Shown here one piece after another: positions 1 through 64,000 of a stretch of DNA of 64,000 bases (position 1 is its first letter; every line of letters starts with the position of its first letter). The position numbers were made by a program, and so were the translations under genes. Source of the stretch: Sphaerochaetaceae bacterium (GTDB taxonomy: Bacteria; Spirochaetota; Spirochaetia; Sphaerochaetales; Sphaerochaetaceae); contig JAQQAR010000008.1 of assembly GCA_028532765.1 (NCBI GenBank), forward strand, positions 62,001 through 126,000, written 5' to 3'. The notes beneath the pieces are model-generated. The model saw only the letters and a list, made by a program, of their open reading frames with translations. It made no database searches and was not told the DNA's origin.

Positions 1-864
1 TTCAGTAAAGGAGGTGCCCAATGGAGCCATTGCATTGGTAAAACCACTCTGATGCAGGGCAACCACATCGAAATTTCCTTCACAGAGTATAGCCTTCTGG
101 CTTTTCTTGATGGTTTCAAGTGATTCATACAAGCCGAACAGGTTGTGTTTCTTGCTGTAGATCATTGTCTCTGGGGTATTGATGTACTTTGCTTTCGAGG
201 TATTTGAAAGGTCCCTCCCCCCGAAAGCTACTGTCTTTCCTTGCCAGTTACGGATGGGAAACATCAAACGGTCACGAAACAGCGGGAAACGGGGATTGTT
301 CTGGCTGAAGAGACCACTCTGCTTGAGGAGTTCATCACTGTAGTGGTGTTTGCGGAGGAATGAATACAGCCATTGCCCATCTGAAGGGGCATACCCAAGG
401 TTGAATCGCTCCCACATCTCCTCGCTGACATTACGATCTTTCAGATACGCCCTTGCTTGTTCTGCTTGTCTGGAATGTACCAGAAGGTAGTGAAACGATC
501 CGGCAATCTTGTCATAAAGCTCAAACAAGGTCTCTTTCAGGTCACGCTTACTCTTATCCTCTTCAGTCTCATCTGCAAGTTCAATGTTTGCCCTTCTTGC
601 CAGCATCTTGACTGACTCGACAAAACTCACCTTCTCCATCTCCATGAGGAAGTCGAACATCGAGCCGCCTTTCTTGCAACTGAAACAGTAATAGAAACCT
701 TGTTCATCAACTACGGAAAAGGACGGAGTTTTCTCTTCATGGAAAGGGCAGAGGCCCCAAAGCCTTCCACCCCTGGCACTCAAGGTGACATAATCAGAGA
801 CTACCTCACTGAGTGGGATTCGTGCCTTGATCTGTTCAAGTACCGATTCCGAAATCTTTGCCAT
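1..864 (-). CDS. dnaG: DNA primase DnaG (5' part; 3' end lies outside the window)
   Basis: This primase makes RNA primers for DNA replication. The reading frame is open for 288 codons from the ATG at 864 down to base 1 and runs off the window. The N-terminus shows the CHC2 zinc-binding pattern: CPFH near residues 40-43, then CFSCKKGG about 20 residues later. The last visible residues, APLGTSFTE, match the start of the Toprim region. It lies 8 bases downstream of the YkgJ-like gene and is probably co-transcribed with it. The C-terminal helicase-binding domain cannot be seen. Confidence 0.95.
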   Translation of the reverse strand, partial: MAKISESVLEQIKARIPLSEVVSDYVTLSARGGRLWGLCPFHEEKTPSFSVVDEQGFYYCFSCKKGGSMFDFLMEMEKVSFVESVKMLARRANIELADETEEDKSKRDLKETLFELYDKIAGSFHYLLVHSRQAEQARAYLKDRNVSEEMWERFNLGYAPSDGQWLYSFLRKHHYSDELLKQSGLFSQNNPRFPLFRDRLMFPIRNWQGKTVAFGGRDLSNTSKAKYINTPETMIYSKKHNLFGLYESLETIKKSQKAILCEGNFDVVALHQSGFTNAMAPLGTSFTE

Positions 865-872
865 CGCTTTAC

Positions 873-1313
873 CTAATCCCGTATGATCGGACTTTGCTGA
901 AGATCTATCCTCAAGAGATCATCGATCTCTTCTTTAGAATAGAGTCTCCCCCCTCCGATTCCCGGACATGACTTCTTCTCTTCTTCCCAATGTTCCTCGC
1001 TCTCCAGTATACTCATCCAGAACGGATAGGTCCTACACTGCCTGGGTCGTCCTTCATATACCGAGCAACCCTTTTCGTTCAGGAACACACAGTCATAATT
1101 CTGTTTTTCCTTCAAACTGATCATGGAAAATGCACCCATATCAACTATCCGGCAATAGGTTTTTATGAATGCTTGCTCATCCATACCGGTATGGGCACAA
1201 AGTCGATCAAGATCTGGTTGCGAGAGAAATACATACCCCGGTTCACAGCTGCAACAATAGCGGCAACCCTCTATACAAGAAAACCGTAAGCCATCCTCAT
1301 AGAAGCAACTCAT
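873..1313 (-). CDS. YkgJ-family cysteine-cluster protein
   Basis: Small protein of about 146 residues with a cysteine cluster (CRYCCSCEPG near the N-terminus, CVFLNEKGCSVYEGRPRQCRTYP in the middle, split here by C-x7-C-x8-C spacing). This pattern is typical of the YkgJ/UPF0153 family, thought to bind zinc or an Fe-S cluster; its reaction is unknown. The ATG at 1313 is preferred because an AGGGG lies 5 bases before it; a GTG two codons upstream is possible. It precedes dnaG on the same strand. A tRNA-Tyr terminator lies just upstream, so it needs its own promoter or readthrough. Confidence 0.8.
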   Translation of the reverse strand: MSCFYEDGLRFSCIEGCRYCCSCEPGYVFLSQPDLDRLCAHTGMDEQAFIKTYCRIVDMGAFSMISLKEKQNYDCVFLNEKGCSVYEGRPRQCRTYPFWMSILESEEHWEEEKKSCPGIGGGRLYSKEEIDDLLRIDLQQSPIIRD

Positions 1314-1342
1314 CAACACCCCTTTTTCACGATACAGACAGG

Positions 1343-1371
1343 AAAAAGGCCTTCCTCAAAGAAGAAGGCCT
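1343..1371 (-). terminator. Rho-independent terminator of tRNA-Tyr
   Basis: An 8-bp perfect stem (AGGCCTTC / GAAGGCCT) with a 9-base loop is followed on the minus strand by a T-run. It begins 6 bases past the tRNA-Tyr 3' end. Confidence 0.75.
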
Positions 1372-1376
1372 CCAAG

Positions 1377-1458
1377 TGGAGAGAGAAGGATTCGAACCTT
1401 CGAAGGTATAACCAACAGATTTACAGTCTGCCCCCTTTGGCCACTCGGGAACCTCTCC
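1377..1458 (-). tRNA. tRNA-Tyr (GTA anticodon)
   Basis: An 82-base class II tRNA. The acceptor stem GGAGAGG pairs with TCTCTCC (one G-T pair), the discriminator is A, the T-arm is GAAGG-TTCGAAT-CCTTC, the anticodon loop contains GTA, and there is a long variable arm. The CCA end is not encoded. Confidence 0.95.
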
Positions 1459-1476
1459 ATGCCAAAAGACATTCGT

Positions 1477-1505
1477 ACATTACAAACTCTGCATTGTTTT
1501 GTCAA
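1477..1505 (-). promoter_or_regulatory. Promoter of tRNA-Tyr
   Basis: A perfect TTGACA -35 (1500-1505) is followed on the minus strand by TAATGT at 17-bp spacing or TGTAAT at 15-bp spacing, about 20 bases before the tRNA. Confidence 0.6.
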
Positions 1506-1561
1506 CCTGTCTCAGTAAAATTCTTGATTTCTCTCATTGCAAGGCGTTTTTCCCCAAGTTC

Positions 1562-1590
1562 TTGACAGATTTGCCCTCTGTCGATATAGT
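1562..1590 (+). promoter_or_regulatory. Promoter of tRNA-Thr
   Basis: TTGACA (1562-1567), a 17-bp spacer and TATAGT (1585-1590) form a near-consensus sigma-70-type promoter ending 13 bases before the tRNA. Confidence 0.8.
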
Positions 1591-1603
1591 GCACAGAGTC
1601 AAA

Positions 1604-1675
1604 GCCGACTTAGCTCAGCGGTAGAGCACGTGACTTGTAATCTCGGGGTCGTCAGTTCAATCCTGACAGTCGGCT
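1604..1675 (+). tRNA. tRNA-Thr (TGT anticodon)
   Basis: A 72-base tRNA. The acceptor stem GCCGACT pairs with AGTCGGC, the discriminator is T, the T-arm is GTCAG-TTCAATC-CTGAC, and the anticodon TGT is at 1636-1638. The anticodon stem has one apparent T-T mismatch. CCA is not encoded. Confidence 0.93.
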
Positions 1676-1681
1676 CACATG

Positions 1682-1710
1682 GGGGCACACCACTATGGTG
1701 TGCCCCTTTT
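1682..1710 (+). terminator. Rho-independent terminator of tRNA-Thr
   Basis: A 10-bp perfect stem (GGGGCACACC / GGTGTGCCCC) with a 5-base loop is followed by TTTT, directly after the tRNA. Confidence 0.88.
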
Positions 1711-1730
1711 CATCTTTCCCGCACAGCTGT

Positions 1731-1770
1731 GCTCACAAATCAATCCAACTGCTCACAAATCAATCCAACT
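1731..1770 (+). repeat. Two perfect tandem copies of a 20-bp unit
   Basis: The unit, beginning GCTCACAAATC and ending CCAACT, occupies 1731-1750 and 1751-1770 without mismatch, followed by a partial third start (GCTCTG). It lies 15 bases before the rpsD -35 box. Confidence 0.9.
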
Positions 1771-1784
1771 GCTCTGCTGATATC

Positions 1785-1813
1785 TTGCAATAAATAGAAA
1801 TACTTGTTATAGA
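1785..1813 (+). promoter_or_regulatory. Probable rpsD promoter
   Basis: TTGCAA (1785-1790), a 17-bp spacer and TATAGA (1808-1813). A short inverted repeat, TTAGC-CTTG-GCTAA, follows at 1823-1836 in the leader and could have a role in control, though this is unproven. Confidence 0.45.
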
Positions 1814-1869
1814 TAGTGTTTGTTAGCCTTGGCTAATAATTTAATACGATTAGGTGGTACTACTACACT

Positions 1870-2463
1870 ATGGCAATATCGAGAACTCCTGTTTTCAAGA
1901 GATGCAATTATTTGGGGATCGATCCCCTGGTATTGGGGTATGCCCACAAACCAAGCATCAGACGAACAAAGACTACAAATCGACGACGCAAGCAGAGTGT
2001 GTATGCGCGTCAGCTCATAGAGAAACAAAAACTGCGTTTCATCTATGGTGTACTGGAAAAGCAATTCAGACTTATTTACGCAAGAGCAGAGAAAATTGAC
2101 GGGATCACTGGAGAAAACCTACTTACCTTGCTTGAACGCAGATTTGACAACACCATATTCCGCCTGGGACTCTCAACTACCCGGAAGGAAGGCAGACAAC
2201 TGATCAATCATGGTCATCTTATGCTGAATGGGAAGCGAGTGGGCATTCCTTCGGTAACACTGAAGGTCGGGGATGTCATTTCGGTCCAGGAAAAAAGCAA
2301 GCAGGCATTCAGGTTACGCAAACTCGCCCAGAAAAGGAAAATTCCTGCTTGGCTGGAATTTGATGAAGATGCACTAGAAGCAAAGGTAGTCAGCCTGCCG
2401 GTGAGAAGTGATATCGATTATGATGTCACTGAATCTGCGGTTGTTGAGCTTTACTCCAAGTAA
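1870..2463 (+). CDS. rpsD: 30S ribosomal protein S4
   Basis: The protein (197 aa) is S4, which nucleates 30S assembly by binding the 16S 5' domain. The N-terminus MAISRTPVFKRCNYLGIDP matches the zinc-free S4 type (a single Cys). The S4 RNA-binding domain follows, with TRKEGRQLINHGHLMLNGK at about 105-123, and the C-terminus ends VVELYSK as expected. An AGGTGG about 13 bases upstream is a loose ribosome-binding site. The gene stands alone with its own promoter and terminator rather than in the alpha operon. Confidence 0.95.
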   Translation: MAISRTPVFKRCNYLGIDPLVLGYAHKPSIRRTKTTNRRRKQSVYARQLIEKQKLRFIYGVLEKQFRLIYARAEKIDGITGENLLTLLERRFDNTIFRLGLSTTRKEGRQLINHGHLMLNGKRVGIPSVTLKVGDVISVQEKSKQAFRLRKLAQKRKIPAWLEFDEDALEAKVVSLPVRSDIDYDVTESAVVELYSK

Positions 2464-2472
2464 CTTATACAG

Positions 2473-2509
2473 AGGAGCCGGTCAGTTTATTTTCTCCGGC
2501 TCCTTTTTA
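2473..2509 (+). terminator. Rho-independent terminator of rpsD
   Basis: A 9-bp perfect stem AGGAGCCGG / CCGGCTCCT with a 14-base loop, followed by TTTTATT. Confidence 0.85.
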
Positions 2510-2552
2510 TTCGTACATCCATATCATTCTCTTCACTATCGAGTGCTTATTC

Positions 2553-3605
2553 CTATTCCCTGGTTTCGCACTGCCCTGTGGAACTCTTGATAATGAGATT
2601 TGGCTTTAGGATGACATCCGTCCTCCCTTCTCCTCTACGTCTTGCCTGGAGTTGTTCAAATGCACTCCTACCCAACAACTTTGGATCCTGATGTATGCTG
2701 CTCAGGGCAGGACGGGTTATATCACTGAGGAAGGATGCATCATATCCAATTACGGAGACCTGCCTCGGAACATCGATATTCTGCTCCCTCAGTGCCTGTA
2801 AAACACCAGCTGCAACAGAATCATTACAGCAGATAATTGCAGTGAAATCACAGAGGGTGGAGAGAAAATGCTTGGTCATGGTATACCCGCTCTCATAGGT
2901 ATATCCTGTACTGCAGAGAAGTTCCTTTTGTATCTTTACTCCATATTCGCTCAAAGCCTTTTGGTATCCTTTCAAACGATCGAGGGATGAATAGCTCCCC
3001 AGGAGTCTCCTGTCATGGAAATTGAGGAGGTCATCCGGTCTTTCACTCCAGAAACTTGCGAAAAAAGCAATCTGACGATGTCCAGCCTTTAAAAGGTACT
3101 TTGCTGCAAGATATCCTCCAATCTCATTGTCATAATAGATATGACTTGCGTAATCGCAGTAATCGTGCCTATAGATGATCACAATTGGGGTGGATATTGC
3201 AAACAATGCAGGCAGCAACGAAGAGGAAGTATCACTAAGGGGACAGAACAGAAGACCATCCACACCAAGCTTTGCAGCCCTGCGAAGGTTCTCCTCTTCC
3301 TGCACTGCACTACCCTCCGAAGAGAGAATCATGAGGGTCTCTCCCTCCTGATTGGCTTGAGACAGTATCCCCTCCACAACTGAAGAGAAGAAGGGGTTAT
3401 CCAGGGTGGGAACCACCAGTGCAATCATGACATGTGGTCGCTTGGGTTTCTTGGGTATATATCCTAAAGTGGACATGGCCTCGCGTACCCGTTTTGCTGC
3501 AGAAGGTTCCACACGGTTGGCATGGTTCACAACCCTGGACACCGTTGCAATGGAGACTCCTGAAGCCCTAGCGACATCAGTAATGGTGACCTTTTTCCTA
3601 TTCAT
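2553..3605 (-). CDS. LacI-family transcriptional regulator
   Basis: A 350-aa LacI/GalR-type repressor. The N-terminal helix-turn-helix is clear (VTITDVARASGVSIATVSRV at about 6-25, then the hinge helix AAKRVREAMSTLGYIPK). It is followed by a periplasmic-binding-like effector domain with ALVVPTLDNPFFSSVVEGI and a typical C-terminus (VSVIGYDASFLSDITRPALSSI). The effector is unknown. Its ATG overlaps the aroA stop codon (ATGA), making it the last gene of the tctCBA-aroA operon. It is therefore a reasonable guess, not proven, that it controls this operon in response to the TctC ligand. Confidence 0.9.
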   Translation of the reverse strand: MNRKKVTITDVARASGVSIATVSRVVNHANRVEPSAAKRVREAMSTLGYIPKKPKRPHVMIALVVPTLDNPFFSSVVEGILSQANQEGETLMILSSEGSAVQEEENLRRAAKLGVDGLLFCPLSDTSSSLLPALFAISTPIVIIYRHDYCDYASHIYYDNEIGGYLAAKYLLKAGHRQIAFFASFWSERPDDLLNFHDRRLLGSYSSLDRLKGYQKALSEYGVKIQKELLCSTGYTYESGYTMTKHFLSTLCDFTAIICCNDSVAAGVLQALREQNIDVPRQVSVIGYDASFLSDITRPALSSIHQDPKLLGRSAFEQLQARRRGEGRTDVILKPNLIIKSSTGQCETRE

Positions 3606-4897
3606 GCATCCAGCTCCCTGATGTCTGCTCCACAGATACGAAAGGCGTCAAAAAAGCCGGGAAAGGAGACAGCAGCACACTCCGCATCCTCAACGGTCAG
3701 ACCTTCCTCTGTGGCAAGGGCAAGCGCTACCATCGCCATGGCAATTCGGTGATCGCCTGAAGATCCAACAGTTCCCCCTTTCACCTTTGTAGGGCCCTTT
3801 ACCACAAGCGAATCATCCCCTACCTCCAGATTGCAACCCAAGGCATTGAGTTTGTTTGCCATCTCAGCTACGCGATCAGTTTCTTTCTGGCGCACATGGC
3901 CAAGATTGGTGAAGGTGGTAACCCCATTTGCTTGCGTGGCAGCAACAGCAAGTGCAGGCAAGGAATCAGGGATATCACCAAGGTCTATCGTAAGACCTCC
4001 CTGCAAGGTTGCCCCTCCCTTTACCCTGAGGGTTCCCTTCTTCTCGTCTTTTTCCACATATGCACCCATTGCCTGCAAGATATCAATTACTCGTTTATCC
4101 CCTTGGCTGTCCTGAAAATCGAGAGAGGTCAGAAGCAAGTCGGATTTACTGAGTGTGGCCGCTACCAGGGGAAAGGCTACTGCAGAGAAATCTGCAGGTA
4201 TGGTAAACCTTCCTGGAGTATAGTGTTGCCCACCTCTAATATAAAACCTGGTATAGTCCTCATTCCTCTCAACTTCAACTCCATAACGTTGCATCCAGTC
4301 TAGGGTTATCTGCACATAGGGTGTCTCCAAAGGGTTTTCCACCAATATCTCGGTATCTTTTTCTGCCAATGGGCTGGAAAGCAATAGGCTTGATACATAT
4401 TGGCTGTTGCTTCCGTTGATCCTTACCTTTCCCCCTTTCAAGACCCCCCTGATAACCACAGGTGGAGCTTCCTGCCCCTCCCGGGTCAGGAAAGCCGTCG
4501 CACCAAGCGTGTTCAGTGCATCAACCAAGCGCTTGATAGGACGTCTTCTTATCTGCTCATCACCAGTAATCACCGTCCATCCATTCACCAAGGCAGCAAC
4601 GGATGAGAAGAAACAGGTGGTGGTACCTGAATTCCCTGTGTTGATGCAGTCCTCAGGAGCAACCAAGGAGCTTCCCCTCCCCTCAATCACCCAAGATCCT
4701 TGCTTCTCTTCTATCCTAGCACCAAAAGCTTTTGCAGCGCCCAGTGCACTCAATCCATCACCGCTGGTCAGCGGGTTACCGATGATCGACTGCCCATCAG
4801 AGAGCAAACCCAGGAGAGCAGCTCGTATGGTGTGACTCTTGGAGCCAGGAACCTGAAGACTTCCATGCAAGGAACCGGGTTTAACAAGTACACGCAT
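3602..4897 (-). CDS. aroA: 3-phosphoshikimate 1-carboxyvinyltransferase (EPSP synthase)
   Basis: Converts shikimate-3-phosphate plus PEP to EPSP in aromatic biosynthesis. At 431 aa the length is normal. Visible motifs are PGSKSHTIRA near residue 17 (substrate-binding Lys-Ser), TGNSGTT near 87 (the usual GNAGT region), RRRPIKRLVDAL, and SGDHRIAMA in the C-terminal lobe. The TIR and GNSGTT variants differ from the enteric enzyme and may mark a divergent class. It starts only 3 bases after tctA and overlaps lacI, an unusual operon home for this gene; aroH and aroB are elsewhere in the window. Confidence 0.93.
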   Translation of the reverse strand: MRVLVKPGSLHGSLQVPGSKSHTIRAALLGLLSDGQSIIGNPLTSGDGLSALGAAKAFGARIEEKQGSWVIEGRGSSLVAPEDCINTGNSGTTTCFFSSVAALVNGWTVITGDEQIRRRPIKRLVDALNTLGATAFLTREGQEAPPVVIRGVLKGGKVRINGSNSQYVSSLLLSSPLAEKDTEILVENPLETPYVQITLDWMQRYGVEVERNEDYTRFYIRGGQHYTPGRFTIPADFSAVAFPLVAATLSKSDLLLTSLDFQDSQGDKRVIDILQAMGAYVEKDEKKGTLRVKGGATLQGGLTIDLGDIPDSLPALAVAATQANGVTTFTNLGHVRQKETDRVAEMANKLNALGCNLEVGDDSLVVKGPTKVKGGTVGSSGDHRIAMAMVALALATEEGLTVEDAECAAVSFPGFFDAFRICGADIRELDA

Positions 4898-4900
4898 ACA

Positions 4901-6394
4901 TCACATCCTTTTCAATCGTATAAATCGCTTCAAGGCCCTGCTGTTTGAGAGTAGTGTCAGAACAACCAACGTAAGCAAGATCATGGTTATGGGTCTTCCT
5001 AGCAGTGCCACAAGAAATACATCCTCGCTGGAGGCAAGGGATATGGCTCTGCGGAAATTGGAATCCATCATACCTCCAAGGACGATGGCTAGTGTCATGG
5101 GAGCAACAGAATACGAACGACGTCGCATGAAGAAACCCAATACACCGAAGAAGAGCATTAAATAGACATCAAACATCCTATTGTTTGTTGCGAAGGATCC
5201 GATAATACAGAGTATGGTAACCAAGGGAAGCAGAATTCTCTTGGGGACAGCAATGATCTTGCTGATCCTCGGAGCTACCAGGAGACCAAGGATCAAGAGG
5301 AAAACACTCCCAATGAAGCCACCAGCAAGGATTGCGTGAAACATTGGGGCACTTGTCTTGATGAACATTGGACCAGGTTGTAATCCATGAACATAGAAGA
5401 CTGAGAGAATGATTGCAGTGACAGCATCCCCGGGTATGGCGAGGGTAAGCATTGGGATCATGGCTCCTCCAATACAAGCATTGTTGGCCGACTCACTGGC
5501 AACAATACCTTCCACTGCCCCCTCTCCAAAAGGAACGGAGGGATTCTTGACCAATTTCTTTGCCTGACTATAGGCAAGGAAAGCTGCAACAGGACCTCCT
5601 GCTCCAGGCAAGGCACCGATGACAACCCCGATGGTTGCATACCAGAGGGAAATAGGAGTATGACGCAACACCTCTCTCGTTTTCAGTTTCTGGTATGAGA
5701 GAGCGTTGACATCCCCACCCCCAAGACTGGTGGAGATGACCATCAACACCTCAGAAAAGCCAAAAAGACCCACCAGCGCCGGTACAATATTGATTCCTGC
5801 CTGTAAGTTCTCGATACCAAAGGTAAGCCGGGCGGTACCCATTACCGAGTCAATGCCTACCATGCTGAAGAACAGACCGAGACAGGCGCTGATAAGTCCC
5901 TTTGCAAAATGTTTTGTTGTCAGGGAACCTACGGTGGTTAAGCCAAAGGTTGCAAGAAGAAAGTAGTCCATCGGGGTGAATTTCAACGCTACAGAGGATA
6001 TCGGCTGGGCAACAACTGCCAAGGCAAGGAACCCAAAAAGCGTCCCTATGAATGAGTACATGACCGCGTAGATCAGGGCCTTGTACGCCTCACCCTTTTT
6101 TGCCATGGGAAAGCCATCAAGCGTGGTTACCACCGATGAAGGTGCTCCAGGAATATTGATAAGGATGGCAGAGAGAGCACCACTGAATACACCTACCACA
6201 TACACGCCCATGATGGTGGCAAGGGCATTGGTGGTCTGCCATGAGTAGGTGATTGATACCAGAAGCGCTGTTGCCATGGAGACCGACAAACCAGGAATGG
6301 AACCCACGAAGAGTCCAGCCAGCGAGCCGGCAAAGACAAGCAATACAAACTGAAGATTGCTTGCATAGGAAATTATTCCAAGAAACATATCCAT
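4901..6394 (-). CDS. tctA: Tripartite tricarboxylate transporter, large permease subunit TctA
   Basis: A 497-aa membrane protein with about a dozen hydrophobic segments. It has the family's duplicated glycine-proline signature: FVGSIPGLSVSMATALL near residue 30 and VVIGALPGAGGPVAAF in the second half. It forms the sodium- or proton-driven channel of a TTT importer together with TctB and the binding protein TctC encoded just upstream. A strong GGAGG ribosome-binding site precedes the ATG. The substrate cannot be read from sequence; TTT systems carry citrate, other carboxylates or aromatic acids. Confidence 0.93.
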   Translation of the reverse strand: MDMFLGIISYASNLQFVLLVFAGSLAGLFVGSIPGLSVSMATALLVSITYSWQTTNALATIMGVYVVGVFSGALSAILINIPGAPSSVVTTLDGFPMAKKGEAYKALIYAVMYSFIGTLFGFLALAVVAQPISSVALKFTPMDYFLLATFGLTTVGSLTTKHFAKGLISACLGLFFSMVGIDSVMGTARLTFGIENLQAGINIVPALVGLFGFSEVLMVISTSLGGGDVNALSYQKLKTREVLRHTPISLWYATIGVVIGALPGAGGPVAAFLAYSQAKKLVKNPSVPFGEGAVEGIVASESANNACIGGAMIPMLTLAIPGDAVTAIILSVFYVHGLQPGPMFIKTSAPMFHAILAGGFIGSVFLLILGLLVAPRISKIIAVPKRILLPLVTILCIIGSFATNNRMFDVYLMLFFGVLGFFMRRRSYSVAPMTLAIVLGGMMDSNFRRAISLASSEDVFLVALLGRPITMILLTLVVLTLLSNSRALKRFIRLKRM

Positions 6395-6406
6395 TATCCA
6401 ATCCTC

Positions 6407-6862
6407 CTACGGAAGCATAACGTGCAGCAGCTTTCCAAACAGGAGATACATCAAAGAGGTAAATCCTACAGAGAGCAAGCCGATCAAGAGATACCTTCGC
6501 TCTCCTAGGTAAAAGAACAATCCGAAGAGGAACAAGGTCGTTGAGACGAGAAACGTAAGATAGGGCATCAACATGACATAGACCAAGGTTGCAAGCGTTA
6601 CCACAGCTGTATCACGTACCAAGAACACTACAGGAGTGACCTCTCCCTTCTCTTTACCTGCAGAACGAAGCAGCGAGAGGGAGAGCGGAAGCAGGAACAC
6701 CGCTACAAGCAGGGGAAAGAGATAAGGGGACTGCTGCCAGACTACCTTTGCCAGGTGATGCTCCACCAACGAATAGACAATGGCAGAGATGGATAACAAG
6801 AGAAACACGAATCCTTCGATTCGTGAATATGCTCCACTTCTTGACCGATGTGTTTCTTCCAT
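6407..6862 (-). CDS. tctB: Tripartite tricarboxylate transporter, small permease subunit TctB
   Basis: A 151-aa protein with four predicted membrane spans (about 17-35, 46-64, 83-103 and 110-145), matching TctB in size and topology. An AAGGAGT ribosome-binding site lies shortly before the ATG. It sits between tctC and tctA, 12 bases before tctA. Sequence conservation in this family is low, so the call rests largely on context. Confidence 0.85.
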   Translation of the reverse strand: MEETHRSRSGAYSRIEGFVFLLLSISAIVYSLVEHHLAKVVWQQSPYLFPLLVAVFLLPLSLSLLRSAGKEKGEVTPVVFLVRDTAVVTLATLVYVMLMPYLTFLVSTTLFLFGLFFYLGERRYLLIGLLSVGFTSLMYLLFGKLLHVMLP

Positions 6863-6915
6863 GAGGACTCCTTGTGAAAGGTCTTGCAGAGAATTTCTGC
6901 AAGACCGAGTAATAT

Positions 6916-7947
6916 CTAGTACTGGGACTTCTCAATCCCGAACTTCTCAGGACTGAATTTGGCTACCCCACTATCGTAGAGCATCCAGGAAACCAGAGAC
7001 TCCCAATCCTTGTAAAACTCCTTCATAGAAGCTTCATCAGGATATTTCTCATAGAGCTTATCCAAGGAGTTCTTGGCTACAAACTCTTTCCAAGCAGGTT
7101 CCTGTACAGCTTTCTTTGCTGCATCACGAAGGATGGTGACCACTTCAGAGAGCACATCCTTATCCACCAAGAATGAAAGCGGGGTGAACGGATTGGAGAG
7201 ATAGCGCTCTGAACCAGGAAGAATTTCTCCCAGGGTAGGTACATTAGGATGAGCTTCCAGTCGGTCAAGGGCAGAGATACCCAGCAACTTCAGGTCTCCG
7301 CTCTCCAGGTATCCGGTGACTGTGGAGTAGTTGGAGTTGGTGAAATCCACTTGGTCTCCCAGTACAGCGAGGATGCAGTCTGCACCACCAGGATATGCAG
7401 TAAGGGCCATTTCCATGCCGAACTTGCCATAGATCATAGCCTGCACATGCCCTGATCCACCTGGTCCGGTATAACTCATTTTCACTTTTCCGGGGCGGTT
7501 CTTGATGTCATCTACCAGATCCTGAAGGGTCTCATATTTTGAATCCTTACCTACAACAATAACCTTCGGGTCATTGACGGCAACCATGATCGGGGTGAAA
7601 TCATCATAACTCATCTCACTCAGTCCCATCACTCTCTGGGTCCCCAATGATTCTGCTGTGAAGAGAACAGTATAACCATCACTCTTCGCGTCAAGCACGG
7701 TACGGGCACCAATGGAACCGCTTGCCCCACCCTGGTTGATGACAGTTATGCTCACTCCAAGATGTTTCTCCAACTGGACGGCCAATTGTCTTCCGCTGAT
7801 GTCTGTGGTGCCCCCAGCTCCGTATGGGACAATCATGGTAATCGGTTTGTTTGGATACGAAGCGTCTCCTGATTCGGTGGTTCCAGCGCCCCAAAGCATG
7901 GAGATGGACAAAAGCAACAAAAGGAAAACAAGCATCTTGTGTTTCAT
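6916..7947 (-). CDS. tctC: Tripartite tricarboxylate transporter substrate-binding protein TctC
   Basis: A 343-aa extracytoplasmic binding protein. A signal peptide (about residues 1-21, ending LWGAG) has no lipobox cysteine, so a soluble periplasmic form is expected. Family features include KPITMIVPYGAGGTTDISGR near residue 35 and a conserved FTNSNYSTV-type segment. GTAGGAGG gives a strong ribosome-binding site. It is the first gene of the tctCBA-aroA-lacI operon and has a promoter at 7984-8012. The ligand is unknown. Confidence 0.92.
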   Translation of the reverse strand: MKHKMLVFLLLLLSISMLWGAGTTESGDASYPNKPITMIVPYGAGGTTDISGRQLAVQLEKHLGVSITVINQGGASGSIGARTVLDAKSDGYTVLFTAESLGTQRVMGLSEMSYDDFTPIMVAVNDPKVIVVGKDSKYETLQDLVDDIKNRPGKVKMSYTGPGGSGHVQAMIYGKFGMEMALTAYPGGADCILAVLGDQVDFTNSNYSTVTGYLESGDLKLLGISALDRLEAHPNVPTLGEILPGSERYLSNPFTPLSFLVDKDVLSEVVTILRDAAKKAVQEPAWKEFVAKNSLDKLYEKYPDEASMKEFYKDWESLVSWMLYDSGVAKFSPEKFGIEKSQY

Positions 7948-7983
7948 ATGGCCTCCTACGGTACCAAGTGTAAATTATCATAG

Positions 7984-8012
7984 ATTATGCATCAGTTTGT
8001 ACATTTATGCAA
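7984..8012 (-). promoter_or_regulatory. Probable tctC promoter with an operator-like inverted repeat
   Basis: On the minus strand: TTGCAT (8007-8012), a 17-bp spacer and CATAAT (7984-7989). An inverted repeat ATTTATG/CATAAAT (8003-8009 and 8021-8027, 11-bp gap) overlaps the -35 box and could be a LacI-family operator. Confidence 0.5.
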
Positions 8013-8137
8013 TATTTATACATAAATTCGAAACATCTATCAGTAGCTTATTTATATAAAGCAACTTAATGTTTACAAACTCTCAGTATTTATCTGTAAA
8101 TTTACATCTCTTTTCAAAAAAAAGATCCTTCCCCTCC

Positions 8138-8518
8138 TTACATGGAGGGGTGGGCATACTCTGGGCGAAGCACCTCTGCTCCCTGCATAAACACAGGAAT
8201 TGTCTGTTCCATAGGATGGTTCACGACAACCAACATCCTGATAACCTTCTCCAACATCCCATCGATTTCAAGTTCCTGCATACAGAACAAGGGGGTTGAA
8301 CCACAGTAACCTGCTTTTCTCAATCCTGTTGCAGGATTTCGACTTTTCAGATCACTGGTTTGGGTGATCAGGAGATAGGCAACTTCCTCTTCCTGCAATG
8401 AATTAAGGGCAAGCACTTCCCGGTAGAGTGTTGCAGCGGCAGTTTCTATGAGCTCAGGTACATCTTCCTGTACACAAATAGCCCCCCTGATAGCACAGAT
8501 GGTTGGTGGTAATTCCAT
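8138..8518 (-). CDS. aroH: Chorismate mutase, AroH class
   Basis: A 126-aa monofunctional chorismate mutase, converting chorismate to prephenate. It resembles the trimeric Bacillus AroH type: IRGAICVQED near the N-terminus with active-site Arg11, CMQELEIDG near 79-87 supplying the glutamate, Arg94 in KVIRMLVVV, and a C-terminal EVLRPE. A GAGGAG ribosome-binding site precedes the ATG. It is the last gene of a thiN / membrane protein / aroH operon and lies upstream of tctC, within 4 kb of aroA. Confidence 0.9.
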   Translation of the reverse strand: MELPPTICAIRGAICVQEDVPELIETAAATLYREVLALNSLQEEEVAYLLITQTSDLKSRNPATGLRKAGYCGSTPLFCMQELEIDGMLEKVIRMLVVVNHPMEQTIPVFMQGAEVLRPEYAHPSM

Positions 8519-8547
8519 AGTTACTCCTCAAGCAATATATGATAACA

Positions 8548-8889
8548 TCATCCTATCGTAATTCCTCTCGTGATCACATGTTCCAATAACCCTACAATCA
8601 AGCTTAAGGCAAAGACTGCGAGCATCCTGAGAACAGTTAGCAATACTGCAGAAGCAGGGAATATTCGATCCCCTGCCCAGACCAAGAGGGAGAAAACCAG
8701 AATCCAGAATCCAAAAAGCAAACTGGTCCAGCTTATGAGAGAGAGAAAGAAATGCAGCAGCCCAACAAACTCCATGCTTACAGCAAAAAAACTACTTGCT
8801 ATATAAACAAGAAAAAAGAAGAGATAGAGCAAGAGTGTATAGGTATGTACCCGACTGGAAAAAGCCAGCAAGCGCCGTGTCTGCAACAT
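8548..8889 (-). CDS. Small hypothetical membrane protein
   Basis: A 113-aa protein not recognised as any named family. It has about three hydrophobic spans (17-38, 42-70 and 80-103) and a basic N-terminus (LQTRRLLAFSSR). It lies 16 bases after thiN and 29 bases before aroH on the same strand, so co-transcription is likely. No functional residues stand out. Confidence 0.65.
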   Translation of the reverse strand: MLQTRRLLAFSSRVHTYTLLLYLFFFLVYIASSFFAVSMEFVGLLHFFLSLISWTSLLFGFWILVFSLLVWAGDRIFPASAVLLTVLRMLAVFALSLIVGLLEHVITRGITIG

Positions 8890-8905
8890 AGATTGATGGT
8901 ATCAC

Positions 8906-9538
8906 CTAAGAGAGCTTGTCTGCAACCGGGAAACTCACGAAGAGTTTCCCCTGGCCAGAGGCAAATACATCCAAGACCGGGGAATCTGCTCGGTTTGAGA
9001 GAGAAATAGAGGACATGGATAATACATGCTGGCTGAGAGGCCATTGCAACTGCTTTGCAGTAATGACTACTTCCTTGGTGAAGCTCGAGGGAATAAAACT
9101 AACCGTTTGTGGTGGATTGTGTATTTCAAAGCGGTGGTACTTTCCGACCAAAAAAAGGCTCTCATAGGCTGTATACCATGCAGAGGGAGGACCATACTGG
9201 TCAAAAAGGCTGTAGGTGGTAAAGAGATGGTCCATACGAAACCCTCCACCACCAACGAGAACATAGGTGGAAAACCCGAGGGAGAAGGCTTTTCGTAACG
9301 CCAGCTCAGTATCGCTCTCATCCTTATCTGCAAGACTCTTCTCATGGTCAAGGTGTTGTATCTCAGAAAAATACCGGGTGGAATCGAAATCCCCGATGCA
9401 TAGATTGACGGGTATCCCCAAGGCTTTTGCTGCCTCATACCCACTATCAGCTGCAATAACCATATCTCCAGGTTGCAGAAGATCCATAGGAAGCCGGGAA
9501 GGAGCCCCTCCACCTGTAAATATTATAGCTTTACTCAT
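8906..9538 (-). CDS. thiN: Thiamine pyrophosphokinase
   Basis: Transfers pyrophosphate from ATP to thiamine, giving thiamine diphosphate. The 210-aa protein shows the family signatures: MVIAADSGYEAAKALGI near 26-42, CIGDFDST near 47-54, the DKDESDTELAL metal/ATP segment near 72-82, and GGGGFRMDH near 96-104. The C-terminal thiamine-binding domain is poorly conserved, as is usual. First gene of the thiN-membrane protein-aroH operon. No TPP riboswitch was recognised upstream. Confidence 0.88.
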   Translation of the reverse strand: MSKAIIFTGGGAPSRLPMDLLQPGDMVIAADSGYEAAKALGIPVNLCIGDFDSTRYFSEIQHLDHEKSLADKDESDTELALRKAFSLGFSTYVLVGGGGFRMDHLFTTYSLFDQYGPPSAWYTAYESLFLVGKYHRFEIHNPPQTVSFIPSSFTKEVVITAKQLQWPLSQHVLSMSSISLSNRADSPVLDVFASGQGKLFVSFPVADKLS

Positions 9539-9616
9539 AAACGCTCACTTTATGTTGCGGATTTATCAATATTATCATAGTATATTACCACATTCATAAA
9601 TAAAAGAGGAATGAAC

Positions 9617-10936
9617 ATGTCCAACGTAACTCAGCAGCTCTCGAAGGTTGCGCTCAAGCGCGCAGATATCATGATACCAAAAGCAACAGTAGATCTCACA
9701 AAATGGGCAGTTGTTGCTTGTGACCAGTATACTTCAGAACCCGAATATTGGGAACAGGTCAAACAACTCGTGGGGGAGAATCCTTCAACACTCAACCTGA
9801 TCTATCCTGAAGTGTATCTTGAGGAAGCACATCCAGAGAAACGGATTGAGACAATCAATGCCACCATGAAACATTATATACAAGAAGATCTGTTCAACGT
9901 ATATAAAAATGCTTTTTTCTTGGTACATCGAACCACTCCCTCCAGTAAGATCGGACGATGGGGGCTTCTGGTTGCACTGGATCTTGAGCAGTATGACTAT
10001 GCCCCGGATTCACGCAGCATGATCAGGGCGACTGAGGGAACCATTCTCTCCAGGATACCACCGAGAAAAGAGATTCGTAAGAATGCACCGCTTGAACTTC
10101 CCCATATCATGGTTTTGATCAATGACGAGAAGCGTTCGGTCATTGAACCTCTTGCAAAGAAGAAGGAGAGGCTTCCACTTGCCTATGAAACAGAACTTAT
10201 GGCTGGAGGCGGTGCTTTGAAAGCCTGGGTTGTCGATACTGACGAAGACATGCTCAAGATTGCAGAGTCCTTGGATGGAATGCTCGATGCACTCCCCCAG
10301 GATAATCCCCTGCTCTATGCCATGGGAGACGGGAACCACAGCCTTGCAACAGCGAAGAGTTGTTGGATGGATATCAGGGAGACCCTCACGGAAGAAGAGC
10401 TAAAAGAGCATCCTGCACGCTATGCACTGGTTGAACTGGAGAATATCTTTGATGAGGGATTGGAGTTTGAACCGATCCACCGTGTACTTTTCGGCCTTGA
10501 CCAGCATACGTTTGAAAGCGAGCTTGCAAAAGCCTGTGGCCATTTTGAGAAAGAGAAGGTATCAGACCTGAAATCACTCGACGCAGCAATCAACAAAGAG
10601 GATGGCGTACAGAAATTCGGGTTCTGTGACAAGCATGGATATCAAGTGTACATACTTACAGAGCCAAAAGCTTCCATCGCCGCAGGCACCCTGCAATTGA
10701 TCATAGACTCATTGTTAGCACAGAAAATTGCCAGTGTTGACTATATCCATGGAAAGGATGTCACAGCTACCCTGGGAAGCAAGGATGGCAACATTGGGCT
10801 CATCCTGCCGGAAGTCTCCAAATCAACCTTCTTTGATTCGATCATCAGGGACAATGCTTTGCCGAGAAAAACCTTCTCCATGGGAGAAGCACATGAAAAG
10901 CGGTATTACATGGAGGCAAGGAAGATTCAACGCTAA
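9617..10936 (+). CDS. DUF1015 family protein
   Basis: A conserved bacterial protein of unknown reaction (439 aa from the chosen start). Recognisable DUF1015 features are WAVVACDQYTSEPEYW near residue 30, LNLIYPEVYLEE, and MGDGNHSLATAK near residue 237, whose histidine is a candidate catalytic or metal residue. The AGAGGA ribosome-binding site at 9605-9610 fits the ATG at 9617 (6-base spacing) better than the ATG at 9611. Its stop codon overlaps that of the convergent TsaC-like gene. Confidence 0.8.
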   Translation: MSNVTQQLSKVALKRADIMIPKATVDLTKWAVVACDQYTSEPEYWEQVKQLVGENPSTLNLIYPEVYLEEAHPEKRIETINATMKHYIQEDLFNVYKNAFFLVHRTTPSSKIGRWGLLVALDLEQYDYAPDSRSMIRATEGTILSRIPPRKEIRKNAPLELPHIMVLINDEKRSVIEPLAKKKERLPLAYETELMAGGGALKAWVVDTDEDMLKIAESLDGMLDALPQDNPLLYAMGDGNHSLATAKSCWMDIRETLTEEELKEHPARYALVELENIFDEGLEFEPIHRVLFGLDQHTFESELAKACGHFEKEKVSDLKSLDAAINKEDGVQKFGFCDKHGYQVYILTEPKASIAAGTLQLIIDSLLAQKIASVDYIHGKDVTATLGSKDGNIGLILPEVSKSTFFDSIIRDNALPRKTFSMGEAHEKRYYMEARKIQR

Positions 10937-11511
10937 GAAAGAAGTGCTGAAGCATCATAGTCGCCACAGCGCAACAAGGTGTAGGGAGTTGTCGTACAAT
11001 CGATCAAGGTGGAGGGAGTATCCCTCTGCCGCATCGGATCCACGACAATGGCCTGCACCTTATCTTTGTATGTGAAGATAATATCTGTAATATTGGTTAT
11101 GGAGTACCCATGGGGATTTACGGCAGTTGAATAAATCGGGGAACCGAGGCGGGTAAGCAATTCCTGTATGAATGGGTCCTTTGGAACCCGTATTGCAAGA
11201 GTCCCTTCTCCGTCCTTTGTGGGAAGGATACAGGTGAGAGCACAAGGCCAATGTTCATGGAGTTCCTCTGGAACTTGGCAGAGTTGTTGTGCTTGTTCGA
11301 GCGTTGCCAAGACAGCAAACTGCTGTTGCCCAAGATGCTCCTTCAAGGCACGTAGTTTTTGTAGTGTTGTATCGACTTTCCCACTCAGACCATAGATTGT
11401 GTCACAGGGAAGGATCATAAGATGGTCCTCCTGGAGATGAAACACACATCGCCTTAATGTCTCTGGTTCTGATTTATAGAGGAGTTCTGCTTCCTCACCT
11501 CTCCAACTCAT
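10933..11511 (-). CDS. TsaC/YrdC-family L-threonylcarbamoyladenylate synthase-like protein
   Basis: A 192-aa protein of the Sua5/YciO/YrdC fold, which makes threonylcarbamoyl-AMP for the t6A37 modification of ANN-decoding tRNAs. Visible family segments are LPCDTIYGLSGKV near 34-46 (usually TDTVYGL), WPCALTCILP near 88, LAIRVPKDPF near 104, YSTAVNPHGY near 127 and PSTLIDCTT near 167. It is shorter than Sua5, lacking the C-terminal domain. It overlaps the upstream FtsB-like gene by 17 bases. YciO-type paralogs look similar, so the exact role is less certain than the family. Confidence 0.82.
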   Translation of the reverse strand: MSWRGEEAELLYKSEPETLRRCVFHLQEDHLMILPCDTIYGLSGKVDTTLQKLRALKEHLGQQQFAVLATLEQAQQLCQVPEELHEHWPCALTCILPTKDGEGTLAIRVPKDPFIQELLTRLGSPIYSTAVNPHGYSITNITDIIFTYKDKVQAIVVDPMRQRDTPSTLIDCTTTPYTLLRCGDYDASALLS

Positions 11512-11953
11512 ACGTACGCCTCCGCCTTTTTTGCATCCACCAATAGCATAGCGTAATCATTGCTGCCATGACTAGGGAGGCAAGAGCTAGATATATGGTA
11601 GGAATTCCAGAAAAACCCAGAGACTCGCCTGATTCAAAGGTACGGAGTATCCTATCCTCATTGGAGTTGGAGTTTTGTTCCTCATCTATGAAGTAATATA
11701 CCTGTTCTCCTTCGCTCTGATATCCATACCTGAAGGCAGCATCCTTTAGGGCGTCTTCACTGCTCGCTTCATCTCTCTGTCGCTTCAGGGAATCTACCTG
11801 TATTGAAAGCACCGTCTGTTCATAGGAAAGTCTTGTTATTTCAGTTTTCAAGGCTCGATTGTGCAGAATTCCCCCGATGCCAAATACTGTCATGAGCAAG
11901 GAAAAGATAAAAACTAGGCTGAAAGCGAATAGTAGTGGAATTTTTCTTGTCAT
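11495..11953 (-). CDS. FtsB/DivIC-like septum formation initiator protein
   Basis: About 152 aa. An N-terminal membrane span (about 6-28) is followed by a coiled-coil-like helix (NRALKTEITRLSYEQTVLSI) and the family's FRYGYQSEGEQVYYF segment, the pattern of FtsB/DivIC proteins that join FtsL and FtsQ in the divisome. Unusually, a second membrane span (about 118-138) and a basic tail follow. The ATG at 11953 is chosen because GAAGGA lies 5 bases before it; an in-frame TTG lies 4 codons upstream. It shares an intergenic region with the next, divergent gene. Confidence 0.7.
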   Translation of the reverse strand: MTRKIPLLFAFSLVFIFSLLMTVFGIGGILHNRALKTEITRLSYEQTVLSIQVDSLKRQRDEASSEDALKDAAFRYGYQSEGEQVYYFIDEEQNSNSNEDRILRTFESGESLGFSGIPTIYLALASLVMAAMITLCYWWMQKRRRRTYELER

Positions 11954-11989
11954 GCCATCCTTCAATCACTATACTAAGTATGATACTAT

Positions 11990-12004
11990 ACCAGTAATAC
12001 TGGT
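11990..12004. promoter_or_regulatory. Operator-like palindrome between divergent genes
   Basis: A perfect inverted repeat, ACCAGTA-A-TACTGGT, lies between the FtsB-like gene and the divergent membrane protein, next to overlapping TATAGT/TACTATA boxes. This suggests a regulator site acting on one or both genes. Confidence 0.4.
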
Positions 12005-12027
12005 GTAAAGTTTGCATGGAGGTGGCA

Positions 12028-12936
12028 ATGTCTGAAAACAAACACTATGGACGGCAGATTTTTCTGAGCCTGTTCCTTACCGTATTTATTCTCTTGGCCG
12101 TCCTCTATCTAGCTTCACGGTATCTGTTACCACTCTATGATGTCAATCAACAGCAAATTTACGACATATTGGTTAAGTTGTTTCCCATTCTTCTCGGTCT
12201 TGTCATGATTGAGGTTGGTGTTATGATCGCTCGCAGGAGAGATGAGGAGTACGCTGACCAAGTAGACAAGCTCCCTCCCAATGCGTATGACAAACCATTC
12301 TACACCCTTCCCGGTGATGACCCAAGCCACCTTCACAGTGACGAGCTATTGTTCAGCCAACAGAGAGTAAACACAAATACTTCCCAGATACAGGAGACCA
12401 TTGAAGAAGAGGAGCTGAAGCCACAGGCAGTCGCTTCCGTCGAACCAATGGTTCCCAGGGAAGAAGAGGCAATGGTTAAACGCTTTGAAATGGCGGAACC
12501 AGAACAGGAAACAGTTGAAGCAGAAGAAAAGATTGCTGAGCCTGTTGCTGAGAACATTACCTACAATACAGACTTTGATACTATTCTGGAAATGGAGCTG
12601 AACAACTCCAAGGAGATGGATTATGACCTTACCTTGGTCATGATTGAAGTCACCGAAGGTCCTGCTTCCCTTATTGCAAACAAACTGATGATGCTTAGCG
12701 GGGAACTTGCCTACAGCTTTACGCTTGAAGGCGGAAAAATTGCCATGGTCCTCCCCTTTTACAATGGCGACGAGGCACGCTCATTCACGCTCTCAATCAT
12801 CGAGAGTTGCCAGAAAGAGTTCTCAGGTTCTTCATTGCAACTAGGATTCGCTTCACGGAATGGAAGAATTGTTGACAAGGAACAATTGCTGCATGAAGCA
12901 CAGAGTGCCTGCAGCAGCAACTGGGAAGATAACTAA
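12028..12936 (+). CDS. Membrane protein with a degenerate GGDEF-like C-terminal domain
   Basis: A 302-aa protein, not firmly recognised. Two membrane spans (about 9-30 and 45-66) are followed by a linker rich in Glu and Pro (about 90-170). The C-terminal 110 residues (FDTILEMELNNSKEMDYDLTLVMIEV) read like the start of a GGDEF domain, but no GG(D/E)EF active-site loop is present, so cyclic-di-GMP synthesis is unlikely. GGAGGTGG at 12018-12025 fixes the start at 12028 rather than an ATG four codons upstream. Its stop overlaps that of rnz. Confidence 0.6.
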   Translation: MSENKHYGRQIFLSLFLTVFILLAVLYLASRYLLPLYDVNQQQIYDILVKLFPILLGLVMIEVGVMIARRRDEEYADQVDKLPPNAYDKPFYTLPGDDPSHLHSDELLFSQQRVNTNTSQIQETIEEEELKPQAVASVEPMVPREEEAMVKRFEMAEPEQETVEAEEKIAEPVAENITYNTDFDTILEMELNNSKEMDYDLTLVMIEVTEGPASLIANKLMMLSGELAYSFTLEGGKIAMVLPFYNGDEARSFTLSIIESCQKEFSGSSLQLGFASRNGRIVDKEQLLHEAQSACSSNWEDN

Positions 12937-13856
12937 TCCTTCAAAGGAATCTCAAAACTCATCCTATCCTTGGTCAGTATCGTATCAGGGAAGATTTTTC
13001 TGGCATCCTTAAGCAAGAAGCGTAGTTCTCTGTCCCCATATCGTGGACTGTAATGGAGCAGACCAAGCTTGGCCACCTCTGCATCTTTTGCAATTTGGGC
13101 AGCCTGACCGGCAGTCATGTGCTTTTTCTCATATGCTGTCTCTTCCATATCGGACGTAAACATCCCCTCACAAAGCAGGAGATCACTATGCGCTACTTCC
13201 TTGGCAATGGACGGAAGATACAGAGAGTCAGTGACATAACTGAATTTCCTTCCCCCACGCTTCTCTCCCATCACATCTGCGCTGGAGACTACCCTACCAT
13301 CACTCAGGGTAACAGTCTCTCCTCTTTGCAGTTTCCCCCAGAGTGGTCCTACCGGTATTCCCAGTTCCTGTGCCTTCTCTGGATGGAATTCCCCTGGTCG
13401 GTCTTTTTCCTGCATGACATATCCCAAACAGGGTTTGGTATGATTGAGCCTGAATGCACGCACGATAAAGTCATCAGTCTCCAGGATAACACCTGGTTCA
13501 ACCGTCTTTACAATGATCTCATAGTTGATATACATATCAAGGATTCTTCGATTGGCATCCACATACTCCTTGAGTTTGGGGGGGCCATAGAGCGTAAGCG
13601 GCTCATCGCGGTCAACCTGACTGGAAAGCATAAGTATCCCTGGGAGTCCGGTCACGTGGTCTGCATGCATATGGCTTATAAAAATGGAATGGATCTTCTT
13701 CCACTTCAAATTCAGCATTTTCAAGGAGACCTGCGTACCTTCCCCACAATCGAAAAGAAAGAGTTCGCCGTCTCGACGAACCATGGCACTGGTAAGAAAC
13801 CTATTGGGAAGGGGCATCATGCCGCTGGTCCCGAGTACAAACACTTCAAAATTCAT
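12933..13856 (-). CDS. rnz: Ribonuclease Z
   Basis: Endonuclease that trims the 3' trailer of tRNA precursors, needed here because the tRNAs seen do not encode CCA. The 307-aa protein is a metallo-beta-lactamase with the zinc motif SHMHADH (His62, His64, Asp66, His67), LGTSGMMPLPNR at the N-terminus, FSYVTDS near 210, and HMTAGQAAQIAKDAEV followed by HYSPRY near the C-terminus. No Shine-Dalgarno is present; a -10 box ends 6 bases before the ATG, suggesting a leaderless mRNA. Confidence 0.92.
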   Translation of the reverse strand: MNFEVFVLGTSGMMPLPNRFLTSAMVRRDGELFLFDCGEGTQVSLKMLNLKWKKIHSIFISHMHADHVTGLPGILMLSSQVDRDEPLTLYGPPKLKEYVDANRRILDMYINYEIIVKTVEPGVILETDDFIVRAFRLNHTKPCLGYVMQEKDRPGEFHPEKAQELGIPVGPLWGKLQRGETVTLSDGRVVSSADVMGEKRGGRKFSYVTDSLYLPSIAKEVAHSDLLLCEGMFTSDMEETAYEKKHMTAGQAAQIAKDAEVAKLGLLHYSPRYGDRELRFLLKDARKIFPDTILTKDRMSFEIPLKD

Positions 13857-13862
13857 AGAGCA

Positions 13863-13890
13863 AGTATACTGAAAAACACCGGTTAATCAA
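13863..13890 (-). promoter_or_regulatory. rnz promoter placed for a leaderless mRNA
   Basis: On the minus strand: TTGATT (13885-13890), a 16-bp spacer and TATACT (13863-13868), then only six bases before the rnz ATG at 13856. Transcription would start at or next to the start codon. Confidence 0.6.
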
Positions 13891-15055
13891 AGTGTGTACA
13901 GCTTAAAGGTTCAATTCGTTTTACCCGCCGTAAACTAAACTGTACAGATACCACACTTACCAGAAGCAGAACCAGTACAATGACGAGAATATCTCCCAGA
14001 GGATAGACCACACTAAAATCCAAGAGATAGTAGGAAAGGGAGGGAATTGAACGATCGGCGACTGTGCTAAGCAATGGGGAAAGATTGCTTGACATCACAA
14101 TTCCAAGCAAGGTTCCCCCTATCATGGAGAGAATCGTAACCATCATGACCGTGTAGAAATAGACACTGCGGATCAAGCCATGGCGTGCTCCAAGCAAGGT
14201 AAGCATAGCTATCTGATGCTTGTCATCCTCAACCAGTTCCCTGCTCAGTTCGCTGATGAAATAACCACAGAGCATTGCAACAGCCACCATAACACCCAAC
14301 ACAGCCTGCCTGCTTGTATTGAGGTTTGTAGCAATGGTGAAATTCTCCTCATCCCAAGAAGTCACCATAAACCCATCAGAGCGATACTCCTGCTTCAAAG
14401 GCTCAATCCTCTCCTGGCTTACCAACAATTCATGGTAGGTCTCCTCACTGCCCTTGAACAGCCGATGGATCAGGTTATAGTCACAAAAGGCAAGATTCGC
14501 ATCAAGTTCCCGATATCCTGAATCATAGAGATTGCCCACTACACAGAATTGTGGACGGATCCCATCATCACCTACCAGCATCAAGGCAACACGATCACCT
14601 ATCCCCACCTGGAGTTCATCAGCCAAGGTGGTGCTGAGTAGTACCTGTTCCAGCGTGGTACTATCCTTGGGAATTCCATCCATCAAGGTAATCTGTGAGG
14701 TTCTCAGCTCGTTGAAATATCCGTCCTCAACACCTTTGAGCCTCACCATCTTGTTTCCTTCTGGACTATAGATCAGGGCATAGCTTTGAGAAACAAGCTG
14801 CACATCCAGCACACCTTCCTTCTCGGTCAGTACACGTGTGGAATCCTCATGCACTTGCAGATGGCCATTACCCAATAGAGCATATTTATCAGCAATCCCC
14901 TTACTCATGGATACCACAAAGATTTGTGCAAAGACCAAGGCTCCAACTACCAGAGTGATCAAAACGAGATTAAAGAGGATTCGTTTTCTTGCTGCTCTGC
15001 TTCCTTTATACCCGAGCTTTCTCAGTACCAGAAGACGAAGAAGTCCCTGCTTCAA
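13883..15055 (-). CDS. ABC transporter permease, LolC/E- or MacB-like
   Basis: A 390-aa integral membrane protein. One N-terminal span (about 26-48) is followed by a large periplasmic region and three C-terminal spans (about 247-268, 296-322 and 352-378), the FtsX/MacB/LolC topology. It follows the ATPase gene with an ATGA overlap. Two such permeases flank one ATPase, which fits a LolCDE-type machine that lifts lipoproteins or other lipidated cargo from the inner membrane; other MacB-type exporters look alike. Confidence 0.8.
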   Translation of the reverse strand: MKQGLLRLLVLRKLGYKGSRAARKRILFNLVLITLVVGALVFAQIFVVSMSKGIADKYALLGNGHLQVHEDSTRVLTEKEGVLDVQLVSQSYALIYSPEGNKMVRLKGVEDGYFNELRTSQITLMDGIPKDSTTLEQVLLSTTLADELQVGIGDRVALMLVGDDGIRPQFCVVGNLYDSGYRELDANLAFCDYNLIHRLFKGSEETYHELLVSQERIEPLKQEYRSDGFMVTSWDEENFTIATNLNTSRQAVLGVMVAVAMLCGYFISELSRELVEDDKHQIAMLTLLGARHGLIRSVYFYTVMMVTILSMIGGTLLGIVMSSNLSPLLSTVADRSIPSLSYYLLDFSVVYPLGDILVIVLVLLLVSVVSVQFSLRRVKRIEPLSCTHFD

Positions 15056-15756
15056 GAGCGCACCTCCACATTCCTGTTATGGAGTTGATAAACGGTATTA
15101 CACCGACTGGCAAAGGCAAGATTGTGTGTGATCAGCATCAGGGCTACTTCCCTTTCAGCGACCAATGAAAAAAGGAGATCTTCAACCAGTGCAGCATTTC
15201 TCTCATCCAATGAACCTGTTGGTTCATCGGCAAAAATGAGTGAGGGTTCATTCACCAGAGCCCTTGCAATAGCGACTCGTTGGCGCTCCCCTCCGGAAAG
15301 CTGGTCGCTGGTATGTCCTAGTCGGTCCTGCATACCAACCAGTTCAAGCATTGCCAAGGCCTTACGAGAGGCATCTCTCTCACTGTACCCTGCAATCATG
15401 GCAGAAATCTGCACATTCTCAAGTGCTGTGAAATCATCCAGAAGTAAACTGCTCTGGAAGATGAAGCCCATAGAACGGCTTCTCAGTCTACTGAGGTGTT
15501 CATCATCGAGCCAGGGAATCTCCTTACCTTCAAAACGGATACTTCCACTGTCTGCTGAGAGCAACCCTGCACTGACCTGCAACAGGGTCGACTTCCCGCT
15601 CCCGCTTCGCCCGGTGATCGCAATACTCGTTGCACGATTCAGGGTAAGAGAAACCCCTTCCAATATCTGGATGGGTTCTCCTCCCCTAAGGGTTGCGGGA
15701 AAACTCTTTGAGACTTGTTCTAGGGTAAGTACCTCAGTTGACTTCATCATGCGCAA
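15052..15756 (-). CDS. ABC transporter ATP-binding protein, LolD-like
   Basis: A 234-aa ATPase. Walker A is GRSGSGKST (49-57), the Q-loop lies in FIFQSSLLL (98-106), the signature is LSGGE (153-157), Walker B is LIFADE (173-178) and the switch histidine is His211. It belongs to the LolD/MacB/FtsE group by sequence and by lying between two FtsX-like permeases. The start is either TTG at 15756 or ATG at 15750; GGAG upstream fits both. It overlaps the preceding permease gene by about 20 bases. Confidence 0.88.
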   Translation of the reverse strand: MRMMKSTEVLTLEQVSKSFPATLRGGEPIQILEGVSLTLNRATSIAITGRSGSGKSTLLQVSAGLLSADSGSIRFEGKEIPWLDDEHLSRLRSRSMGFIFQSSLLLDDFTALENVQISAMIAGYSERDASRKALAMLELVGMQDRLGHTSDQLSGGERQRVAIARALVNEPSLIFADEPTGSLDERNAALVEDLLFSLVAEREVALMLITHNLAFASRCNTVYQLHNRNVEVRS

Positions 15757-16903
15757 ACATCTCCATGATATCTGCCTTCAGGATCTTATGGGTCCCATGG
15801 AAGGACGCAAGGAGACTGAAGGCAACAATGACAATAAACAACACCAGAAGTTCCACACTCCTGATCTCAAGTTCAAGATGAACACCCATAGACCTGTAGA
15901 CATAGGAAGAAAGGGTTGGGTAGATGGCTATACCTACATAGGAGAGAACAACGCCCACCAAACTTCCAATGACTGCCACTACCACCGCCTGCAATACAAA
16001 CAAGGCTTGTACCTTTGCCTTGGTAAGCCCGATGGCACGGAGCATGGCAATCTCAGTTTGCTTTGCGAGCAGCAATCTTCTGGAACTGTTCCTGATATGT
16101 ACCAGTATGACCAACACCATCAGAAAGAGCATAAGTGCCATCATCTTCTGTTCAAGTTCCATTGCACCATACAGGGAAGCGTTTATCTCCATCCAGGTGC
16201 TCGTATTGCTAAAGCCCATTTGCATGATTTCAGCTTTCACTTCCTTGACATCCTGGAGGGTGAATACCCCAATCTTCAATGGTACATCACCTTGCAGAGC
16301 AAGTAGGGTCTCTACATCACAGAGGAAGGTGGAGTGATCAAAGTCATAGCTGGAGGTATAGTAGACTGCTCCTACCTCAAGTTCCTTACGGGACGGAACC
16401 ACCGTTGCCTGCTTGCCTTTTTTCAGGAATGTAAGGGTAAGGGTTTCACCCATATCGATGGAACGTGTATTTGAGTAGGAAACCGCAATCTGCCCTTCCT
16501 GAAACAGGAATCCACGATAGCTGTTTAGATTGGAAAGAAATCTCCCTTCCCCATCAATTCCCCTTAAACGACCAGCAATGGTCGACCCATCAGTTCCCTG
16601 GGCAATGACAGGAATATCCACATACACAAAGGCGTGTTGGACTGAGTCCAACCCTTCAATCAGGGTGGCAGCCTCATTGGCCGCAGTGTAATCATTGCTC
16701 TTTAGGTCTATCTGAAGATCGAAGGACTCAAAGGTCCTGATATCCTCGAACTGGTTCCGCTGCAGGGCTTGCATGAACGAAAGCACTGCCACGATGGCAA
16801 AAAGACAGAGAGCAAGACCGAGGGAAATACGCACACTTGTCCCGCGATGCCGATTCTGCCGGGAAAAGGCATAACGGGTGGCAAGGCGCAGCAACAAACG
16901 CAT
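15734..16903 (-). CDS. ABC transporter permease, LolC/E- or MacB-like
   Basis: A 389-aa permease of the same type as the one at 13883-15055: one N-terminal span (about 27-45), a large periplasmic domain (about 46-250), then three spans (about 256-275, 306-333 and 350-372). The pair probably forms a heterodimer around the shared ATPase. It begins 2 bases after the secreted repeat protein gene, so the four genes look like one transcription unit. Confidence 0.8.
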   Translation of the reverse strand: MRLLLRLATRYAFSRQNRHRGTSVRISLGLALCLFAIVAVLSFMQALQRNQFEDIRTFESFDLQIDLKSNDYTAANEAATLIEGLDSVQHAFVYVDIPVIAQGTDGSTIAGRLRGIDGEGRFLSNLNSYRGFLFQEGQIAVSYSNTRSIDMGETLTLTFLKKGKQATVVPSRKELEVGAVYYTSSYDFDHSTFLCDVETLLALQGDVPLKIGVFTLQDVKEVKAEIMQMGFSNTSTWMEINASLYGAMELEQKMMALMLFLMVLVILVHIRNSSRRLLLAKQTEIAMLRAIGLTKAKVQALFVLQAVVVAVIGSLVGVVLSYVGIAIYPTLSSYVYRSMGVHLELEIRSVELLVLFIVIVAFSLLASFHGTHKILKADIMEMFAHDEVN

Positions 16904-16905
16904 GA

Positions 16906-17874
16906 TTAACGGTATGAGATGGAAAGAATTCTCTTTCCACCTGGAGCATAGGTGATATCACAATACGGACGTCCTTCACTATAGAGCGTCTGGACCCGCT
17001 TCCCATCATCAAGGAAATGCAAGATGCTGGTAGTGCGACCTGCTTCCTTCTCTTCAACCATCGCAATTTCTCCCTTCTCATAGCTGCTCACCACTTCACT
17101 TCCATCATTTCTGATAGTGTGTTCACTGATCAGCTCGTTCTCTTCATTATACCGGTATTCAGTCTCACTGGAAGGATTTTTCTTCAGAACCAATAAACCC
17201 TGCTCATCATAGTGCTCTTGCACCACACTACCATCCGGTAGTGTACGTTCAACGGTGAATGAACCTGTCTCTTCGACAACTACATCCAGTTGCGTATCCT
17301 CTGATTCTGATGAAAAAGGTTTTACAATGGTACTTCCCTGAATGGTAAGAAACGTCTGTCCTCCCTGGGTATCTGCATAGGTAAAGGAGTGTTGCTTACC
17401 TTCATCATTGAAATACCGTATTGAGCTAGCCTCCCCTTTCACGGTCACAACAGCAAGCAAACTTCCATTCGTTGATGAGTAGGTGAAAAGCTGTGCCTCC
17501 AGAAAGGAGCCCTCCTGATAAGAGGTAACTCTCTCAAGCTTTCCATCCTCTCCATAGTAGTATGCATGTGAGATGGACCCAATTTGCTCTTCACGCAACA
17601 AGCCATCCCTGAAAACACGAGAAACCAGGACCTCTCCATCAGAAGAGGACCTGGACACAATTTGATTACCCTCATCATTGGAAACGGTCTCTTTCCAGAT
17701 CATGCCATCAGGTCCCCAGAGTTCCCTGTTCTCATCGCTGAGGGAAAGATGGTAAGGGGATTCTCCCGACAACAAACCACGCTCCTGGGCGATGCTGTTT
17801 GATTGCACCAATGTTGAAGCAAACAGCACCGAGAAACAGAGAAGCATGGCTGCGCTGGAGATGAGGTGTTTCAT
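16906..17874 (-). CDS. Secreted protein with YD/MORN-like beta-strand repeats
   Basis: A 322-aa protein of unknown function. The signal peptide (about 1-19, ending LFAS) has no lipobox. The mature part consists of short repeats with aromatic and acidic turns (YYYGEDGKLERV, YRYNEENELIS, HYDEQGLLVL), resembling RHS/YD or YwqK-like antitoxin repeats. It sits between ftsY (1-base gap) and the Lol-like permease (2-base gap), so it is likely made together with the exporter and may work in the periplasm with it; this is inference from position only. Confidence 0.65.
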   Translation of the reverse strand: MKHLISSAAMLLCFSVLFASTLVQSNSIAQERGLLSGESPYHLSLSDENRELWGPDGMIWKETVSNDEGNQIVSRSSSDGEVLVSRVFRDGLLREEQIGSISHAYYYGEDGKLERVTSYQEGSFLEAQLFTYSSTNGSLLAVVTVKGEASSIRYFNDEGKQHSFTYADTQGGQTFLTIQGSTIVKPFSSESEDTQLDVVVEETGSFTVERTLPDGSVVQEHYDEQGLLVLKKNPSSETEYRYNEENELISEHTIRNDGSEVVSSYEKGEIAMVEEKEAGRTTSILHFLDDGKRVQTLYSEGRPYCDITYAPGGKRILSISYR

Positions 17875-17875
17875 C

Positions 17876-18751
17876 TTAATCTGTGAGACCTACCAGTGTA
17901 TTAAGGAAGTCTTCCTTGTCGAAGGCTTTGATATCCTGGTATGTCTCACCGGTACCCACGAATGAAACAGGAATACCAAACTTTTCACCGATCTGGACCA
18001 AGGCTCCACCTTTAGCCAGACTGTCATATTTTGAGAGGATCAGGCCATCGAGCTTCACTGCCTGGTTGAAGAGTTCAGCCTGGCTGATCCCATTTTGACC
18101 AGTAGTGCTGTCAATAACAAGGAATTTCTTGTAGTGGACATCTTCAATGCCCCTTCCCTTCACAATCTTGTCAATCTTGGAGAGTTCCCTTAGCAAGTTA
18201 TCCTTGTTGTGCATTCTCCCGGCTGTATCAACCAAGACCAGGTCTTCCCCTCTTGCCTGGGCAGAGGTAATCGCATCAAAGACAACCGAGCCTGGGTCGC
18301 TGCCGCTTTTCTGCTTAACGATCCGGCAACCAAGACGCTGAGCATGGACTTCCAGCTGATCTATGGCAGCAGCACGGAATGTGTCAGCTGCAGCAAGCAA
18401 AACCTGTTTTCCCTGCTTCTTGTACATATTTGCAAGTTTTGCAATGGTGGTGGTTTTCCCAACTCCATTGACTCCCAACACTAAGAATACCGTAAGTTTC
18501 CCAGGTTCGAGTGCAGGTTGGAAAGCTTCAATCTTTTCATGCAGGAGATTCTTCACCAGCAACTGCAAATCTTGGGTAGTTTTCGATTTTTCGCTTTTTG
18601 CCCGTTTCCTTACCTCATCGCTGATGGTAAAAGCCAGTTTGGCTCCCAAATCACCCTCAATAAGAAAATCTTCAAGCTGCTCAAAGTACGACTCATCAAA
18701 CGTATTGATTCCAAACAGGGCTTTCAGCTTTGCCCCAAAACCTTTCAACAT
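17876..18751 (-). CDS. ftsY: Signal recognition particle receptor FtsY
   Basis: SRP receptor GTPase that docks ribosomes on the membrane translocon. It shows the NG domain: GVNGVGKTTTIAKLANMYKK (P-loop), AADTFRAAAIDQL, VDTAGRMHNKDNLLREL, STTGQNGISQA, LSKYDSLAKGGA and VGTGETYQDIKAFD. There is no long acidic A domain, only a short N-terminus starting MLKGFGAKLKALFG. The ATG at 18751 is chosen because GAGGAG lies shortly before it; longer frames reach into the upstream gene. It lies downstream of prfB and a PEGA protein. LSKYD replaces the usual TKLD. Confidence 0.94.
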   Translation of the reverse strand: MLKGFGAKLKALFGINTFDESYFEQLEDFLIEGDLGAKLAFTISDEVRKRAKSEKSKTTQDLQLLVKNLLHEKIEAFQPALEPGKLTVFLVLGVNGVGKTTTIAKLANMYKKQGKQVLLAAADTFRAAAIDQLEVHAQRLGCRIVKQKSGSDPGSVVFDAITSAQARGEDLVLVDTAGRMHNKDNLLRELSKIDKIVKGRGIEDVHYKKFLVIDSTTGQNGISQAELFNQAVKLDGLILSKYDSLAKGGALVQIGEKFGIPVSFVGTGETYQDIKAFDKEDFLNTLVGLTD

Positions 18752-18770
18752 ACAATGCTCCTCATCATAT

Positions 18771-20054
18771 TCAGATACCTGCATCAGCCATGGATTCATA
18801 GGAGAGAAAATCCGCAGCCATTGCAATCGAGCTTACCAGTGCCAACGAACTGGTTCCAACCAAGCCTACTTGCCAAAGAGGATTGTCAGTCGCATACATT
18901 TGGCTCAAGACGGTACACCCGATATAGGTTCCGAACCACAGAATAGTATTTCTCAGCCGTTTATAGAAGTCCTTCTGTGCATCATCGCGCAGGGAAGGAT
19001 AAGCAAGTTCCTTTGCATTCAACGCAACTGTCAACTCCTTGTAAGGGGGGCTGTCCAGGTGGACGACCCTCTGGGTGAAGCCATCCCCACTCAAGGTAAG
19101 TACCATTGGATATGTTGGATCAGAAAGGGAGATGGATAGGTTCTCTCCCAGTGAATTTCCATCGAGGAACCAGTTCACCTTGGCTGTTTCACTATGCACT
19201 ACCAGGGAAGAAAACGTTACTTCCTCAAATGAGAACTGAAAAGGCTGAATGACATCAGCCTTACTCTCGATCTCCATTTCCACCGGCTGGTAGCCAGGAG
19301 CATTCAAACCAAGTATATGAGGTCCTGGGGATAGGATGAGCGTAGTATCGAGCAGCTCTGTTTGCTTCCCATCAATGGAAACAGCGAGTCCAGGAGGGAT
19401 ATCGTATAGGGTAACTATCCCAAGATTTCCTTTGCTCGCAAGGGCGAATAGAGCTTTCTCCAATGGCTCTTCCAATGGTTGGAAGTAGGAGTTCTGCACC
19501 AATGAGTCAGTGAGGGTCTTCTTCTCTGCCAACTTGGGATGATAATACTGAATCCGAATTCGCTGAAATCCTGCGAGCTCTTCTGAGTCAAGCAGCAACA
19601 ATGCATCATATGTGTTTTTGGAACAGAACCAGGCAAGGGCATCATCGCTGGCTTGCAGTGCGCTTGCAAGATCCTGATCAAATTGTGCAAGTTGGTATGT
19701 TACCGGAAGGGAATCAAGATCAAGAGGAGTCAAGGGATGCTCTGTATCCAATATCTGTTGCAATTTCTCTTGGTCGTGGGAATCATAGGCTTTACCAAGC
19801 TCACTATTTCTTTGTGCCTGAGCTTCCTTTTCCCATTGATCCAAGAGGAGCGTTTTCTCATCTTCGTCGAGAAAGATCTGGCTTCCATAGCGTTTAGCTA
19901 CGTTACCAACCATCTCAGTGAGTGTATCGAGTCTTGCATCAAGTGGAACGATGCCTACAGAAAAAGACATCGTTCCCTCTTGTGCAGCAAGCGTTGAAGC
20001 GCAGAGGAGAAACAGCACAATACATACTGTACGAAGGGCCATGTTTTTGCCCAT
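18771..20054 (-). CDS. Exported PEGA-domain protein
   Basis: A 427-aa protein with a signal peptide (about 1-23, ending LAAQ). A PEGA-type segment lies near 217-262 (YDIPPGLAVSIDGKQ, then LSPGPHILGLNAPGYQ), and a similar beta-rich repeat follows. Two hydrophobic spans near the C-terminus (about 365-385 and 392-412) probably anchor it. PEGA domains are found in cell-surface or polysaccharide-linked proteins; the role here is unknown. AGGAGG precedes the start, and prfB ends 12 bases upstream. Confidence 0.7.
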   Translation of the reverse strand: MGKNMALRTVCIVLFLLCASTLAAQEGTMSFSVGIVPLDARLDTLTEMVGNVAKRYGSQIFLDEDEKTLLLDQWEKEAQAQRNSELGKAYDSHDQEKLQQILDTEHPLTPLDLDSLPVTYQLAQFDQDLASALQASDDALAWFCSKNTYDALLLLDSEELAGFQRIRIQYYHPKLAEKKTLTDSLVQNSYFQPLEEPLEKALFALASKGNLGIVTLYDIPPGLAVSIDGKQTELLDTTLILSPGPHILGLNAPGYQPVEMEIESKADVIQPFQFSFEEVTFSSLVVHSETAKVNWFLDGNSLGENLSISLSDPTYPMVLTLSGDGFTQRVVHLDSPPYKELTVALNAKELAYPSLRDDAQKDFYKRLRNTILWFGTYIGCTVLSQMYATDNPLWQVGLVGTSSLALVSSIAMAADFLSYESMADAGI

Positions 20055-20066
20055 GCCATACTCCTC

Positions 20067-21162
20067 CTACTGCCCCCATTGCAAATAACTTTCGATGAGG
20101 GGTTCGATCTCCCCATCCATAACTGCCTGAATATTACCGATGGTCGTCCCCGTGCGATGGTCCTTGACCATGGTGTAAGGCTGGAACACATAGGAACGAA
20201 TCTGGCTTCCCCAGGTAATTTCTTTCTTCTCTATGGCATCCTTTTGGTGTTCTTTCTCCTTTTCTTCACGGTAATACTCGTACAGACGACTCTTGAGCAT
20301 CTTGAAAGCGACATCTTTGTTCATCACCTGGCTTCGCTCATTCTGACACTGTACGACAATTCCTGTGGCATAGTGGGTTATTCTTACAGCACTGTCGGTC
20401 TTGTTGACGTGCTGACCACCAGCTCCACCGGCCCGATAGGTATCAAGGCGATAATCCTCAGGTTTCAGGTCAATCTCGATGGTGTCATCGATCACCGGGG
20501 ATGCATAGACACTGGTAAACGATGTATGTCGACGCTTCTGGGAATCGAAAGGACTGATACGTACCAATCGATGAACACCAGCCTCTCCTTTCAGATACCC
20601 AAAGGTATATGGTCCGGAAACCTTGATGGTGGCACTCTTGATACCACCCTCATCCTCCTGAAGATCAAGTATCTGGCTTTTAAAACCACTACGCTCACAA
20701 TACCGGAGGTACATGCGCATCAACATATTGGCCCAGTCACTGGCTTCTGTTCCACCCGCTCCTGCGTGAATGGTGAGAAAGCAGTCATTCTTGTCGAACT
20801 TACCATCAAGCAAGGTCTTTACCCGTAGTTTTTGGTAAGTGGCAAGCATGGTCTCAATTTGTTCGTTGATCTCAGCTTCTTCTTCCGCATTATCCGGTTC
20901 ATCTGCATAGATTTCCATGAGCTCGCTCATTTCATCCATTTTATCGATCAACTCTTTCCAGGTATTGTATGTATCCTTTAGACTGTTGAGTTCCGTGAAC
21001 AAAGACTGTGCATTGTTTGGATCATCCCAGAATCCCGGTTCAAGCGTTTTTGCTTCTAGTTCTGCTATCTTCTTTTCCATCCCTTGCGGGTCAAAGACGC
21101 CTCCATACGGTGTAGGCTTCTTCTTTTACTGATTCAAACTGTGATTTATTCTGGAAAAACAT
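20067..21162 (-). CDS. prfB: Peptide chain release factor 2, with programmed +1 frameshift
   Basis: RF2 releases peptides at UGA and UAA. Translation starts at ATG 21162 (GGAG upstream), reads 23 codons to CTT and meets an in-frame TGA at 21091-21093. A +1 shift at CTT-TGA-C continues as DPQGMEKK into the 341-residue main frame, giving about 364 aa, the normal RF2 size. The GGQ motif is present (AGGAGGQHVNKT), as is SPFDSQKRRHTSF, where SPF is the RF2-type anticodon-like tripeptide. It lies 10 bases after the GH57-like gene. Confidence 0.96.
21087..21106 (-). promoter_or_regulatory. prfB programmed +1 frameshift site
   Basis: The minus strand reads GGAGG-CGT-CTT-TGA-C. The internal Shine-Dalgarno-like GGAGG sits exactly one codon before the CTT slip codon, the same layout as in E. 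coli. RF2 thereby controls its own synthesis: low RF2 lets the ribosome pause at TGA and shift. Confidence 0.93.
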
Positions 21163-21172
21163 CTGTGTACTC

Positions 21173-23071
21173 CTATTTTCGTTCAACACGAAGACCCAAG
21201 GTAAACTTTTTTTCTGCACCACTAGCCAGGACAATCGGCCATGAGGCCATGAACAGGGTGTGCTGGTAGAGCGTTTCATTCCCAAGGATTGTTTCGCTCT
21301 CAATAGTATAATCTTCCTTGAGCAAGGTAAAGCGGGTATCGCCAACCAAGGTCAGGGAAGTGCTATTGGGTTCATCATAGATTCTCAGCGATTTGACTTG
21401 CTCAAGAACCACTTCTTTCTCTTGCCATGTCAGATTTTTCTTGTTTTCCAACTGGATAAAGGAAATGGGAAGACCATGTGAGTCAATGGAGAGAGGTATC
21501 TCACAGCCATAGATACAGCTTATTGGCTCCTCCCCAATATTGGTAAGCGTTATATCTACCAAAATGGTATTCTGCCTAAGCTTGAAATGTTTGGCAATTT
21601 GCAAACTTCCACCGATGATCGGACTGTTACCAGTTGTGCAGGTTGCCAAATACTCGGTATTCCTACGGTCAACGCCCTCAAGATTATAGACCTGGCTTCC
21701 CATAGCCAAGCAATTCTTTTCATCCAACTTGGTATATTCGTCCATGACAAAGTTTTCTCTCAGGAAAACATCACTGAACAATCGCTGTTTTTGTCCGGGA
21801 GGAAGCTGATGATGATTACTACTGGAACTACCAAACTGTGAAAGTGGACTGAGCGTATCCCCATAATTATACAAAGAAGGCAAATAGGTAAGTTCGGAAA
21901 GGGATCCTCCTTTCGGATCAACCACACAACTCAAGTACTTACCAAAGAACAGATATTCACTCAAGGCATCATGGTCAAAGTCATTGTTCACAGGATAGCT
22001 GTAATCCTTGAGTGCAGTGAGCACACTATCCGCTTCACTGATGTACCGCCAGAATAATTTTCTGACCGATGAACGCAGCATTGGTGCATTGGCATCACAG
22101 AGATACATACTCCCACAAGAGATTTTCTGGATCAAGGATTCCAAGCGTTTCCGCACATCCTTGTCCTTCTTGTACATACGTGCCGTTTCCACCATGGTGG
22201 TATATCGCCCATACAGATAGGCAAGACTTTCATCCTTCACAAACAACTCATTGATGCAACCCAAATCTCCCTTGTTTGCATCAATACCATACCACCCTGC
22301 TTGTAGATACCCTTTCTTCGGCGGGTCATTATGGAGATATGCTTCCTCGATGGAGTTAGTCTCATACCCAAAGAACAAATCAAACAGTTGTATGGTCTGC
22401 TGTGCGGTCACACCTGCCTGTAACAGATGATCAAGGTTGATCATAGCCATGACAAAGGGAGGTTTGCTCTCCAGGTAGTTCCTGATACGTTCAATCAAAT
22501 TTCCAAAACTGATAGCTTTTTTTGCAAAAGAGGCTATCAGATCACTGATGGTACCATCCATGGGGATGATGGAGACAGACTTCCCCATTTCCTGCATGAT
22601 GAACGGTTCATCAAATTGCTGGAGCCCTGTCTCGTCAGAGGTGGAAATGACTATTGAATCGATAAAGCAGAGATTTGCTGTATTGATGTATAACGGATTG
22701 AAAACCTGCCCATAGCTGAAAAGCGTCTTGGAACGCTGTCCAAACCGCTTTCTCAGATAGGTGGTTGTCATTTCTATCTGGTTGGAACGATCCTTGGGAG
22801 AGAGAAGGCTCAAGATGCTCTGATTGAATGAACCGGTCAACATCTCAAGCTTACCGTTCTTGGCAAGATCGGATATCAAGAGATTCACCGAACTATGGTT
22901 GGCATCAAGCCAATCAAGTAGAGGGATGCTCAAGGAAAGCTGCATGATTGCATCTCCATGCGCATGGAGATGGGTAAGCAAAGGTTTGCATACAGCTTCC
23001 AATGCCCGTTCGAAAACGGGCATTGGCTCAGCATTCGTGATTTGACTGTACGCACCTACTAATAATTTCAT
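21173..23071 (-). CDS. GH57-like (4-alpha-glucanotransferase family) protein, probably catalytically dead
   Basis: A 632-aa protein with the overall plan of GH57 4-alpha-glucanotransferases: an N-terminal barrel (FERALEAVCKPLLTHLHAHGD, LLDWLDANHSSVNLLISDLA, SFNQSILSLLSPKDRSNQIE), a helical DUF1925-like part and a C-terminal DUF1926-like beta domain. The catalytic landmarks are lost: the HNHQP motif reads YSQITNAEP, the nucleophile segment (usually TERVW.P) reads SYGQVFNP with Gly in place of Glu, and no DDGEK-type acid motif is seen. It starts 3 bases after rnfB and ends 10 before prfB, so it is co-transcribed and stably kept. A binding or regulatory role is possible. Confidence 0.75.
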   Translation of the reverse strand: MKLLVGAYSQITNAEPMPVFERALEAVCKPLLTHLHAHGDAIMQLSLSIPLLDWLDANHSSVNLLISDLAKNGKLEMLTGSFNQSILSLLSPKDRSNQIEMTTTYLRKRFGQRSKTLFSYGQVFNPLYINTANLCFIDSIVISTSDETGLQQFDEPFIMQEMGKSVSIIPMDGTISDLIASFAKKAISFGNLIERIRNYLESKPPFVMAMINLDHLLQAGVTAQQTIQLFDLFFGYETNSIEEAYLHNDPPKKGYLQAGWYGIDANKGDLGCINELFVKDESLAYLYGRYTTMVETARMYKKDKDVRKRLESLIQKISCGSMYLCDANAPMLRSSVRKLFWRYISEADSVLTALKDYSYPVNNDFDHDALSEYLFFGKYLSCVVDPKGGSLSELTYLPSLYNYGDTLSPLSQFGSSSSNHHQLPPGQKQRLFSDVFLRENFVMDEYTKLDEKNCLAMGSQVYNLEGVDRRNTEYLATCTTGNSPIIGGSLQIAKHFKLRQNTILVDITLTNIGEEPISCIYGCEIPLSIDSHGLPISFIQLENKKNLTWQEKEVVLEQVKSLRIYDEPNSTSLTLVGDTRFTLLKEDYTIESETILGNETLYQHTLFMASWPIVLASGAEKKFTLGLRVERK

Positions 23072-23074
23072 GCA

Positions 23075-23875
23075 CTACCGCTTAATGATACACTTGGTCG
23101 GACACGCCTCTGCAGCATCAGCAATCTGGCTGTGTGGGAGTGTCTGATCGAAGGTAGAAAGGAATGTATCAACCTTACATCCAGATTCAGGATACTTGTT
23201 TTCACAGATTTTACAACCAATACAACCAACTGTACATACTTTTCGTACTTTTCCACCCGGTTCATGGTTGTTGCATTCAATTACATATTCACTATCTTCA
23301 TAGATCATGTGCATAGCACTCGTTGGGCAGATCTGCACACACTTTTCACAGCTGATACACTTCTTTTCATCAACAATGATGTATCCTTGCTCATCCCTGC
23401 TGATGGCACCGGTCGGACAAACCTTGATACAAGAACCGAGATGCAAACAGGCTGACTTGCAACCGTAATCCCCACCAAAGAGCAGGAATGCTGCGTTACA
23501 GTCCTCAAGACCTTCATATTTGTAGTCTTGTGAACTCACATCAACATTACCACGGCACATGACGTGGGCAACTTTCCGTCTTGTTTCACCAGAGGCTTCC
23601 ACCTTCTGTCCCATAATTTCAGCCATCTTGGTCACCAAATCGGGACCACCAGGGCTACATAGGCCAATTGGAGCTTCGCCAAGGGCAACAGCTGCAGCAT
23701 AAGCAGCACAACCGGCATACCCACACACACCACAGTTCGCACCAGGCATGATTGGTTCAAGAGCCAAGGCTTTCGGGTCCTTTTTGACCGCCAATTTCTT
23801 TTCAGCATAGGAGAGACCGAATCCGAAGAGTCCACCCAACACGGCGACTACAATAATTGCCATAACAATATTCAC
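23075..23875 (-). CDS. rnfB: Rnf complex subunit RnfB (Fe-S electron-input subunit)
   Basis: Passes electrons within the ferredoxin:NAD oxidoreductase of the membrane. The 266-aa protein has an N-terminal membrane helix (about 3-25), then a 4Fe-4S region CGVCGYAGCAAYA, two ferredoxin clusters (CLHLGSCIKVCPTGAI and CISCEKCVQICPTSAM), and another Cys-rich stretch (CTVGCIGCKICENKYP). Last of the six rnf genes (C-D-G-E-A-B). Confidence 0.95.
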   Translation of the reverse strand: MNIVMAIIVVAVLGGLFGFGLSYAEKKLAVKKDPKALALEPIMPGANCGVCGYAGCAAYAAAVALGEAPIGLCSPGGPDLVTKMAEIMGQKVEASGETRRKVAHVMCRGNVDVSSQDYKYEGLEDCNAAFLLFGGDYGCKSACLHLGSCIKVCPTGAISRDEQGYIIVDEKKCISCEKCVQICPTSAMHMIYEDSEYVIECNNHEPGGKVRKVCTVGCIGCKICENKYPESGCKVDTFLSTFDQTLPHSQIADAAEACPTKCIIKR

Positions 23876-23886
23876 AACGATCCCCC

Positions 23887-24480
23887 TTATACCAGATGCA
23901 GATTGGTGAGCAGTGACTTGTCAAATGCCATAAAGGCCAGAGCCATCAACCCAGCAGAAATGAAAGCGATGGGAACGCCACGATATGCTTTCCTCACCGG
24001 TTGTAGATCAAGTTTCTCTCGAATATTGCTCATCAACACAATTGCCAAGGTAAAACCAAGGCCAGCTGCGATACCACCAACAAATGCCTCCATGACATTG
24101 TACTCATTGGTGATATTGATAATGGCAATACCCAATACTGCACAGTTGGTGGTAATCAGGGGAAGATAGATACCCAGAGCCTTGTATAGGGCTGGGCTGA
24201 TCTTCTGGATCACCATCTCCAACAGCTGTACCAAACTTGCTATAACCAGGATAAAGGTCAACGTCTGCAGGTACTGCAGATTAAAAGGAACCAACAAGAA
24301 GTAATAAATCGCCCATGTTACCACAGAGGCTACGGTGGTTACAAATGTTACAGAGGCACCCATACCGATGGCATTCTCACTGTTCTTGGAAACACCAATG
24401 AAGGGACAAACACCCAAGAACTGTACAAGAATGAAGTTATTGATGAAAATAAATGTGATTAGTATTGCAATATAACTCAT
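23887..24480 (-). CDS. rnfA: Rnf complex membrane subunit RnfA
   Basis: A 197-aa protein with six membrane spans and the RnfA start INNFILVQFLGVCPFIGVSK, which holds the cysteine thought to help bind the intramembrane Fe-S centre shared with RnfE. It overlaps closely with rnfE (1-base gap). Part of the ion-pumping core. Confidence 0.95.
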   Translation of the reverse strand: MSYIAILITFIFINNFILVQFLGVCPFIGVSKNSENAIGMGASVTFVTTVASVVTWAIYYFLLVPFNLQYLQTLTFILVIASLVQLLEMVIQKISPALYKALGIYLPLITTNCAVLGIAIINITNEYNVMEAFVGGIAAGLGFTLAIVLMSNIREKLDLQPVRKAYRGVPIAFISAGLMALAFMAFDKSLLTNLHLV

Positions 24481-24481
24481 C

Positions 24482-25111
24482 TTATCTGTCCTTCTTTCGT
24501 GAAGAGTTCCAATCGAAGAACGCCTTCAGGAATCCCATGATCAACAACGCACCCGGAGCCAGGGAGAGAACCCTGATCGGATTGTCATAGAACCAAGGGA
24601 TGTTGATGACACCACTGAAGTTCCCCATTGGGAACAGGGTGATGGTACCCGAACCAAACAGCTCACGGATCAATGCAATGAGCGTAAGCCCCAAAGCAAA
24701 TCCAATTGCCATCCCGATTGCATCCAGGATGCTATCCACAATCGTATTCTTGCTTGCAAACGCTTCAGCCCTTCCCAGAATGATGCAGTTTACCACAATC
24801 AGTGGAAGATACACGCCCAAGGCACTGTAAACAGCAGGAACAAAGGCATGCATGACCATCTCGGTAATGGTTACCAAGGTGGCGATAACGACGATATATG
24901 CCGGAATATGAATGGACGAGGGAATTACATGCCTTAGGCCTGAGATGATGATATTGCTGAACAACAACACAAACAAGACACCTGCAGACATGCCAATGGC
25001 ATTGGAGACCTGGGTGGATACACCAAGTACCGGGCAGAGTCCCAACATGAGGACAAAAATCGGGTTTTCCTTGAAAAATCCTTTGGTGAGTTCTTTTGAC
25101 CTCTTACTCAT
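24482..25111 (-). CDS. rnfE: Rnf complex membrane subunit RnfE
   Basis: A 209-aa, six-span membrane protein homologous to RnfA. NPIFVLMLGLCPVLGVSTQV near the N-terminus carries the cysteine of the RnfA/E pair. FASKNTIVDSILDAIGMAIGF is also typical. It follows rnfG with an ATGA overlap. Confidence 0.95.
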   Translation of the reverse strand: MSKRSKELTKGFFKENPIFVLMLGLCPVLGVSTQVSNAIGMSAGVLFVLLFSNIIISGLRHVIPSSIHIPAYIVVIATLVTITEMVMHAFVPAVYSALGVYLPLIVVNCIILGRAEAFASKNTIVDSILDAIGMAIGFALGLTLIALIRELFGSGTITLFPMGNFSGVINIPWFYDNPIRVLSLAPGALLIMGFLKAFFDWNSSRKKDR

Positions 25112-25665
25112 TTCATACCTCCAAGCGCTTTCACAAATGCACTACCGGCATCAATTGCCTTTCCAACCGCAGTGAATGTGACAGATGCACCGCTAACTGA
25201 CTGTGCATCACTGCCAGAAAGCATATCCTTTGAAGTGGGAACTGCCTTATCACTTCCGGTTCCCATGAACTTATCCATATATGAAGCATCTGCTGCCTTT
25301 GCACCAAGACCTGGTGTTTCTGTATGGTTTAGGACCTGAGCTGCAAGCAATTCTCCAGAGAGAGCATACGAGGCAACCAAGGTCATCTGACCACCGTAAC
25401 CTGCACTCTGTAAGCCAACAATGTATCCAGCCAGTTCACCGTTGTCTGTAAGATCGATGGAATAGGTGACATACTTGCTACCTTCAACCATCTCCTGCTC
25501 ACCAAAGGTATAACCGGCACTTACAGCCTCAAGTGCCTGGTTCTTTCTTTCCAGGTCAAGCCGTACGATGACCGGGGCTGTAACACTATTGGTAAGTGCC
25601 AAGGCAAACGCACAGACTGCACAGATGGAAAGCAATATCAGCGAATATTTCAGATTCTTTGTCAT
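25108..25665 (-). CDS. rnfG: Rnf complex flavoprotein subunit RnfG
   Basis: A 185-aa protein with one N-terminal membrane helix and a periplasmic FMN-binding domain that carries covalent FMN in this family. HTETPGLGAKA (114-124) is the usual RnfG segment. The flavinylation motif reads SGASVT (158-163), with Ser161 where Thr is usual. ApbE-type transferase would be needed; none is in the window. ATGA overlaps on both sides. Confidence 0.92.
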   Translation of the reverse strand: MTKNLKYSLILLSICAVCAFALALTNSVTAPVIVRLDLERKNQALEAVSAGYTFGEQEMVEGSKYVTYSIDLTDNGELAGYIVGLQSAGYGGQMTLVASYALSGELLAAQVLNHTETPGLGAKAADASYMDKFMGTGSDKAVPTSKDMLSGSDAQSVSGASVTFTAVGKAIDAGSAFVKALGGMK

Positions 25666-26756
25666 GCCCTAGCCTCCTTCTGTTTCTTCCTCAGTTCTCT
25701 GGTATCACCAAATTTTCGAGGGATGATGTATCTGTCTATCATCGGGGTAAAAATGTTCATCAACAGGATAGAGACGGAGACCGCTTCAGGCATGCTCCCG
25801 AAATATCTGAAGAGGAAGGTAAAGAATCCACATCCAATGGCATACACAATCTGGCCCTTATGGCTGATCGGGCTGGTAACATAGTCGGTTGCCATGAAAA
25901 TGGCTCCAAGCATCAGACCACCACTGAAGATGGATGAGAGGAAACTACCACCAAATATCCCCAGACCTGATGGTATTCCACCAAACATCCAGGATAATAC
26001 TGCAGTAGAGAGTATGTAGGTCACCGGAATATGCCAGGTGATGATCTTCCTTGCAAGCAGATAGATTCCACCAATAAGCAAAGCTAGTGCACTAACCTCA
26101 CCGATACATCCGGCTACATTACCAAGGAAGGTGTCAATGGTAAAGGCAGAAATACCGGTCATTGCTGAAAGGTTCTGTGCAAACTCAGTGGCAGGGTATC
26201 CCATTGAAGAGAGCAAGGAACTACCATCGAGGCCCAAGGTCCCTCCAGAGACAGCCGTCTTGCTTAAGGAGAGAGGAGTAGCTGAGGCAAGTGCATCAGG
26301 AAGAGCCGAGGCAAGAGTCCTAGGAGCAACAAAGCTACTCATTGGTGTGGTAAACGAGAAGAACACGAATACACGACCAGCGAGTGCAGGATTTGCCCAG
26401 TTAGCCCCAAGGCCACCGAACACCCATTTTGCCACAAATATTGCAAACACACTTGCAAGGAATGGAACAAACAGAGGAACCGAAGGACTCATATTCATTC
26501 CAACCAACAAACCGGTAAGGAACGCTGAGCCATCCCAGAGGGTTGACTCCTTGTACAACTTGCCAAGCAAGAATTCCGACAACAAGGCTGTGAGGATTGA
26601 AACCCCAAGCACCAACAGAGACCTGAAGCCAAACACATACACACCCCAAAGGGTTGCAGGAGCAAGTGCGAGTGAAACACTCCACATAATGGACGCGGTA
26701 TCTGTCTTCGCATGGAGATGCGGCGAAGAGGAAACTGTCATGGTAGGTTTATTCAT
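25662..26756 (-). CDS. rnfD: Rnf complex membrane flavoprotein subunit RnfD
   Basis: A 364-aa integral membrane protein. The covalent-FMN threonine is predicted as Thr160 in DALASATPL. GRVFVFFSF and the multi-span layout fit RnfD/NqrB. The start MNKPTMTVSS at 26756 is chosen because it overlaps the rnfC stop as ATGA; the frame is open further upstream inside rnfC. It works with RnfG in electron transfer across the membrane. Confidence 0.94.
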   Translation of the reverse strand: MNKPTMTVSSSPHLHAKTDTASIMWSVSLALAPATLWGVYVFGFRSLLVLGVSILTALLSEFLLGKLYKESTLWDGSAFLTGLLVGMNMSPSVPLFVPFLASVFAIFVAKWVFGGLGANWANPALAGRVFVFFSFTTPMSSFVAPRTLASALPDALASATPLSLSKTAVSGGTLGLDGSSLLSSMGYPATEFAQNLSAMTGISAFTIDTFLGNVAGCIGEVSALALLIGGIYLLARKIITWHIPVTYILSTAVLSWMFGGIPSGLGIFGGSFLSSIFSGGLMLGAIFMATDYVTSPISHKGQIVYAIGCGFFTFLFRYFGSMPEAVSVSILLMNIFTPMIDRYIIPRKFGDTRELRKKQKEARA

Positions 26757-28063
26757 TTCTTCTTTCTCCCCAATTTCTTTCCAGTCTTCATCGCATGAAC
26801 CAATGGAAGATGTGCAGGACAGACATAGGAACAACACCCACACTCCTTACAATCCATCAACGAGGTCTTCATCGCTTCCTCGTATTCACCATTAGTGATA
26901 TAGCGGTAAAGCTTTGCAGGCATGAGCCCGATTGGGCAGGCTGCCACACATCGACCACAATTGAGACAAGCGGTCGAACGATATTTCTTCTGAGCACCGA
27001 GAGCAAGCAAACCACTGGAGCCCTTGGTCATCGGCGTTTCTGTATCGAAAAAAGAGAAACCCATCATAGGACCACCACTGACCATTTTCTCTGGTTCACT
27101 GGAAAAGCCTCCACAGAAGGCAAGCAGGTCACTCATCTTCGTCCCTACCGGGGCAAGGATGTTCTTGGGATTGGCAATACACTCACCGGTAACACTGATA
27201 ACTCGTTCATAGAGGCTCTTCTTCAAGACAATTGCCTCATAAATTGCATTACAGGTACCAATGTTCGCCACAACTGCACCTACATCGAGGGGAAGCTTAC
27301 CAGAGGGGATCTCGCGGTTTAGCGTTGCCTTGAGCAACTGCTTCTCATCTCCCTGGGGATATTTCATCTGGAGACCAACGATTTCAATTGGATACCCCTT
27401 CTCCTTTACAATCTCCTTGAGATGGGCTATGCAATCGGGCTTATTCATCTCTATTCCTACAATGACCCGTTCAGCCTTGACAATCTTGGCAGCAATCATT
27501 GCTCCCTCAAGGGCCTGCTCTCCTTTCTCGAGCATGATTCGATAGTCAGCTGTCAGATACGGTTCACATTCAACACCGTTGACTACAAAGCTATCAACTT
27601 TCTTGTCCTTGGGGATGGAGAGCTTAACATGGGCAGGGAATGTAGCCCCTCCCATACCGACAATCCCCATATCCTTGATACTGCTGAGCAACGTGTTGCC
27701 ATCAAGGCTCTGCCAATCAATTTTTACTTCGCTATCAGCAGGCTGTTCTTCATCAGGCACAATTACAAATGCGTCACATTGGACGCTGTTGGCAAGGGTG
27801 ACCTTGCGTATTTCCTTGATGGTCCCCGATACTGGAGAGTGAACATCGCTACTGATAAAGCCTGAAGCTTCCCCAATCTTTTCACCTTTAACCACAGTAT
27901 CCCCTTTCGCCTTCAAGGCTTTTGCAGGGGCACCAAGATGCTGGGATAAAGCAACAATCAATTCTGAAGGCATGGGTAATCGTTCAATAGCCTCTGAGCG
28001 ACTGTATACCTTTCTATCGTCTGGATGCACACCACCCTTACTGAACGTAGGTATTCTTTGCAT
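26753..28063 (-). CDS. rnfC: Rnf complex subunit RnfC (NADH/flavin and Fe-S subunit)
   Basis: A 436-aa cytoplasmic subunit that exchanges electrons with NAD(H). The SLBB-type and flavin/NADH-binding parts (VGMGGATFPAHVKLSIP near 135, NGVECEPYLTADYR near 161) are followed by two 4Fe-4S motifs (CLNCGRCVAACPIGLMP and CKECGCCSYVCPAHLPL). AAGGAGC lies 8 bases before the ATG. First gene of the rnfCDGEAB run; its promoter lies in the divergent region 28064-28157. Confidence 0.95.
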   Translation of the reverse strand: MQRIPTFSKGGVHPDDRKVYSRSEAIERLPMPSELIVALSQHLGAPAKALKAKGDTVVKGEKIGEASGFISSDVHSPVSGTIKEIRKVTLANSVQCDAFVIVPDEEQPADSEVKIDWQSLDGNTLLSSIKDMGIVGMGGATFPAHVKLSIPKDKKVDSFVVNGVECEPYLTADYRIMLEKGEQALEGAMIAAKIVKAERVIVGIEMNKPDCIAHLKEIVKEKGYPIEIVGLQMKYPQGDEKQLLKATLNREIPSGKLPLDVGAVVANIGTCNAIYEAIVLKKSLYERVISVTGECIANPKNILAPVGTKMSDLLAFCGGFSSEPEKMVSGGPMMGFSFFDTETPMTKGSSGLLALGAQKKYRSTACLNCGRCVAACPIGLMPAKLYRYITNGEYEEAMKTSLMDCKECGCCSYVCPAHLPLVHAMKTGKKLGRKKK

Positions 28064-28157
28064 GCATAACGCTCCTTATGTAGGTGATTAATAGTACAGA
28101 ATGCATATTTTAACAAATGCTGTTCTATTGTACAAGAATTTCGGTATAATGAAAACC
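28064..28157. promoter_or_regulatory. Divergent promoter region of rnfC and the P-loop/Asp23-like gene
   Basis: For the plus strand, a perfect TATAAT (28145-28150) lies 7 bases before the ATG at 28158. For the minus strand, TTGTAC-17-TAAAAT and TTGTTA-17-TATTAA are both possible for rnfC. The -35 on the plus side is weak. Confidence 0.45.
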
Positions 28158-29021
28158 ATGAATCGAGTATTTAAATATGCGTTCTGGAAATTAAAGGGCA
28201 TAAAAGTGTATGCTTTGGTCGGTAAGAGCGGAACAGGAAAAAGCTTCCGTTCTAAGCTGATAGCCCAGAAATTTCGTATAGATCTGATCATTGACGACGG
28301 TCTCCTCATCGGTGGAGATCGTATCATCGCAGGCAAATCAGCCAAACGGGAGGAGAACATGCTCTCTGCCGTAAGGACCGCTGTCTTCGATGATGCCGAA
28401 CATCAGAAGGAAGTGAAACAGGCACTCAACAAGCAGAAATATCATAGGATCCTGATCATTGGGACCAGTGAGAAAATGATTTATAAGATTGCCGCCAGGC
28501 TTAATCTTCCCCAACCTGAAAAGCTCATGCGCATCGAGGATATCGCAACAAAGGAGCAGATTGATACTGCCATGCGTATCCGTTACAGCGAAGGGAAGCA
28601 TGTAATCCCTGTTCCTTCAATCGAGATAACCCGCAACTACCCACAGATCGCTTACGATTCAATGCGAGTATTCTTCAAGCATGGAAGACAAGTACCCTTC
28701 CAGCGCAGGAATGTCAGCTTCGAGAAAACCATCGTTCGTCCTGAGTTCAGCAAATATGGCAAGACCACTGTCAGTGAAGCTGCACTTACCCAAATGGTTG
28801 CCCACTGTCTCGACGAGTTTGACAGTCAGATAAAAGTAAAACGGGTACAGGTACAGGTGAAGGCAGAGGGGTATGCACTCACGGTAAAGTTACGCGTGCC
28901 AATGCAACACCAGATAGCAACCACCCTTGGTGAACTCCAGGAATACATAGCAGACAGTCTTGAGAAGTATGGAGGCATCTTTGTCTCCAGCGTAAATATT
29001 GAGATAGAGGAATGGGGTTAG
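28158..29021 (+). CDS. P-loop ATPase with a C-terminal Asp23/Gls24-like domain
   Basis: A 287-aa protein of unknown function. The N-terminal P-loop is VGKSGTGKS (21-29), followed by IIDDGLLIGGDRI near 42-54, kinase-like in layout. The last ~95 residues (from about TTVSEAALTQMVAHC to VSSVNIEIEEWG) read as an Asp23/Gls24 (DUF322)-type domain. The ATG at 28158 is preferred: it lies 7 bases after TATAAT and there is no Shine-Dalgarno, so the mRNA may be leaderless; in-frame ATGs at 28149 and 28101 are alternatives. Confidence 0.65.
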   Translation: MNRVFKYAFWKLKGIKVYALVGKSGTGKSFRSKLIAQKFRIDLIIDDGLLIGGDRIIAGKSAKREENMLSAVRTAVFDDAEHQKEVKQALNKQKYHRILIIGTSEKMIYKIAARLNLPQPEKLMRIEDIATKEQIDTAMRIRYSEGKHVIPVPSIEITRNYPQIAYDSMRVFFKHGRQVPFQRRNVSFEKTIVRPEFSKYGKTTVSEAALTQMVAHCLDEFDSQIKVKRVQVQVKAEGYALTVKLRVPMQHQIATTLGELQEYIADSLEKYGGIFVSSVNIEIEEWG

Positions 29022-30280
29022 AGATCGTGTGCCTCTGCACTGTTTCTCGGCTGCTCACTGGAAGTTCCTCCACCCTTTTGGGCGGGGGTTCCTTTTTTCG
29101 GACCCCTTCTGTTGTTCCTTCTTCGTGAACCAGATTGCACTTCCCCAGTCCCTTCTGTTATTCCCTTTCTCTTTGGATTGGGCTTCCTGCGCTGAGGAAC
29201 TCGGTTTGCCGGCCTGCGCATCCTTACACAGTTTCTCGGTGTCTTGAATCCACGCTCAGTCAACAGGCGCTCACTGGCCAACTCTATATCATAGTTGGAA
29301 GGAGTCATCGGACTGATTAACACCTTGATCTGGCGGAATGTTTCCTTGAATCGTTCATCAGGACTCATATGGTCATCAGCAAAGATAACCAAGGGGTCTA
29401 CCAGAGCCTTGATCATATCAGCAAGCTCAACTTCATCGCTCTTGCCACGCTTGGCAAGCATAACCTTCTCATCCAGTTCCTCCAGACTTTTCTGTACCTG
29501 GGGAAAATTGCAATAGATGGAGAAAGCAGGAAGCATAAAGACAAGCAGCTTGTATTTATTCAACTCATTGAAAATCTTGACGCTATGACCGCTTGCAAGG
29601 ATCTTGTTCACCTCTTCTGTCAAACGGCTTGTGGATACCCGTGAAAGCTCTCCCGAGTGTTTGCGGATTGCTACGCGGATACTCCAGCGAAGGGTAAACC
29701 CTGTGGTGGAGGCATACTTGATGGCCCTGATCATACGAACGGGATCCTCATTGAATGTCTCATCCAAGGGAATGACAGAGCTGATGCGCTTTTTCTTGAA
29801 GTCTTCCATGGCATTATTGAAATCGAGCAACTGGCCATTGGTTGGATCGTAATAAAGGCTGTTTACTGAGAAATCACGGCGTTTGGCATCTTGGTCTATG
29901 GAACCAAACACATTGTTGTTTCCCTCCATTGCCTCCTCGCCGCTCCTGAAGGTGGAAACTTCCAGCACCTTGTCCTTAAACACCAGATGCACCAATTTGA
30001 AACGCTTGCCGATGATCCTTGCATTCCAGAACAAACGCTGGATCTGGCGCGGGGAGGCACTGGTGGCGAGGTCAAAATCCTTGGGAATATTTCCCAACAA
30101 CAGGTCTCTGACCGCTCCTCCTACCAAATACGCTTCAGCACCGGAGTTTTGCAGCTTTCGGATAGCCCAAAGGGCATCACGATCGATCAAATGGTTAGGT
30201 ATCTTATGTTCAGTCTGGGTGTAAATATTCGCAACAGGCAGCGTTTTCCCATGTTCGTCTTGTTTGTATCGTATCAGCAT
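29018..30280 (-). CDS. pcnB: Poly(A) polymerase / tRNA nucleotidyltransferase family protein (PcnB-like)
   Basis: A 420-aa template-independent nucleotidyltransferase. Catalytic signature: AYLVGGAVRDLLLGNIPKDF followed by DLATSA, with the two metal-binding Asp residues; LEVSTFRSG and RRDFSVNSLYYDP follow. The C-terminal ~75 residues are strongly basic (RRKPNPKRKG, RRRNNRRGPKKG), as in PcnB poly(A) polymerases. The ATG at 30280 is chosen as the first Met before the conserved region. The window holds a second family member at 49500-50858, so the two likely split RNA tailing and tRNA CCA roles. It shares its stop with the convergent neighbour. Confidence 0.85.
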   Translation of the reverse strand: MLIRYKQDEHGKTLPVANIYTQTEHKIPNHLIDRDALWAIRKLQNSGAEAYLVGGAVRDLLLGNIPKDFDLATSASPRQIQRLFWNARIIGKRFKLVHLVFKDKVLEVSTFRSGEEAMEGNNNVFGSIDQDAKRRDFSVNSLYYDPTNGQLLDFNNAMEDFKKKRISSVIPLDETFNEDPVRMIRAIKYASTTGFTLRWSIRVAIRKHSGELSRVSTSRLTEEVNKILASGHSVKIFNELNKYKLLVFMLPAFSIYCNFPQVQKSLEELDEKVMLAKRGKSDEVELADMIKALVDPLVIFADDHMSPDERFKETFRQIKVLISPMTPSNYDIELASERLLTERGFKTPRNCVRMRRPANRVPQRRKPNPKRKGITEGTGEVQSGSRRRNNRRGPKKGTPAQKGGGTSSEQPRNSAEAHDL

Positions 30281-30321
30281 ATCGCTCTCATAGAAGTATA
30301 GGGTGTTAAAAGAACCGCATA

Positions 30322-30349
30322 TTGCAGTGCACAAGCGATTCGTTATACA
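30322..30349 (+). promoter_or_regulatory. Probable hisS promoter
   Basis: TTGCAG (30322-30327), a 16-bp spacer and TATACA (30344-30349), about 48 bases before the chosen hisS start. Confidence 0.55.
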
Positions 30350-30396
30350 CTCTTTGTACACCATCCACATCAAAAACACAACAGGAGTATGAATCA

Positions 30397-31737
30397 ATGA
30401 GCAAGGAACCGAAGGCAAGAAGCATTATAGAACCTAGGGTTCTCAAGGGTTTCAGAGACTTTTTGCCCTCCATGGAAATCCCAAAGAAAGCAATCACCAA
30501 CAACCTCGAAAAACACTTTAGGTCCTATGGATTTGTTCCCATTGACACTCCGGTACTTGAATACACAGAAGTCCTTCTTGGCAAGGGTGGAGGTGAGACA
30601 GACAAGCAAATCTTCCATTTCAAGGACAACGGGGAAAGAGATGTTGCCCTTCGCTTCGATCTGACCGTTCCCTTCGCTCGCTTTCTCGCGCAACACCAGA
30701 GTGAACTCTCCCTCCCCTTCAAACGTTTCCATATAGATAAGGTATGGCGGGGAGAAAATCCCCAGAAAGGCCGCTACCGTGAATTCACGCAGTGTGACTT
30801 CGATATCGTGGGTGTGGACAATGCAGAGGCTGATTTTGAAATCCTTTCCATGATGGATAGTTCTTTCTCAGTAATGGGTGTTGAGAATTACCAGTTCTGT
30901 ATCGCACACCGGGGTTTGTTCAACACCTTCCTTTCTCATCATGGATTGCTTGAACTGAGCGTAGAGATTCTCAGGACAGTAGATAAACTCAGGAAGATAG
31001 GAAAAGAGGAAGTACTGAAGCTCTTGAGAGAACTCACAGGCGACGTACAGAAGGCCAAAGCGATACTGGAGTACATCAGCAAAGAGGACGAAAAGGAACC
31101 GTTTCTCACCACCTTGGATAGGCTCACAGCCCTCTCTGGTGGAGAGAACCCACACAGTAAGAGAATGAGAACCATTTATGCATACCTCTGCGAGGCTGGG
31201 ATTGAGAAACACTTCACCTTTGACCCCTCGATCACACGTGGACTCGACTACTACACCGGTATCGTGTATGAAACCTTCCTTAGTGAACTACCCCATTTCG
31301 GTTCTGTTTGCAGTGGTGGTCGATACAATGATCTTGCAAGCCTCTATACCAAGGAGGAACTCCCTGGAGTGGGAAGTTCCATTGGCTTGGATCGCCTGTT
31401 AGCCGCGCTTGAAGAGTTGTCCAGCCCATTGGTAGCATCTGCCAGCTCAGCTGATGTGGCAATTTTCAACACCGATGTTGCGCACTTTCCCCACTATGAC
31501 CGAATCGCGCGAGCAATGCGCAAGGATGGGTTAAGGGTGGCCGTCTATTTGCTCAACAAGAAACAAGGAGCCCAATACAAGTGGGCTGAAACAAACGCAA
31601 TACCGTTCGCTATCCTTCTTTCAGATGAGGATGTACAATCCTCCACCCTAACATTGAAGAATCTAAAGAACAGGGATATGCACAAAGCTCTCTCAATTGA
31701 GGCGGCTATTGCACTTATAAGAAAGGAATTACTTTGA
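30397..31737 (+). CDS. hisS: Histidine-tRNA ligase
   Basis: Class II synthetase that charges tRNA-His. The 446-aa protein shows motif 1 around GFRDFLPSMEIPKK, the ALRFDLTVPFARF segment, motif 2 FHIDKVWRGENPQKGRYREF, the histidine-specific RGLDYYTGIVYE and motif 3 GVGSSIGLDRLLAAL, then an anticodon-binding domain. AGGAG at 30383-30387 lies 9 bases before the ATG at 30397; the frame is open upstream but without a ribosome-binding site. The stop overlaps the start of the helicase gene. Confidence 0.95.
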   Translation: MSKEPKARSIIEPRVLKGFRDFLPSMEIPKKAITNNLEKHFRSYGFVPIDTPVLEYTEVLLGKGGGETDKQIFHFKDNGERDVALRFDLTVPFARFLAQHQSELSLPFKRFHIDKVWRGENPQKGRYREFTQCDFDIVGVDNAEADFEILSMMDSSFSVMGVENYQFCIAHRGLFNTFLSHHGLLELSVEILRTVDKLRKIGKEEVLKLLRELTGDVQKAKAILEYISKEDEKEPFLTTLDRLTALSGGENPHSKRMRTIYAYLCEAGIEKHFTFDPSITRGLDYYTGIVYETFLSELPHFGSVCSGGRYNDLASLYTKEELPGVGSSIGLDRLLAALEELSSPLVASASSADVAIFNTDVAHFPHYDRIARAMRKDGLRVAVYLLNKKQGAQYKWAETNAIPFAILLSDEDVQSSTLTLKNLKNRDMHKALSIEAAIALIRKELL

Positions 31738-34256
31738 AAGACATGAAACATTTGCCGGTCTATATGCACCGGCAGGAGATTCTTGATGGCCTTGAGGAAA
31801 ATCAGGTCATCATCGTCGAAAGCCCAACGGGAAGTGGAAAAACCACTCAGATCCCCCTTATTCTCCATGAAGCTGGCTATGCAGATGCACTGCAGGTCGG
31901 TATAACCCAACCAAGGCGAATCGCCACACTCAGTGTCAGTGAGTTTATCAAGAAACAGGTAGCCCGTAATGATGAATTTGTGGGCTACAAGATGCGCTTC
32001 GAGGACACTACCAGCGGCGGGACCCGAATCAAGGTCATGACTGACGGTATTCTCCTAATGGAACTCAAGGCCGACCCCCTTCTTCGTTCCTATTCTGTCA
32101 TTCTTGTCGATGAAGCACATGAGCGTTCACTCAATATCGATTTCATCCTGGGATTACTCAAGCATGTCATGAAGGAGAGACCTGAGTTCAAGGTCATCAT
32201 CTCCAGCGCAACCATCAATACCAAGGTATTCAGTGAGTTCTTCGACAAAGCTCCCATCATCAGCATTGATGCACGAGTCTATCCAGTGAAGGTTGTGTAC
32301 AAGCCACTGCAACGGGAATCACTTGAGTATCAGGTGGAAGCAATCACCCAGATTGTAACTACCGAGGCCAAGAAAAAAAGTGGCGACATCCTGGTCTTCA
32401 TGAGCGGGGAGTTTGACATCACGAACTGTGTGAATGCATTGTATATGGCCGATACTGACAAACGACTGGAGATTTATCCGTTGTACGGAAGGCTCAGCAA
32501 AGAGGAGCAGGAATCGGTGTTCAACGATACCTCCCCTGGAAAAACCAAGGTGGTTGTTGCCACAAATATTGCTGAGACATCAGTCACCATCGATGGTATT
32601 ACCACCGTAATTGACTGCGGAATAGCCAAGATAAACTTCTACAACCAGAAGGATTTCACCTCTTCCCTTGTTCCTCTTCCCACCAGCCGATCAAGTTGTG
32701 AGCAGAGAAAGGGACGTGCTGGACGTACCAGTCCTGGTGTGTGCTATCGTCTCTACAGTGAAGATGATTACAAGAGCAGGTTTACCTATGGCACCGAAGA
32801 GATACTCAGGACTGACCTGAGTGAAGTCGTCCTACGTATGAGTGACTTGGGAATAACTGACTATGAGCATTTTCCCTTCATTACCAGGCCAAAGCATAGT
32901 GCTATCGCCAGTGCAGAGGATACACTCAGGTTCATAGGGGCGATTGATGAGAAGCGTCAGCTGACCACTGTCGGCAGCCTGATGTGCCGTTTCCCCCTGC
33001 TCCCTCGTCACTCCCGTGTCATTGTTGAAGCGATGATGAATCATCCAGACGTCCTGGAGGAGGTCTTGATCGCAGTGAGTTTTCTCTCTACCAAGACGCC
33101 ATTCCTGCTTCCCCCAGGGGAAGAGGACCTCAGCCGTGCTGCACACCGCAGGTTCAACAATACGGAGTACGGGGATTTTGCTTCCTACCTGAATATCTAC
33201 CATCAGTATACTGCCAATACCGGCAAGGATGCCAAGCAACGCTTCTGCAAGAAGAACTATCTCGATTTCCAAGGAATGCAGGAGATAGTCCATGTAAATG
33301 AGCAGCTTGGTGAAATCTGCGGAGACGTAGGATTCCCCCTTGCCAGTGGAGGAACGGTAAGAGAGTATCTTTGCTGCATCGCCAGCGGATTGATGCAGTA
33401 TGTGTGTATCAAGGCACGGGGGAACATGTACAAGAGTCTTACCGCAGATCAGGTATTCATACATCCTGGAAGCGCCTACTTCAAGAGTCTTCCCCAGTTC
33501 ATTATAGCCGGTGAGATTGTCCAGACCAGCAGGCTCTATGCCCGTAGTGTCAGTCCTCTGGACAAGGCATGGCTGGATGACATCTCCCCTGAGCTCTACC
33601 CCAAGCTTACTGCACTGGTACAGAAGGAACGTCCTTCAAGCAAGCTGCAGAAGCAGGAAATGCGGGAGAAAGCCATCAAGGAACGCGAAGAGAAGGGAAA
33701 AGCCACCATCACGGTGTACAAGAGAACCTATCCTACGCTGGTACTTGGGGGAAAGAAGAAGAAAAAGGAGAAGCTTGTTGCTCTTATCCCGCTTGAAGAT
33801 TTGAACTACCTCAATCAGATGAACGAGAAGGCCCCCAAGAGACCGAAGAACTTCCCGGTAGCCATTCTCTACAGGGGATTCTATATACACTATGGAGATA
33901 AGTTCTTCTCAGCACTTGAATTGCAAGGGAAAGTAAATCCAGGGAAAGGTATTCTGGATAATCCTCCATCAGGGATATACACCATAGAGGATGCTGGCAC
34001 CCTCATTGACAACCTGCATTGGCTGCTCGCTCTTACCAAGAGCAAGAAACAACGAAAACACTTGTACTTTGTGGCATTGGAAGAGAGTGGAAACGGTAAC
34101 TATCGTTTCACTGCAGATGATGATTGTTTCGATGCCTTGGACACCTCGCTTTACACCCTTCTCACCCTTGCTGACTCCTTGGAGGCAGCACAGATGAAGA
34201 AGCAGGCAAAAGAGGTGACCAAGATCTATGGCAATCTGTTGAAATTAGTGGAATAG
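31734..34256 (+). CDS. hrpA: DEAH-box RNA helicase, HrpA-like
   Basis: An 840-aa SF2 helicase, shorter than E. coli HrpA. Motifs: SPTGSGKTTQIPL (I), TQPRRIATLSVS (Ia), VDEAHERSLNIDF (II), SSATINTK (III), ATNIAETSVTI (V) and QRKGRAGRTSPG (VI), followed by HA2/OB-type regions and a basic C-terminal part. The start is a TTG at 31734: AAGGA ends 6 bases before it, while the ATG at 31743 is 15 bases away. It overlaps the hisS stop by 4 bases. The family acts in RNA processing; an HrpA homologue is reported to matter for Borrelia infection. Confidence 0.9.
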   Translation: MKDMKHLPVYMHRQEILDGLEENQVIIVESPTGSGKTTQIPLILHEAGYADALQVGITQPRRIATLSVSEFIKKQVARNDEFVGYKMRFEDTTSGGTRIKVMTDGILLMELKADPLLRSYSVILVDEAHERSLNIDFILGLLKHVMKERPEFKVIISSATINTKVFSEFFDKAPIISIDARVYPVKVVYKPLQRESLEYQVEAITQIVTTEAKKKSGDILVFMSGEFDITNCVNALYMADTDKRLEIYPLYGRLSKEEQESVFNDTSPGKTKVVVATNIAETSVTIDGITTVIDCGIAKINFYNQKDFTSSLVPLPTSRSSCEQRKGRAGRTSPGVCYRLYSEDDYKSRFTYGTEEILRTDLSEVVLRMSDLGITDYEHFPFITRPKHSAIASAEDTLRFIGAIDEKRQLTTVGSLMCRFPLLPRHSRVIVEAMMNHPDVLEEVLIAVSFLSTKTPFLLPPGEEDLSRAAHRRFNNTEYGDFASYLNIYHQYTANTGKDAKQRFCKKNYLDFQGMQEIVHVNEQLGEICGDVGFPLASGGTVREYLCCIASGLMQYVCIKARGNMYKSLTADQVFIHPGSAYFKSLPQFIIAGEIVQTSRLYARSVSPLDKAWLDDISPELYPKLTALVQKERPSSKLQKQEMREKAIKEREEKGKATITVYKRTYPTLVLGGKKKKKEKLVALIPLEDLNYLNQMNEKAPKRPKNFPVAILYRGFYIHYGDKFFSALELQGKVNPGKGILDNPPSGIYTIEDAGTLIDNLHWLLALTKSKKQRKHLYFVALEESGNGNYRFTADDDCFDALDTSLYTLLTLADSLEAAQMKKQAKEVTKIYGNLLKLVE

Positions 34257-34260
34257 TTTC

Positions 34261-35325
34261 CTAGAAAATCGGCTTTGCTATAACCAAATGCTGAATAAGC
34301 TGAAGATCAAGCGGACTGAGGACGGTCGAACCCTGTTTTTCCAACAGGACAAATTGCACCTTCCCGTCCGCTTTCTTCTTGTCCTTGAGCAGGTGGTCAC
34401 GGTATTCAATCCAGTCACCACGGCCTATTCGGTACTCAATGTCATATCCAAAGCTCTTGAAAAGCTTGGTTGCCCCGCTTGCATAAGCCTTGTCTGTGAT
34501 CCCAAGGGCAACACCAGCCTCCAGTGCACGACAGGTTCCCCACGCAACACAGGCACCATGACCCCACATCAGATAGTGGGATGAGGACTCAAGGGCATGC
34601 CCAAATGTATGACCCAGGTTCAGGCTCTGCCGGATACCCATGGTCTCTGTTGGATCCTGTTCAATGTACCACTGCTTTACCTTGAGCGAGAGTTCCACCA
34701 AACCAGCCAATGTTTTTGGGTCCCTACTGAGAATCTCGTTCTTGTGAACCAGCAGAAATTTGTAGAGTTCCTCATCCTGGCTGAGTAAAGCATGCTTGAC
34801 CACCTCGGCCAGTCCATTAAGAAACTCCTTGTCGTTGAGGGTTCTCAATGTATCGATGGATATGAGCACTTCACTGGCTGGATAGAACGAACCGACCATG
34901 TTCTTCATTCCCTTGAAGTCGATGGCGGTCTTGCCTCCCAGTGAAGCATCAACCATGGCAAGCAAGGTAGTGGGGACCAAGGTAAGCCGGCAACCCCGCA
35001 TATACACCGATGCAGCAAAGGCGGACATATCACAGACCACTCCCCCTCCAAACCCGATAATCCGGCCATCACGTGCAAGGCCTTCATCGAGAGCTGCACT
35101 GAGAATACGTTCCAGGGAAGAGAAATTCTTTGCACTCTCTCCACTTTCCAGGACAACATGGCTCGGCGGAAGCTGCTTGAACAGTTTTGCCGTATTCGTA
35201 TCAAACACCCATAATACCAAGCGTCCATACTCACCAAGATGGGCCGAAAGGTCCTTCAAGTCGTCAGCAAGCAATACTTCTGTCTGCTTGCCATTATCTA
35301 ACTGCGTAGTCACCATGCTTTTCAT
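34261..35325 (-). CDS. aroB: 3-dehydroquinate synthase
   Basis: Converts DAHP to 3-dehydroquinate, the second step of the shikimate pathway, using NAD and a divalent metal. The 354-aa protein has GESAKNFSSLERILSAAL, the NAD-binding GFGGGVVCDMSAFAASVYMRG split around FGGG, PTTLLAMVDASLGGKTAID, NGLAEVVKHALL and the metal-binding histidines in SLNLGHTFGHALE. The ATG at 35325 (or 35316) has no Shine-Dalgarno; a TATAAC box ends 6 bases upstream, suggesting a leaderless mRNA. Divergent from the cysteine desulfurase gene. Confidence 0.93.
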   Translation of the reverse strand: MKSMVTTQLDNGKQTEVLLADDLKDLSAHLGEYGRLVLWVFDTNTAKLFKQLPPSHVVLESGESAKNFSSLERILSAALDEGLARDGRIIGFGGGVVCDMSAFAASVYMRGCRLTLVPTTLLAMVDASLGGKTAIDFKGMKNMVGSFYPASEVLISIDTLRTLNDKEFLNGLAEVVKHALLSQDEELYKFLLVHKNEILSRDPKTLAGLVELSLKVKQWYIEQDPTETMGIRQSLNLGHTFGHALESSSHYLMWGHGACVAWGTCRALEAGVALGITDKAYASGATKLFKSFGYDIEYRIGRGDWIEYRDHLLKDKKKADGKVQFVLLEKQGSTVLSPLDLQLIQHLVIAKPIF

Positions 35326-35331
35326 AGTACT

Positions 35332-35361
35332 GTTATACCCCAGAGCAGGGGTCCAAGACAA
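35332..35361 (-). promoter_or_regulatory. aroB promoter placed for a leaderless mRNA
   Basis: On the minus strand: TTGTCT (35356-35361), an 18-bp spacer and TATAAC (35332-35337), then six bases to the ATG at 35325. Confidence 0.5.
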
Positions 35362-35383
35362 GCGCTCTCTTGAGCCTACATAC

Positions 35384-35412
35384 TTGCAAAAATCCACCCA
35401 TTATCCCACAAT
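35384..35412 (+). promoter_or_regulatory. Cysteine desulfurase promoter placed for a leaderless mRNA
   Basis: TTGCAA (35384-35389), a 17-bp spacer and CACAAT (35407-35412), then six bases to the ATG at 35419. No Shine-Dalgarno is visible. Confidence 0.5.
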
Positions 35413-35418
35413 ACCGAT

Positions 35419-36558
35419 ATGCAAGAAATACGCTATTTTGACAGTGCTGCCACCACCATCATGAGCAGAACCGCTCTTGATGTGTACCAACAGGTAGCAA
35501 GTACATACATCGGCAACCCAAGCAGTCTTCATGCTGAGGGGATCAAGGCAAAGGAAAAGCTTGAACAAGCCAGGGAGGATCTGGCTGGGATTCTTTCTGT
35601 CCCCAAGGAGACCCTCACCTTCACTGGCGGGGCCAGCGAGGCAAATGCCATTGTCTTCAACAGCTTGGTTTGGAGACTGCAGAAACCACATGTGATCATC
35701 AGCAATATTGAACACTCTTCCATAAAGGAGTATGTCCGGCTGATGAAACAGTTGGGCTGGAAGGTCACAACCCTTAATGCACCGGGTGGATTTATCAAGG
35801 CAGAAGATCTCCGCTCTGCCTTGACTAAACAAACACGTCTGGTCTCCCTGATGCTCGTGAATAATGTCGTGGGCTCCATCCAGGACATCCAGGCTCTGGT
35901 TGCTGAAGTTCGTGCCTTTGAAAAGGAACAGGGAGGAAGAAAAATTCACTTCCATACCGATGCAACCCAAGCGCTCGGAAAGATTCCTTTTTCCCTTGAA
36001 GCATTGGGAGTGGATAGTGCAGCCTTCAGCGCACATAAATTCCATGGACCGAAGGGAGTTGGATTTCTCTACAACACTGATCCAGCGATTGAGAGCCTCT
36101 CACGGGGAGGCGGACAGGAGGCTGGTCTGAGACCAGGAACAGAGAACCTGCCTGGAATTGTCAGTATGGTCGAAGCAGCGAAAGAAGCCATGGAGCAGTT
36201 TTCCGATCACGAAAGGCAGGTCAAGCAGATCAACACCCTGCTTAGGAAACGTCTTCAATCCTTGCAGGCCATCAGCCCTGTGGATTCCTGTTCACCCTAT
36301 ATCCTGAACATTGCCACAAATAATCTACCCAGTGAAGTGTTCACACGGATGCTGTATGACAAGGGATTTTGTGTCTCCTCCGGTTCTGCCTGCAGCAATA
36401 ATGCAAAACAGAAGGGAGAGGGAGTCCTTGACTCCATGCAGGTTCCTCCCTCATTGGCAAAAAGCAGCATTCGGATCTCATTCAGTGCTGATACCACTAC
36501 AGAAGAAGCCGAAGCCTTGGCCGAAGCTATCACCACCCTCATCCAGGAGCATGCATGA
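35419..36558 (+). CDS. Cysteine desulfurase (NifS/IscS family)
   Basis: A PLP enzyme that takes sulfur from cysteine as an enzyme-bound persulfide. Key residues are His99 (NIEHSS), Asp181-Gln184 (TDATQALG), the PLP lysine Lys207 (AHKFHGPKG), and the persulfide Cys325 in SGSACSNN, the short-loop arrangement of group I enzymes. It overlaps thiI as ATGA, so its likely job is to feed sulfur to ThiI for tRNA 4-thiouridine and perhaps thiamine, rather than general Fe-S assembly; no iscU is nearby. Confidence 0.9.
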   Translation: MQEIRYFDSAATTIMSRTALDVYQQVASTYIGNPSSLHAEGIKAKEKLEQAREDLAGILSVPKETLTFTGGASEANAIVFNSLVWRLQKPHVIISNIEHSSIKEYVRLMKQLGWKVTTLNAPGGFIKAEDLRSALTKQTRLVSLMLVNNVVGSIQDIQALVAEVRAFEKEQGGRKIHFHTDATQALGKIPFSLEALGVDSAAFSAHKFHGPKGVGFLYNTDPAIESLSRGGGQEAGLRPGTENLPGIVSMVEAAKEAMEQFSDHERQVKQINTLLRKRLQSLQAISPVDSCSPYILNIATNNLPSEVFTRMLYDKGFCVSSGSACSNNAKQKGEGVLDSMQVPPSLAKSSIRISFSADTTTEEAEALAEAITTLIQEHA

Positions 36559-37745
36559 AAGATTCCACTCTCTATTTGATACGATTGGGAGAAATCTCCC
36601 TGAAAGGTCTGAACCGCGATTCCTTCGAGAAACGCCTGAAACAGAACATCAAGCAAAAACTGAAAGGATATAAAACACAGGTTAATCGCCAAAAAGGCCG
36701 AATATTCTTTGAAATCAGCAACGAGTGTCCTAAAGAAACCGTTGAATTGGCACTGGGAACCACCTTTGGTGTGGTAGGCTACTCCCGTTGCCTACGTTGT
36801 GAGAAAGATATCTCTGTTATCAGGGAGACTGCCAAAAAGCTGATCGCTGACGAACCTTTCAACATAGGTAAGGGTACTTTCAAGTCAATCGCCAAACGCG
36901 CTGACAAGAGTTTTCCCATGACCAGTTATGAGATCGACTGCTCTCTTGGTGAGATAGTCCATGAGATGTACCCCGAGATGACCGTTGATGTGAAGCATCC
37001 TGATCTGACCATCCATTGTGAGATCAGGGACCTAGCCTATCTCTATACCTCCCCAAAACCGGGCCCGGGGGGATTGCCTGTCTCTACAGCAGGAAAGGGA
37101 ATGTTGCTCTTGAGTGGAGGTATCGACAGCCCAGTTGCTGCCTACCGTATGGCACAACGGGGGTTGAAGATGGATTGTATTTACTTCCACGCCTACCCCT
37201 ACACCAGTGACCAAGCCCTGGAAAAAGTGAAAACCTTGGCAAGTCTCATTGCACCATATCTCCAGGCAACCAGGCTGCATGTTGTGCCATTCACCGAGCC
37301 TCAGCTCTGGATCAAGCAACACAGCAGGGAGGATGAGACTACCTTGATGTTTAGAGCTGCCATGATGCATGTCGCCAATGCTATCAGTGAGAGAGAAGAA
37401 GGGACTTGCATCGTAACCGGTGAAGCACTCAGCCAAGTAGCGAGCCAGACCCTGGAGTCGATGGCCTTTACTGACAGTATGAGTGAACAGTTGGTTCTCC
37501 GCCCACTAGTCGGTATGGACAAACAGGAGATCATGAATCTTGCCATGAAGATTGGAACCTACGAGACTTCCATCCTTCCCTACGAAGATTGTTGCGTGAT
37601 CTTTAGCCCAAAACACCCCTTGGTACATCCAGACAAGTTGGTGGAACAGGAGCATTATCGCTCCATGGGTATCGAACCACTGCTGGAAGAAGCTATCAAA
37701 AACACTGAAATTGTCGATTTTGGTGCAGATGGAATCGAAAGATAA
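36555..37745 (+). CDS. thiI: tRNA 4-thiouridine synthase ThiI
   Basis: Adenylates and thiolates U8 of tRNA. The 396-aa protein has an N-terminal ferredoxin-like part (LIRLGEISLKGLNRDSFE), a THUMP domain (about 60-165) and the PP-loop SGGIDSP (187-193). VTGEALSQVASQTLE and LPYEDCCVIFSPKHP follow; no rhodanese domain is present, as in many non-enteric ThiI proteins, so the sulfur donor should act directly. Directly coupled to the cysteine desulfurase gene. Confidence 0.94.
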   Translation: MKDSTLYLIRLGEISLKGLNRDSFEKRLKQNIKQKLKGYKTQVNRQKGRIFFEISNECPKETVELALGTTFGVVGYSRCLRCEKDISVIRETAKKLIADEPFNIGKGTFKSIAKRADKSFPMTSYEIDCSLGEIVHEMYPEMTVDVKHPDLTIHCEIRDLAYLYTSPKPGPGGLPVSTAGKGMLLLSGGIDSPVAAYRMAQRGLKMDCIYFHAYPYTSDQALEKVKTLASLIAPYLQATRLHVVPFTEPQLWIKQHSREDETTLMFRAAMMHVANAISEREEGTCIVTGEALSQVASQTLESMAFTDSMSEQLVLRPLVGMDKQEIMNLAMKIGTYETSILPYEDCCVIFSPKHPLVHPDKLVEQEHYRSMGIEPLLEEAIKNTEIVDFGADGIER

Positions 37746-37837
37746 TAGACAGATTTAGCATTTTTGTCTAAATACTGATTGTGTTCGCTGTACCATAACC
37801 AAAAAAATCGATATGGTTTGGGTATTCGGAGGCTTTC

Positions 37838-40771
37838 TTGATGAAGATCGGCTTGGATGTTGGTTCCACGACCATGAAATGTGTCGTGCTTGATGATACG
37901 ATGCAGGTACTGCATACAGACTATAGACGTCACTACTCTCAGATTGCTGAGACAGCATGTACCATGCTTACCGATATCAAGGAAATCTGTGCAGGACACC
38001 CTACCAAGTTCGCGCTTTCTGGGTCAGCTGGCATGGGGCTTGCCCAGAACCTGGGCCTCCCCTTTGTCCAGGAAGTATACGCAACCAGGATAGCAATAAC
38101 GAGATTCCTTCCCCACACCGATGTTGTCATTGAACTCGGAGGTGAAGATGCAAAGATCCTGTTTCTTTCCCAGAACATGGAAGTCAGAATGAACGGGACC
38201 TGTGCCGGTGGCACGGGTTCCTTTATTGACCAGATGGCAAGTTTGTTGCATGTCGACCAGATGGAACTGAATGAACTTGCAAAGCAGGCAAAACAGAGCT
38301 ACTCAATCGCATCCAGATGTGGAGTATTTGCAAAGAGTGACATTCAGCCCTTGGTTAACCAGGGAGCAGAGAAGAGTGATATTTCGCTCTCTGTTCTCCA
38401 GTCAGTGGTGAACCAGAGTATCGGTGGACTGGCTCAAGGGCGCCCCATCAAGGGCCAAGTAGTGTACCTAGGGGGACCGCTTACATTCCTCAGTGAGCTA
38501 AGAAAGTCGTTTGACAAGACCCTTGGCCTCGAGGGTATTTGTCCAGAGAACTCCCTTTACTACGTAGCCCTGGGAACAGCACTCAGTGCTGACGAACAGG
38601 AAATTGAGCTGGATGAGTTAATTTACAACCTTGAACATTATGATACAGGAAAAGCTTTTACTTCTATTCTTCCCCTATTTGAAAATCCAGAAGCTTATGA
38701 AGCATTCAAGAGTCGTCACGCAAAGGCAACATTAACCAAAATTGATCCGGCACTATATTCAGGTCCAGCATTCCTGGGTGTGGATGCAGGTTCCACTACC
38801 ATCAAGGCCTGCATCATCGACCCTGAGGGAAGATTGTTGTACAGCCGATATGAGGCAAACAATGGCAATCCAGTGCAGGCCATCAGGGAGTTCCTGGAAA
38901 ATTTCTACACAACCTATCCCCATATATCGATTGAAAAATCTTGCTCTACTGGTTATGGCGAACATCTGCTGCAGAATGCCTTTGCATTTGAGTACTCCCT
39001 CGTAGAAACCATGGCCCACTACAAGAGTGCAAAGACCTTCCAGAAAGATGTCGACTTTATCATCGACATCGGCGGACAGGACATCAAATGCTTCAAGATC
39101 AAGGATGGCACCATCGACGATATCTTCCTCAATGAAGCATGTTCGTCGGGCTGTGGTTCCTTCCTGCAGACCTTTTCCAATGCACTTGGCTATTCCCCGC
39201 AGGAAGCAGCAGCTCTTGCCATTAAGGCAAAGAATCCTGTTGATCTGGGCTCACGTTGCACAGTATTCATGAACAGTTCCGTCAAACAGGCACAGAAGGA
39301 CGGGGCAAGTGTTTCTGATATCTTTGCAGGTTTGGCCATCAGCGTCGTTAAGAATGCATTGTATAAAGTAATTCGTTCCACAGATCCGGCGATGTTGGGA
39401 AAACATATTGTTGTACAGGGAGGGACATTCCTCAACGATGCCGTGCTTCGTTCCTTCGAGACGGAGCTGGGAAGTGAGGTGATCAGGATACATGAGGCAG
39501 GACTTATGGGTGCATATGGTTGTGCTTTGCATGCCCGTGACCTTCACTTGAAGGTTCCACAGCAAGGTACTACCCTCTCACTCACACAATTGGAACACTT
39601 CACCCATCGAACCAAGACCACCTATTGTAAAGGATGCACCAACAACTGTTTATTGACGATCAATATTTTTGACGAAGGTCGTAAGCTGGTAAGCGGAAAT
39701 AAATGTGATCGCATTGTCAGCCCCGATACGTTCATCAATAACCCGGAGCGGCTGAACATCTATGCCTTCAAGCAACAATATCTTGCTCATCTGAAGCCCA
39801 TAAAGGGAGAGAGAGGAAGAATTGGATTGCCTTTGCAACTCAATTTCTATGAACAGTTACCTTTCTGGCATACCTTCTTTTCCCACTTGGGTTTTGAGGT
39901 CGTGGTCTCATCCCCATCAACGAGGGAAACATATCTCAAGGGACAGTCAACAATCTCCAGCGATACCATCTGTTATCCAGCAAAATTGATGCATGGACAT
40001 ATCAAGGATCTGCTTGAGAAACAGGTTCCTACCATCTTCTATCCATGTTCCAGCTACAACATCGACGAAGAGAAGGGAGACAACCATTTCAACTGTCCGG
40101 TGGTAGCCTACTACCCTGAGGTGCTTCGGCATAATATCAGTGAGTTGGAGGATGGCTCGGTTACCTTCATCAGTGACTACCTCTCTCTTGCCGATAGAGC
40201 ATTTCTTCCCAAACGGATGTATCAGGTTCTCAGCCAGTATTACCCAGTCAAGAAACAGGATATCAAGGCTGCAGTGAAAGCAGGGTACGCAAGTCTTGAA
40301 ACCTACCAGAAAGCAATCAGGGAACAAGGGAATCTTATCATTGAACAGGCACGCAAGAGAAATTGGCCGATCATGGTCCTTGCGGGCAGGCCCTATCATG
40401 CTGATGCAGAGGTAAACCATGGAATCGATGGCCTTCTGCTACAGTGCGGATGTGCAGTCATCAGTGAGGATGCACTTTCCCATCTTGTGGAGAAACAACA
40501 GCGAAAGGTACTCAACCAATGGACCTACCACGCCAGGATGTATGATGCTGCCCGATATGTTACCGGGCAAGATGATATGCAGTTGATTCAGCTTGTTTCC
40601 TTTGGTTGTGGGCTTGATGCGGTAACCTCCGATGAAATCAGGGATATCCTTCGTGAGACTGACAAGATTTATACCCAAATCAAGATTGATGAAATTGCAA
40701 ACCTCGGAGCAGTCAAAATTCGCATCCGCAGTTTACTTGCAGCACTCCAGGAGGCCAAGGAACAGCGATGA
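37838..40771 (+). CDS. 2-hydroxyacyl-CoA dehydratase activase-like protein, two ASKHA ATPase domains
   Basis: A 977-aa cytoplasmic protein. It carries two tandem BadF/BcrA-type ASKHA domains (GLDVGSTTMKCVVLDD at about 4-19 and GVDAGSTTIKACIID at about 312-326), each with cysteines for a bridging 4Fe-4S cluster (NGTCAGGTGSF ... ASRCGVF; NEACSSGCGSF ... GSRCTVF). A DUF2229-like part follows with KGCTNNCLL. Such activases use ATP to push one electron into a dehydratase or reductase. The substrate is unknown. The GGAGG upstream supports the ATG at 37838. It overlaps the next gene (ATGA). Confidence 0.88.
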   Translation: MMKIGLDVGSTTMKCVVLDDTMQVLHTDYRRHYSQIAETACTMLTDIKEICAGHPTKFALSGSAGMGLAQNLGLPFVQEVYATRIAITRFLPHTDVVIELGGEDAKILFLSQNMEVRMNGTCAGGTGSFIDQMASLLHVDQMELNELAKQAKQSYSIASRCGVFAKSDIQPLVNQGAEKSDISLSVLQSVVNQSIGGLAQGRPIKGQVVYLGGPLTFLSELRKSFDKTLGLEGICPENSLYYVALGTALSADEQEIELDELIYNLEHYDTGKAFTSILPLFENPEAYEAFKSRHAKATLTKIDPALYSGPAFLGVDAGSTTIKACIIDPEGRLLYSRYEANNGNPVQAIREFLENFYTTYPHISIEKSCSTGYGEHLLQNAFAFEYSLVETMAHYKSAKTFQKDVDFIIDIGGQDIKCFKIKDGTIDDIFLNEACSSGCGSFLQTFSNALGYSPQEAAALAIKAKNPVDLGSRCTVFMNSSVKQAQKDGASVSDIFAGLAISVVKNALYKVIRSTDPAMLGKHIVVQGGTFLNDAVLRSFETELGSEVIRIHEAGLMGAYGCALHARDLHLKVPQQGTTLSLTQLEHFTHRTKTTYCKGCTNNCLLTINIFDEGRKLVSGNKCDRIVSPDTFINNPERLNIYAFKQQYLAHLKPIKGERGRIGLPLQLNFYEQLPFWHTFFSHLGFEVVVSSPSTRETYLKGQSTISSDTICYPAKLMHGHIKDLLEKQVPTIFYPCSSYNIDEEKGDNHFNCPVVAYYPEVLRHNISELEDGSVTFISDYLSLADRAFLPKRMYQVLSQYYPVKKQDIKAAVKAGYASLETYQKAIREQGNLIIEQARKRNWPIMVLAGRPYHADAEVNHGIDGLLLQCGCAVISEDALSHLVEKQQRKVLNQWTYHARMYDAARYVTGQDDMQLIQLVSFGCGLDAVTSDEIRDILRETDKIYTQIKIDEIANLGAVKIRIRSLLAALQEAKEQR

Positions 40772-42012
40772 GCACACCATTCACCAAAGAGATGAAGAAG
40801 GATTACACCATCCTGATCCCCAATATGAGCCCAATCCACTTCAATATTGCCAAGGAGGTGTTCTCCAACCATGGCTATAACGTGGTGCTTCTGGAGAATC
40901 AGGGCCCAAATGTTATCCGTGAGGGGCTTCGGTATGTACACAATGACATCTGCTATCCAGCCCAGTTGGTAATCGGTCAGTTTATCGATGCCATCAAACA
41001 TGGAGGCTACGATACTGATAAGATTGCCTTGGTCATCACCCAAACCGGTGGTGGTTGCAGGGCAAGCAACTACCTCTTCCTTCTCAGGAAGGCATTGGAA
41101 AAATGCAATCTCCCCCATATTCCCGTGATCAGTCTCAATCTCAAGGGAATGGAGAAGAACCCGGGCTTCAAGATCACTCCCTTTATGTTGCTGCAAACCT
41201 ACAGTGCCTTTATTTACGGTGATCTTTTGATGGCACTCAGTAACCAGATACGCCCTTACGAGGTACAAAAAGGAGAGGCAGATGCCTTGGTGGCCAAGTG
41301 GACCACCTACCTCTCTGACTGTTTTGCGCACAACCGTGGATACATTGGATGGGCAATGAAGCGGAATCTCAACAGAATCTGTGCTGAGTTCGCTGAGATC
41401 GAGACACGAGAGGAAGAACGTATCAAGGTAGGAATTGTTGGAGAGATCTATATGAAGTATTCTCCCTTGGGGAACAACCACCTCCAGGAATACCTTGAAG
41501 AACAGGGATGCGAGGTCATGGTTCCTTCCATGATGGGATTCCTCTATTATGGGGCGGATAATGCCATAACCGACCGTACCTATTACGGTGGAAGATTTAT
41601 TAGTGCGAAGGTTACCCAGTTTATACTTCGTCAGCTTTACAAGGTGGAGAAGATGAGTCGGCAAGCAATGATGAAAAGCGGCAAATTCACTGTACCCATC
41701 CCCTACACCGAGATGAAAAAACTTGATGAAGGGCTGTTGGACTATGGGGTAAAGATGGGAGAAGGCTGGTTGCTTACCGCAGAGATGCTCGATCTTGTCC
41801 ATAGCGGGTACCACAATATTGTCTGCACACAACCTTTTGGGTGTCTCCCCAACCATATCTGTGCGAAAGGAATGATCAGGGCAGTGACAGAGCGGAGTAA
41901 GGACGCAAATATCGTACCAATCGATTACGATCCTTCCGCTACCGGGGTAAATCAGGAGAATAGAATCAAGCTTATGCTTGCAATTGCACGCGAAAAGCTG
42001 GGAAATCAATAA
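40768..42012 (+). CDS. 2-hydroxyacyl-CoA dehydratase family protein (HgdB-like)
   Basis: A 414-aa protein resembling the D-component subunits of 2-hydroxyacyl-CoA dehydratases. HNDICYPAQLVIGQF (about 52-66), TQTGGGCRASNYLFLLRKAL (about 91-110) and TQPFGCLPNHICAKGM supply candidate Fe-S cysteines. It overlaps the activase gene (ATGA); in other bacteria I recall the two as one protein of about 1,400 residues, so this is probably the split form. The pair likely forms an ATP-driven low-potential reductase; no CoA-transferase or clear substrate pathway lies nearby. Confidence 0.85.
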   Translation: MSTPFTKEMKKDYTILIPNMSPIHFNIAKEVFSNHGYNVVLLENQGPNVIREGLRYVHNDICYPAQLVIGQFIDAIKHGGYDTDKIALVITQTGGGCRASNYLFLLRKALEKCNLPHIPVISLNLKGMEKNPGFKITPFMLLQTYSAFIYGDLLMALSNQIRPYEVQKGEADALVAKWTTYLSDCFAHNRGYIGWAMKRNLNRICAEFAEIETREEERIKVGIVGEIYMKYSPLGNNHLQEYLEEQGCEVMVPSMMGFLYYGADNAITDRTYYGGRFISAKVTQFILRQLYKVEKMSRQAMMKSGKFTVPIPYTEMKKLDEGLLDYGVKMGEGWLLTAEMLDLVHSGYHNIVCTQPFGCLPNHICAKGMIRAVTERSKDANIVPIDYDPSATGVNQENRIKLMLAIAREKLGNQ

Positions 42013-42071
42013 GAAAATACCTGAGCCTACCCTATTTCCTACTATTCTACTTCCATTTTATTGAGTACATT

Positions 42072-42722
42072 ATGGATATGAATATTGAGAGAATAGACAC
42101 AACCAAGGATCTTGAGAACATGGTCAGGGATGACTTGCTCTCACTATCCCAGGAAAAATCCGGCTCCTTACACATTGGATTACCAGGTGGAAGAAGTGCA
42201 TCCCATCTCATCAATGCCATGCTCACGCTTCCAAGTGAATCACTTGGAAGAATGCGTCTCTATCTTATTGATGAACGTCTTGAGGGCGAACGAAATGAGG
42301 ATACACTTAGGGAATGTGGTTTGCAGAAAGCTTTGGACCAAGGGACCACACTCACCATTGTCAGTGAAGGAAAACCCCTTTCCAATGAGCCTTTTGATCG
42401 TCTCTATCTTGGCGTAGGAGAGGATGGGCATATAGCAAGCCTCTTCCCTGGTTCCTGGCCGAATAGTGCAGATGCTCAAACCATGGTTGTGATCAATAGT
42501 CCCAAACCACCCAAAAGACGAGTCACACTCACCTACCATGGGTTTCTCACCCTTGGCCGAGAGGCAAAGGTGTATCTGCTCTTCCTAGGCGAGGGAAAGA
42601 GGGATGCTCTCAATAGGTTGTTGTCCGGCAAGGAGGATGCACATACTCTGCCTTGCTCCTTCTTTGTTCACCAACCATTCCATGCTACGATAGTAACAGA
42701 CCTGAGGGAGAACACACTATGA
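42072..42722 (+). CDS. pgl: 6-phosphogluconolactonase
   Basis: Hydrolyses 6-phosphogluconolactone in the oxidative pentose-phosphate pathway. The ~216-aa DevB-type protein shows HIGLPGGRSASHL near 34, LYLIDERL near 61, and LGVGEDGHIASLFPG near 113. Two starts are possible: 42072 and 42078 (MNIERI); neither has a Shine-Dalgarno, and a weak TACATT box ends 6 bases before 42078. Its stop overlaps the zwf start (ATGA), the next enzyme upstream in the pathway. Confidence 0.9.
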   Translation: MDMNIERIDTTKDLENMVRDDLLSLSQEKSGSLHIGLPGGRSASHLINAMLTLPSESLGRMRLYLIDERLEGERNEDTLRECGLQKALDQGTTLTIVSEGKPLSNEPFDRLYLGVGEDGHIASLFPGSWPNSADAQTMVVINSPKPPKRRVTLTYHGFLTLGREAKVYLLFLGEGKRDALNRLLSGKEDAHTLPCSFFVHQPFHATIVTDLRENTL

Positions 42723-44071
42723 AGAGAATCATTATCCAATATGGCGGCACGGGTGACCTTGCGCTGAAGAAACTGTATCCTGCCTATGAGCATCTCATGG
42801 AAAAGGGCGATTCTTTTGAGGTACTTGCTCTTGGAAGACGGTTTACCATCAGAGACGAGTTCCTCTCAGAGATCATCAGGAAAGATGCCTCATCCTCCTT
42901 CACTGACCACCTTGATTACCTGTACTACGATATGAGTGACACGAATGCTGTTACCATCCTTACCACCCGTTTGAAATCCATGTGTGGGGAATGCGACGAA
43001 GTGGAATTCATTTACTATCTTGCGCTGCAGCCTTCTCTTTATGAGATTGCCATTGAACAGATCCAACAGGTGGATAACCAGTTGGATTGCATTTGTTCCC
43101 TGACAAAGAAAATTGTTGTTGAAAAACCCTTTGGATTTGACCTTGAGAGTGCCCAGCGATACAACGATATCCTGGAGAAAGCCTTCACTGATGAGGAAAT
43201 TTTCCGAATTGACCACTATCTGGGTAAGGAGTTCATGCAGAACCTGCTTCTGATGCGTTTTCATAATGATATCATCAGAAGGATCTGGGACAACAGAACC
43301 ATTGAGTCCATTGAGATCATTTTCGACGAGACCCATGGAGTGGACCAACGCTTAGGATTCTATGAGAAAATCGGTGTGGTACGAGATACCATCCAGAATC
43401 ATATCATGCAGATCATCACCTACTTAACGATGAGTGAGCCAGCAAGCCTGACTCCGAAGGATATCGCCGTCGAAAAGGAGAAGGTTCTCAGGGCAATATC
43501 CCCTATCCAGGAATTCCATATGGGACGATATGAATCACTGGGTTCTGGTAGTGGCCATGTGGTACATACTCCCACGTATGCTGCATTCAAGTTGTTTGTA
43601 AATACCTACTACTTTACCGGTATCCCCATCTATGTACGAACAGGGAAGATGCAGAACGAGGCAAAAAGCTTGATATACATCAAGTTCAAGAACGCCACCA
43701 AGCAGGTAATGCATGATGATTCCATTGCAGAGAATGCGGTGATCATCACCATCCACCCAGAGCTTACCATTGACATCAACATGAATCTAAAGATGCCCAA
43801 TACGAGTTGGAAATCAAAACCTGTTCGGTTCCGTTTCAACCAGAGCGAGACCTTCGGAGCCAATACCCCAGAGGCATATGAACAGATTGTGGAGAAGATC
43901 TTACAGGGAGACAAGAGTGTATTCCCTACCATGCAGGAGATCACCGAGTCATGGCGAATTGTGGAACCGATGCTTCAGGAGAATCTTCCAGTGGAGGTTT
44001 ATCCAATCAGGACCCTGCCCCGATTTGCCTTAAACATGGCGAAAGAGAACGATTTTACCTGGTTCGATTGA
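42719..44071 (+). CDS. zwf: Glucose-6-phosphate 1-dehydrogenase
   Basis: Oxidises glucose-6-phosphate to the lactone, making NADPH. The 450-aa protein has an N-terminal nucleotide-binding loop GGTGDLALKKLYPA (usual GASGDLA), VVEKPFGFDLESA, and the active-site motif RIDHYLGKE near 173. GAGGGAG precedes the ATG at 42719, which overlaps the pgl stop. Together pgl and zwf supply NADPH and pentose phosphates; the gnd gene is not in the window. Confidence 0.94.
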   Translation: MKRIIIQYGGTGDLALKKLYPAYEHLMEKGDSFEVLALGRRFTIRDEFLSEIIRKDASSSFTDHLDYLYYDMSDTNAVTILTTRLKSMCGECDEVEFIYYLALQPSLYEIAIEQIQQVDNQLDCICSLTKKIVVEKPFGFDLESAQRYNDILEKAFTDEEIFRIDHYLGKEFMQNLLLMRFHNDIIRRIWDNRTIESIEIIFDETHGVDQRLGFYEKIGVVRDTIQNHIMQIITYLTMSEPASLTPKDIAVEKEKVLRAISPIQEFHMGRYESLGSGSGHVVHTPTYAAFKLFVNTYYFTGIPIYVRTGKMQNEAKSLIYIKFKNATKQVMHDDSIAENAVIITIHPELTIDINMNLKMPNTSWKSKPVRFRFNQSETFGANTPEAYEQIVEKILQGDKSVFPTMQEITESWRIVEPMLQENLPVEVYPIRTLPRFALNMAKENDFTWFD

Positions 44072-44074
44072 TCC

Positions 44075-44105
44075 CAAAAAGGCCACCGATTCTCTCGGTG
44101 GCCTT
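44075..44105 (-). terminator. Terminator of trpS, possibly bidirectional
   Basis: An 11-bp perfect stem AAGGCCACCGA / TCGGTGGCCTT (44079-44105) lies between the convergent zwf and trpS. On the minus strand it is followed by TTTTT; on the plus strand the tail is weaker (CCTATTA). Confidence 0.8.
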
Positions 44106-44128
44106 CCTATTACAGATAATCAATATCC

Positions 44129-45121
44129 TCAGATAAGAACGTGCATTTTCTCTTTTATGGCATGGATGTTCTCATTACCGATAGCATTTGCCTTACGGGT
44201 CCCTTCAATGATAAGGTCTCTTACCTCATCACGATGGGCTTCATAGTAGGCACGCTTTTCACGGATTGGATCCAACATCTCGTTGAGTACTGCATTGAGT
44301 CGTTTCTTACAGGCGACACAACCAATCTGAGCAGTTCTGCACATTTCAGCAATGTTGTCCTTTTCCGCCTCATTGAACACACAGTGGTACTTGTACACAT
44401 TACAGATCTCGGGAGTACCGGGAATCTTGATCGTAACACGCGCAGGATCGGTAACAGCATTGCGTACCCGCTCCCATACTGCCTCTGGCGTATCAGAGAG
44501 GTAGATTGCATTGCCCATGCTCTTGCCCATCTTTGCATTCCCGTCCAGTCCAGCCAATCTGCCTACAGTACTGAGCTTGACCTGTGGCTCGACAATACTG
44601 GTTCCATACATATCGTTGAACTTCCTGACAATCTTACGGGCAAGTTCAATATGCGGGACCTGGTCTTCCCCTACCGGTACCAAATCTGCATTACAGAAGG
44701 TAATGTCCGCAGTCTGGCTCACAGGATATCCAAGAAAACCATAGGTAAGGTCTGCATACCCATAGTTCTTTGCCTCTGTCTTGATCGTGGGATTATGACG
44801 GAGTTGGTTCACCGTTACAATCATTGAATAGAAAACCGTCAACTCAGCAATGGAAGTGATCTGCGACTGTTGAACCAAGGTGGCTTTCCCAGGATCCAAT
44901 CCCACAGAGAGGTTGTCTATTGCCACATCATAAATACTGCTGTTGATCAGCTCAGGATCTTCAAAATGGGTGGTAAGAGCCTGTACATCAGCGAGGAGAA
45001 TGAATGTCTCATAGGTATGCTGCAACTCAACCCGACTCTTGAGAGAGCCTACATAGTGGCCGAGGTGCAGTTTACCTGTTGTCCTGTCACCGGTTAGAAT
45101 TCGTTTCTGTTTCGTTTCCAA
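44129..45121 (-). CDS. trpS: Tryptophan-tRNA ligase
   Basis: Class I synthetase of 330 aa. The HIGH-type motif is HLGH (19-22) in TTGKLHLGHYVGS, and the KMSKS-type loop is NAKMGKSMGN near 200. GEDQVPHIELAR is also typical. It heads downstream of the FmdB-like gene (4-base gap) and is followed by a strong terminator. Confidence 0.95.
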   Translation of the reverse strand: METKQKRILTGDRTTGKLHLGHYVGSLKSRVELQHTYETFILLADVQALTTHFEDPELINSSIYDVAIDNLSVGLDPGKATLVQQSQITSIAELTVFYSMIVTVNQLRHNPTIKTEAKNYGYADLTYGFLGYPVSQTADITFCNADLVPVGEDQVPHIELARKIVRKFNDMYGTSIVEPQVKLSTVGRLAGLDGNAKMGKSMGNAIYLSDTPEAVWERVRNAVTDPARVTIKIPGTPEICNVYKYHCVFNEAEKDNIAEMCRTAQIGCVACKKRLNAVLNEMLDPIREKRAYYEAHRDEVRDLIIEGTRKANAIGNENIHAIKEKMHVLI

Positions 45122-45125
45122 AAGA

Positions 45126-45326
45126 CTACTCCTTTTCGTCTACCTGCTCAACTTCAGCAGGTTGCCCGTCATGTTCGCCATGGAATGAAGAGGGCTTGTT
45201 CACCCGCCTCATGGTATGTTCCATATTACAGGCAGGACAGACTGCAGGAGGCTCATGCTTATCCAGGGACTGGACCAATTCAACCCGTGCCTTGCAAAGC
45301 TGGCACTCATATTCATACGAAGGCAT
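45126..45326 (-). CDS. FmdB-family zinc-ribbon protein
   Basis: A 66-aa protein. MPSYEYECQLCKARVELVQS and CPACN form the typical FmdB zinc ribbon with two C-x2-C pairs, followed by an acidic tail. Function unknown; often called a putative regulator. Four bases before trpS. Confidence 0.82.
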   Translation of the reverse strand: MPSYEYECQLCKARVELVQSLDKHEPPAVCPACNMEHTMRRVNKPSSFHGEHDGQPAEVEQVDEKE

Positions 45327-45350
45327 AATGTGGTATCTCCTCTTATGGGT

Positions 45351-46238
45351 TTACAGCAAACCACTCAAGCTCTGCTTGAGATTGTTCATTTGCTCTTCAC
45401 CCAAATCCATATGTTTGATCGTTACTAGATCATCTTCAATCAGGAACATCTTCATCAAGTCGGCTATCTTGAAGGGAATCTTCTCCCTCTTCAACCGAGC
45501 CAGGTATCCAGTTCTTACCATCTGGGACAGTGTAGTGGCAAGTTTGGGGGTGTCCATCGTGATATAGGCATCCAGGCTGTATCCCCCATCCTCTTTCTGG
45601 TTAATCAGTAAAAGCATCACCTTTGCCTGGGTGATCACCGTATCCGGCAATTCCAGACCAAGATCAAAAAACGTCTCAGGCTCCAATGAGTAGACCGCGA
45701 TGTTTGAGGAAGCCATATCGTTTGCCGTGGGCAAATCGATTAACTTCCGCTCAGCATCGTAAAGCTCATACACCTCTGGGTACTCCCTATTGGTGAAGAG
45801 TATCTTATCATTGTTGGGAGCGTAGATGCTCAACTCCCCTTCCTTCTGCTGGAAGTACGTAAGATCATCCTGGGCATACTGCCTCTTGAGCTCCCTGGAG
45901 TACATCATGGAAGTGTTTGCCAGCCACTTGGGATAGTCTCCCTCGACCACCCCATAGGCATCCAATTCCTCAACTTCCAACGGGTACGTATCCAATCTTG
46001 GGGAAAGTGAGAGAGAGATTCGCTCGGCTCGATCAGCAAACTCCTGCATATCCGCAAAAACGCCTTTAATGAGTTCGCTCTCCTTCTGGGCATCCACGGT
46101 TACAACAATGACACCACTGTCCGCCATTCCCTGGAAATCAAAATAGGGAACCTCCTTCCTTACCGTTGTGGCACAGGAAGAGAGGAAGAGCACCAAAAGA
46201 AACCCGATAGGAACCAGCCTGGCAAAATGTTTCATCAC
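45351..46238 (-). CDS. Predicted lipoprotein of unknown function
   Basis: A 295-aa protein with a signal peptide and lipobox LSSC (cysteine at about residue 22), so it should be lipidated and exported. No domain is recognised. The mature part has a FTNREYPEVYELYD-type stretch and a C-terminal helical region. It lies 2 bases after ileS and 24 bases before the FmdB-like gene, so all are probably co-transcribed. It would be a candidate cargo for the Lol-like exporter in this window. Confidence 0.75.
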   Translation of the reverse strand: MMKHFARLVPIGFLLVLFLSSCATTVRKEVPYFDFQGMADSGVIVVTVDAQKESELIKGVFADMQEFADRAERISLSLSPRLDTYPLEVEELDAYGVVEGDYPKWLANTSMMYSRELKRQYAQDDLTYFQQKEGELSIYAPNNDKILFTNREYPEVYELYDAERKLIDLPTANDMASSNIAVYSLEPETFFDLGLELPDTVITQAKVMLLLINQKEDGGYSLDAYITMDTPKLATTLSQMVRTGYLARLKREKIPFKIADLMKMFLIEDDLVTIKHMDLGEEQMNNLKQSLSGLL

Positions 46239-46240
46239 GC

Positions 46241-49200
46241 TTAATCCTTCTCTACTTGCAACCTCACCATATGGTCATTGCAATCAATACCTTCTCCTGT
46301 TAGTGTACCAGAGCGCAAGGTATTGGACAACGTCTCCTTGGCAATGGTTTGTCCATGCTGGTCGAAGACCCGCTGGATTACCTCATCACCATCATAAGTC
46401 AGTACAATCCGGTCAGATACGGCAAACCCACTCTCTTTTCTGAGGTTCTGCACTGAGCGAATGATATCACGTGCAATTCCCTCATCCGCGAGTTCCTGGG
46501 TAACCTTGGTATCGAACCCTACAGTAAGTGATCCATCATTCAGTACCTTTACACCTTCCATCTCAGTCCTCTGGACAATGATTTCATCCTTGGAGATTGA
46601 AATCTCACCATTGCTGTAAGAGAGCGTGTGTGGTGTGCCGTCGAGGATGGAAGCAATCTTCTCTCCATCGAAATCAGCAATCATGGATGCAACTTCCTTC
46701 ATATCCTTGCCCAGGGATTTTCCCAGAACCTTGAAGTTGGCCTTTGCACTATACTCCACAAGGGAGGACTCATCAGATTGCAGATGCACTTCCTTGACAT
46801 TCAGTTCCTCTGCAATGATTGACTCCATGCTTGCCAGAATTTCCCGTTCATCCTCTTCCCGGTCGACGAGGAAAAGCTTCTGCAAAGGCTGACGAATCTT
46901 CAGGTTGTTGGATGCTCTCAGTGAACGACCCATGGCGATAGCTTTCTGGGTCAGGGACATCTGGCTTTCTAGGGTCCAATCCCTCTGGCTCTCATCATAG
47001 TCAGGATACATACAGAGATGCACACTCTGTGCCATATCTCCCCGTTTCAAGTTCTGGTAAATCTCCTCACTTGTAAATGGAATGATTGGTGCAACAACCT
47101 TGATAAAGGTCATCAGGACCTTGTAGAGGGTATCATACGCCTGCTTCTTATCCGTATCGTTCTCGCCCTTCCAGAAACGCCTTCGGCTTCGGCGAATGTA
47201 CCAATTGTTCAAGTCGTCGATGAACGGAACAAAGGATGCACACGCTTTCTGGATGTCATAGGCATCGAAAGAGTCGGTGGCAGTCTGCACAAACCGTTGG
47301 GTTGCACTGGTAATCCAGCGGTCCATCGGGTTCGTGAGATCCTCGAAGGCTGTTTCAGAAGGCTCATACCCATCAATATTCGCATAGGTTACGAAGAATG
47401 AGTAAGCATTCCAGAGAGGGATGATCAAGGTCTTGAGTACTTCCTTTACCGACTCCTCACTGAACTTCAGGTCCTCTGCACGGACGACTGCACTATTCAT
47501 CAAGGCAAAACGCAGACTGTCTGCACCGTAGGCGTTTACAATCTCCATCGGATCGGTATAGTTACGTTCACTCTTGCTCATCTTCTTCCCATCGGCTGTC
47601 AGAACAATACCGTTGGTGATGCAGTGGGTAAACGCTGGTTTCTCCCAGAGCCCTGCCGCAATAACCGTCAAGGTATAGAACCAACCACGAGTCTGGTCCA
47701 AGCCTTCACAGATGAAATCAGCGGGGAAATTGTTTTCAAAATACTCTTTGTTTTCAAATGGGTAATGTTGCTGTGCGTATGGCATGGAACCCGACTCAAA
47801 CCAGCAGTCAAGGACATCCCCAATGCGGCGCATCGTGCCCTTGCCGTCAGGACTTGGCCAGGTCAGATCATCAACATAATGCTTATGCAGATCTTCAACC
47901 TTCTGCCCACACTTGGCCTCCAGCTCTTCCCTGCTTCCGATTACCTCTAGGTAGTCACTGCCATCGCACTTCCAAACCGGGATCGGGTTACCCCAGAACC
48001 GGTTTCTGCTGATTGCCCAGTCACGAGCTCCTTCAAGCCATTTACCAAATCGGCCATACTTGAGATGTTCAGGCATCCAGTAAATCTGCTCATTTGCATC
48101 AAGCATGTGTTTCTTGATCTTCTGGATGTCTACAAACCAGCAACTCATGGCACGGTAGATCAACGGCTTCTTTGTGCGGTAACAGAAAGGATACGAGTGA
48201 AGGTAGTTCTCCCGCTTCACCAGCAGGTCATGCTCCTTCAGATAAGAGATGATATCCTTATCTGTGTCCTTGACGAAACGACCAGAGAAGTCTGGTACCT
48301 CATCAGTAAAACGACACTCCAAATCCACAGGGCAAACAACAGGAATGTCTGTTCCTTTGAGTACCTGATAATCATCTTCACCGAAGCCAGGTGCTGTATG
48401 GACAATACCACAACCATCTTCGGTGGTTACATAATCACCCATCACACAGACAAATGCGCCCTGCTCCTTGAGATCTGCAAAGTATGGGAACAAGGGTGTA
48501 TAACGCATACCTTCATAGAAGGTACCCTTCTGCTCATCAACAATCTCATAGGTGTCCTCGTCCTTGTAGTAATGGTCGAGGCGAGCCTTGCCCAGGATAT
48601 AGTAATTCCCATCACTCTTATCCTTGACCTTCACATAGTCGATGTCTGGACCAAAGGCAAGCGCAAGGTTGCTGGGAAGCGTCCAGGGTGTAGTCGTCCA
48701 AGCAAGGAAATAGGTATTCTCCTGCCCATCAGCTGCGAATCGAACGGTTACAGCCTGATCCACGACATCCTGGTAGCCTCCCAGGTTAACTTCGAAATTG
48801 GAAAGAGGACTTGCCAAGGCTGGACTGTATGGAAGGATATTATACCCCTCATAGATATAGCCCTTCTCAAAGAGTGTCTTGAATACCCACCAGATGGACT
48901 CCATATAGTTGGTATCCATGGTGCGATAGCCATGCTCCCAGTCAACCCAACGTCCCATGCGATTAATCGTCTGTTTCCACTCTTCGGTGTATCGCAAAAC
49001 GATTGAGCGACATTGCTCATTGAACTTGGCCACGCCATACTCGGTAATCGCGGAGTGCCCGCTGATACCCAGCGTCTTCTCCATCTCATACTCAACAGGT
49101 AGCCCATGACAGTCCCAACCGAAACCACGTCTGACCCGTTTGCCTTTCATGGTCTGATACCGGGGAATGGCATCCTTTATGGTTCCTGGAACCAGATGCC

Positions 49201-49369
49201 CAAAATGGGGAAGCCCGGTCGCAAACGGAGGTCCGTCGTAGAAAACGTATTCATTCTCTTCAGACCGCGTTTCGATTGATTTCTTGAAAATATCCTCTGT
49301 CTCCCAGAAAGAGAGAACGTTCTCTTCCATCGCAGGAAAATCCACTTTGGTGGTTACTGGACGAAACAT
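46241..49369 (-). CDS. ileS: Isoleucine-tRNA ligase, eukaryotic-like type
   Basis: Class I synthetase of 1,042 aa. The HIGH motif is HFGH within YDGPPFATGLPHFGHL, and the KMSKS loop is KKMSKSERNY. The N-terminus and FGWDCHGLPVEYEMEK match the eukaryote-like IleRS2 group, known for low mupirocin sensitivity and reported in spirochaetes. The ATG at 49369 is chosen because GGAG lies 5 bases before it; a GTG two codons upstream is too close to that site. No T-box is visible upstream. Confidence 0.95.
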   Translation of the reverse strand: MFRPVTTKVDFPAMEENVLSFWETEDIFKKSIETRSEENEYVFYDGPPFATGLPHFGHLVPGTIKDAIPRYQTMKGKRVRRGFGWDCHGLPVEYEMEKTLGISGHSAITEYGVAKFNEQCRSIVLRYTEEWKQTINRMGRWVDWEHGYRTMDTNYMESIWWVFKTLFEKGYIYEGYNILPYSPALASPLSNFEVNLGGYQDVVDQAVTVRFAADGQENTYFLAWTTTPWTLPSNLALAFGPDIDYVKVKDKSDGNYYILGKARLDHYYKDEDTYEIVDEQKGTFYEGMRYTPLFPYFADLKEQGAFVCVMGDYVTTEDGCGIVHTAPGFGEDDYQVLKGTDIPVVCPVDLECRFTDEVPDFSGRFVKDTDKDIISYLKEHDLLVKRENYLHSYPFCYRTKKPLIYRAMSCWFVDIQKIKKHMLDANEQIYWMPEHLKYGRFGKWLEGARDWAISRNRFWGNPIPVWKCDGSDYLEVIGSREELEAKCGQKVEDLHKHYVDDLTWPSPDGKGTMRRIGDVLDCWFESGSMPYAQQHYPFENKEYFENNFPADFICEGLDQTRGWFYTLTVIAAGLWEKPAFTHCITNGIVLTADGKKMSKSERNYTDPMEIVNAYGADSLRFALMNSAVVRAEDLKFSEESVKEVLKTLIIPLWNAYSFFVTYANIDGYEPSETAFEDLTNPMDRWITSATQRFVQTATDSFDAYDIQKACASFVPFIDDLNNWYIRRSRRRFWKGENDTDKKQAYDTLYKVLMTFIKVVAPIIPFTSEEIYQNLKRGDMAQSVHLCMYPDYDESQRDWTLESQMSLTQKAIAMGRSLRASNNLKIRQPLQKLFLVDREEDEREILASMESIIAEELNVKEVHLQSDESSLVEYSAKANFKVLGKSLGKDMKEVASMIADFDGEKIASILDGTPHTLSYSNGEISISKDEIIVQRTEMEGVKVLNDGSLTVGFDTKVTQELADEGIARDIIRSVQNLRKESGFAVSDRIVLTYDGDEVIQRVFDQHGQTIAKETLSNTLRSGTLTGEGIDCNDHMVRLQVEKD

Positions 49370-49464
49370 ACACACTCCTTCAACTTGCCCTTATCGGGTT
49401 ATCGCATAGATGTCATTCTATTCAGAATACGTGTTCATGACAACCTTTGTGACTGGTTTTTCCG

Positions 49465-49493
49465 TTGACCTTCTTCCGTTGTCGCGATACTGT
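49465..49493 (+). promoter_or_regulatory. Promoter of the CCA-adding enzyme gene placed for a leaderless mRNA
   Basis: TTGACC (49465-49470), a 17-bp spacer and TACTGT (49488-49493), followed by exactly six bases and the ATG at 49500. No Shine-Dalgarno. Confidence 0.6.
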
Positions 49494-49499
49494 CTTGTT

Positions 49500-50858
49500 A
49501 TGCAGCAATTCCCAATTCCATCTGTGATCCAGAGGTTCTCACAACAGTTCAAGCAAGCAGGTTATAGCCTCTATATTGTAGGGGGTGCCGTTCGTGACCA
49601 TCTGTTGGGTATCGACAACGAAGACTTCGATTTTACCACCGATGCAAAACCAGAGGAGGTCATGCGCCTCTTCAAGGCTGTCATCCCCACTGGCATCGAC
49701 CATGGCACGGTCACGGTGCGTTACGAGAAGCACAGCTTCGAGGTAACCACCTTCCGTAGTGAAGGATCCTATCAGGATGGAAGACACCCCAGCAGTGTGA
49801 CCTTTATCACGAATCTTGAAGAGGACCTGAAAAGACGTGATTTTACCATCAATGCCTTTGCGGTTGACTTGAAGGATAGCAAGATCATCGATCTTTGTGG
49901 TGGAAAGGAAGATCTGAAAAACAGGATCATCAGAGCGATTGGAAATCCTGAAGAACGATTTAAGGAAGATGGACTGAGAATCCTGAGAGCATGCCGCTTT
50001 GCAGGCAAGCTTAATTTCATCATTGAAGAAGATACTCTCAAGGCCATGCATACCTGCAGGGAGAATCTTCGTAAAGTAAGTAGCGAACGCATCCGTGAAG
50101 AGTTCTTCAGGCTTGTTCTCTCCGATCATCCCGAGGTGGGACTCAACTACATGAGGGAGTGTGGCATATTGCCGATCATTCTTCCCGAACTTGCTGCAGG
50201 AGATCAGATTGACCAGAGGGGTATGCACCATGAGGATGTGCTCTCACATGCCATCAGCACCTGCCAAGCTTCCGTAGCCCTCTCAGACCGTCTGGAGGTG
50301 CGCCTTGCCGCCCTTTTCCATGATATTGGCAAGAGTAAGGTGATGGAAGAAGGAGAGGAACGCAACACCTTCTACAACCATGATCTAGTTGGGGAGAAAC
50401 TCACCATCAAGGTCCTAAGACGACTGAAGGCAAGCAATGAGCAGATTCGACTTGTCAGCCTCTTGGTCCGCCATCATATGTTCAGTTACCAGAGCAACTG
50501 GAGTGACAGTGCAATCAGGCGCTTTCTCACCCGCGTAGGCAAGGACCATGTGGGCATGCTCTTCAGCCTAAGGATAGCAGACCAGATAGCCATACACGGT
50601 AAGGCGGATATCAGATTGCTTGAAGAATTGGAAGAGCGGATCAAGGGTATCCTTGATGCCCAGGATGCCCTGTCCATCAAGGACTTGGCCGTGAATGGCA
50701 ATGATTTGATGAAGGCGGGAATCCCTAAGGGAAAACAATTGGGGAGAACCCTTGATTACCTGTTGGAAACAGTACTTGATGATCCCGCTCAGAACAAGAA
50801 AGAGCAACTATTGGAGATAGCAAAAAACTATCAGTCGTTGTCCACTTTTACCAGCTGA
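49500..50858 (+). CDS. tRNA CCA-adding enzyme / poly(A) polymerase family with HD domain
   Basis: A 452-aa class II nucleotidyltransferase. YIVGGAVRDHLLGIDNEDF carries the head motif, followed by DFTTDA, EVTTFRSEGSYQDGRHPS and RRDFTINAFAVDL. An HD hydrolase-like domain follows (HHEDVLSHAIS, RLAALFHDIGKSKV, HHMF). Since the three tRNAs here lack encoded CCA, a CCA-adding role is likely, with the other family member acting as poly(A) polymerase, but the two cannot be told apart with certainty. The start at 49500 is set by the promoter; the frame is open 30 codons upstream. It overlaps rnc by 28 bases tail to tail. Confidence 0.87.
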   Translation: MQQFPIPSVIQRFSQQFKQAGYSLYIVGGAVRDHLLGIDNEDFDFTTDAKPEEVMRLFKAVIPTGIDHGTVTVRYEKHSFEVTTFRSEGSYQDGRHPSSVTFITNLEEDLKRRDFTINAFAVDLKDSKIIDLCGGKEDLKNRIIRAIGNPEERFKEDGLRILRACRFAGKLNFIIEEDTLKAMHTCRENLRKVSSERIREEFFRLVLSDHPEVGLNYMRECGILPIILPELAAGDQIDQRGMHHEDVLSHAISTCQASVALSDRLEVRLAALFHDIGKSKVMEEGEERNTFYNHDLVGEKLTIKVLRRLKASNEQIRLVSLLVRHHMFSYQSNWSDSAIRRFLTRVGKDHVGMLFSLRIADQIAIHGKADIRLLEELEERIKGILDAQDALSIKDLAVNGNDLMKAGIPKGKQLGRTLDYLLETVLDDPAQNKKEQLLEIAKNYQSLSTFTS

Positions 50859-51577
50859 TCATAGGCAAGCTTTGCTGCACGTTGTTCGGCTTGTTTCTTG
50901 TTTCGTCCCTGTGCAGGACCGAAAACCCGACCATTTACATCAACTTGCATGAAAAAGGTATAATCATGCTCAGGCCCGGTCTTCTTGATCAGTGTATAGG
51001 TAGGAACCATGCGCCATCGCTTCTGCATGTATTCCTGTAGCGCTGTCTTGTAATCACGATGATAATCATCTTCCAGTACTGCCCTGATCTGGTTTTCCAA
51101 GTACCGCATAATAAATTTCTTTGCGGCCTCGAAACCACTATCAAGATAACAAGCTGCAAAGATTGCCTCCATGCAGTCAGCAAGCAAGGCTTTCTTGTTC
51201 CTTCCTCCACTGTTCTCTTCCCCTTTCCCAATAAGTAGATATTTATCCACGTCAAGGGAACGGGCGATCATGGCCAAGCTATCTTCACTGACTACAATGC
51301 TCTTGATTTTTGAGAAATCTCCCTCCGCTTTTGCAGGCAGATTTCTAAAAAGCCAGTCCGCTACACACATACCAAGCACACTATCACCGAGAAACTCCAA
51401 ACGTTCATTGGTGTCCACTAGTTCGTTGGTTTCATTGGCAAAGCTGCGGTGTGTGAATGCAAGATTGAGCAAGGAGAAATCATTGATCTCCATCTTGCTC
51501 TTTTCAATGAATAGAAGAAGCTCCCGCTCTCTTTCTGATGAGATTGCGGGAGCTCTCTTGAAGAGGCTACTCTCCAT
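50831..51577 (-). CDS. rnc: Ribonuclease III
   Basis: Cuts double-stranded RNA in rRNA and mRNA maturation. The 248-aa protein has the signature NERLEFLGDSVLGMCVADWLF near 58-78 (catalytic Glu and Asp), DCMEAIFAACYLDSG near 134, and a C-terminal dsRNA-binding domain (KTALQEYMQKRW ... GRNKKQAEQRAAKLAYDQL). Last of the rpmF-acpP-rnc group, 14 bases after acpP. Confidence 0.95.
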   Translation of the reverse strand: MESSLFKRAPAISSERERELLLFIEKSKMEINDFSLLNLAFTHRSFANETNELVDTNERLEFLGDSVLGMCVADWLFRNLPAKAEGDFSKIKSIVVSEDSLAMIARSLDVDKYLLIGKGEENSGGRNKKALLADCMEAIFAACYLDSGFEAAKKFIMRYLENQIRAVLEDDYHRDYKTALQEYMQKRWRMVPTYTLIKKTGPEHDYTFFMQVDVNGRVFGPAQGRNKKQAEQRAAKLAYDQLVKVDND

Positions 51578-51591
51578 AGACAGGGAAATCC

Positions 51592-51831
51592 TTACAGTTG
51601 TGCGGAAAGGAAGTCGACTGCGTCCTTAACGGTTTCGAACTCGTTGGCTTTCTCATCAGGGATGGAGATGCCAAGCTCTTCCTCGATAGCGTATACCAGC
51701 TCATAGGTGTCCAAGCTGTCTGCGCCAAGATCCTTTCTGAAGGAAGCGTTCATGGTGATTTTGCCCTCTTCAATCTCGAGCTTCTCTGCAATCAATGATT
51801 TAACTTTTTCAAATACTTCTTTGCTATCCAT
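51592..51831 (-). CDS. acpP: Acyl carrier protein
   Basis: A 79-aa acidic protein that carries fatty-acyl chains on phosphopantetheine attached to Ser39 in LGADSLDTYELVYAIEEE. Length and helix pattern are standard. It lies between rpmF (25 bases) and rnc (14 bases); fab genes are not in the window. Confidence 0.96.
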   Translation of the reverse strand: MDSKEVFEKVKSLIAEKLEIEEGKITMNASFRKDLGADSLDTYELVYAIEEELGISIPDEKANEFETVKDAVDFLSAQL

Positions 51832-51856
51832 TATCTAACTCCTCTGGTCGTCGTAT

Positions 51857-52042
51857 TTATTTATCCTGCAACTCAATGACCTGTACGCCGCGGTAGAAGC
51901 CGCACTTCGGACAGACACGGTGAGGAAGAACCATATTTCCACAGGTGCTACAACGAGAGAGTGTCGGGGTTGCAAGACGCATGTTAGCAGCTTTTCTAGA
52001 TGCTGCGCTTGCTTTGGAAGTCTTATATTTCGGTGTTGCCAT
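51857..52042 (-). CDS. rpmF: 50S ribosomal protein L32
   Basis: A 61-aa protein starting MATPKYKTSKASAASRKA, with the zinc ribbon CSTCGNMVLPHRVCPKCG (four cysteines). First of the rpmF-acpP-rnc group; the common pairing of rpmF with lipid genes is conserved here. Confidence 0.95.
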   Translation of the reverse strand: MATPKYKTSKASAASRKAANMRLATPTLSRCSTCGNMVLPHRVCPKCGFYRGVQVIELQDK

Positions 52043-52102
52043 GTTGATAACCTCTTACACTATGCTAATTTTTGACACGTATGGAAGAATAACGGAAAAG
52101 CA

Positions 52103-52603
52103 CTAAAGCGTCAACAACTTGATTCGATTTCTCATCATTTGTACGACAAGAGGGGGCACCATTGGGGAGATATCGGCCCCATAGGCCGCCATTTCCTTGA
52201 TTGCGCTACTTCTCAGTTGAAAATATTTCGGACTCGTCGGCATAAAAAGGACTTCCAAGTCAGGATTTAGTTGTTTGTTGGTCATAGCCAATTCAAACTC
52301 ATACCCAAAATCAACCAAAGCACGGACTCCTCGTACCATGACCCCTACCCCATGCTCACGGGCAAAATCAACTACCAGCCCACGATAACTCACCACTTCG
52401 ATGTTTTCATGTTCCTTGAGAATATCCTTGAGCATGTCCATCCTCTCATCAGCGGTAAACAGACACTGCTTCTGTACATTGTCGGCAACCACCACATAGA
52501 GTTTCTCAAAAAGATGGGAAGAACGCTCGATGATATCAATATGTCCGTTTGTGGGTGGATCGAAAGAACCGGGAAGCATGGCAATACGCTCTTTTCTGTT
52601 CAT
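52103..52603 (-). CDS. coaD: Phosphopantetheine adenylyltransferase
   Basis: Makes dephospho-CoA from 4'-phosphopantetheine and ATP. The 166-aa protein has PGSFDPPTNGHIDIIERS (TNGH nucleotide motif), VRGVRALVDFGYEFELAMTN and SSAIKEMAAYGADIS, as in E. coli CoaD. It overlaps the upstream hypothetical gene as ATGA. Confidence 0.95.
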   Translation of the reverse strand: MNRKERIAMLPGSFDPPTNGHIDIIERSSHLFEKLYVVVADNVQKQCLFTADERMDMLKDILKEHENIEVVSYRGLVVDFAREHGVGVMVRGVRALVDFGYEFELAMTNKQLNPDLEVLFMPTSPKYFQLRSSAIKEMAAYGADISPMVPPLVVQMMRNRIKLLTL

Positions 52604-53076
52604 TTCTTGATTTCCTCCACGTATTGCTTCATCTTGGCAAAAGCCTCAGAGCTTTCCCAAGCAATCTTTTTTGCAAAACTGAACGATCCATTCTCTTCCT
52701 GGTTCACTACAGCAAAGGTTCCCTTGCCGATATAACTGACTTTCTGGGAAGGTGAAAGCTTCTCTTGTTCCCGAATCTGATTAAGCACACAATCGAAATG
52801 ACAGAATCCCCCATCAGGATGGGTAAGGGCACTTGCAATGCCATCAATGACTTCTCCACAGAGCACACAGGCCTCCTTCGGCTCAAGCACCTTCCTTACA
52901 GGAAGTTGGGGAAGATTACTATGATAGGGTTTACGTTGTTCAGGGAGTAGATTGCTCTTACCACTACCCTTCTTTGCCTTTTCCTTGGGAGTTCCCTTGG
53001 CCTTGGACTGCTTCTTGGAACGGGTACGTCGTTTTTGCCGTCCCGGGGTCCCTGTTTGTTTCTTTTCCGTTTCCAT
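52600..53076 (-). CDS. Hypothetical protein with a basic tail and zinc-binding pattern
   Basis: A 158-aa protein, not recognised. The first ~45 residues are very basic (RQKRRTRSKKQSKAKG, EKAKKGSG). The rest has CVLCGEVIDG and a later FCHFDC, a four-ligand Cys/His pattern suggesting zinc, then a C-terminal helix. It lies between rplS (about 116-base gap) and coaD (ATGA overlap). The basic arm suggests nucleic-acid or ribosome contact; this is only inference. Confidence 0.7.
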   Translation of the reverse strand: METEKKQTGTPGRQKRRTRSKKQSKAKGTPKEKAKKGSGKSNLLPEQRKPYHSNLPQLPVRKVLEPKEACVLCGEVIDGIASALTHPDGGFCHFDCVLNQIREQEKLSPSQKVSYIGKGTFAVVNQEENGSFSFAKKIAWESSEAFAKMKQYVEEIKK

Positions 53077-53141
53077 TGCCTACCTCGTGTCTGCAAGACT
53101 ATCCTGTTTTTCCGCCAGCGACAAGCACTCAGGATACACAG

Positions 53142-53165
53142 AAAGGGACGACTGTACGCCGTCCC
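53142..53165 (-). terminator. Weak terminator-like hairpin after rplS
   Basis: On the minus strand GGGACG and CGTCCC pair around a 9-base loop and are followed by TTTCTG. The T-run is interrupted, so partial termination or RNA 3'-end protection is possible. Confidence 0.4.
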
Positions 53166-53192
53166 CCCCAGATATTCGCTTTGCTGAACGCC

Positions 53193-53549
53193 TTAAGCGT
53201 TCTTTCTGCGGATGAGCTCTTTGACTTTCGCCTTCTTGCCCACCTTCTTGCGAATGTAGTAGAGCTTAGCTCTTCTGACACGACCTCTGCGAACAACCTC
53301 GATTCTTTCAACACGAGGTGAGTGCAAGGGGAAAATTCTTTCCACACCTACACCGTAGGAAATCTTGCGGACCACAAAAGTCCTGCGAATCCCACCATTG
53401 TTCTTTGCAATGACCAGGCCTTCAAACACCTGGACACGTTCGTTGGTGCCTTCAACAATCTTGAAAAACACTTTAACGGTATCACCAACGCAGAAGTTCT
53501 CTGCATTTTCCTTCATCTGTTCCGACTCAATAGCCTTAATTACATCCAT
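53193..53549 (-). CDS. rplS: 50S ribosomal protein L19
   Basis: A 118-aa protein lying at the subunit interface. [28 protein letters not shown] and the basic C-terminus ([23 protein letters not shown]) are diagnostic. The ATG at 53549 ([11 protein letters not shown]) gives the usual L19 length and overlaps the trmD end by 14 bases; a longer frame begins at 53570. Confidence 0.95.
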
Positions 53550-54288
53550 CGTCTCCGGTCCCCTTCGCACTATGTTCTTTCAATGCATTCAAAATCTTTC
53601 TGGAGTTCACATCAAGAGATGCCGTCTCCAACAAATCCGGTCGGTTCAACAAGGTCTTTTCCAACCGTTTCTGTAGTCGCCACTGGCCAATTTTGGCGTG
53701 ATGCCCGCTCAATAATACATCAGGGACATCTTTTGAGCAATAGGTCTCAGGCCTTGTATACTGGGGATATTCAAGTAATCCACCGTGAAAACTCTCTTCA
53801 CTGAGTGAATCACTACTAATCACACCGTCAATCAAACGGTATACAGCGTCTACGATTACCAAGGTGGAAACCTCGCCGCTGCTGATTACATAATCCCCGA
53901 TACTAATCTCGTCATCAACATATAGGTCAATCACCCGTTGGTCAATACCTTCATAATGGCCACAGATAAAGACCAGTTCATCTTCCTTGCTCAGCTCTTC
54001 GGCATAGGCTTGACTTAGACGCTTTCCAGAGGGGGAAGCATACACTACCCGCTTCTCTTTTGCATTGATGGAATCGAGCGCTTTGCTGAGGGGATCACAT
54101 TTGATCACCATCCCAGCGCCACCACCATAGGGAACGTCATCACAGCTTTGATGCTTGTCTGTCGCAAAGCTTCTGAAGTTTATGAACTCATACTCAACTG
54201 AACCGCTTTGTACAGCCCTCTTCATAATCGAATTTTCGAAAAACCCTTCCAGTATTTCTGGAAACAGGGTGACTATCTGAATCTTCAC
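53536..54288 (-). CDS. trmD: tRNA (guanine-N1)-methyltransferase TrmD
   Basis: Methylates G37 of tRNAs reading CNN and CGG codons, preventing frameshifts. The 250-aa protein starts [20 protein letters not shown] and has [27 protein letters not shown] (SAM-binding trefoil knot), and [12 protein letters not shown]. The classic rpsP-khpA-rimM-trmD-rplS order is kept. It overlaps rimM as ATGA. Confidence 0.96.
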
Positions 54289-54791
54289 GCGAGAATCCAG
54301 GGAGTCTTCAACTCGATCGTCCGGTCCTCCAGGCTAACTTCGCCAATGAATTCCTTGAGATATGGAACCATATAAAGGGAACCATCAGGGCTACGGACTT
54401 CAAGCATCACAGCCTGTGCACCATCGACACTACTGACGACTTCAGCCAAATGCTCACCATCGTGCACCAAAGCACAACCGATAAGATCAGCAACGTAGTA
54501 TTGGCCCTTTTTCAAAGGGGCTGCCCATTTTCTGGGAACCATCAGATGTCGACCATTGAGCACCCTTGCATCCTCGGGATTGTCAAATCCTTTGAACTTC
54601 ATCAAGGGCTGTGAACCCATCATGCGAAAACTTTCTATAGAGAAAGTTTGCTCCGATCCATCCTTCGCACGCAACACAACCTCCTTGATTTTCGCAAGGT
54701 AGGCACAGTCATCATTGTGAGGGTGGATTTTCACCTCACCGTTTACTCCAAAAGGAGCTTTTACGGTAGCAGTCCAGAGCAACTCTTCCAT
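54285..54791 (-). CDS. rimM: Ribosome maturation factor RimM
   Basis: Assists 30S head assembly through S19. The 168-aa protein has the RimM N-terminal domain (VKAPFGVNGEVKIHP near 10-24) and a PRC-barrel (YYVADLIGCALVHDGEHLAEV; YMVPYLKEFIGEVSLEDRTI). Sits 3 bases after khpA and overlaps trmD. Confidence 0.93.
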   Translation of the reverse strand: MEELLWTATVKAPFGVNGEVKIHPHNDDCAYLAKIKEVVLRAKDGSEQTFSIESFRMMGSQPLMKFKGFDNPEDARVLNGRHLMVPRKWAAPLKKGQYYVADLIGCALVHDGEHLAEVVSSVDGAQAVMLEVRSPDGSLYMVPYLKEFIGEVSLEDRTIELKTPWILA

Positions 54792-54794
54792 AGG

Positions 54795-55034
54795 TCAGTC
54801 CAGTATTTCCAGCACGGCACGCTTGCCACCCTTGGTGGCTGAGGCGCTCAGGATGGTCCTGATCGCCTTTGCAATACGGCCTTGCTTGCCGATCACCTTG
54901 CCGACATCCTCGCTGGCTACCTTCAGCTCAAGAATCGTGGATTTTTCACCCTCGATCACATTGATACTGACCTCGTCAGGGACATCAACTAGTGATTTTA
55001 CAATGTATTCAACAAGATCTTTTTCCACAACCAT
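54795..55034 (-). CDS. khpA: KH-domain RNA-binding protein KhpA
   Basis: A 79-aa single KH domain with the GxxG loop in [16 protein letters not shown]. KhpA-type proteins bind RNA, with KhpB in some bacteria, and affect cell division and small RNAs. Between rpsP (10 bases) and rimM (3 bases). Confidence 0.93.
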
Positions 55035-55044
55035 CTCCTGGAAG

Positions 55045-55311
55045 TTATTCCTGGACAGTTCTGGTCACCGTCACGCCATTCTTATTGAGCAGGGCTCTTA
55101 CGGTATCGCTGGGCTGTGCACCCTTGGCGAGCCAGTCCTGAATTTTCTCAACTTTCAAGATAACCTGCTGATCTTTCTCAGCCAGAGGATGGTACTGACC
55201 AACCTCATCGAGGGTCCTGCCCTGGGTCTTTGCCCTGGAGTCCATCACCACGATACGGTAATCAGGTCTCTTCTTTGTACCAAATCTCTTCAGTCTCATG
55301 CTTGTGCTCAC
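55045..55311 (-). CDS. rpsP: 30S ribosomal protein S16
   Basis: An 88-aa protein ([22 protein letters not shown] region, split here as [12 protein letters not shown] and [10 protein letters not shown]). The start is taken as GTG at 55311, because AGGAGG lies 7 bases before it; the ATG four codons later (55299) is the more usual S16 start and cannot be excluded. Follows ffh by 25 bases. Confidence 0.94.
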
Positions 55312-55336
55312 GTCAATTCCTCCTACGAATTCAACT

Positions 55337-56671
55337 CTACATACCCATCTGTTTAAGCATTGCAGCCTGGTATTTTTTATTTTTTGCTAACTTCTTCATC
55401 GTAAGTCGCATTTTCTCAAACTTTTTCAGCAAACGATTTACATCAGAAACAGTGGTTCCGCTTCCTTTTGCAACACGTTTACGTCTTGTCGGTCCCATTA
55501 TATGGTAATTCGTTCGTTCCGCATAGGTCATTGAAAGGATAATTGCTTTCTCTCGACGAATTTCCTCTGTATCAATGTCATCTTCGCTGACCTGACCCTT
55601 TGCACCGGGAATCATTTCCAGGAGCTGGTCGATCGAACCCATCTTATCCATCGAGTTCAATTGGTCAAGGTAGTCTTGCAGATCGAAGGTGTTCTTTGCC
55701 ATCTTCTCCTGCATGCGAATTGCCTCATTCTCATCGACAACACTCTGTGCTTTCTCAACAAGTGAGACAATGTCGCCCATCCCGAGAATTCGACTTGCGA
55801 TACGGTCTGGATAGAAGGGATCAAGATCCTCGATCTTCTCACCAACACCAATGAACTTGATCGGTTTGCCCACAACAGAACGAAGGGAAAGTGCAGCACC
55901 ACCACGTGTGTCACTATCGAACTTGCTGAGTACAACCCCGCTTATCCCAACTTTCTCCTGGAACTCCTTGGCGATGGTGACAGCATTCTGTCCGGTCATT
56001 GCATCAGCAACAAAGAGTGTCTCATCAGGGGAAATTGCATCACGGACCTTCTGGATCTCATCCATAAGGGTCTCATCAAGATGCATTCGTCCACTGGTGT
56101 CGACGATCAACACATCTCTCTGATCTTTCTTTGCCTGTGCAAGGGCTGCCTTGGCAACTTTTGCTGGGTTTTTCTCCCCTTCAATACTGAAGACGGGTAC
56201 CCCTACTGCCTCACCAAGAACCTGGAGCTGCAGGATAGCAGCCGGTCTGACCAAGTCTGCCGCAACAAGCATGACACGACGGCCTTCTTTTTTCAGGCGT
56301 GAAGCCAGCTTGGCTGATGTTGTGGTCTTACCAGAACCCTGGAGACCCATCATCAGGATGACACTGGTTGTATCAGGGCCCTTGAGCAGAAGCTTCTGGT
56401 TCTCCTCGTCCCCAAGCAGAGCGACCATCCGATCGTAGACAATCTTCACGAATTGTTGACCAGGGTCGACAGCCTTGAGGACTTTCTCCCCTGTGGCTTC
56501 TTCCATGGTCCCATTGATGAAGCGTCTGACAACCCGAAGGTTCACGTCAGCGTCCAGCAAGGCCATCTTAATTTCTTCGACGGCTTCCTGGACGTTCTTC
56601 TCTGTTATCTTGGACTTTCCGGCAAGACTGCGCATGATGCCGGAGAACTTATCGCTTATTGAATCAAACAT
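55337..56671 (-). CDS. ffh: Signal recognition particle protein Ffh (SRP54)
   Basis: The 444-aa SRP GTPase. NG domain: GLQGSGKTTTSAKLA (P-loop), AADLVRPAAILQLQVL, VDTSGRMHLDETLM, DAMTGQNAVTIA, LSKFDSDTRGGAAL and GVGEKIEDLDPF. The C-terminal M domain (ILSMTYAERTNYHIMGPTRR, GTTVSDVNRLLKKFEKM) binds signal peptides and 4.5S RNA. The 4.5S RNA gene was not found in the window. Its receptor gene ftsY is at 17.9 kb. Heads the ffh-rpsP-khpA-rimM-trmD-rplS run. Confidence 0.96.
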   Translation of the reverse strand: MFDSISDKFSGIMRSLAGKSKITEKNVQEAVEEIKMALLDADVNLRVVRRFINGTMEEATGEKVLKAVDPGQQFVKIVYDRMVALLGDEENQKLLLKGPDTTSVILMMGLQGSGKTTTSAKLASRLKKEGRRVMLVAADLVRPAAILQLQVLGEAVGVPVFSIEGEKNPAKVAKAALAQAKKDQRDVLIVDTSGRMHLDETLMDEIQKVRDAISPDETLFVADAMTGQNAVTIAKEFQEKVGISGVVLSKFDSDTRGGAALSLRSVVGKPIKFIGVGEKIEDLDPFYPDRIASRILGMGDIVSLVEKAQSVVDENEAIRMQEKMAKNTFDLQDYLDQLNSMDKMGSIDQLLEMIPGAKGQVSEDDIDTEEIRREKAIILSMTYAERTNYHIMGPTRRKRVAKGSGTTVSDVNRLLKKFEKMRLTMKKLAKNKKYQAAMLKQMGM

Positions 56672-56757
56672 TACCTTACTCTATTGTCGTTTTCGCTCAA
56701 GTTACATCTTATACCGTACACCAGACTTTCCTGTCAAGGAGTGGTGCAAAATGCAAC

Positions 56758-59583
56758 CTATTCTTCTATGGTTACCAGTTCCTGGTCGTCGTTGAGGATT
56801 ACATCCTCGCCGGCCACATTGCCGATCTTGTAACTGACCATACTGGAAACCCCTGGTTCCATCTGGGTTACCCCTAAAAGGGTCTGGCTTCCCATGACGG
56901 TGTGCTTATTGTGGGTGATGATGATGAACTGGCTCTTCATGGCAAATTCATCCAATACGGAGAGAAAATACCCGATATTCCGATCATCAAGCGCTGCGTC
57001 AATCTCATCGAGAACACAGAAAGGAGAAGGCTTTACCTGATAGGTGGCAAACAGCAGTGCTACAGCGGTCATCGACCGCTCTCCTCCACTCAAGAGAGAG
57101 AGGTGGGTAAGCTTCTTCCCCGGAGGTTGAGCCAGGATGTCAATGCCACTCTCCAGGACATTGTCAGGCTCCACCAACGTGAGCTCAGCTTTTCCCCCAC
57201 CAAACAGACGACGGAACATCTCCTGGAAGTTATGGGCAATCTGCTTATAGGAAGCAATGAAAAGTTCTTCACTACGGGTCTTGATCTGGGTGATGACGGT
57301 ATCAAGATCATTCTTGGCCCGGTAAAGGTCATCCAATTGCTTACTCAGGAAATCGTATTGTTCCTTTACCTCAGCATACTCTTCTTCCGCCATCTGGTTG
57401 ATGTATCCCATTCCATCAATCTTCCGTCTGACTTCATCCAGGCGGCTCTTCAGTACAGGGATATCGGGGACTTCATCTTCCAGACGATTCTCGAACTCCT
57501 TCAGGCTCTTGCCGTAGTTCTCAAAGAACGTGGTGTAAACTCCGGTGATATTGGTGGCGAGCTGGTCAATCTGCAGTTCCAGCTTCTCTTTCTCTGTTCG
57601 GAGGGTTTGCAGCTGTTCATATGAGGTGTTCTTCTGTTCCTGCTTTTCTCGGATAATCCTGCTCTGTTCATCTATGACTACAACCAGATCCTTGAGCTCT
57701 GCATTCAGGACTGCTATCCGCTCTTTTATCTGTCCTACTTCAGCTTCAACACTGCGGATATCTTCCTGTGTTTCATAGATTCTCTCCTGGGCTGTCTCGC
57801 TGAGCTTCAGTGCATCCTTATATTGGTACTCTTGCTCGGTAAGAGAACGCTGCAGTTTTGTTACCCACTCCTTGGCTCCCTGTTTTTGGGTGAGGAGTTG
57901 ATTCATTGCAACCTTTTGGTCACTGATGGCTTCCTGGTACCGTTCCAAAGCCTGAGTGAGTATATTGTTCTCCTCCCTGAGATAGGCAATCCTTTCTCGG
58001 TTGGTCTGGATCTGTTTTCTTAGATTGACCATTTCTTGATCGAGTTTGCGTTTCTCGCTGATGGTGCCTTCATCAGAGATGAGTTCATCAAGAAAGGTTG
58101 GTTGCATTGCCTCATAGGAGTCAAAGAGAGACTGGACCTGGGCAAGTTCTTTCAACAGTCCTCCCTGGAACTGGGTCTGTCTGTCCAGGAGATCTTCTGA
58201 AGAGATTCCTTTCTGCTTCAGCGTGGCAAGAAAGGTTTGCTCTTCAGCAATACGACCCTTAAGATGCTCAATACTCCCAAGCAGCGCAGTTCTCGCCTTA
58301 TCCTTGTTTTCAAGTGTATAGCCACTCTGTTTCAGTTTCTCTTCGAGTTGGACAACGATAACATCCCCCAGCTCCTTAATCCTCAGGGAAAGTGCATCAC
58401 TATCTGCTTCATAGCTGCTATTGGCATCTTCAAGATCGAGAATTTCCTGATTCTGGTTTGTGATCAGGGTCCTTGTCTGCTCAGCGGACTTCTGGTTCTG
58501 CTCTGTCTCTGCCTGCAGCTGTTCGATTAACTCATCAAGGGTGGCGATATCGGTGAGTTTCTGGTCTATTTCCTCGGTGTCTCGTTCGATGTGTTCCTGA
58601 ATCAGTTCTGCTCTTGCACCAGCCTGGTCTTTCTGCTGGAGAAAATCACGGAATCGTTGGGTAAGCAAATCAAGCTTGTCCGACCTGCCTTTGGTAGCCT
58701 CATCCAGTCTCTGTAGTTCAGTCTGCTTGCTGATTCGCTGTGACCCAAGGGCACGAAGCTCTTCCTGGAGCTGTTCAATCTCCTGGTCAAACTCTGTAAG
58801 TGATCCTCGCTGCGCAGCATAAGCTTCCTCTGAGCGCTGTTTCTGCTCAATTTTATTCTCTCTGAGCAGGAGAAAAGATTTAAGCGTTGACAACTGCACA
58901 TCGACTTCCAAAGAGAACTGTTCAGTCTTGAGCTCTCGGTAGCTGATTGCCTTCGATGCCTGATTCTTCTTGGTCTCGTAGGTTCTCTTCACTTCCTTGA
59001 GGATGGTTTCCACTTGCATAATGTTCTCATCAGTTCGTGCAAGTTTACGTTCTGCTTCCTGGCTCTGGACTTTGAAACGACTTATTCCAGCGGCTTCTTC
59101 AAAGATATATCGTCGGTCTTCAGGTTTTGATGAGAGAATTTGGTCTATCTTGCCCTGTTCCAGAATGGAATAGGCGCTCTTGCCGACTCCAGTATCAAAG
59201 AAAAGTTCCCTGATATTCTTGAGCAAGACTCGGTTCTTGTTAAGGTAGTACTCGCTTTCCCCTGTACGGAAAATTCTTCGTCTGATCTCCACTTCTGGTG
59301 CATCAAGAGGAAGATGATGTTCTTCATTAGAGATTACCAGGGAAACTTCTGCAACCTGGAGTGGTTTACGATTGTCTGTTCCATTGAATATGACGTCCTC
59401 CATCTTCCCAGCACGCAGGGTCTTGGTGGATTGTTCTCCCAATACCCACTTGATGGCATCGACAATATTGCTCTTCCCACATCCATTGGGACCGAGCAAA
59501 CTGGTGATTCCATCGGCAAAATCCAAGCTGACCTTATCTGGAAAAGATTTGAAGCCATATAGTTCCAAGCTTTTTAGAAACAA
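56758..59583 (-). CDS. smc: SMC chromosome-segregation ATPase, short form without a recognisable hinge
   Basis: A 941-aa condensin-like ATPase. The head is complete: GPNGCGKSN (31-39) for Walker A, RRIFRTGESEYYLNKN, SSKPEDRRYIFEEAAGI, and at the C-terminus LSLLSGGERSMTAVALLFA and FCVLDEIDAALDD. Two long coiled coils join them. The usual hinge (about 120 aa, with GRATFLPL-like motifs) is not visible; the middle (around 480-520) has only a short break, YEAMQPTFLDELISDEG. The protein is about 240 residues shorter than typical. The start is TTG at 59583 with GAGGGTG 6 bases upstream. Divergent from rnhB. Confidence 0.9.
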   Translation of the reverse strand: MFLKSLELYGFKSFPDKVSLDFADGITSLLGPNGCGKSNIVDAIKWVLGEQSTKTLRAGKMEDVIFNGTDNRKPLQVAEVSLVISNEEHHLPLDAPEVEIRRRIFRTGESEYYLNKNRVLLKNIRELFFDTGVGKSAYSILEQGKIDQILSSKPEDRRYIFEEAAGISRFKVQSQEAERKLARTDENIMQVETILKEVKRTYETKKNQASKAISYRELKTEQFSLEVDVQLSTLKSFLLLRENKIEQKQRSEEAYAAQRGSLTEFDQEIEQLQEELRALGSQRISKQTELQRLDEATKGRSDKLDLLTQRFRDFLQQKDQAGARAELIQEHIERDTEEIDQKLTDIATLDELIEQLQAETEQNQKSAEQTRTLITNQNQEILDLEDANSSYEADSDALSLRIKELGDVIVVQLEEKLKQSGYTLENKDKARTALLGSIEHLKGRIAEEQTFLATLKQKGISSEDLLDRQTQFQGGLLKELAQVQSLFDSYEAMQPTFLDELISDEGTISEKRKLDQEMVNLRKQIQTNRERIAYLREENNILTQALERYQEAISDQKVAMNQLLTQKQGAKEWVTKLQRSLTEQEYQYKDALKLSETAQERIYETQEDIRSVEAEVGQIKERIAVLNAELKDLVVVIDEQSRIIREKQEQKNTSYEQLQTLRTEKEKLELQIDQLATNITGVYTTFFENYGKSLKEFENRLEDEVPDIPVLKSRLDEVRRKIDGMGYINQMAEEEYAEVKEQYDFLSKQLDDLYRAKNDLDTVITQIKTRSEELFIASYKQIAHNFQEMFRRLFGGGKAELTLVEPDNVLESGIDILAQPPGKKLTHLSLLSGGERSMTAVALLFATYQVKPSPFCVLDEIDAALDDRNIGYFLSVLDEFAMKSQFIIITHNKHTVMGSQTLLGVTQMEPGVSSMVSYKIGNVAGEDVILNDDQELVTIEE

Positions 59584-59601
59584 ATTACACCCTCTTTTTG
59601 C

Positions 59602-59629
59602 TTGACGCAGTATTCCGTGGGATTATAGC
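59602..59629 (+). promoter_or_regulatory. Probable rnhB promoter
   Basis: TTGACG (59602-59607), a 16-bp spacer and TATAGC (59624-59629), with a leader of about 28 bases to the GTG start. Confidence 0.6.
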
Positions 59630-59664
59630 ATAAGTTGGCTTTGGGAAAAAGTAGGAGGTGATGT

Positions 59665-60294
59665 GTGGAACCGATGCTGTTCGACCTGAACGTTGATAAG
59701 GGAGTTGTCTGTGGCTTGGATGAAGCTGGGCGAGGTCCATTGGCTGGTCCTGTTGTGGCAGCTGCGGTGGTACTACCCCCAGATTTTCCCATTGAAATTT
59801 TAGGGGACTCAAAGCAACTTTCTGAAAAACAACGCCTAGAGGCTGAAATCATCATCAAGGAGCAGTCTCTTGCCTGGGCTGTTGCCAGCGTAACTGCACA
59901 GGAGATTGATAAGATCAACATTCTCCAGGCTTCCTTGCTTGCCATGAAACGTGCCTACGAGAAAGTTAAAGCTCACATTTCAGTCGATACAGCACTCGTT
60001 GACGGAAACCAGAGACCTGATCTTGATTGTACGGTACAGGCAATCGTAAAGGGAGATGCCACGATCCCTGAGATCATGGCAGCCTCCATCTTGGCAAAGA
60101 ACCAACGTGACCGCTATATGGTGCTTTGTGATGCAAAGTGGCCGATCTACCATTTCGCAAAGCATAAGGGCTACCCTACCAAGGAGCATAGGGAGGCTTG
60201 TCTGCTCTATGGGCTCTCTCCCATTCATCGGAAGACATTCTCCATCAAGCAGGAGGGCTCAAGAAAACAGGAGGAGCAGCAGTCACTCTTCTAG
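59665..60294 (+). CDS. rnhB: Ribonuclease HII
   Basis: Removes RNA primers and misincorporated ribonucleotides from DNA. The 209-aa protein has GLDEAGRGPLAGPVVAAAVVL near 14-34 (catalytic Asp-Glu), DSKQLSEKQR, DTALVDGNQ and AASILAKNQRDRYM with the remaining acidic residues. The start is GTG at 59665, set by TAGGAGGTG at 59652-59660; the out-of-frame ATG at 59661 is not used. Followed by the convergent PUR-like gene. Confidence 0.95.
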   Translation: MEPMLFDLNVDKGVVCGLDEAGRGPLAGPVVAAAVVLPPDFPIEILGDSKQLSEKQRLEAEIIIKEQSLAWAVASVTAQEIDKINILQASLLAMKRAYEKVKAHISVDTALVDGNQRPDLDCTVQAIVKGDATIPEIMAASILAKNQRDRYMVLCDAKWPIYHFAKHKGYPTKEHREACLLYGLSPIHRKTFSIKQEGSRKQEEQQSLF

Positions 60295-60329
60295 GGAGAC
60301 GAAAAAGGCAGCCGATCAACTGCCCTCTA

Positions 60330-60572
60330 TTAGTCTTTTTTTGCGTTCTGCTTAATGAAATCCAAGGATTTCTGCAATTCTTTCAAAAATTCTCCCAAAT
60401 CTTCTTGATAGACGATAATCGATTGTCTAATGAATCGCTCACTGTCGGGAGTACCTTTGCTTTCCACCATATTGAGAAACATGTCCCCATAGATGTTCTC
60501 TTTTACATTAAAGAAATAAGTCCTGTCATTTTTGACAAGTCTTGTTGAATACACTTCTCCACGTTGTCCCAC
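60330..60572 (-). CDS. PUR-alpha-like nucleic-acid-binding protein (DUF3276, BpuR-like)
   Basis: An 80-aa protein matching the spirochaete/Bacteroidetes PUR-domain family: GEVYSTRLVKNDRTYFFNVKEN, GDMFLNMVESKG, and a C-terminal helix. The Borrelia homologue BpuR binds DNA and RNA and regulates gene expression, including its own. The start is GTG at 60572 with AGGA 8 bases upstream. The smc-rnhB-bpuR neighbourhood is the same as I recall in Borrelia. Confidence 0.85.
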   Translation of the reverse strand: MGQRGEVYSTRLVKNDRTYFFNVKENIYGDMFLNMVESKGTPDSERFIRQSIIVYQEDLGEFLKELQKSLDFIKQNAKKD

Positions 60573-60600
60573 GCTTTTAATCCTCGCTTAACTGTTTCTA

Positions 60601-60635
60601 TGGTACTTGTACCAGTGTTGTGCTCCCTCTGTCAA
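60601..60635 (-). promoter_or_regulatory. Promoter of the PUR-like gene with a palindrome over the -10 box
   Basis: On the minus strand: TTGACA (60630-60635), an 18-bp spacer and TACAAG (60606-60611). A perfect inverted repeat TGGTAC-TT-GTACCA (60601-60614) covers the -10 box, as an autoregulatory operator might. Confidence 0.5.
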
Positions 60636-60645
60636 CTGGAGGTAC

Positions 60646-60674
60646 TTGACGGAAATTCCAGAATGTTTTATATA
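60646..60674 (+). promoter_or_regulatory. Promoter of tRNA-Gly
   Basis: TTGACG (60646-60651), a 17-bp spacer and TATATA (60669-60674), 16 bases before the tRNA. Confidence 0.75.
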
Positions 60675-60690
60675 CATTGATACAGAGCAA

Positions 60691-60761
60691 GCGCCTTTCG
60701 TATAATGGTATTACCTCAGCCTTCCAAGCTGAAGAAGCGGGTTCGACTCCCGTAGGGCGCT
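60691..60761 (+). tRNA. tRNA-Gly (TCC anticodon)
   Basis: A 71-base tRNA. Acceptor GCGCCTT pairs with AGGGCGC, discriminator T; anticodon stem TCAGC/GCTGA with loop CTTCCAA (anticodon TCC); T-arm CGGG-TTCGACT-CCCG. CCA is not encoded. Confidence 0.95.
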
Positions 60762-60799
60762 CTAGAGAAGAAACACCTACACTACAAAGAATTGAATAG

Positions 60800-60824
60800 C
60801 CCACACTATACGGTGTGGGTTTTT
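60800..60824 (+). terminator. Rho-independent terminator of tRNA-Gly
   Basis: A 7-bp stem CCCACAC / GTGTGGG with a 6-base loop, followed by TTTTT. Confidence 0.82.
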
Positions 60825-60898
60825 CATTGTCTCCAGGTTTGCTTTGCTTCCATCAGAATCTACATCAAATAGTATTTGTACATAGATTTCCTGAAATC

Positions 60899-60927
60899 TT
60901 GCGTTATCTCTAAAGTGAGAGTACGGT
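60899..60927 (+). promoter_or_regulatory. Probable promoter of the DUF1848 gene
   Basis: TTGCGT (60899-60904), a 17-bp spacer and TACGGT (60922-60927), then nine bases to the ATG at 60937, giving a leader of at most a few bases. Confidence 0.45.
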
Positions 60928-60936
60928 AGACGAAGT

Positions 60937-61887
60937 ATGATACTCAGTGCAAGCAGAAGAACCGATATTCCAGCTTTCTATACAGATTGGTTCCTGAATA
61001 GAATCAAGGAACGGTATGTCCTTTCCAGAAATCCTTTCAACCCAAGACAGGTCAGTAGGATAGATTTATCTCCTGAACTCATTGATTGTATTGTCTTCTG
61101 GACAAAGAACCCTGCCCCACTTATGGTGAGACTGAAAGAACTGGAAGCGTATCATTACTATTTCCAGTGTACACTCAATGCCTATGAAGCTGATGTAGAA
61201 CCTGGACTGGCAAGTAAACACGTATCGTTGGTTGATACATTCATGCAACTCTCTGAGAAAATCGGCAAAGAACGTGTGATTTGGAGATATGATCCTATCC
61301 TTCTCACTGACAAGTATACACTGTCATTTCATATTCAGCATTTTGCCGCCCTTGCAGAAACGTTGAAGGATGCAACCCAGCGTTGTGTTATCAGTTTCAT
61401 CGATTTTCCAAAAAGAACGGTTAGTACATTGAGAGCCCTGGGGTACCGAGAACCAGATTTGAATGAAATGCATACAATTGCAAGAGCGTTTTCTGCCATT
61501 GCTAGAGAAAAAGGCATTACCCTCGAGACCTGCGCTGAAGCCATAGATCTATCGACCTATGGTATCAGCCATGGGAAATGTATAGATGATGCCCTGATTT
61601 CTCGAATATCTGGAAAACCTCTTCACCTTAAGAAAGATGCTAACCAAAGAGCAGCATGCTCTTGTGTGCCAAGTGTGGATATAGGCCTGTACAATACCTG
61701 CATACATGGATGTACATACTGTTATGCCTCTTTCAGCAGGGAAGCACTTTTATACAATCGTGGAAACTACGATCCATTTTCTCCCCTGCTCTGTAGCAAG
61801 ATTACTGAGGATGACGTCATCCGTGAAAGAAAGGATGCACAATATAGAACTATTCTTCAGCCAGATCTCCCATTCGTATCGTCATAG
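60937..61887 (+). CDS. DUF1848 family protein with a radical-SAM-like cysteine motif
   Basis: A 316-aa conserved protein of unknown function. The start MILSASRRTDIPAFYTDWF and VFWTKNPAPL are typical of DUF1848. Near the C-terminus CIHGCTYCYASF, preceded by RAACSCVPSVDIG, provides a C-x3-C-x2-C-like cluster that could bind 4Fe-4S as in radical SAM enzymes, though at the opposite end of the chain from classical members. No Shine-Dalgarno; a promoter -10 lies 9 bases upstream. It stands alone between a tRNA and the convergent pfkA. Confidence 0.8.
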   Translation: MILSASRRTDIPAFYTDWFLNRIKERYVLSRNPFNPRQVSRIDLSPELIDCIVFWTKNPAPLMVRLKELEAYHYYFQCTLNAYEADVEPGLASKHVSLVDTFMQLSEKIGKERVIWRYDPILLTDKYTLSFHIQHFAALAETLKDATQRCVISFIDFPKRTVSTLRALGYREPDLNEMHTIARAFSAIAREKGITLETCAEAIDLSTYGISHGKCIDDALISRISGKPLHLKKDANQRAACSCVPSVDIGLYNTCIHGCTYCYASFSREALLYNRGNYDPFSPLLCSKITEDDVIRERKDAQYRTILQPDLPFVSS

Positions 61888-61959
61888 CTCATTCAAGTTT
61901 GTATTGAAATGCACAGTACTGTTACCTTATCGCTGGTTGCCTTCTGCTTTTCTTGGGGA

Positions 61960-62014
61960 TATTCTCCCACGGATACAGCTATTCTCCCATAGAGTGGATT
62001 CATATGGGAGAATA
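61960..62014. repeat. Repeat cluster with a 12-bp perfect hairpin
   Basis: TATTCTCCCATA (61980-61991) and its exact complement TATGGGAGAATA (62003-62014) enclose an 11-base loop. The same TATTCTCCCA also occurs in direct orientation at 61960-61969, exactly 20 bp upstream. No T-run follows. It lies in the 269-base region between convergent DUF1848 and pfkA, in which nothing else was recognised. Confidence 0.75.
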
Positions 62015-62156
62015 CTAGTACATAAACCCTTCCTTCTAGCATTTTGCTTGAAAGCAGGTTCGAATCATTTCCCAAACATCCGAGTCTTAATATACAAGAA
62101 AACAGCTTGGCCTATTCCCGTCTTCTTACATAATCCTGTGTAGTTTCTTTTTGCCC

Positions 62157-63227
62157 TCAGGAACCCAGGCACACCCCGATATCCTTCGCACAGGTGATCA
62201 GGTAGTGGTCCTTGGGAATGTATTTGACAGGACCTGCGACTTTCTCCAGAGGAACGGTCACAATCTTGTTGTCCTGGACTGCCATCATATTCCCCCACTT
62301 GTCCTTCATGATCTCCTGGGCACATCGACTGCCCAGTGAGGTTGAAAGCAATCGGTCGTAGGGAGTGGGAGTGCCACCACGCTGCACATAGCCGAGAATG
62401 GTTACCCTGGCTTCCCTTCCGGTGAGACGCTCCAGGTTGGCTGCCAGCTGCGGGGTACGGGTCCTGAGCATCTCCTCAACCTTCTCCTTGCCATCCTCTT
62501 CTTCAAGTACCTTTGCCATACTCTTTGACATGGCTCCCTCAGCAACCACCACAATACTGAACTTCTTCCCTTCCCTCGTACGTCTGAGAATTGCATCAGC
62601 GACCACCTGTTCATCATAGGGAATCTCAGGAAGCAGAATGACATCAGCACCACCGGCAAGACCGGCACCGAGTGCAAGCCAACCCACCTTATGGCCCATG
62701 GTCTCCAGAATGATAATTCTATGGTGGCTGCTCGCGGTACTATGCAACCTGTCGACTGCCTCGGTTGCAATCATCATCGCTGTATCATAGCCGAATGAAA
62801 CATCTGTATGCATCACATCATTGTCGATGGTCTTGGGAAGCGTCAGGACATTCAACCCTGCACTGGCCAAGCGGTAGGAGTTCTTCTGGGTTCCCCCACC
62901 CCCAAGACACACAAGACCACTGAGGTGATTGGAGTGGTAGTTCTCGACAATGACATCAGTCATGTCCATGATCTTCCCACCTACCGGCATCTTATGGGGT
63001 TTATCGCGGCTGGAGCCCAGAATGGTGCCACCCCGTGTGATGATACCCGAGAGGTATGCATCATTGAGCTCAACAAACCGATTCTCCATCAGACCACGGT
63101 ACCCATCAAGGTACCCGATCAAGGTGTAACCGCCCTCATGAAGCAATGTCTTGCCTACTGCTCGTATCGCCGAATTCAATCCAGGGGTATCTCCTCCAGA
63201 GGTCAGTATCCCAATCAATTTGCTCAT
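62157..63227 (-). CDS. pfkA: 6-phosphofructokinase family enzyme
   Basis: Phosphorylates fructose-6-phosphate. The 356-aa protein has [15 protein letters not shown] (9-23), PKTIDNDV (131-138, catalytic Asp), [12 protein letters not shown] and [17 protein letters not shown]. The phosphodonor loop reads LGGGGTQ (108-114): Gly111 replaces the Asp of the usual GGDGS/T, so ATP versus pyrophosphate use cannot be assigned by the normal rule. AAGGAGT gives the ribosome-binding site, inside the end of the parA remnant 5 bases upstream. Confidence 0.88.
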
Positions 63228-63232
63228 CGATA

Positions 63233-63794
63233 TTACTCCTTTTTCCCAGTACGCTCACTCGGTGAACGCTGTCGTAGATATGGTACCAACTCGCCATACA
63301 GACCACGGAAAGCAGTTGCTCCTTTCCCCTTTGCATTGCTTGTCACTACCGGTTTCTGTATCTCACCCATTTTCTCTATCTCACTCGCGAAAGGAATCAC
63401 CGTTTGCAGTGCCTCTTTTCTCTGCAACAACTCCCGGGTAGTCTCTACCTGCAGTTTCTTTCTTCTGTCAAGCATGGAGACAACCATTCTCACTCGTGTA
63501 TCTTTCTGCTCCAATGGAAAGATAGCGATAAGCCGTTGAGGACGGCAGTACATCCAGGGAAGAGAAACTGGTGGCCTGGATTTGCTTCGTCAATTGCTTG
63601 CCACCCTTCACCAATGCAGTTGCATCATGACTTTTCCTCGGCTTTACATCCAGCAAGTAGCTGCTTGACCCCAAGGGGGCAAGATCGAGCAACAATGTCC
63701 GCTGTCCAGCCATCGCAGAGAGCACGGCCAGGTTCACACTGATGGTGCTCTTTCCTACTCCCCCCTTGATGCTGTACACGGCCAATGTTGTCAT
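63233..63794 (-). pseudogene. parA-like ATPase, broken by internal deletion and frameshift
   Basis: The N-terminal frame (63794-63468, 108 codons) has YSIKGGVGKSTISVNLA (deviant Walker A), LLLDLAPLGSSSYLL and LDVLPSSTAYRYLS, then runs into unrelated residues and a stop. The C-terminal part resumes in another frame near 63535 (VVSMLDRRKKLQVETTREL, IEKMGEIQKPV, FRGLYGEL) and ends at 63233. About 65-70 codons between them, including the Walker B/switch II region, are missing, and the total (562 bases) is not a multiple of three. GGGAGG precedes the start, which overlaps the CHAD gene stop. The N-terminal fragment may still be translated. Confidence 0.8.
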
Positions 63795-64000
63795 GTCATC
63801 TCCTCCCAGTACTCACTACTCAAATGACGGTACTCACCTACCAGGTGCTGTACTTCCTTCTCTACATCAACCAGGACCCGCAAGGTTTCAATGGGGGGTT
63901 TCTTCTGTGTTAACAGCAAGTCCTGCAAGAGGATGAGGTCGTGCCACTTGCCAAGAATCTTCTCAAGTTCATACAGCCTCTTATCCTGCTTGACGGATGC
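63791..64000 (-). CDS. CHAD-domain protein (C-terminal part; start lies outside the window)
   Basis: An open frame of 69 codons to the window edge. LYELEKILGKWHDLILLQDLL resembles the C-terminal helical repeat of CHAD (conserved histidine alpha-helical) domains, which bind polyphosphate. The stop TGA overlaps the ATG of the parA-like gene, so the two were co-transcribed. The call rests on a short segment. Confidence 0.55.
   Translation of the reverse strand, partial: ASVKQDKRLYELEKILGKWHDLILLQDLLLTQKKPPIETLRVLVDVEKEVQHLVGEYRHLSSEYWEEMT

Follow-up and report, generated by a model that had tools for sequence, protein, structure and literature searches.

A spirochaete SMC protein with no detectable hinge and a short, predicted helical tip in its place

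No hinge is detectable in the SMC protein encoded in the window, by which we mean the whole stretch of 64,000 nucleotides of a Sphaerochaetaceae bacterium that was analysed (assembly GCA_028532765.1, contig JAQQAR010000008.1, positions 62,001 to 126,000), nor in any of the 65 spirochaete SMCs that we compared. In common models of SMC action the hinge is essential for dimerisation and also contacts DNA, and to our knowledge it is generally regarded as a component of every condensin and cohesin. In the spirochaetes that we sampled, its absence extends throughout the phylum. A phylum including Treponema and Borrelia appears to work without a hinge, which makes it a natural counter-example for testing SMC models. 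We consider it fairly probable that a helical tip in the hinge position dimerises the two SMC arms, and that the ring with ScpAB is still closed.

We found no report of hinge loss in spirochaetes in the open-access literature covered by our search. Work by Cobbe and Heck in 2004 and by Soppa in 2001 may be relevant and may remark on short spirochaete SMCs. In the two papers on the Borrelia chromosome, Smc is described as canonical or as a condensin, and a term search did not return the word "hinge" from their main texts (PMC9712426, PMC10406323; here and below, statements on cited papers refer to the parts of their texts that were available). Hinge-less SMCs have already been published for an oceanic actinobacterial clade (PMC12153180).

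Results and discussion

The smc gene and its neighbourhood

The gene, the motifs of its ATPase head and its neighbours in the window are:

56758..59583, minus strand: smc, encoding a 941-aa SMC without detectable hinge; TTG start, with an open reading frame at exactly these coordinates
59591..59594, minus strand: GAGG, resembling a ribosome-binding site, 7 nt upstream of the TTG
59470..59493, minus strand: Walker A, GPNGCGKS, residues 31-38, from the sequence
57079..57093, minus strand: ABC signature, LSGGE, residues 831-835, from the sequence
56986..57012, minus strand: Walker B, LDEIDAALD, residues 858-866, from the sequence
55337..56671, minus strand: ffh (SRP54), directly downstream of smc
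59665..60294, plus strand: rnhB (ribonuclease HII), divergent neighbour of smc
60330..60572, minus strand: gene of a DUF3276 protein

With smc beside rnhB and a DUF3276 gene, whose family we take to be that of BpuR, the smc-rnhB-bpuR neighbourhood named in a preliminary description of this DNA was indeed found. The SMC ATPase head is complete, as Walker A, signature and Walker B are all present. The protein scored 803.8 bits against TIGR02168 (SMC_prok_B), above the equivalog cut-off of 567.35, and matched SMC_N of Pfam at 1.9e-69. Its only cysteines are C35 and C856, so that coil and tip contain none.

Regarding other families, the protein is like Rad50/SbcC in having an ATPase head and a long coil without SMC hinge. 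However, Rad50/SbcC carries a CxxC hook, and the Rad50 and SbcC scores of the window protein were far under the cut-offs. MukB was absent among the 16 Pfam families listed for it at E up to 10. In the 25 rows listed, the matches to JetC were partial and none was full-length (top 1.2e-09, residues 641-777).

A second smc was not found in the genome of the window, where the next SMC_N matches were frames of 565 and 377 aa, presumably of RecN and RecF size, followed by weaker ones. The scpA and scpB genes are neighbours on the contig that contains the window, at positions outside it (C8:41742-42374 and C8:42680-43156). Proteins 98-99% identical to the window SMC include one named Sphaerochaeta sp. 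(P0006), and most of the listed relatives, at 53-99% identity, have 938-977 aa; therefore, the shortness of this smc is not a deletion in a single assembly.

Elsewhere in the window, a ParA/MinD-type ATPase (63233-63794) is apparently split over two frames of the minus strand (63468-63794 and 63233-63553). Either a frameshift or a sequencing error may explain this, and our scan covered the first frame only.

Absence of the hinge

The Pfam hinge family PF06470 gave no match to the window SMC up to E = 10, which agrees with the preliminary description of a 941-aa SMC with intact heads and apparently no hinge, and zero matches in the window genome. In a further run two Bacillota SMCs (1186 aa) matched at 1.4e-31 and seven spirochaete SMCs had no match up to E = 1. 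Nevertheless, PF06470 also misses some SMCs of normal length, namely the Caulobacter control, an SMC that we assume to have a hinge, and that of Phenylobacterium (L157, 1147 aa). For this reason we built a custom hinge profile on 52 SMCs from outside the spirochaetes, consisting of 50 of 80 outgroup loci plus L088 and L089. The outgroup set came from a scan for related loci and holds one partial spirochaete locus (L090), the rest being other bacteria; a locus was left out of the profile before counting if it did not have both head motifs, contained X or had at most 1100 aa.

This profile recovered 51 of the 52 hinged SMCs (the miss in the full test was L091), and 46 of 52 when each was left out in turn. 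A single negative is therefore weak, whereas the result for the spirochaetes is not: none of the 65 SMCs matched, the best E being 0.77. These 65 are the window protein plus 64 loci and represent 32 families by our own tally, 24 of them belonging to one family (f3); 21 end before a stop codon, in all cases downstream of the tip. Fourteen loci were dropped before this count (eight duplicates of genes refetched whole, four truncated and two not smc), and L046 and L059 had no frame of 500 aa. The four truncated SMCs, tested separately, had no hinge either (best E 1.3).

A version of this profile with 44 rows was also run against whole genomes and matched 0 of 247 Spirochaetota. Among 18 genomes or records expected to be hinged, with an SMC outside the profile, it matched 17 (the miss was L115), although five of the 18 are closely related to SMCs in the profile and make the control easier; it matched none of five expected to be hinge-free. 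By PF06470 and the custom profile, no hinge-like protein was found elsewhere in the window genome.

Across 392 Spirochaetota genomes PF06470 gave five matches, two of them above the cut-off. A hidden or split-off hinge was considered here and rejected for the three matches that we examined (L033, L034, L035), since none is the smc gene: L034 is a Wadjet JetC1 (3.8e-161), the L033 protein is nearly identical to it by eye, and L035 has 555 aa and does not look like an SMC. The near-identical JetC1-type proteins of L034 (G116) and L033 (G318) come from two different spirochaete families, and this looks like a recent transfer.

Distribution in Spirochaetota

At E 0.001, TIGR02168 matched 390 of the 392 genomes, which were drawn from a larger group, and 316 scored above its cut-off with two candidates scored per genome. 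In a repeat search of 30 genomes that allowed up to 16 candidates each, two (G149 and G278) were still without an SMC-grade match, so some spirochaete genomes may lack smc.

PF06470 was absent from all the relatives listed, in two sets of 120 rows with eight in common. Named relatives without PF06470 include Sphaerochaeta globosa (949 aa), Gracilinema caldarium (1003 aa), Spirochaeta africana (939 aa), Treponema brennaborense (977 aa) and Treponema phagedenis (1028 aa). The Borrelia homologue had been described as short, and this was borne out by 48 Borreliaceae rows of 800-821 aa, none with PF06470; some were assigned by identity (55-100% to a Borrelia anserina SMC), and B. burgdorferi is not among the names listed. 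In the same table, PF06470 was present in 66 of the 67 rows of at least 1146 aa. A short SMC has not necessarily lost its hinge, because an Erysipelotrichaceae SMC (L117, 984 aa), similar in length to the window protein, keeps its hinge (PF06470 at 1.6e-30).

The survey of ScpA and ScpB that had been proposed gave ScpA (PF02616) in 331 and ScpB (PF04079) in 334 of the 392 genomes, the window genome having both. One family, f5, accounted for 17 of the 20 genomes listed without a ScpA match and 18 of the 20 listed without a ScpB match; 41 and 38 further misses lie beyond these listings. Family f5 holds the Borreliaceae, as the protein of L063 (G101) has an identical counterpart in Borrelia anserina. 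In B. burgdorferi, ScpA is present and ScpB is lacking (PMC10406323). By contrast, PF02616 found no ScpA in the 17 f5 genomes listed without a match, where the protein may be too divergent for the family model.

Arms and tip

The coil of the window protein can be divided as follows:

58327..59082, minus strand: N-terminal arm, residues 168-419 (252 residues), from the AlphaFold model and the alignment
58066..58326, minus strand: tip in the hinge position, residues 420-506, with predicted helices 424-457, 462-492 and 497-502 and no strand
58051..58116, minus strand: conserved tip motif, residues 490-511 (Y490, F497, G506, K511)
57259..58065, minus strand: C-terminal arm with joint, residues 507-775, from the AlphaFold model and the alignment

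The centre had been described as continuous coiled coil, but the AlphaFold model breaks the helix at four places (420-423, 458-461, 493-496 and 503-506) and sets three tip helices between the two arm helices. The Pro/Gly break near residues 480-520, noted in the same description, belongs to the helical tip of about 420-506. The monomer model contains no strand at the centre and no globular hinge fold at the end of the coil. Thus, neither of the two outcomes named in that description as speaking against it, a hinge match or such a fold, was obtained. Confidence in the tip is moderate (10-residue means of 65-84 over 421-510), and we regard it, at that level, as a predicted small all-helical bundle. 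The centre of a Borreliella model is likewise without strand, at low confidence (36-55 over 371-450). Foldseek and VIA matches to the whole protein were to heads and coils.

When the limits of the window model were transferred to an alignment of the 65 spirochaete SMCs, the N-terminal arm had exactly 252 residues in 56 and the C-terminal arm 267-270 in 55, and the tip had 55-111 residues (median 91). Between the same columns B. velezensis has 297, 194 and 375 residues for N-terminal arm, middle and C-terminal arm, compared with 252 and 269 for the arms of the window protein. Two Spirochaetota SMCs, L081 and L082, have long arms (294 and 343) with a short tip and a similar tip motif, which suggests that the hinge was lost before the arms shortened.

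Within the coil, conservation is highest at the tip. In a set of 70 sequences, just three residues from 208 to 726 are invariant, namely F497, G506 and K511, all at the tip. The most strongly conserved 15-mer of the coil has its centre at 504 in this set (z 4.5) and at 508 in the set of 65 (z 5.8). Nevertheless, the motif is not universal in the 65, where K511 is found in 58, G506 in 56 and F497 in 53, and a loose pattern of it was present in two and absent in two of four further spirochaete SMCs.

Two identities for the tip were tried and given up. A zinc hook is excluded, since none of the tip regions, in the set of 65 or in that of 70, contains a CxxC motif. A relic of the hinge exit was unsupported (hhalign probability at most 8.6%), and a regular expression for the hinge exit was dropped because it fitted only 9 of the 52 hinged SMCs.

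What the tip may do

In our reading, the window protein is the chromosomal SMC of this spirochaete, with a short conserved tip, predicted to be helical, in place of the hinge. We propose that the tip probably acts as a substitute dimerisation element joining two SMC arms; together with ScpA and ScpB, SMC would still form a closed ring around DNA, and the complex would load and move DNA like other Smc-ScpAB complexes. That the tip does the dimerising job is the economical reading because heads, arms and ScpAB are kept. The canonical Smc-ScpAB of the Bacillus subtilis type (TIGR02168) has a hinge of 112-207 residues in 49 hinged SMCs, whereas the window SMC has the helical tip instead. B. subtilis Smc requires dimerisation at the hinge but not the hinge fold itself, as a Rad50 zinc hook works in its place (PMC5344682). 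If the spirochaete tip dimerises, the two cases are alike in having an unrelated element at the end of the arms; however, the engineered Smc is man-made and zinc-dependent, and the window coil and tip are without cysteine. As ParB recruits Smc to oriC in B. burgdorferi and deletion of smc reduces long-range contacts (PMC9712426, PMC10406323), a Borreliaceae Smc is active in cells. Against a dimerising tip, its conserved residues could instead serve to bind DNA or protein.

Rather unlikely, in our judgement, is that the tip is a mere turn of an antiparallel coil, the SMCs being joined only by head engagement and ScpAB, with no closed three-part ring. A centre with neither hinge nor strand would agree with this, and the authors of the Borrelia Hi-C study consider bridging by incomplete complexes (PMC10406323). 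However, a turn needs a few residues rather than 55-111 and three additional helices, nor would the most strongly conserved part of the coil be expected there; furthermore, B. subtilis Smc is non-functional once hinge dimerisation is lost (PMC5344682).

We give a low probability to the tip serving to dock another protein, or DNA, which would do the work of the hinge in its stead, with a pairing partner encoded elsewhere. The conserved Y490, F497, G506 and K511 would suit any interface, but no hinge-like protein turned up in the rest of the window genome, nor did a candidate partner in a search confined to ScpAB.

A true hinge, homologous and with the same interface, shrunken beyond recognition, seems very doubtful. 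In one alignment the glycine motif of the tip does fall opposite the glycine motif at the hinge exit of B. velezensis; on the other hand, the profile-profile probability of tip against hinge did not exceed 8.6%, neither the window nor the Borreliella model has a central strand, and 55-111 residues compare with 112-207 in the 49 listed hinge segments. An assembly deletion or decaying pseudogene, for which the short length alone would speak, can practically be discarded, given intact heads and a layout common to relatives across the phylum.

A further point against the dimerising tip comes from B. burgdorferi. Its chromosome has no inter-arm contacts, unlike those of other bacteria with Smc, for which the authors suggest the missing ScpB (PMC10406323). 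All the Borreliaceae Smc listed here are without hinge, and this may help to explain why the B. burgdorferi chromosome lacks arm alignment in Hi-C.

Origin, and hinge loss outside the spirochaetes

In a quick tree of the heads the window protein groups with other spirochaetes. The 28 spirochaete rows need two changes, although the well-supported branches force only one, and long branches (Borreliaceae, L061) blur the tree. Long-armed lineages (L081, L082) and short-armed ones have tip motifs that resemble each other, which favours a single spirochaete origin of the hinge loss. The hinge would then have been replaced once, at the base of the phylum, and the tip may have been further shortened in Borreliaceae.

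An architecture specific to spirochaetes had been suggested, and it does run through the phylum in the samples; however, it is not confined to it. Three SAR11 SMCs (L142, L146 and L161; 811, 812 and 857 aa) had no hinge by Pfam or custom profile. In a survey of the SAR11 order 110 of 117 genomes matched, with frames of 799-891 aa among the matches listed apart from five exceptions of 348-746 aa, taken as truncated; the hinge test itself comprised three of three SMCs. In the quick tree of the heads, SAR11 branches with full support from within Alphaproteobacteria that have the hinge, so its hinge loss is separate from that of the spirochaetes. By the same two tests a Bdellovibrionales SMC (L149, 902 aa) had no hinge.

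The oceanic actinobacterial SMC resembles the window protein in having head and coil without hinge or CxxC zinc hook (PMC12153180). That clade is marine, metagenomic and monophyletic, whereas the spirochaete trait spans a phylum with cultured members. The available parts of the paper contain no tip motif or ScpAB survey, and spirochaetes, Pelagibacter and SAR11 are absent from them by term search.

Taking this together, we see about even chances that a spirochaete ancestor swapped the hinge for a new, unrelated helical dimerisation tip on arms of fixed length, keeping the ScpAB ring, and that the same loss happened independently in SAR11. If true, nature would have found a replacement for the hinge fold at least twice.

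Finally, a hinge was not detected by Pfam or custom profile in an Omnitrophota SMC (L091:3001-6339, 1113 aa). By eye, a short region of this protein around residues 500-560 does not look like coil and may be a further replacement.
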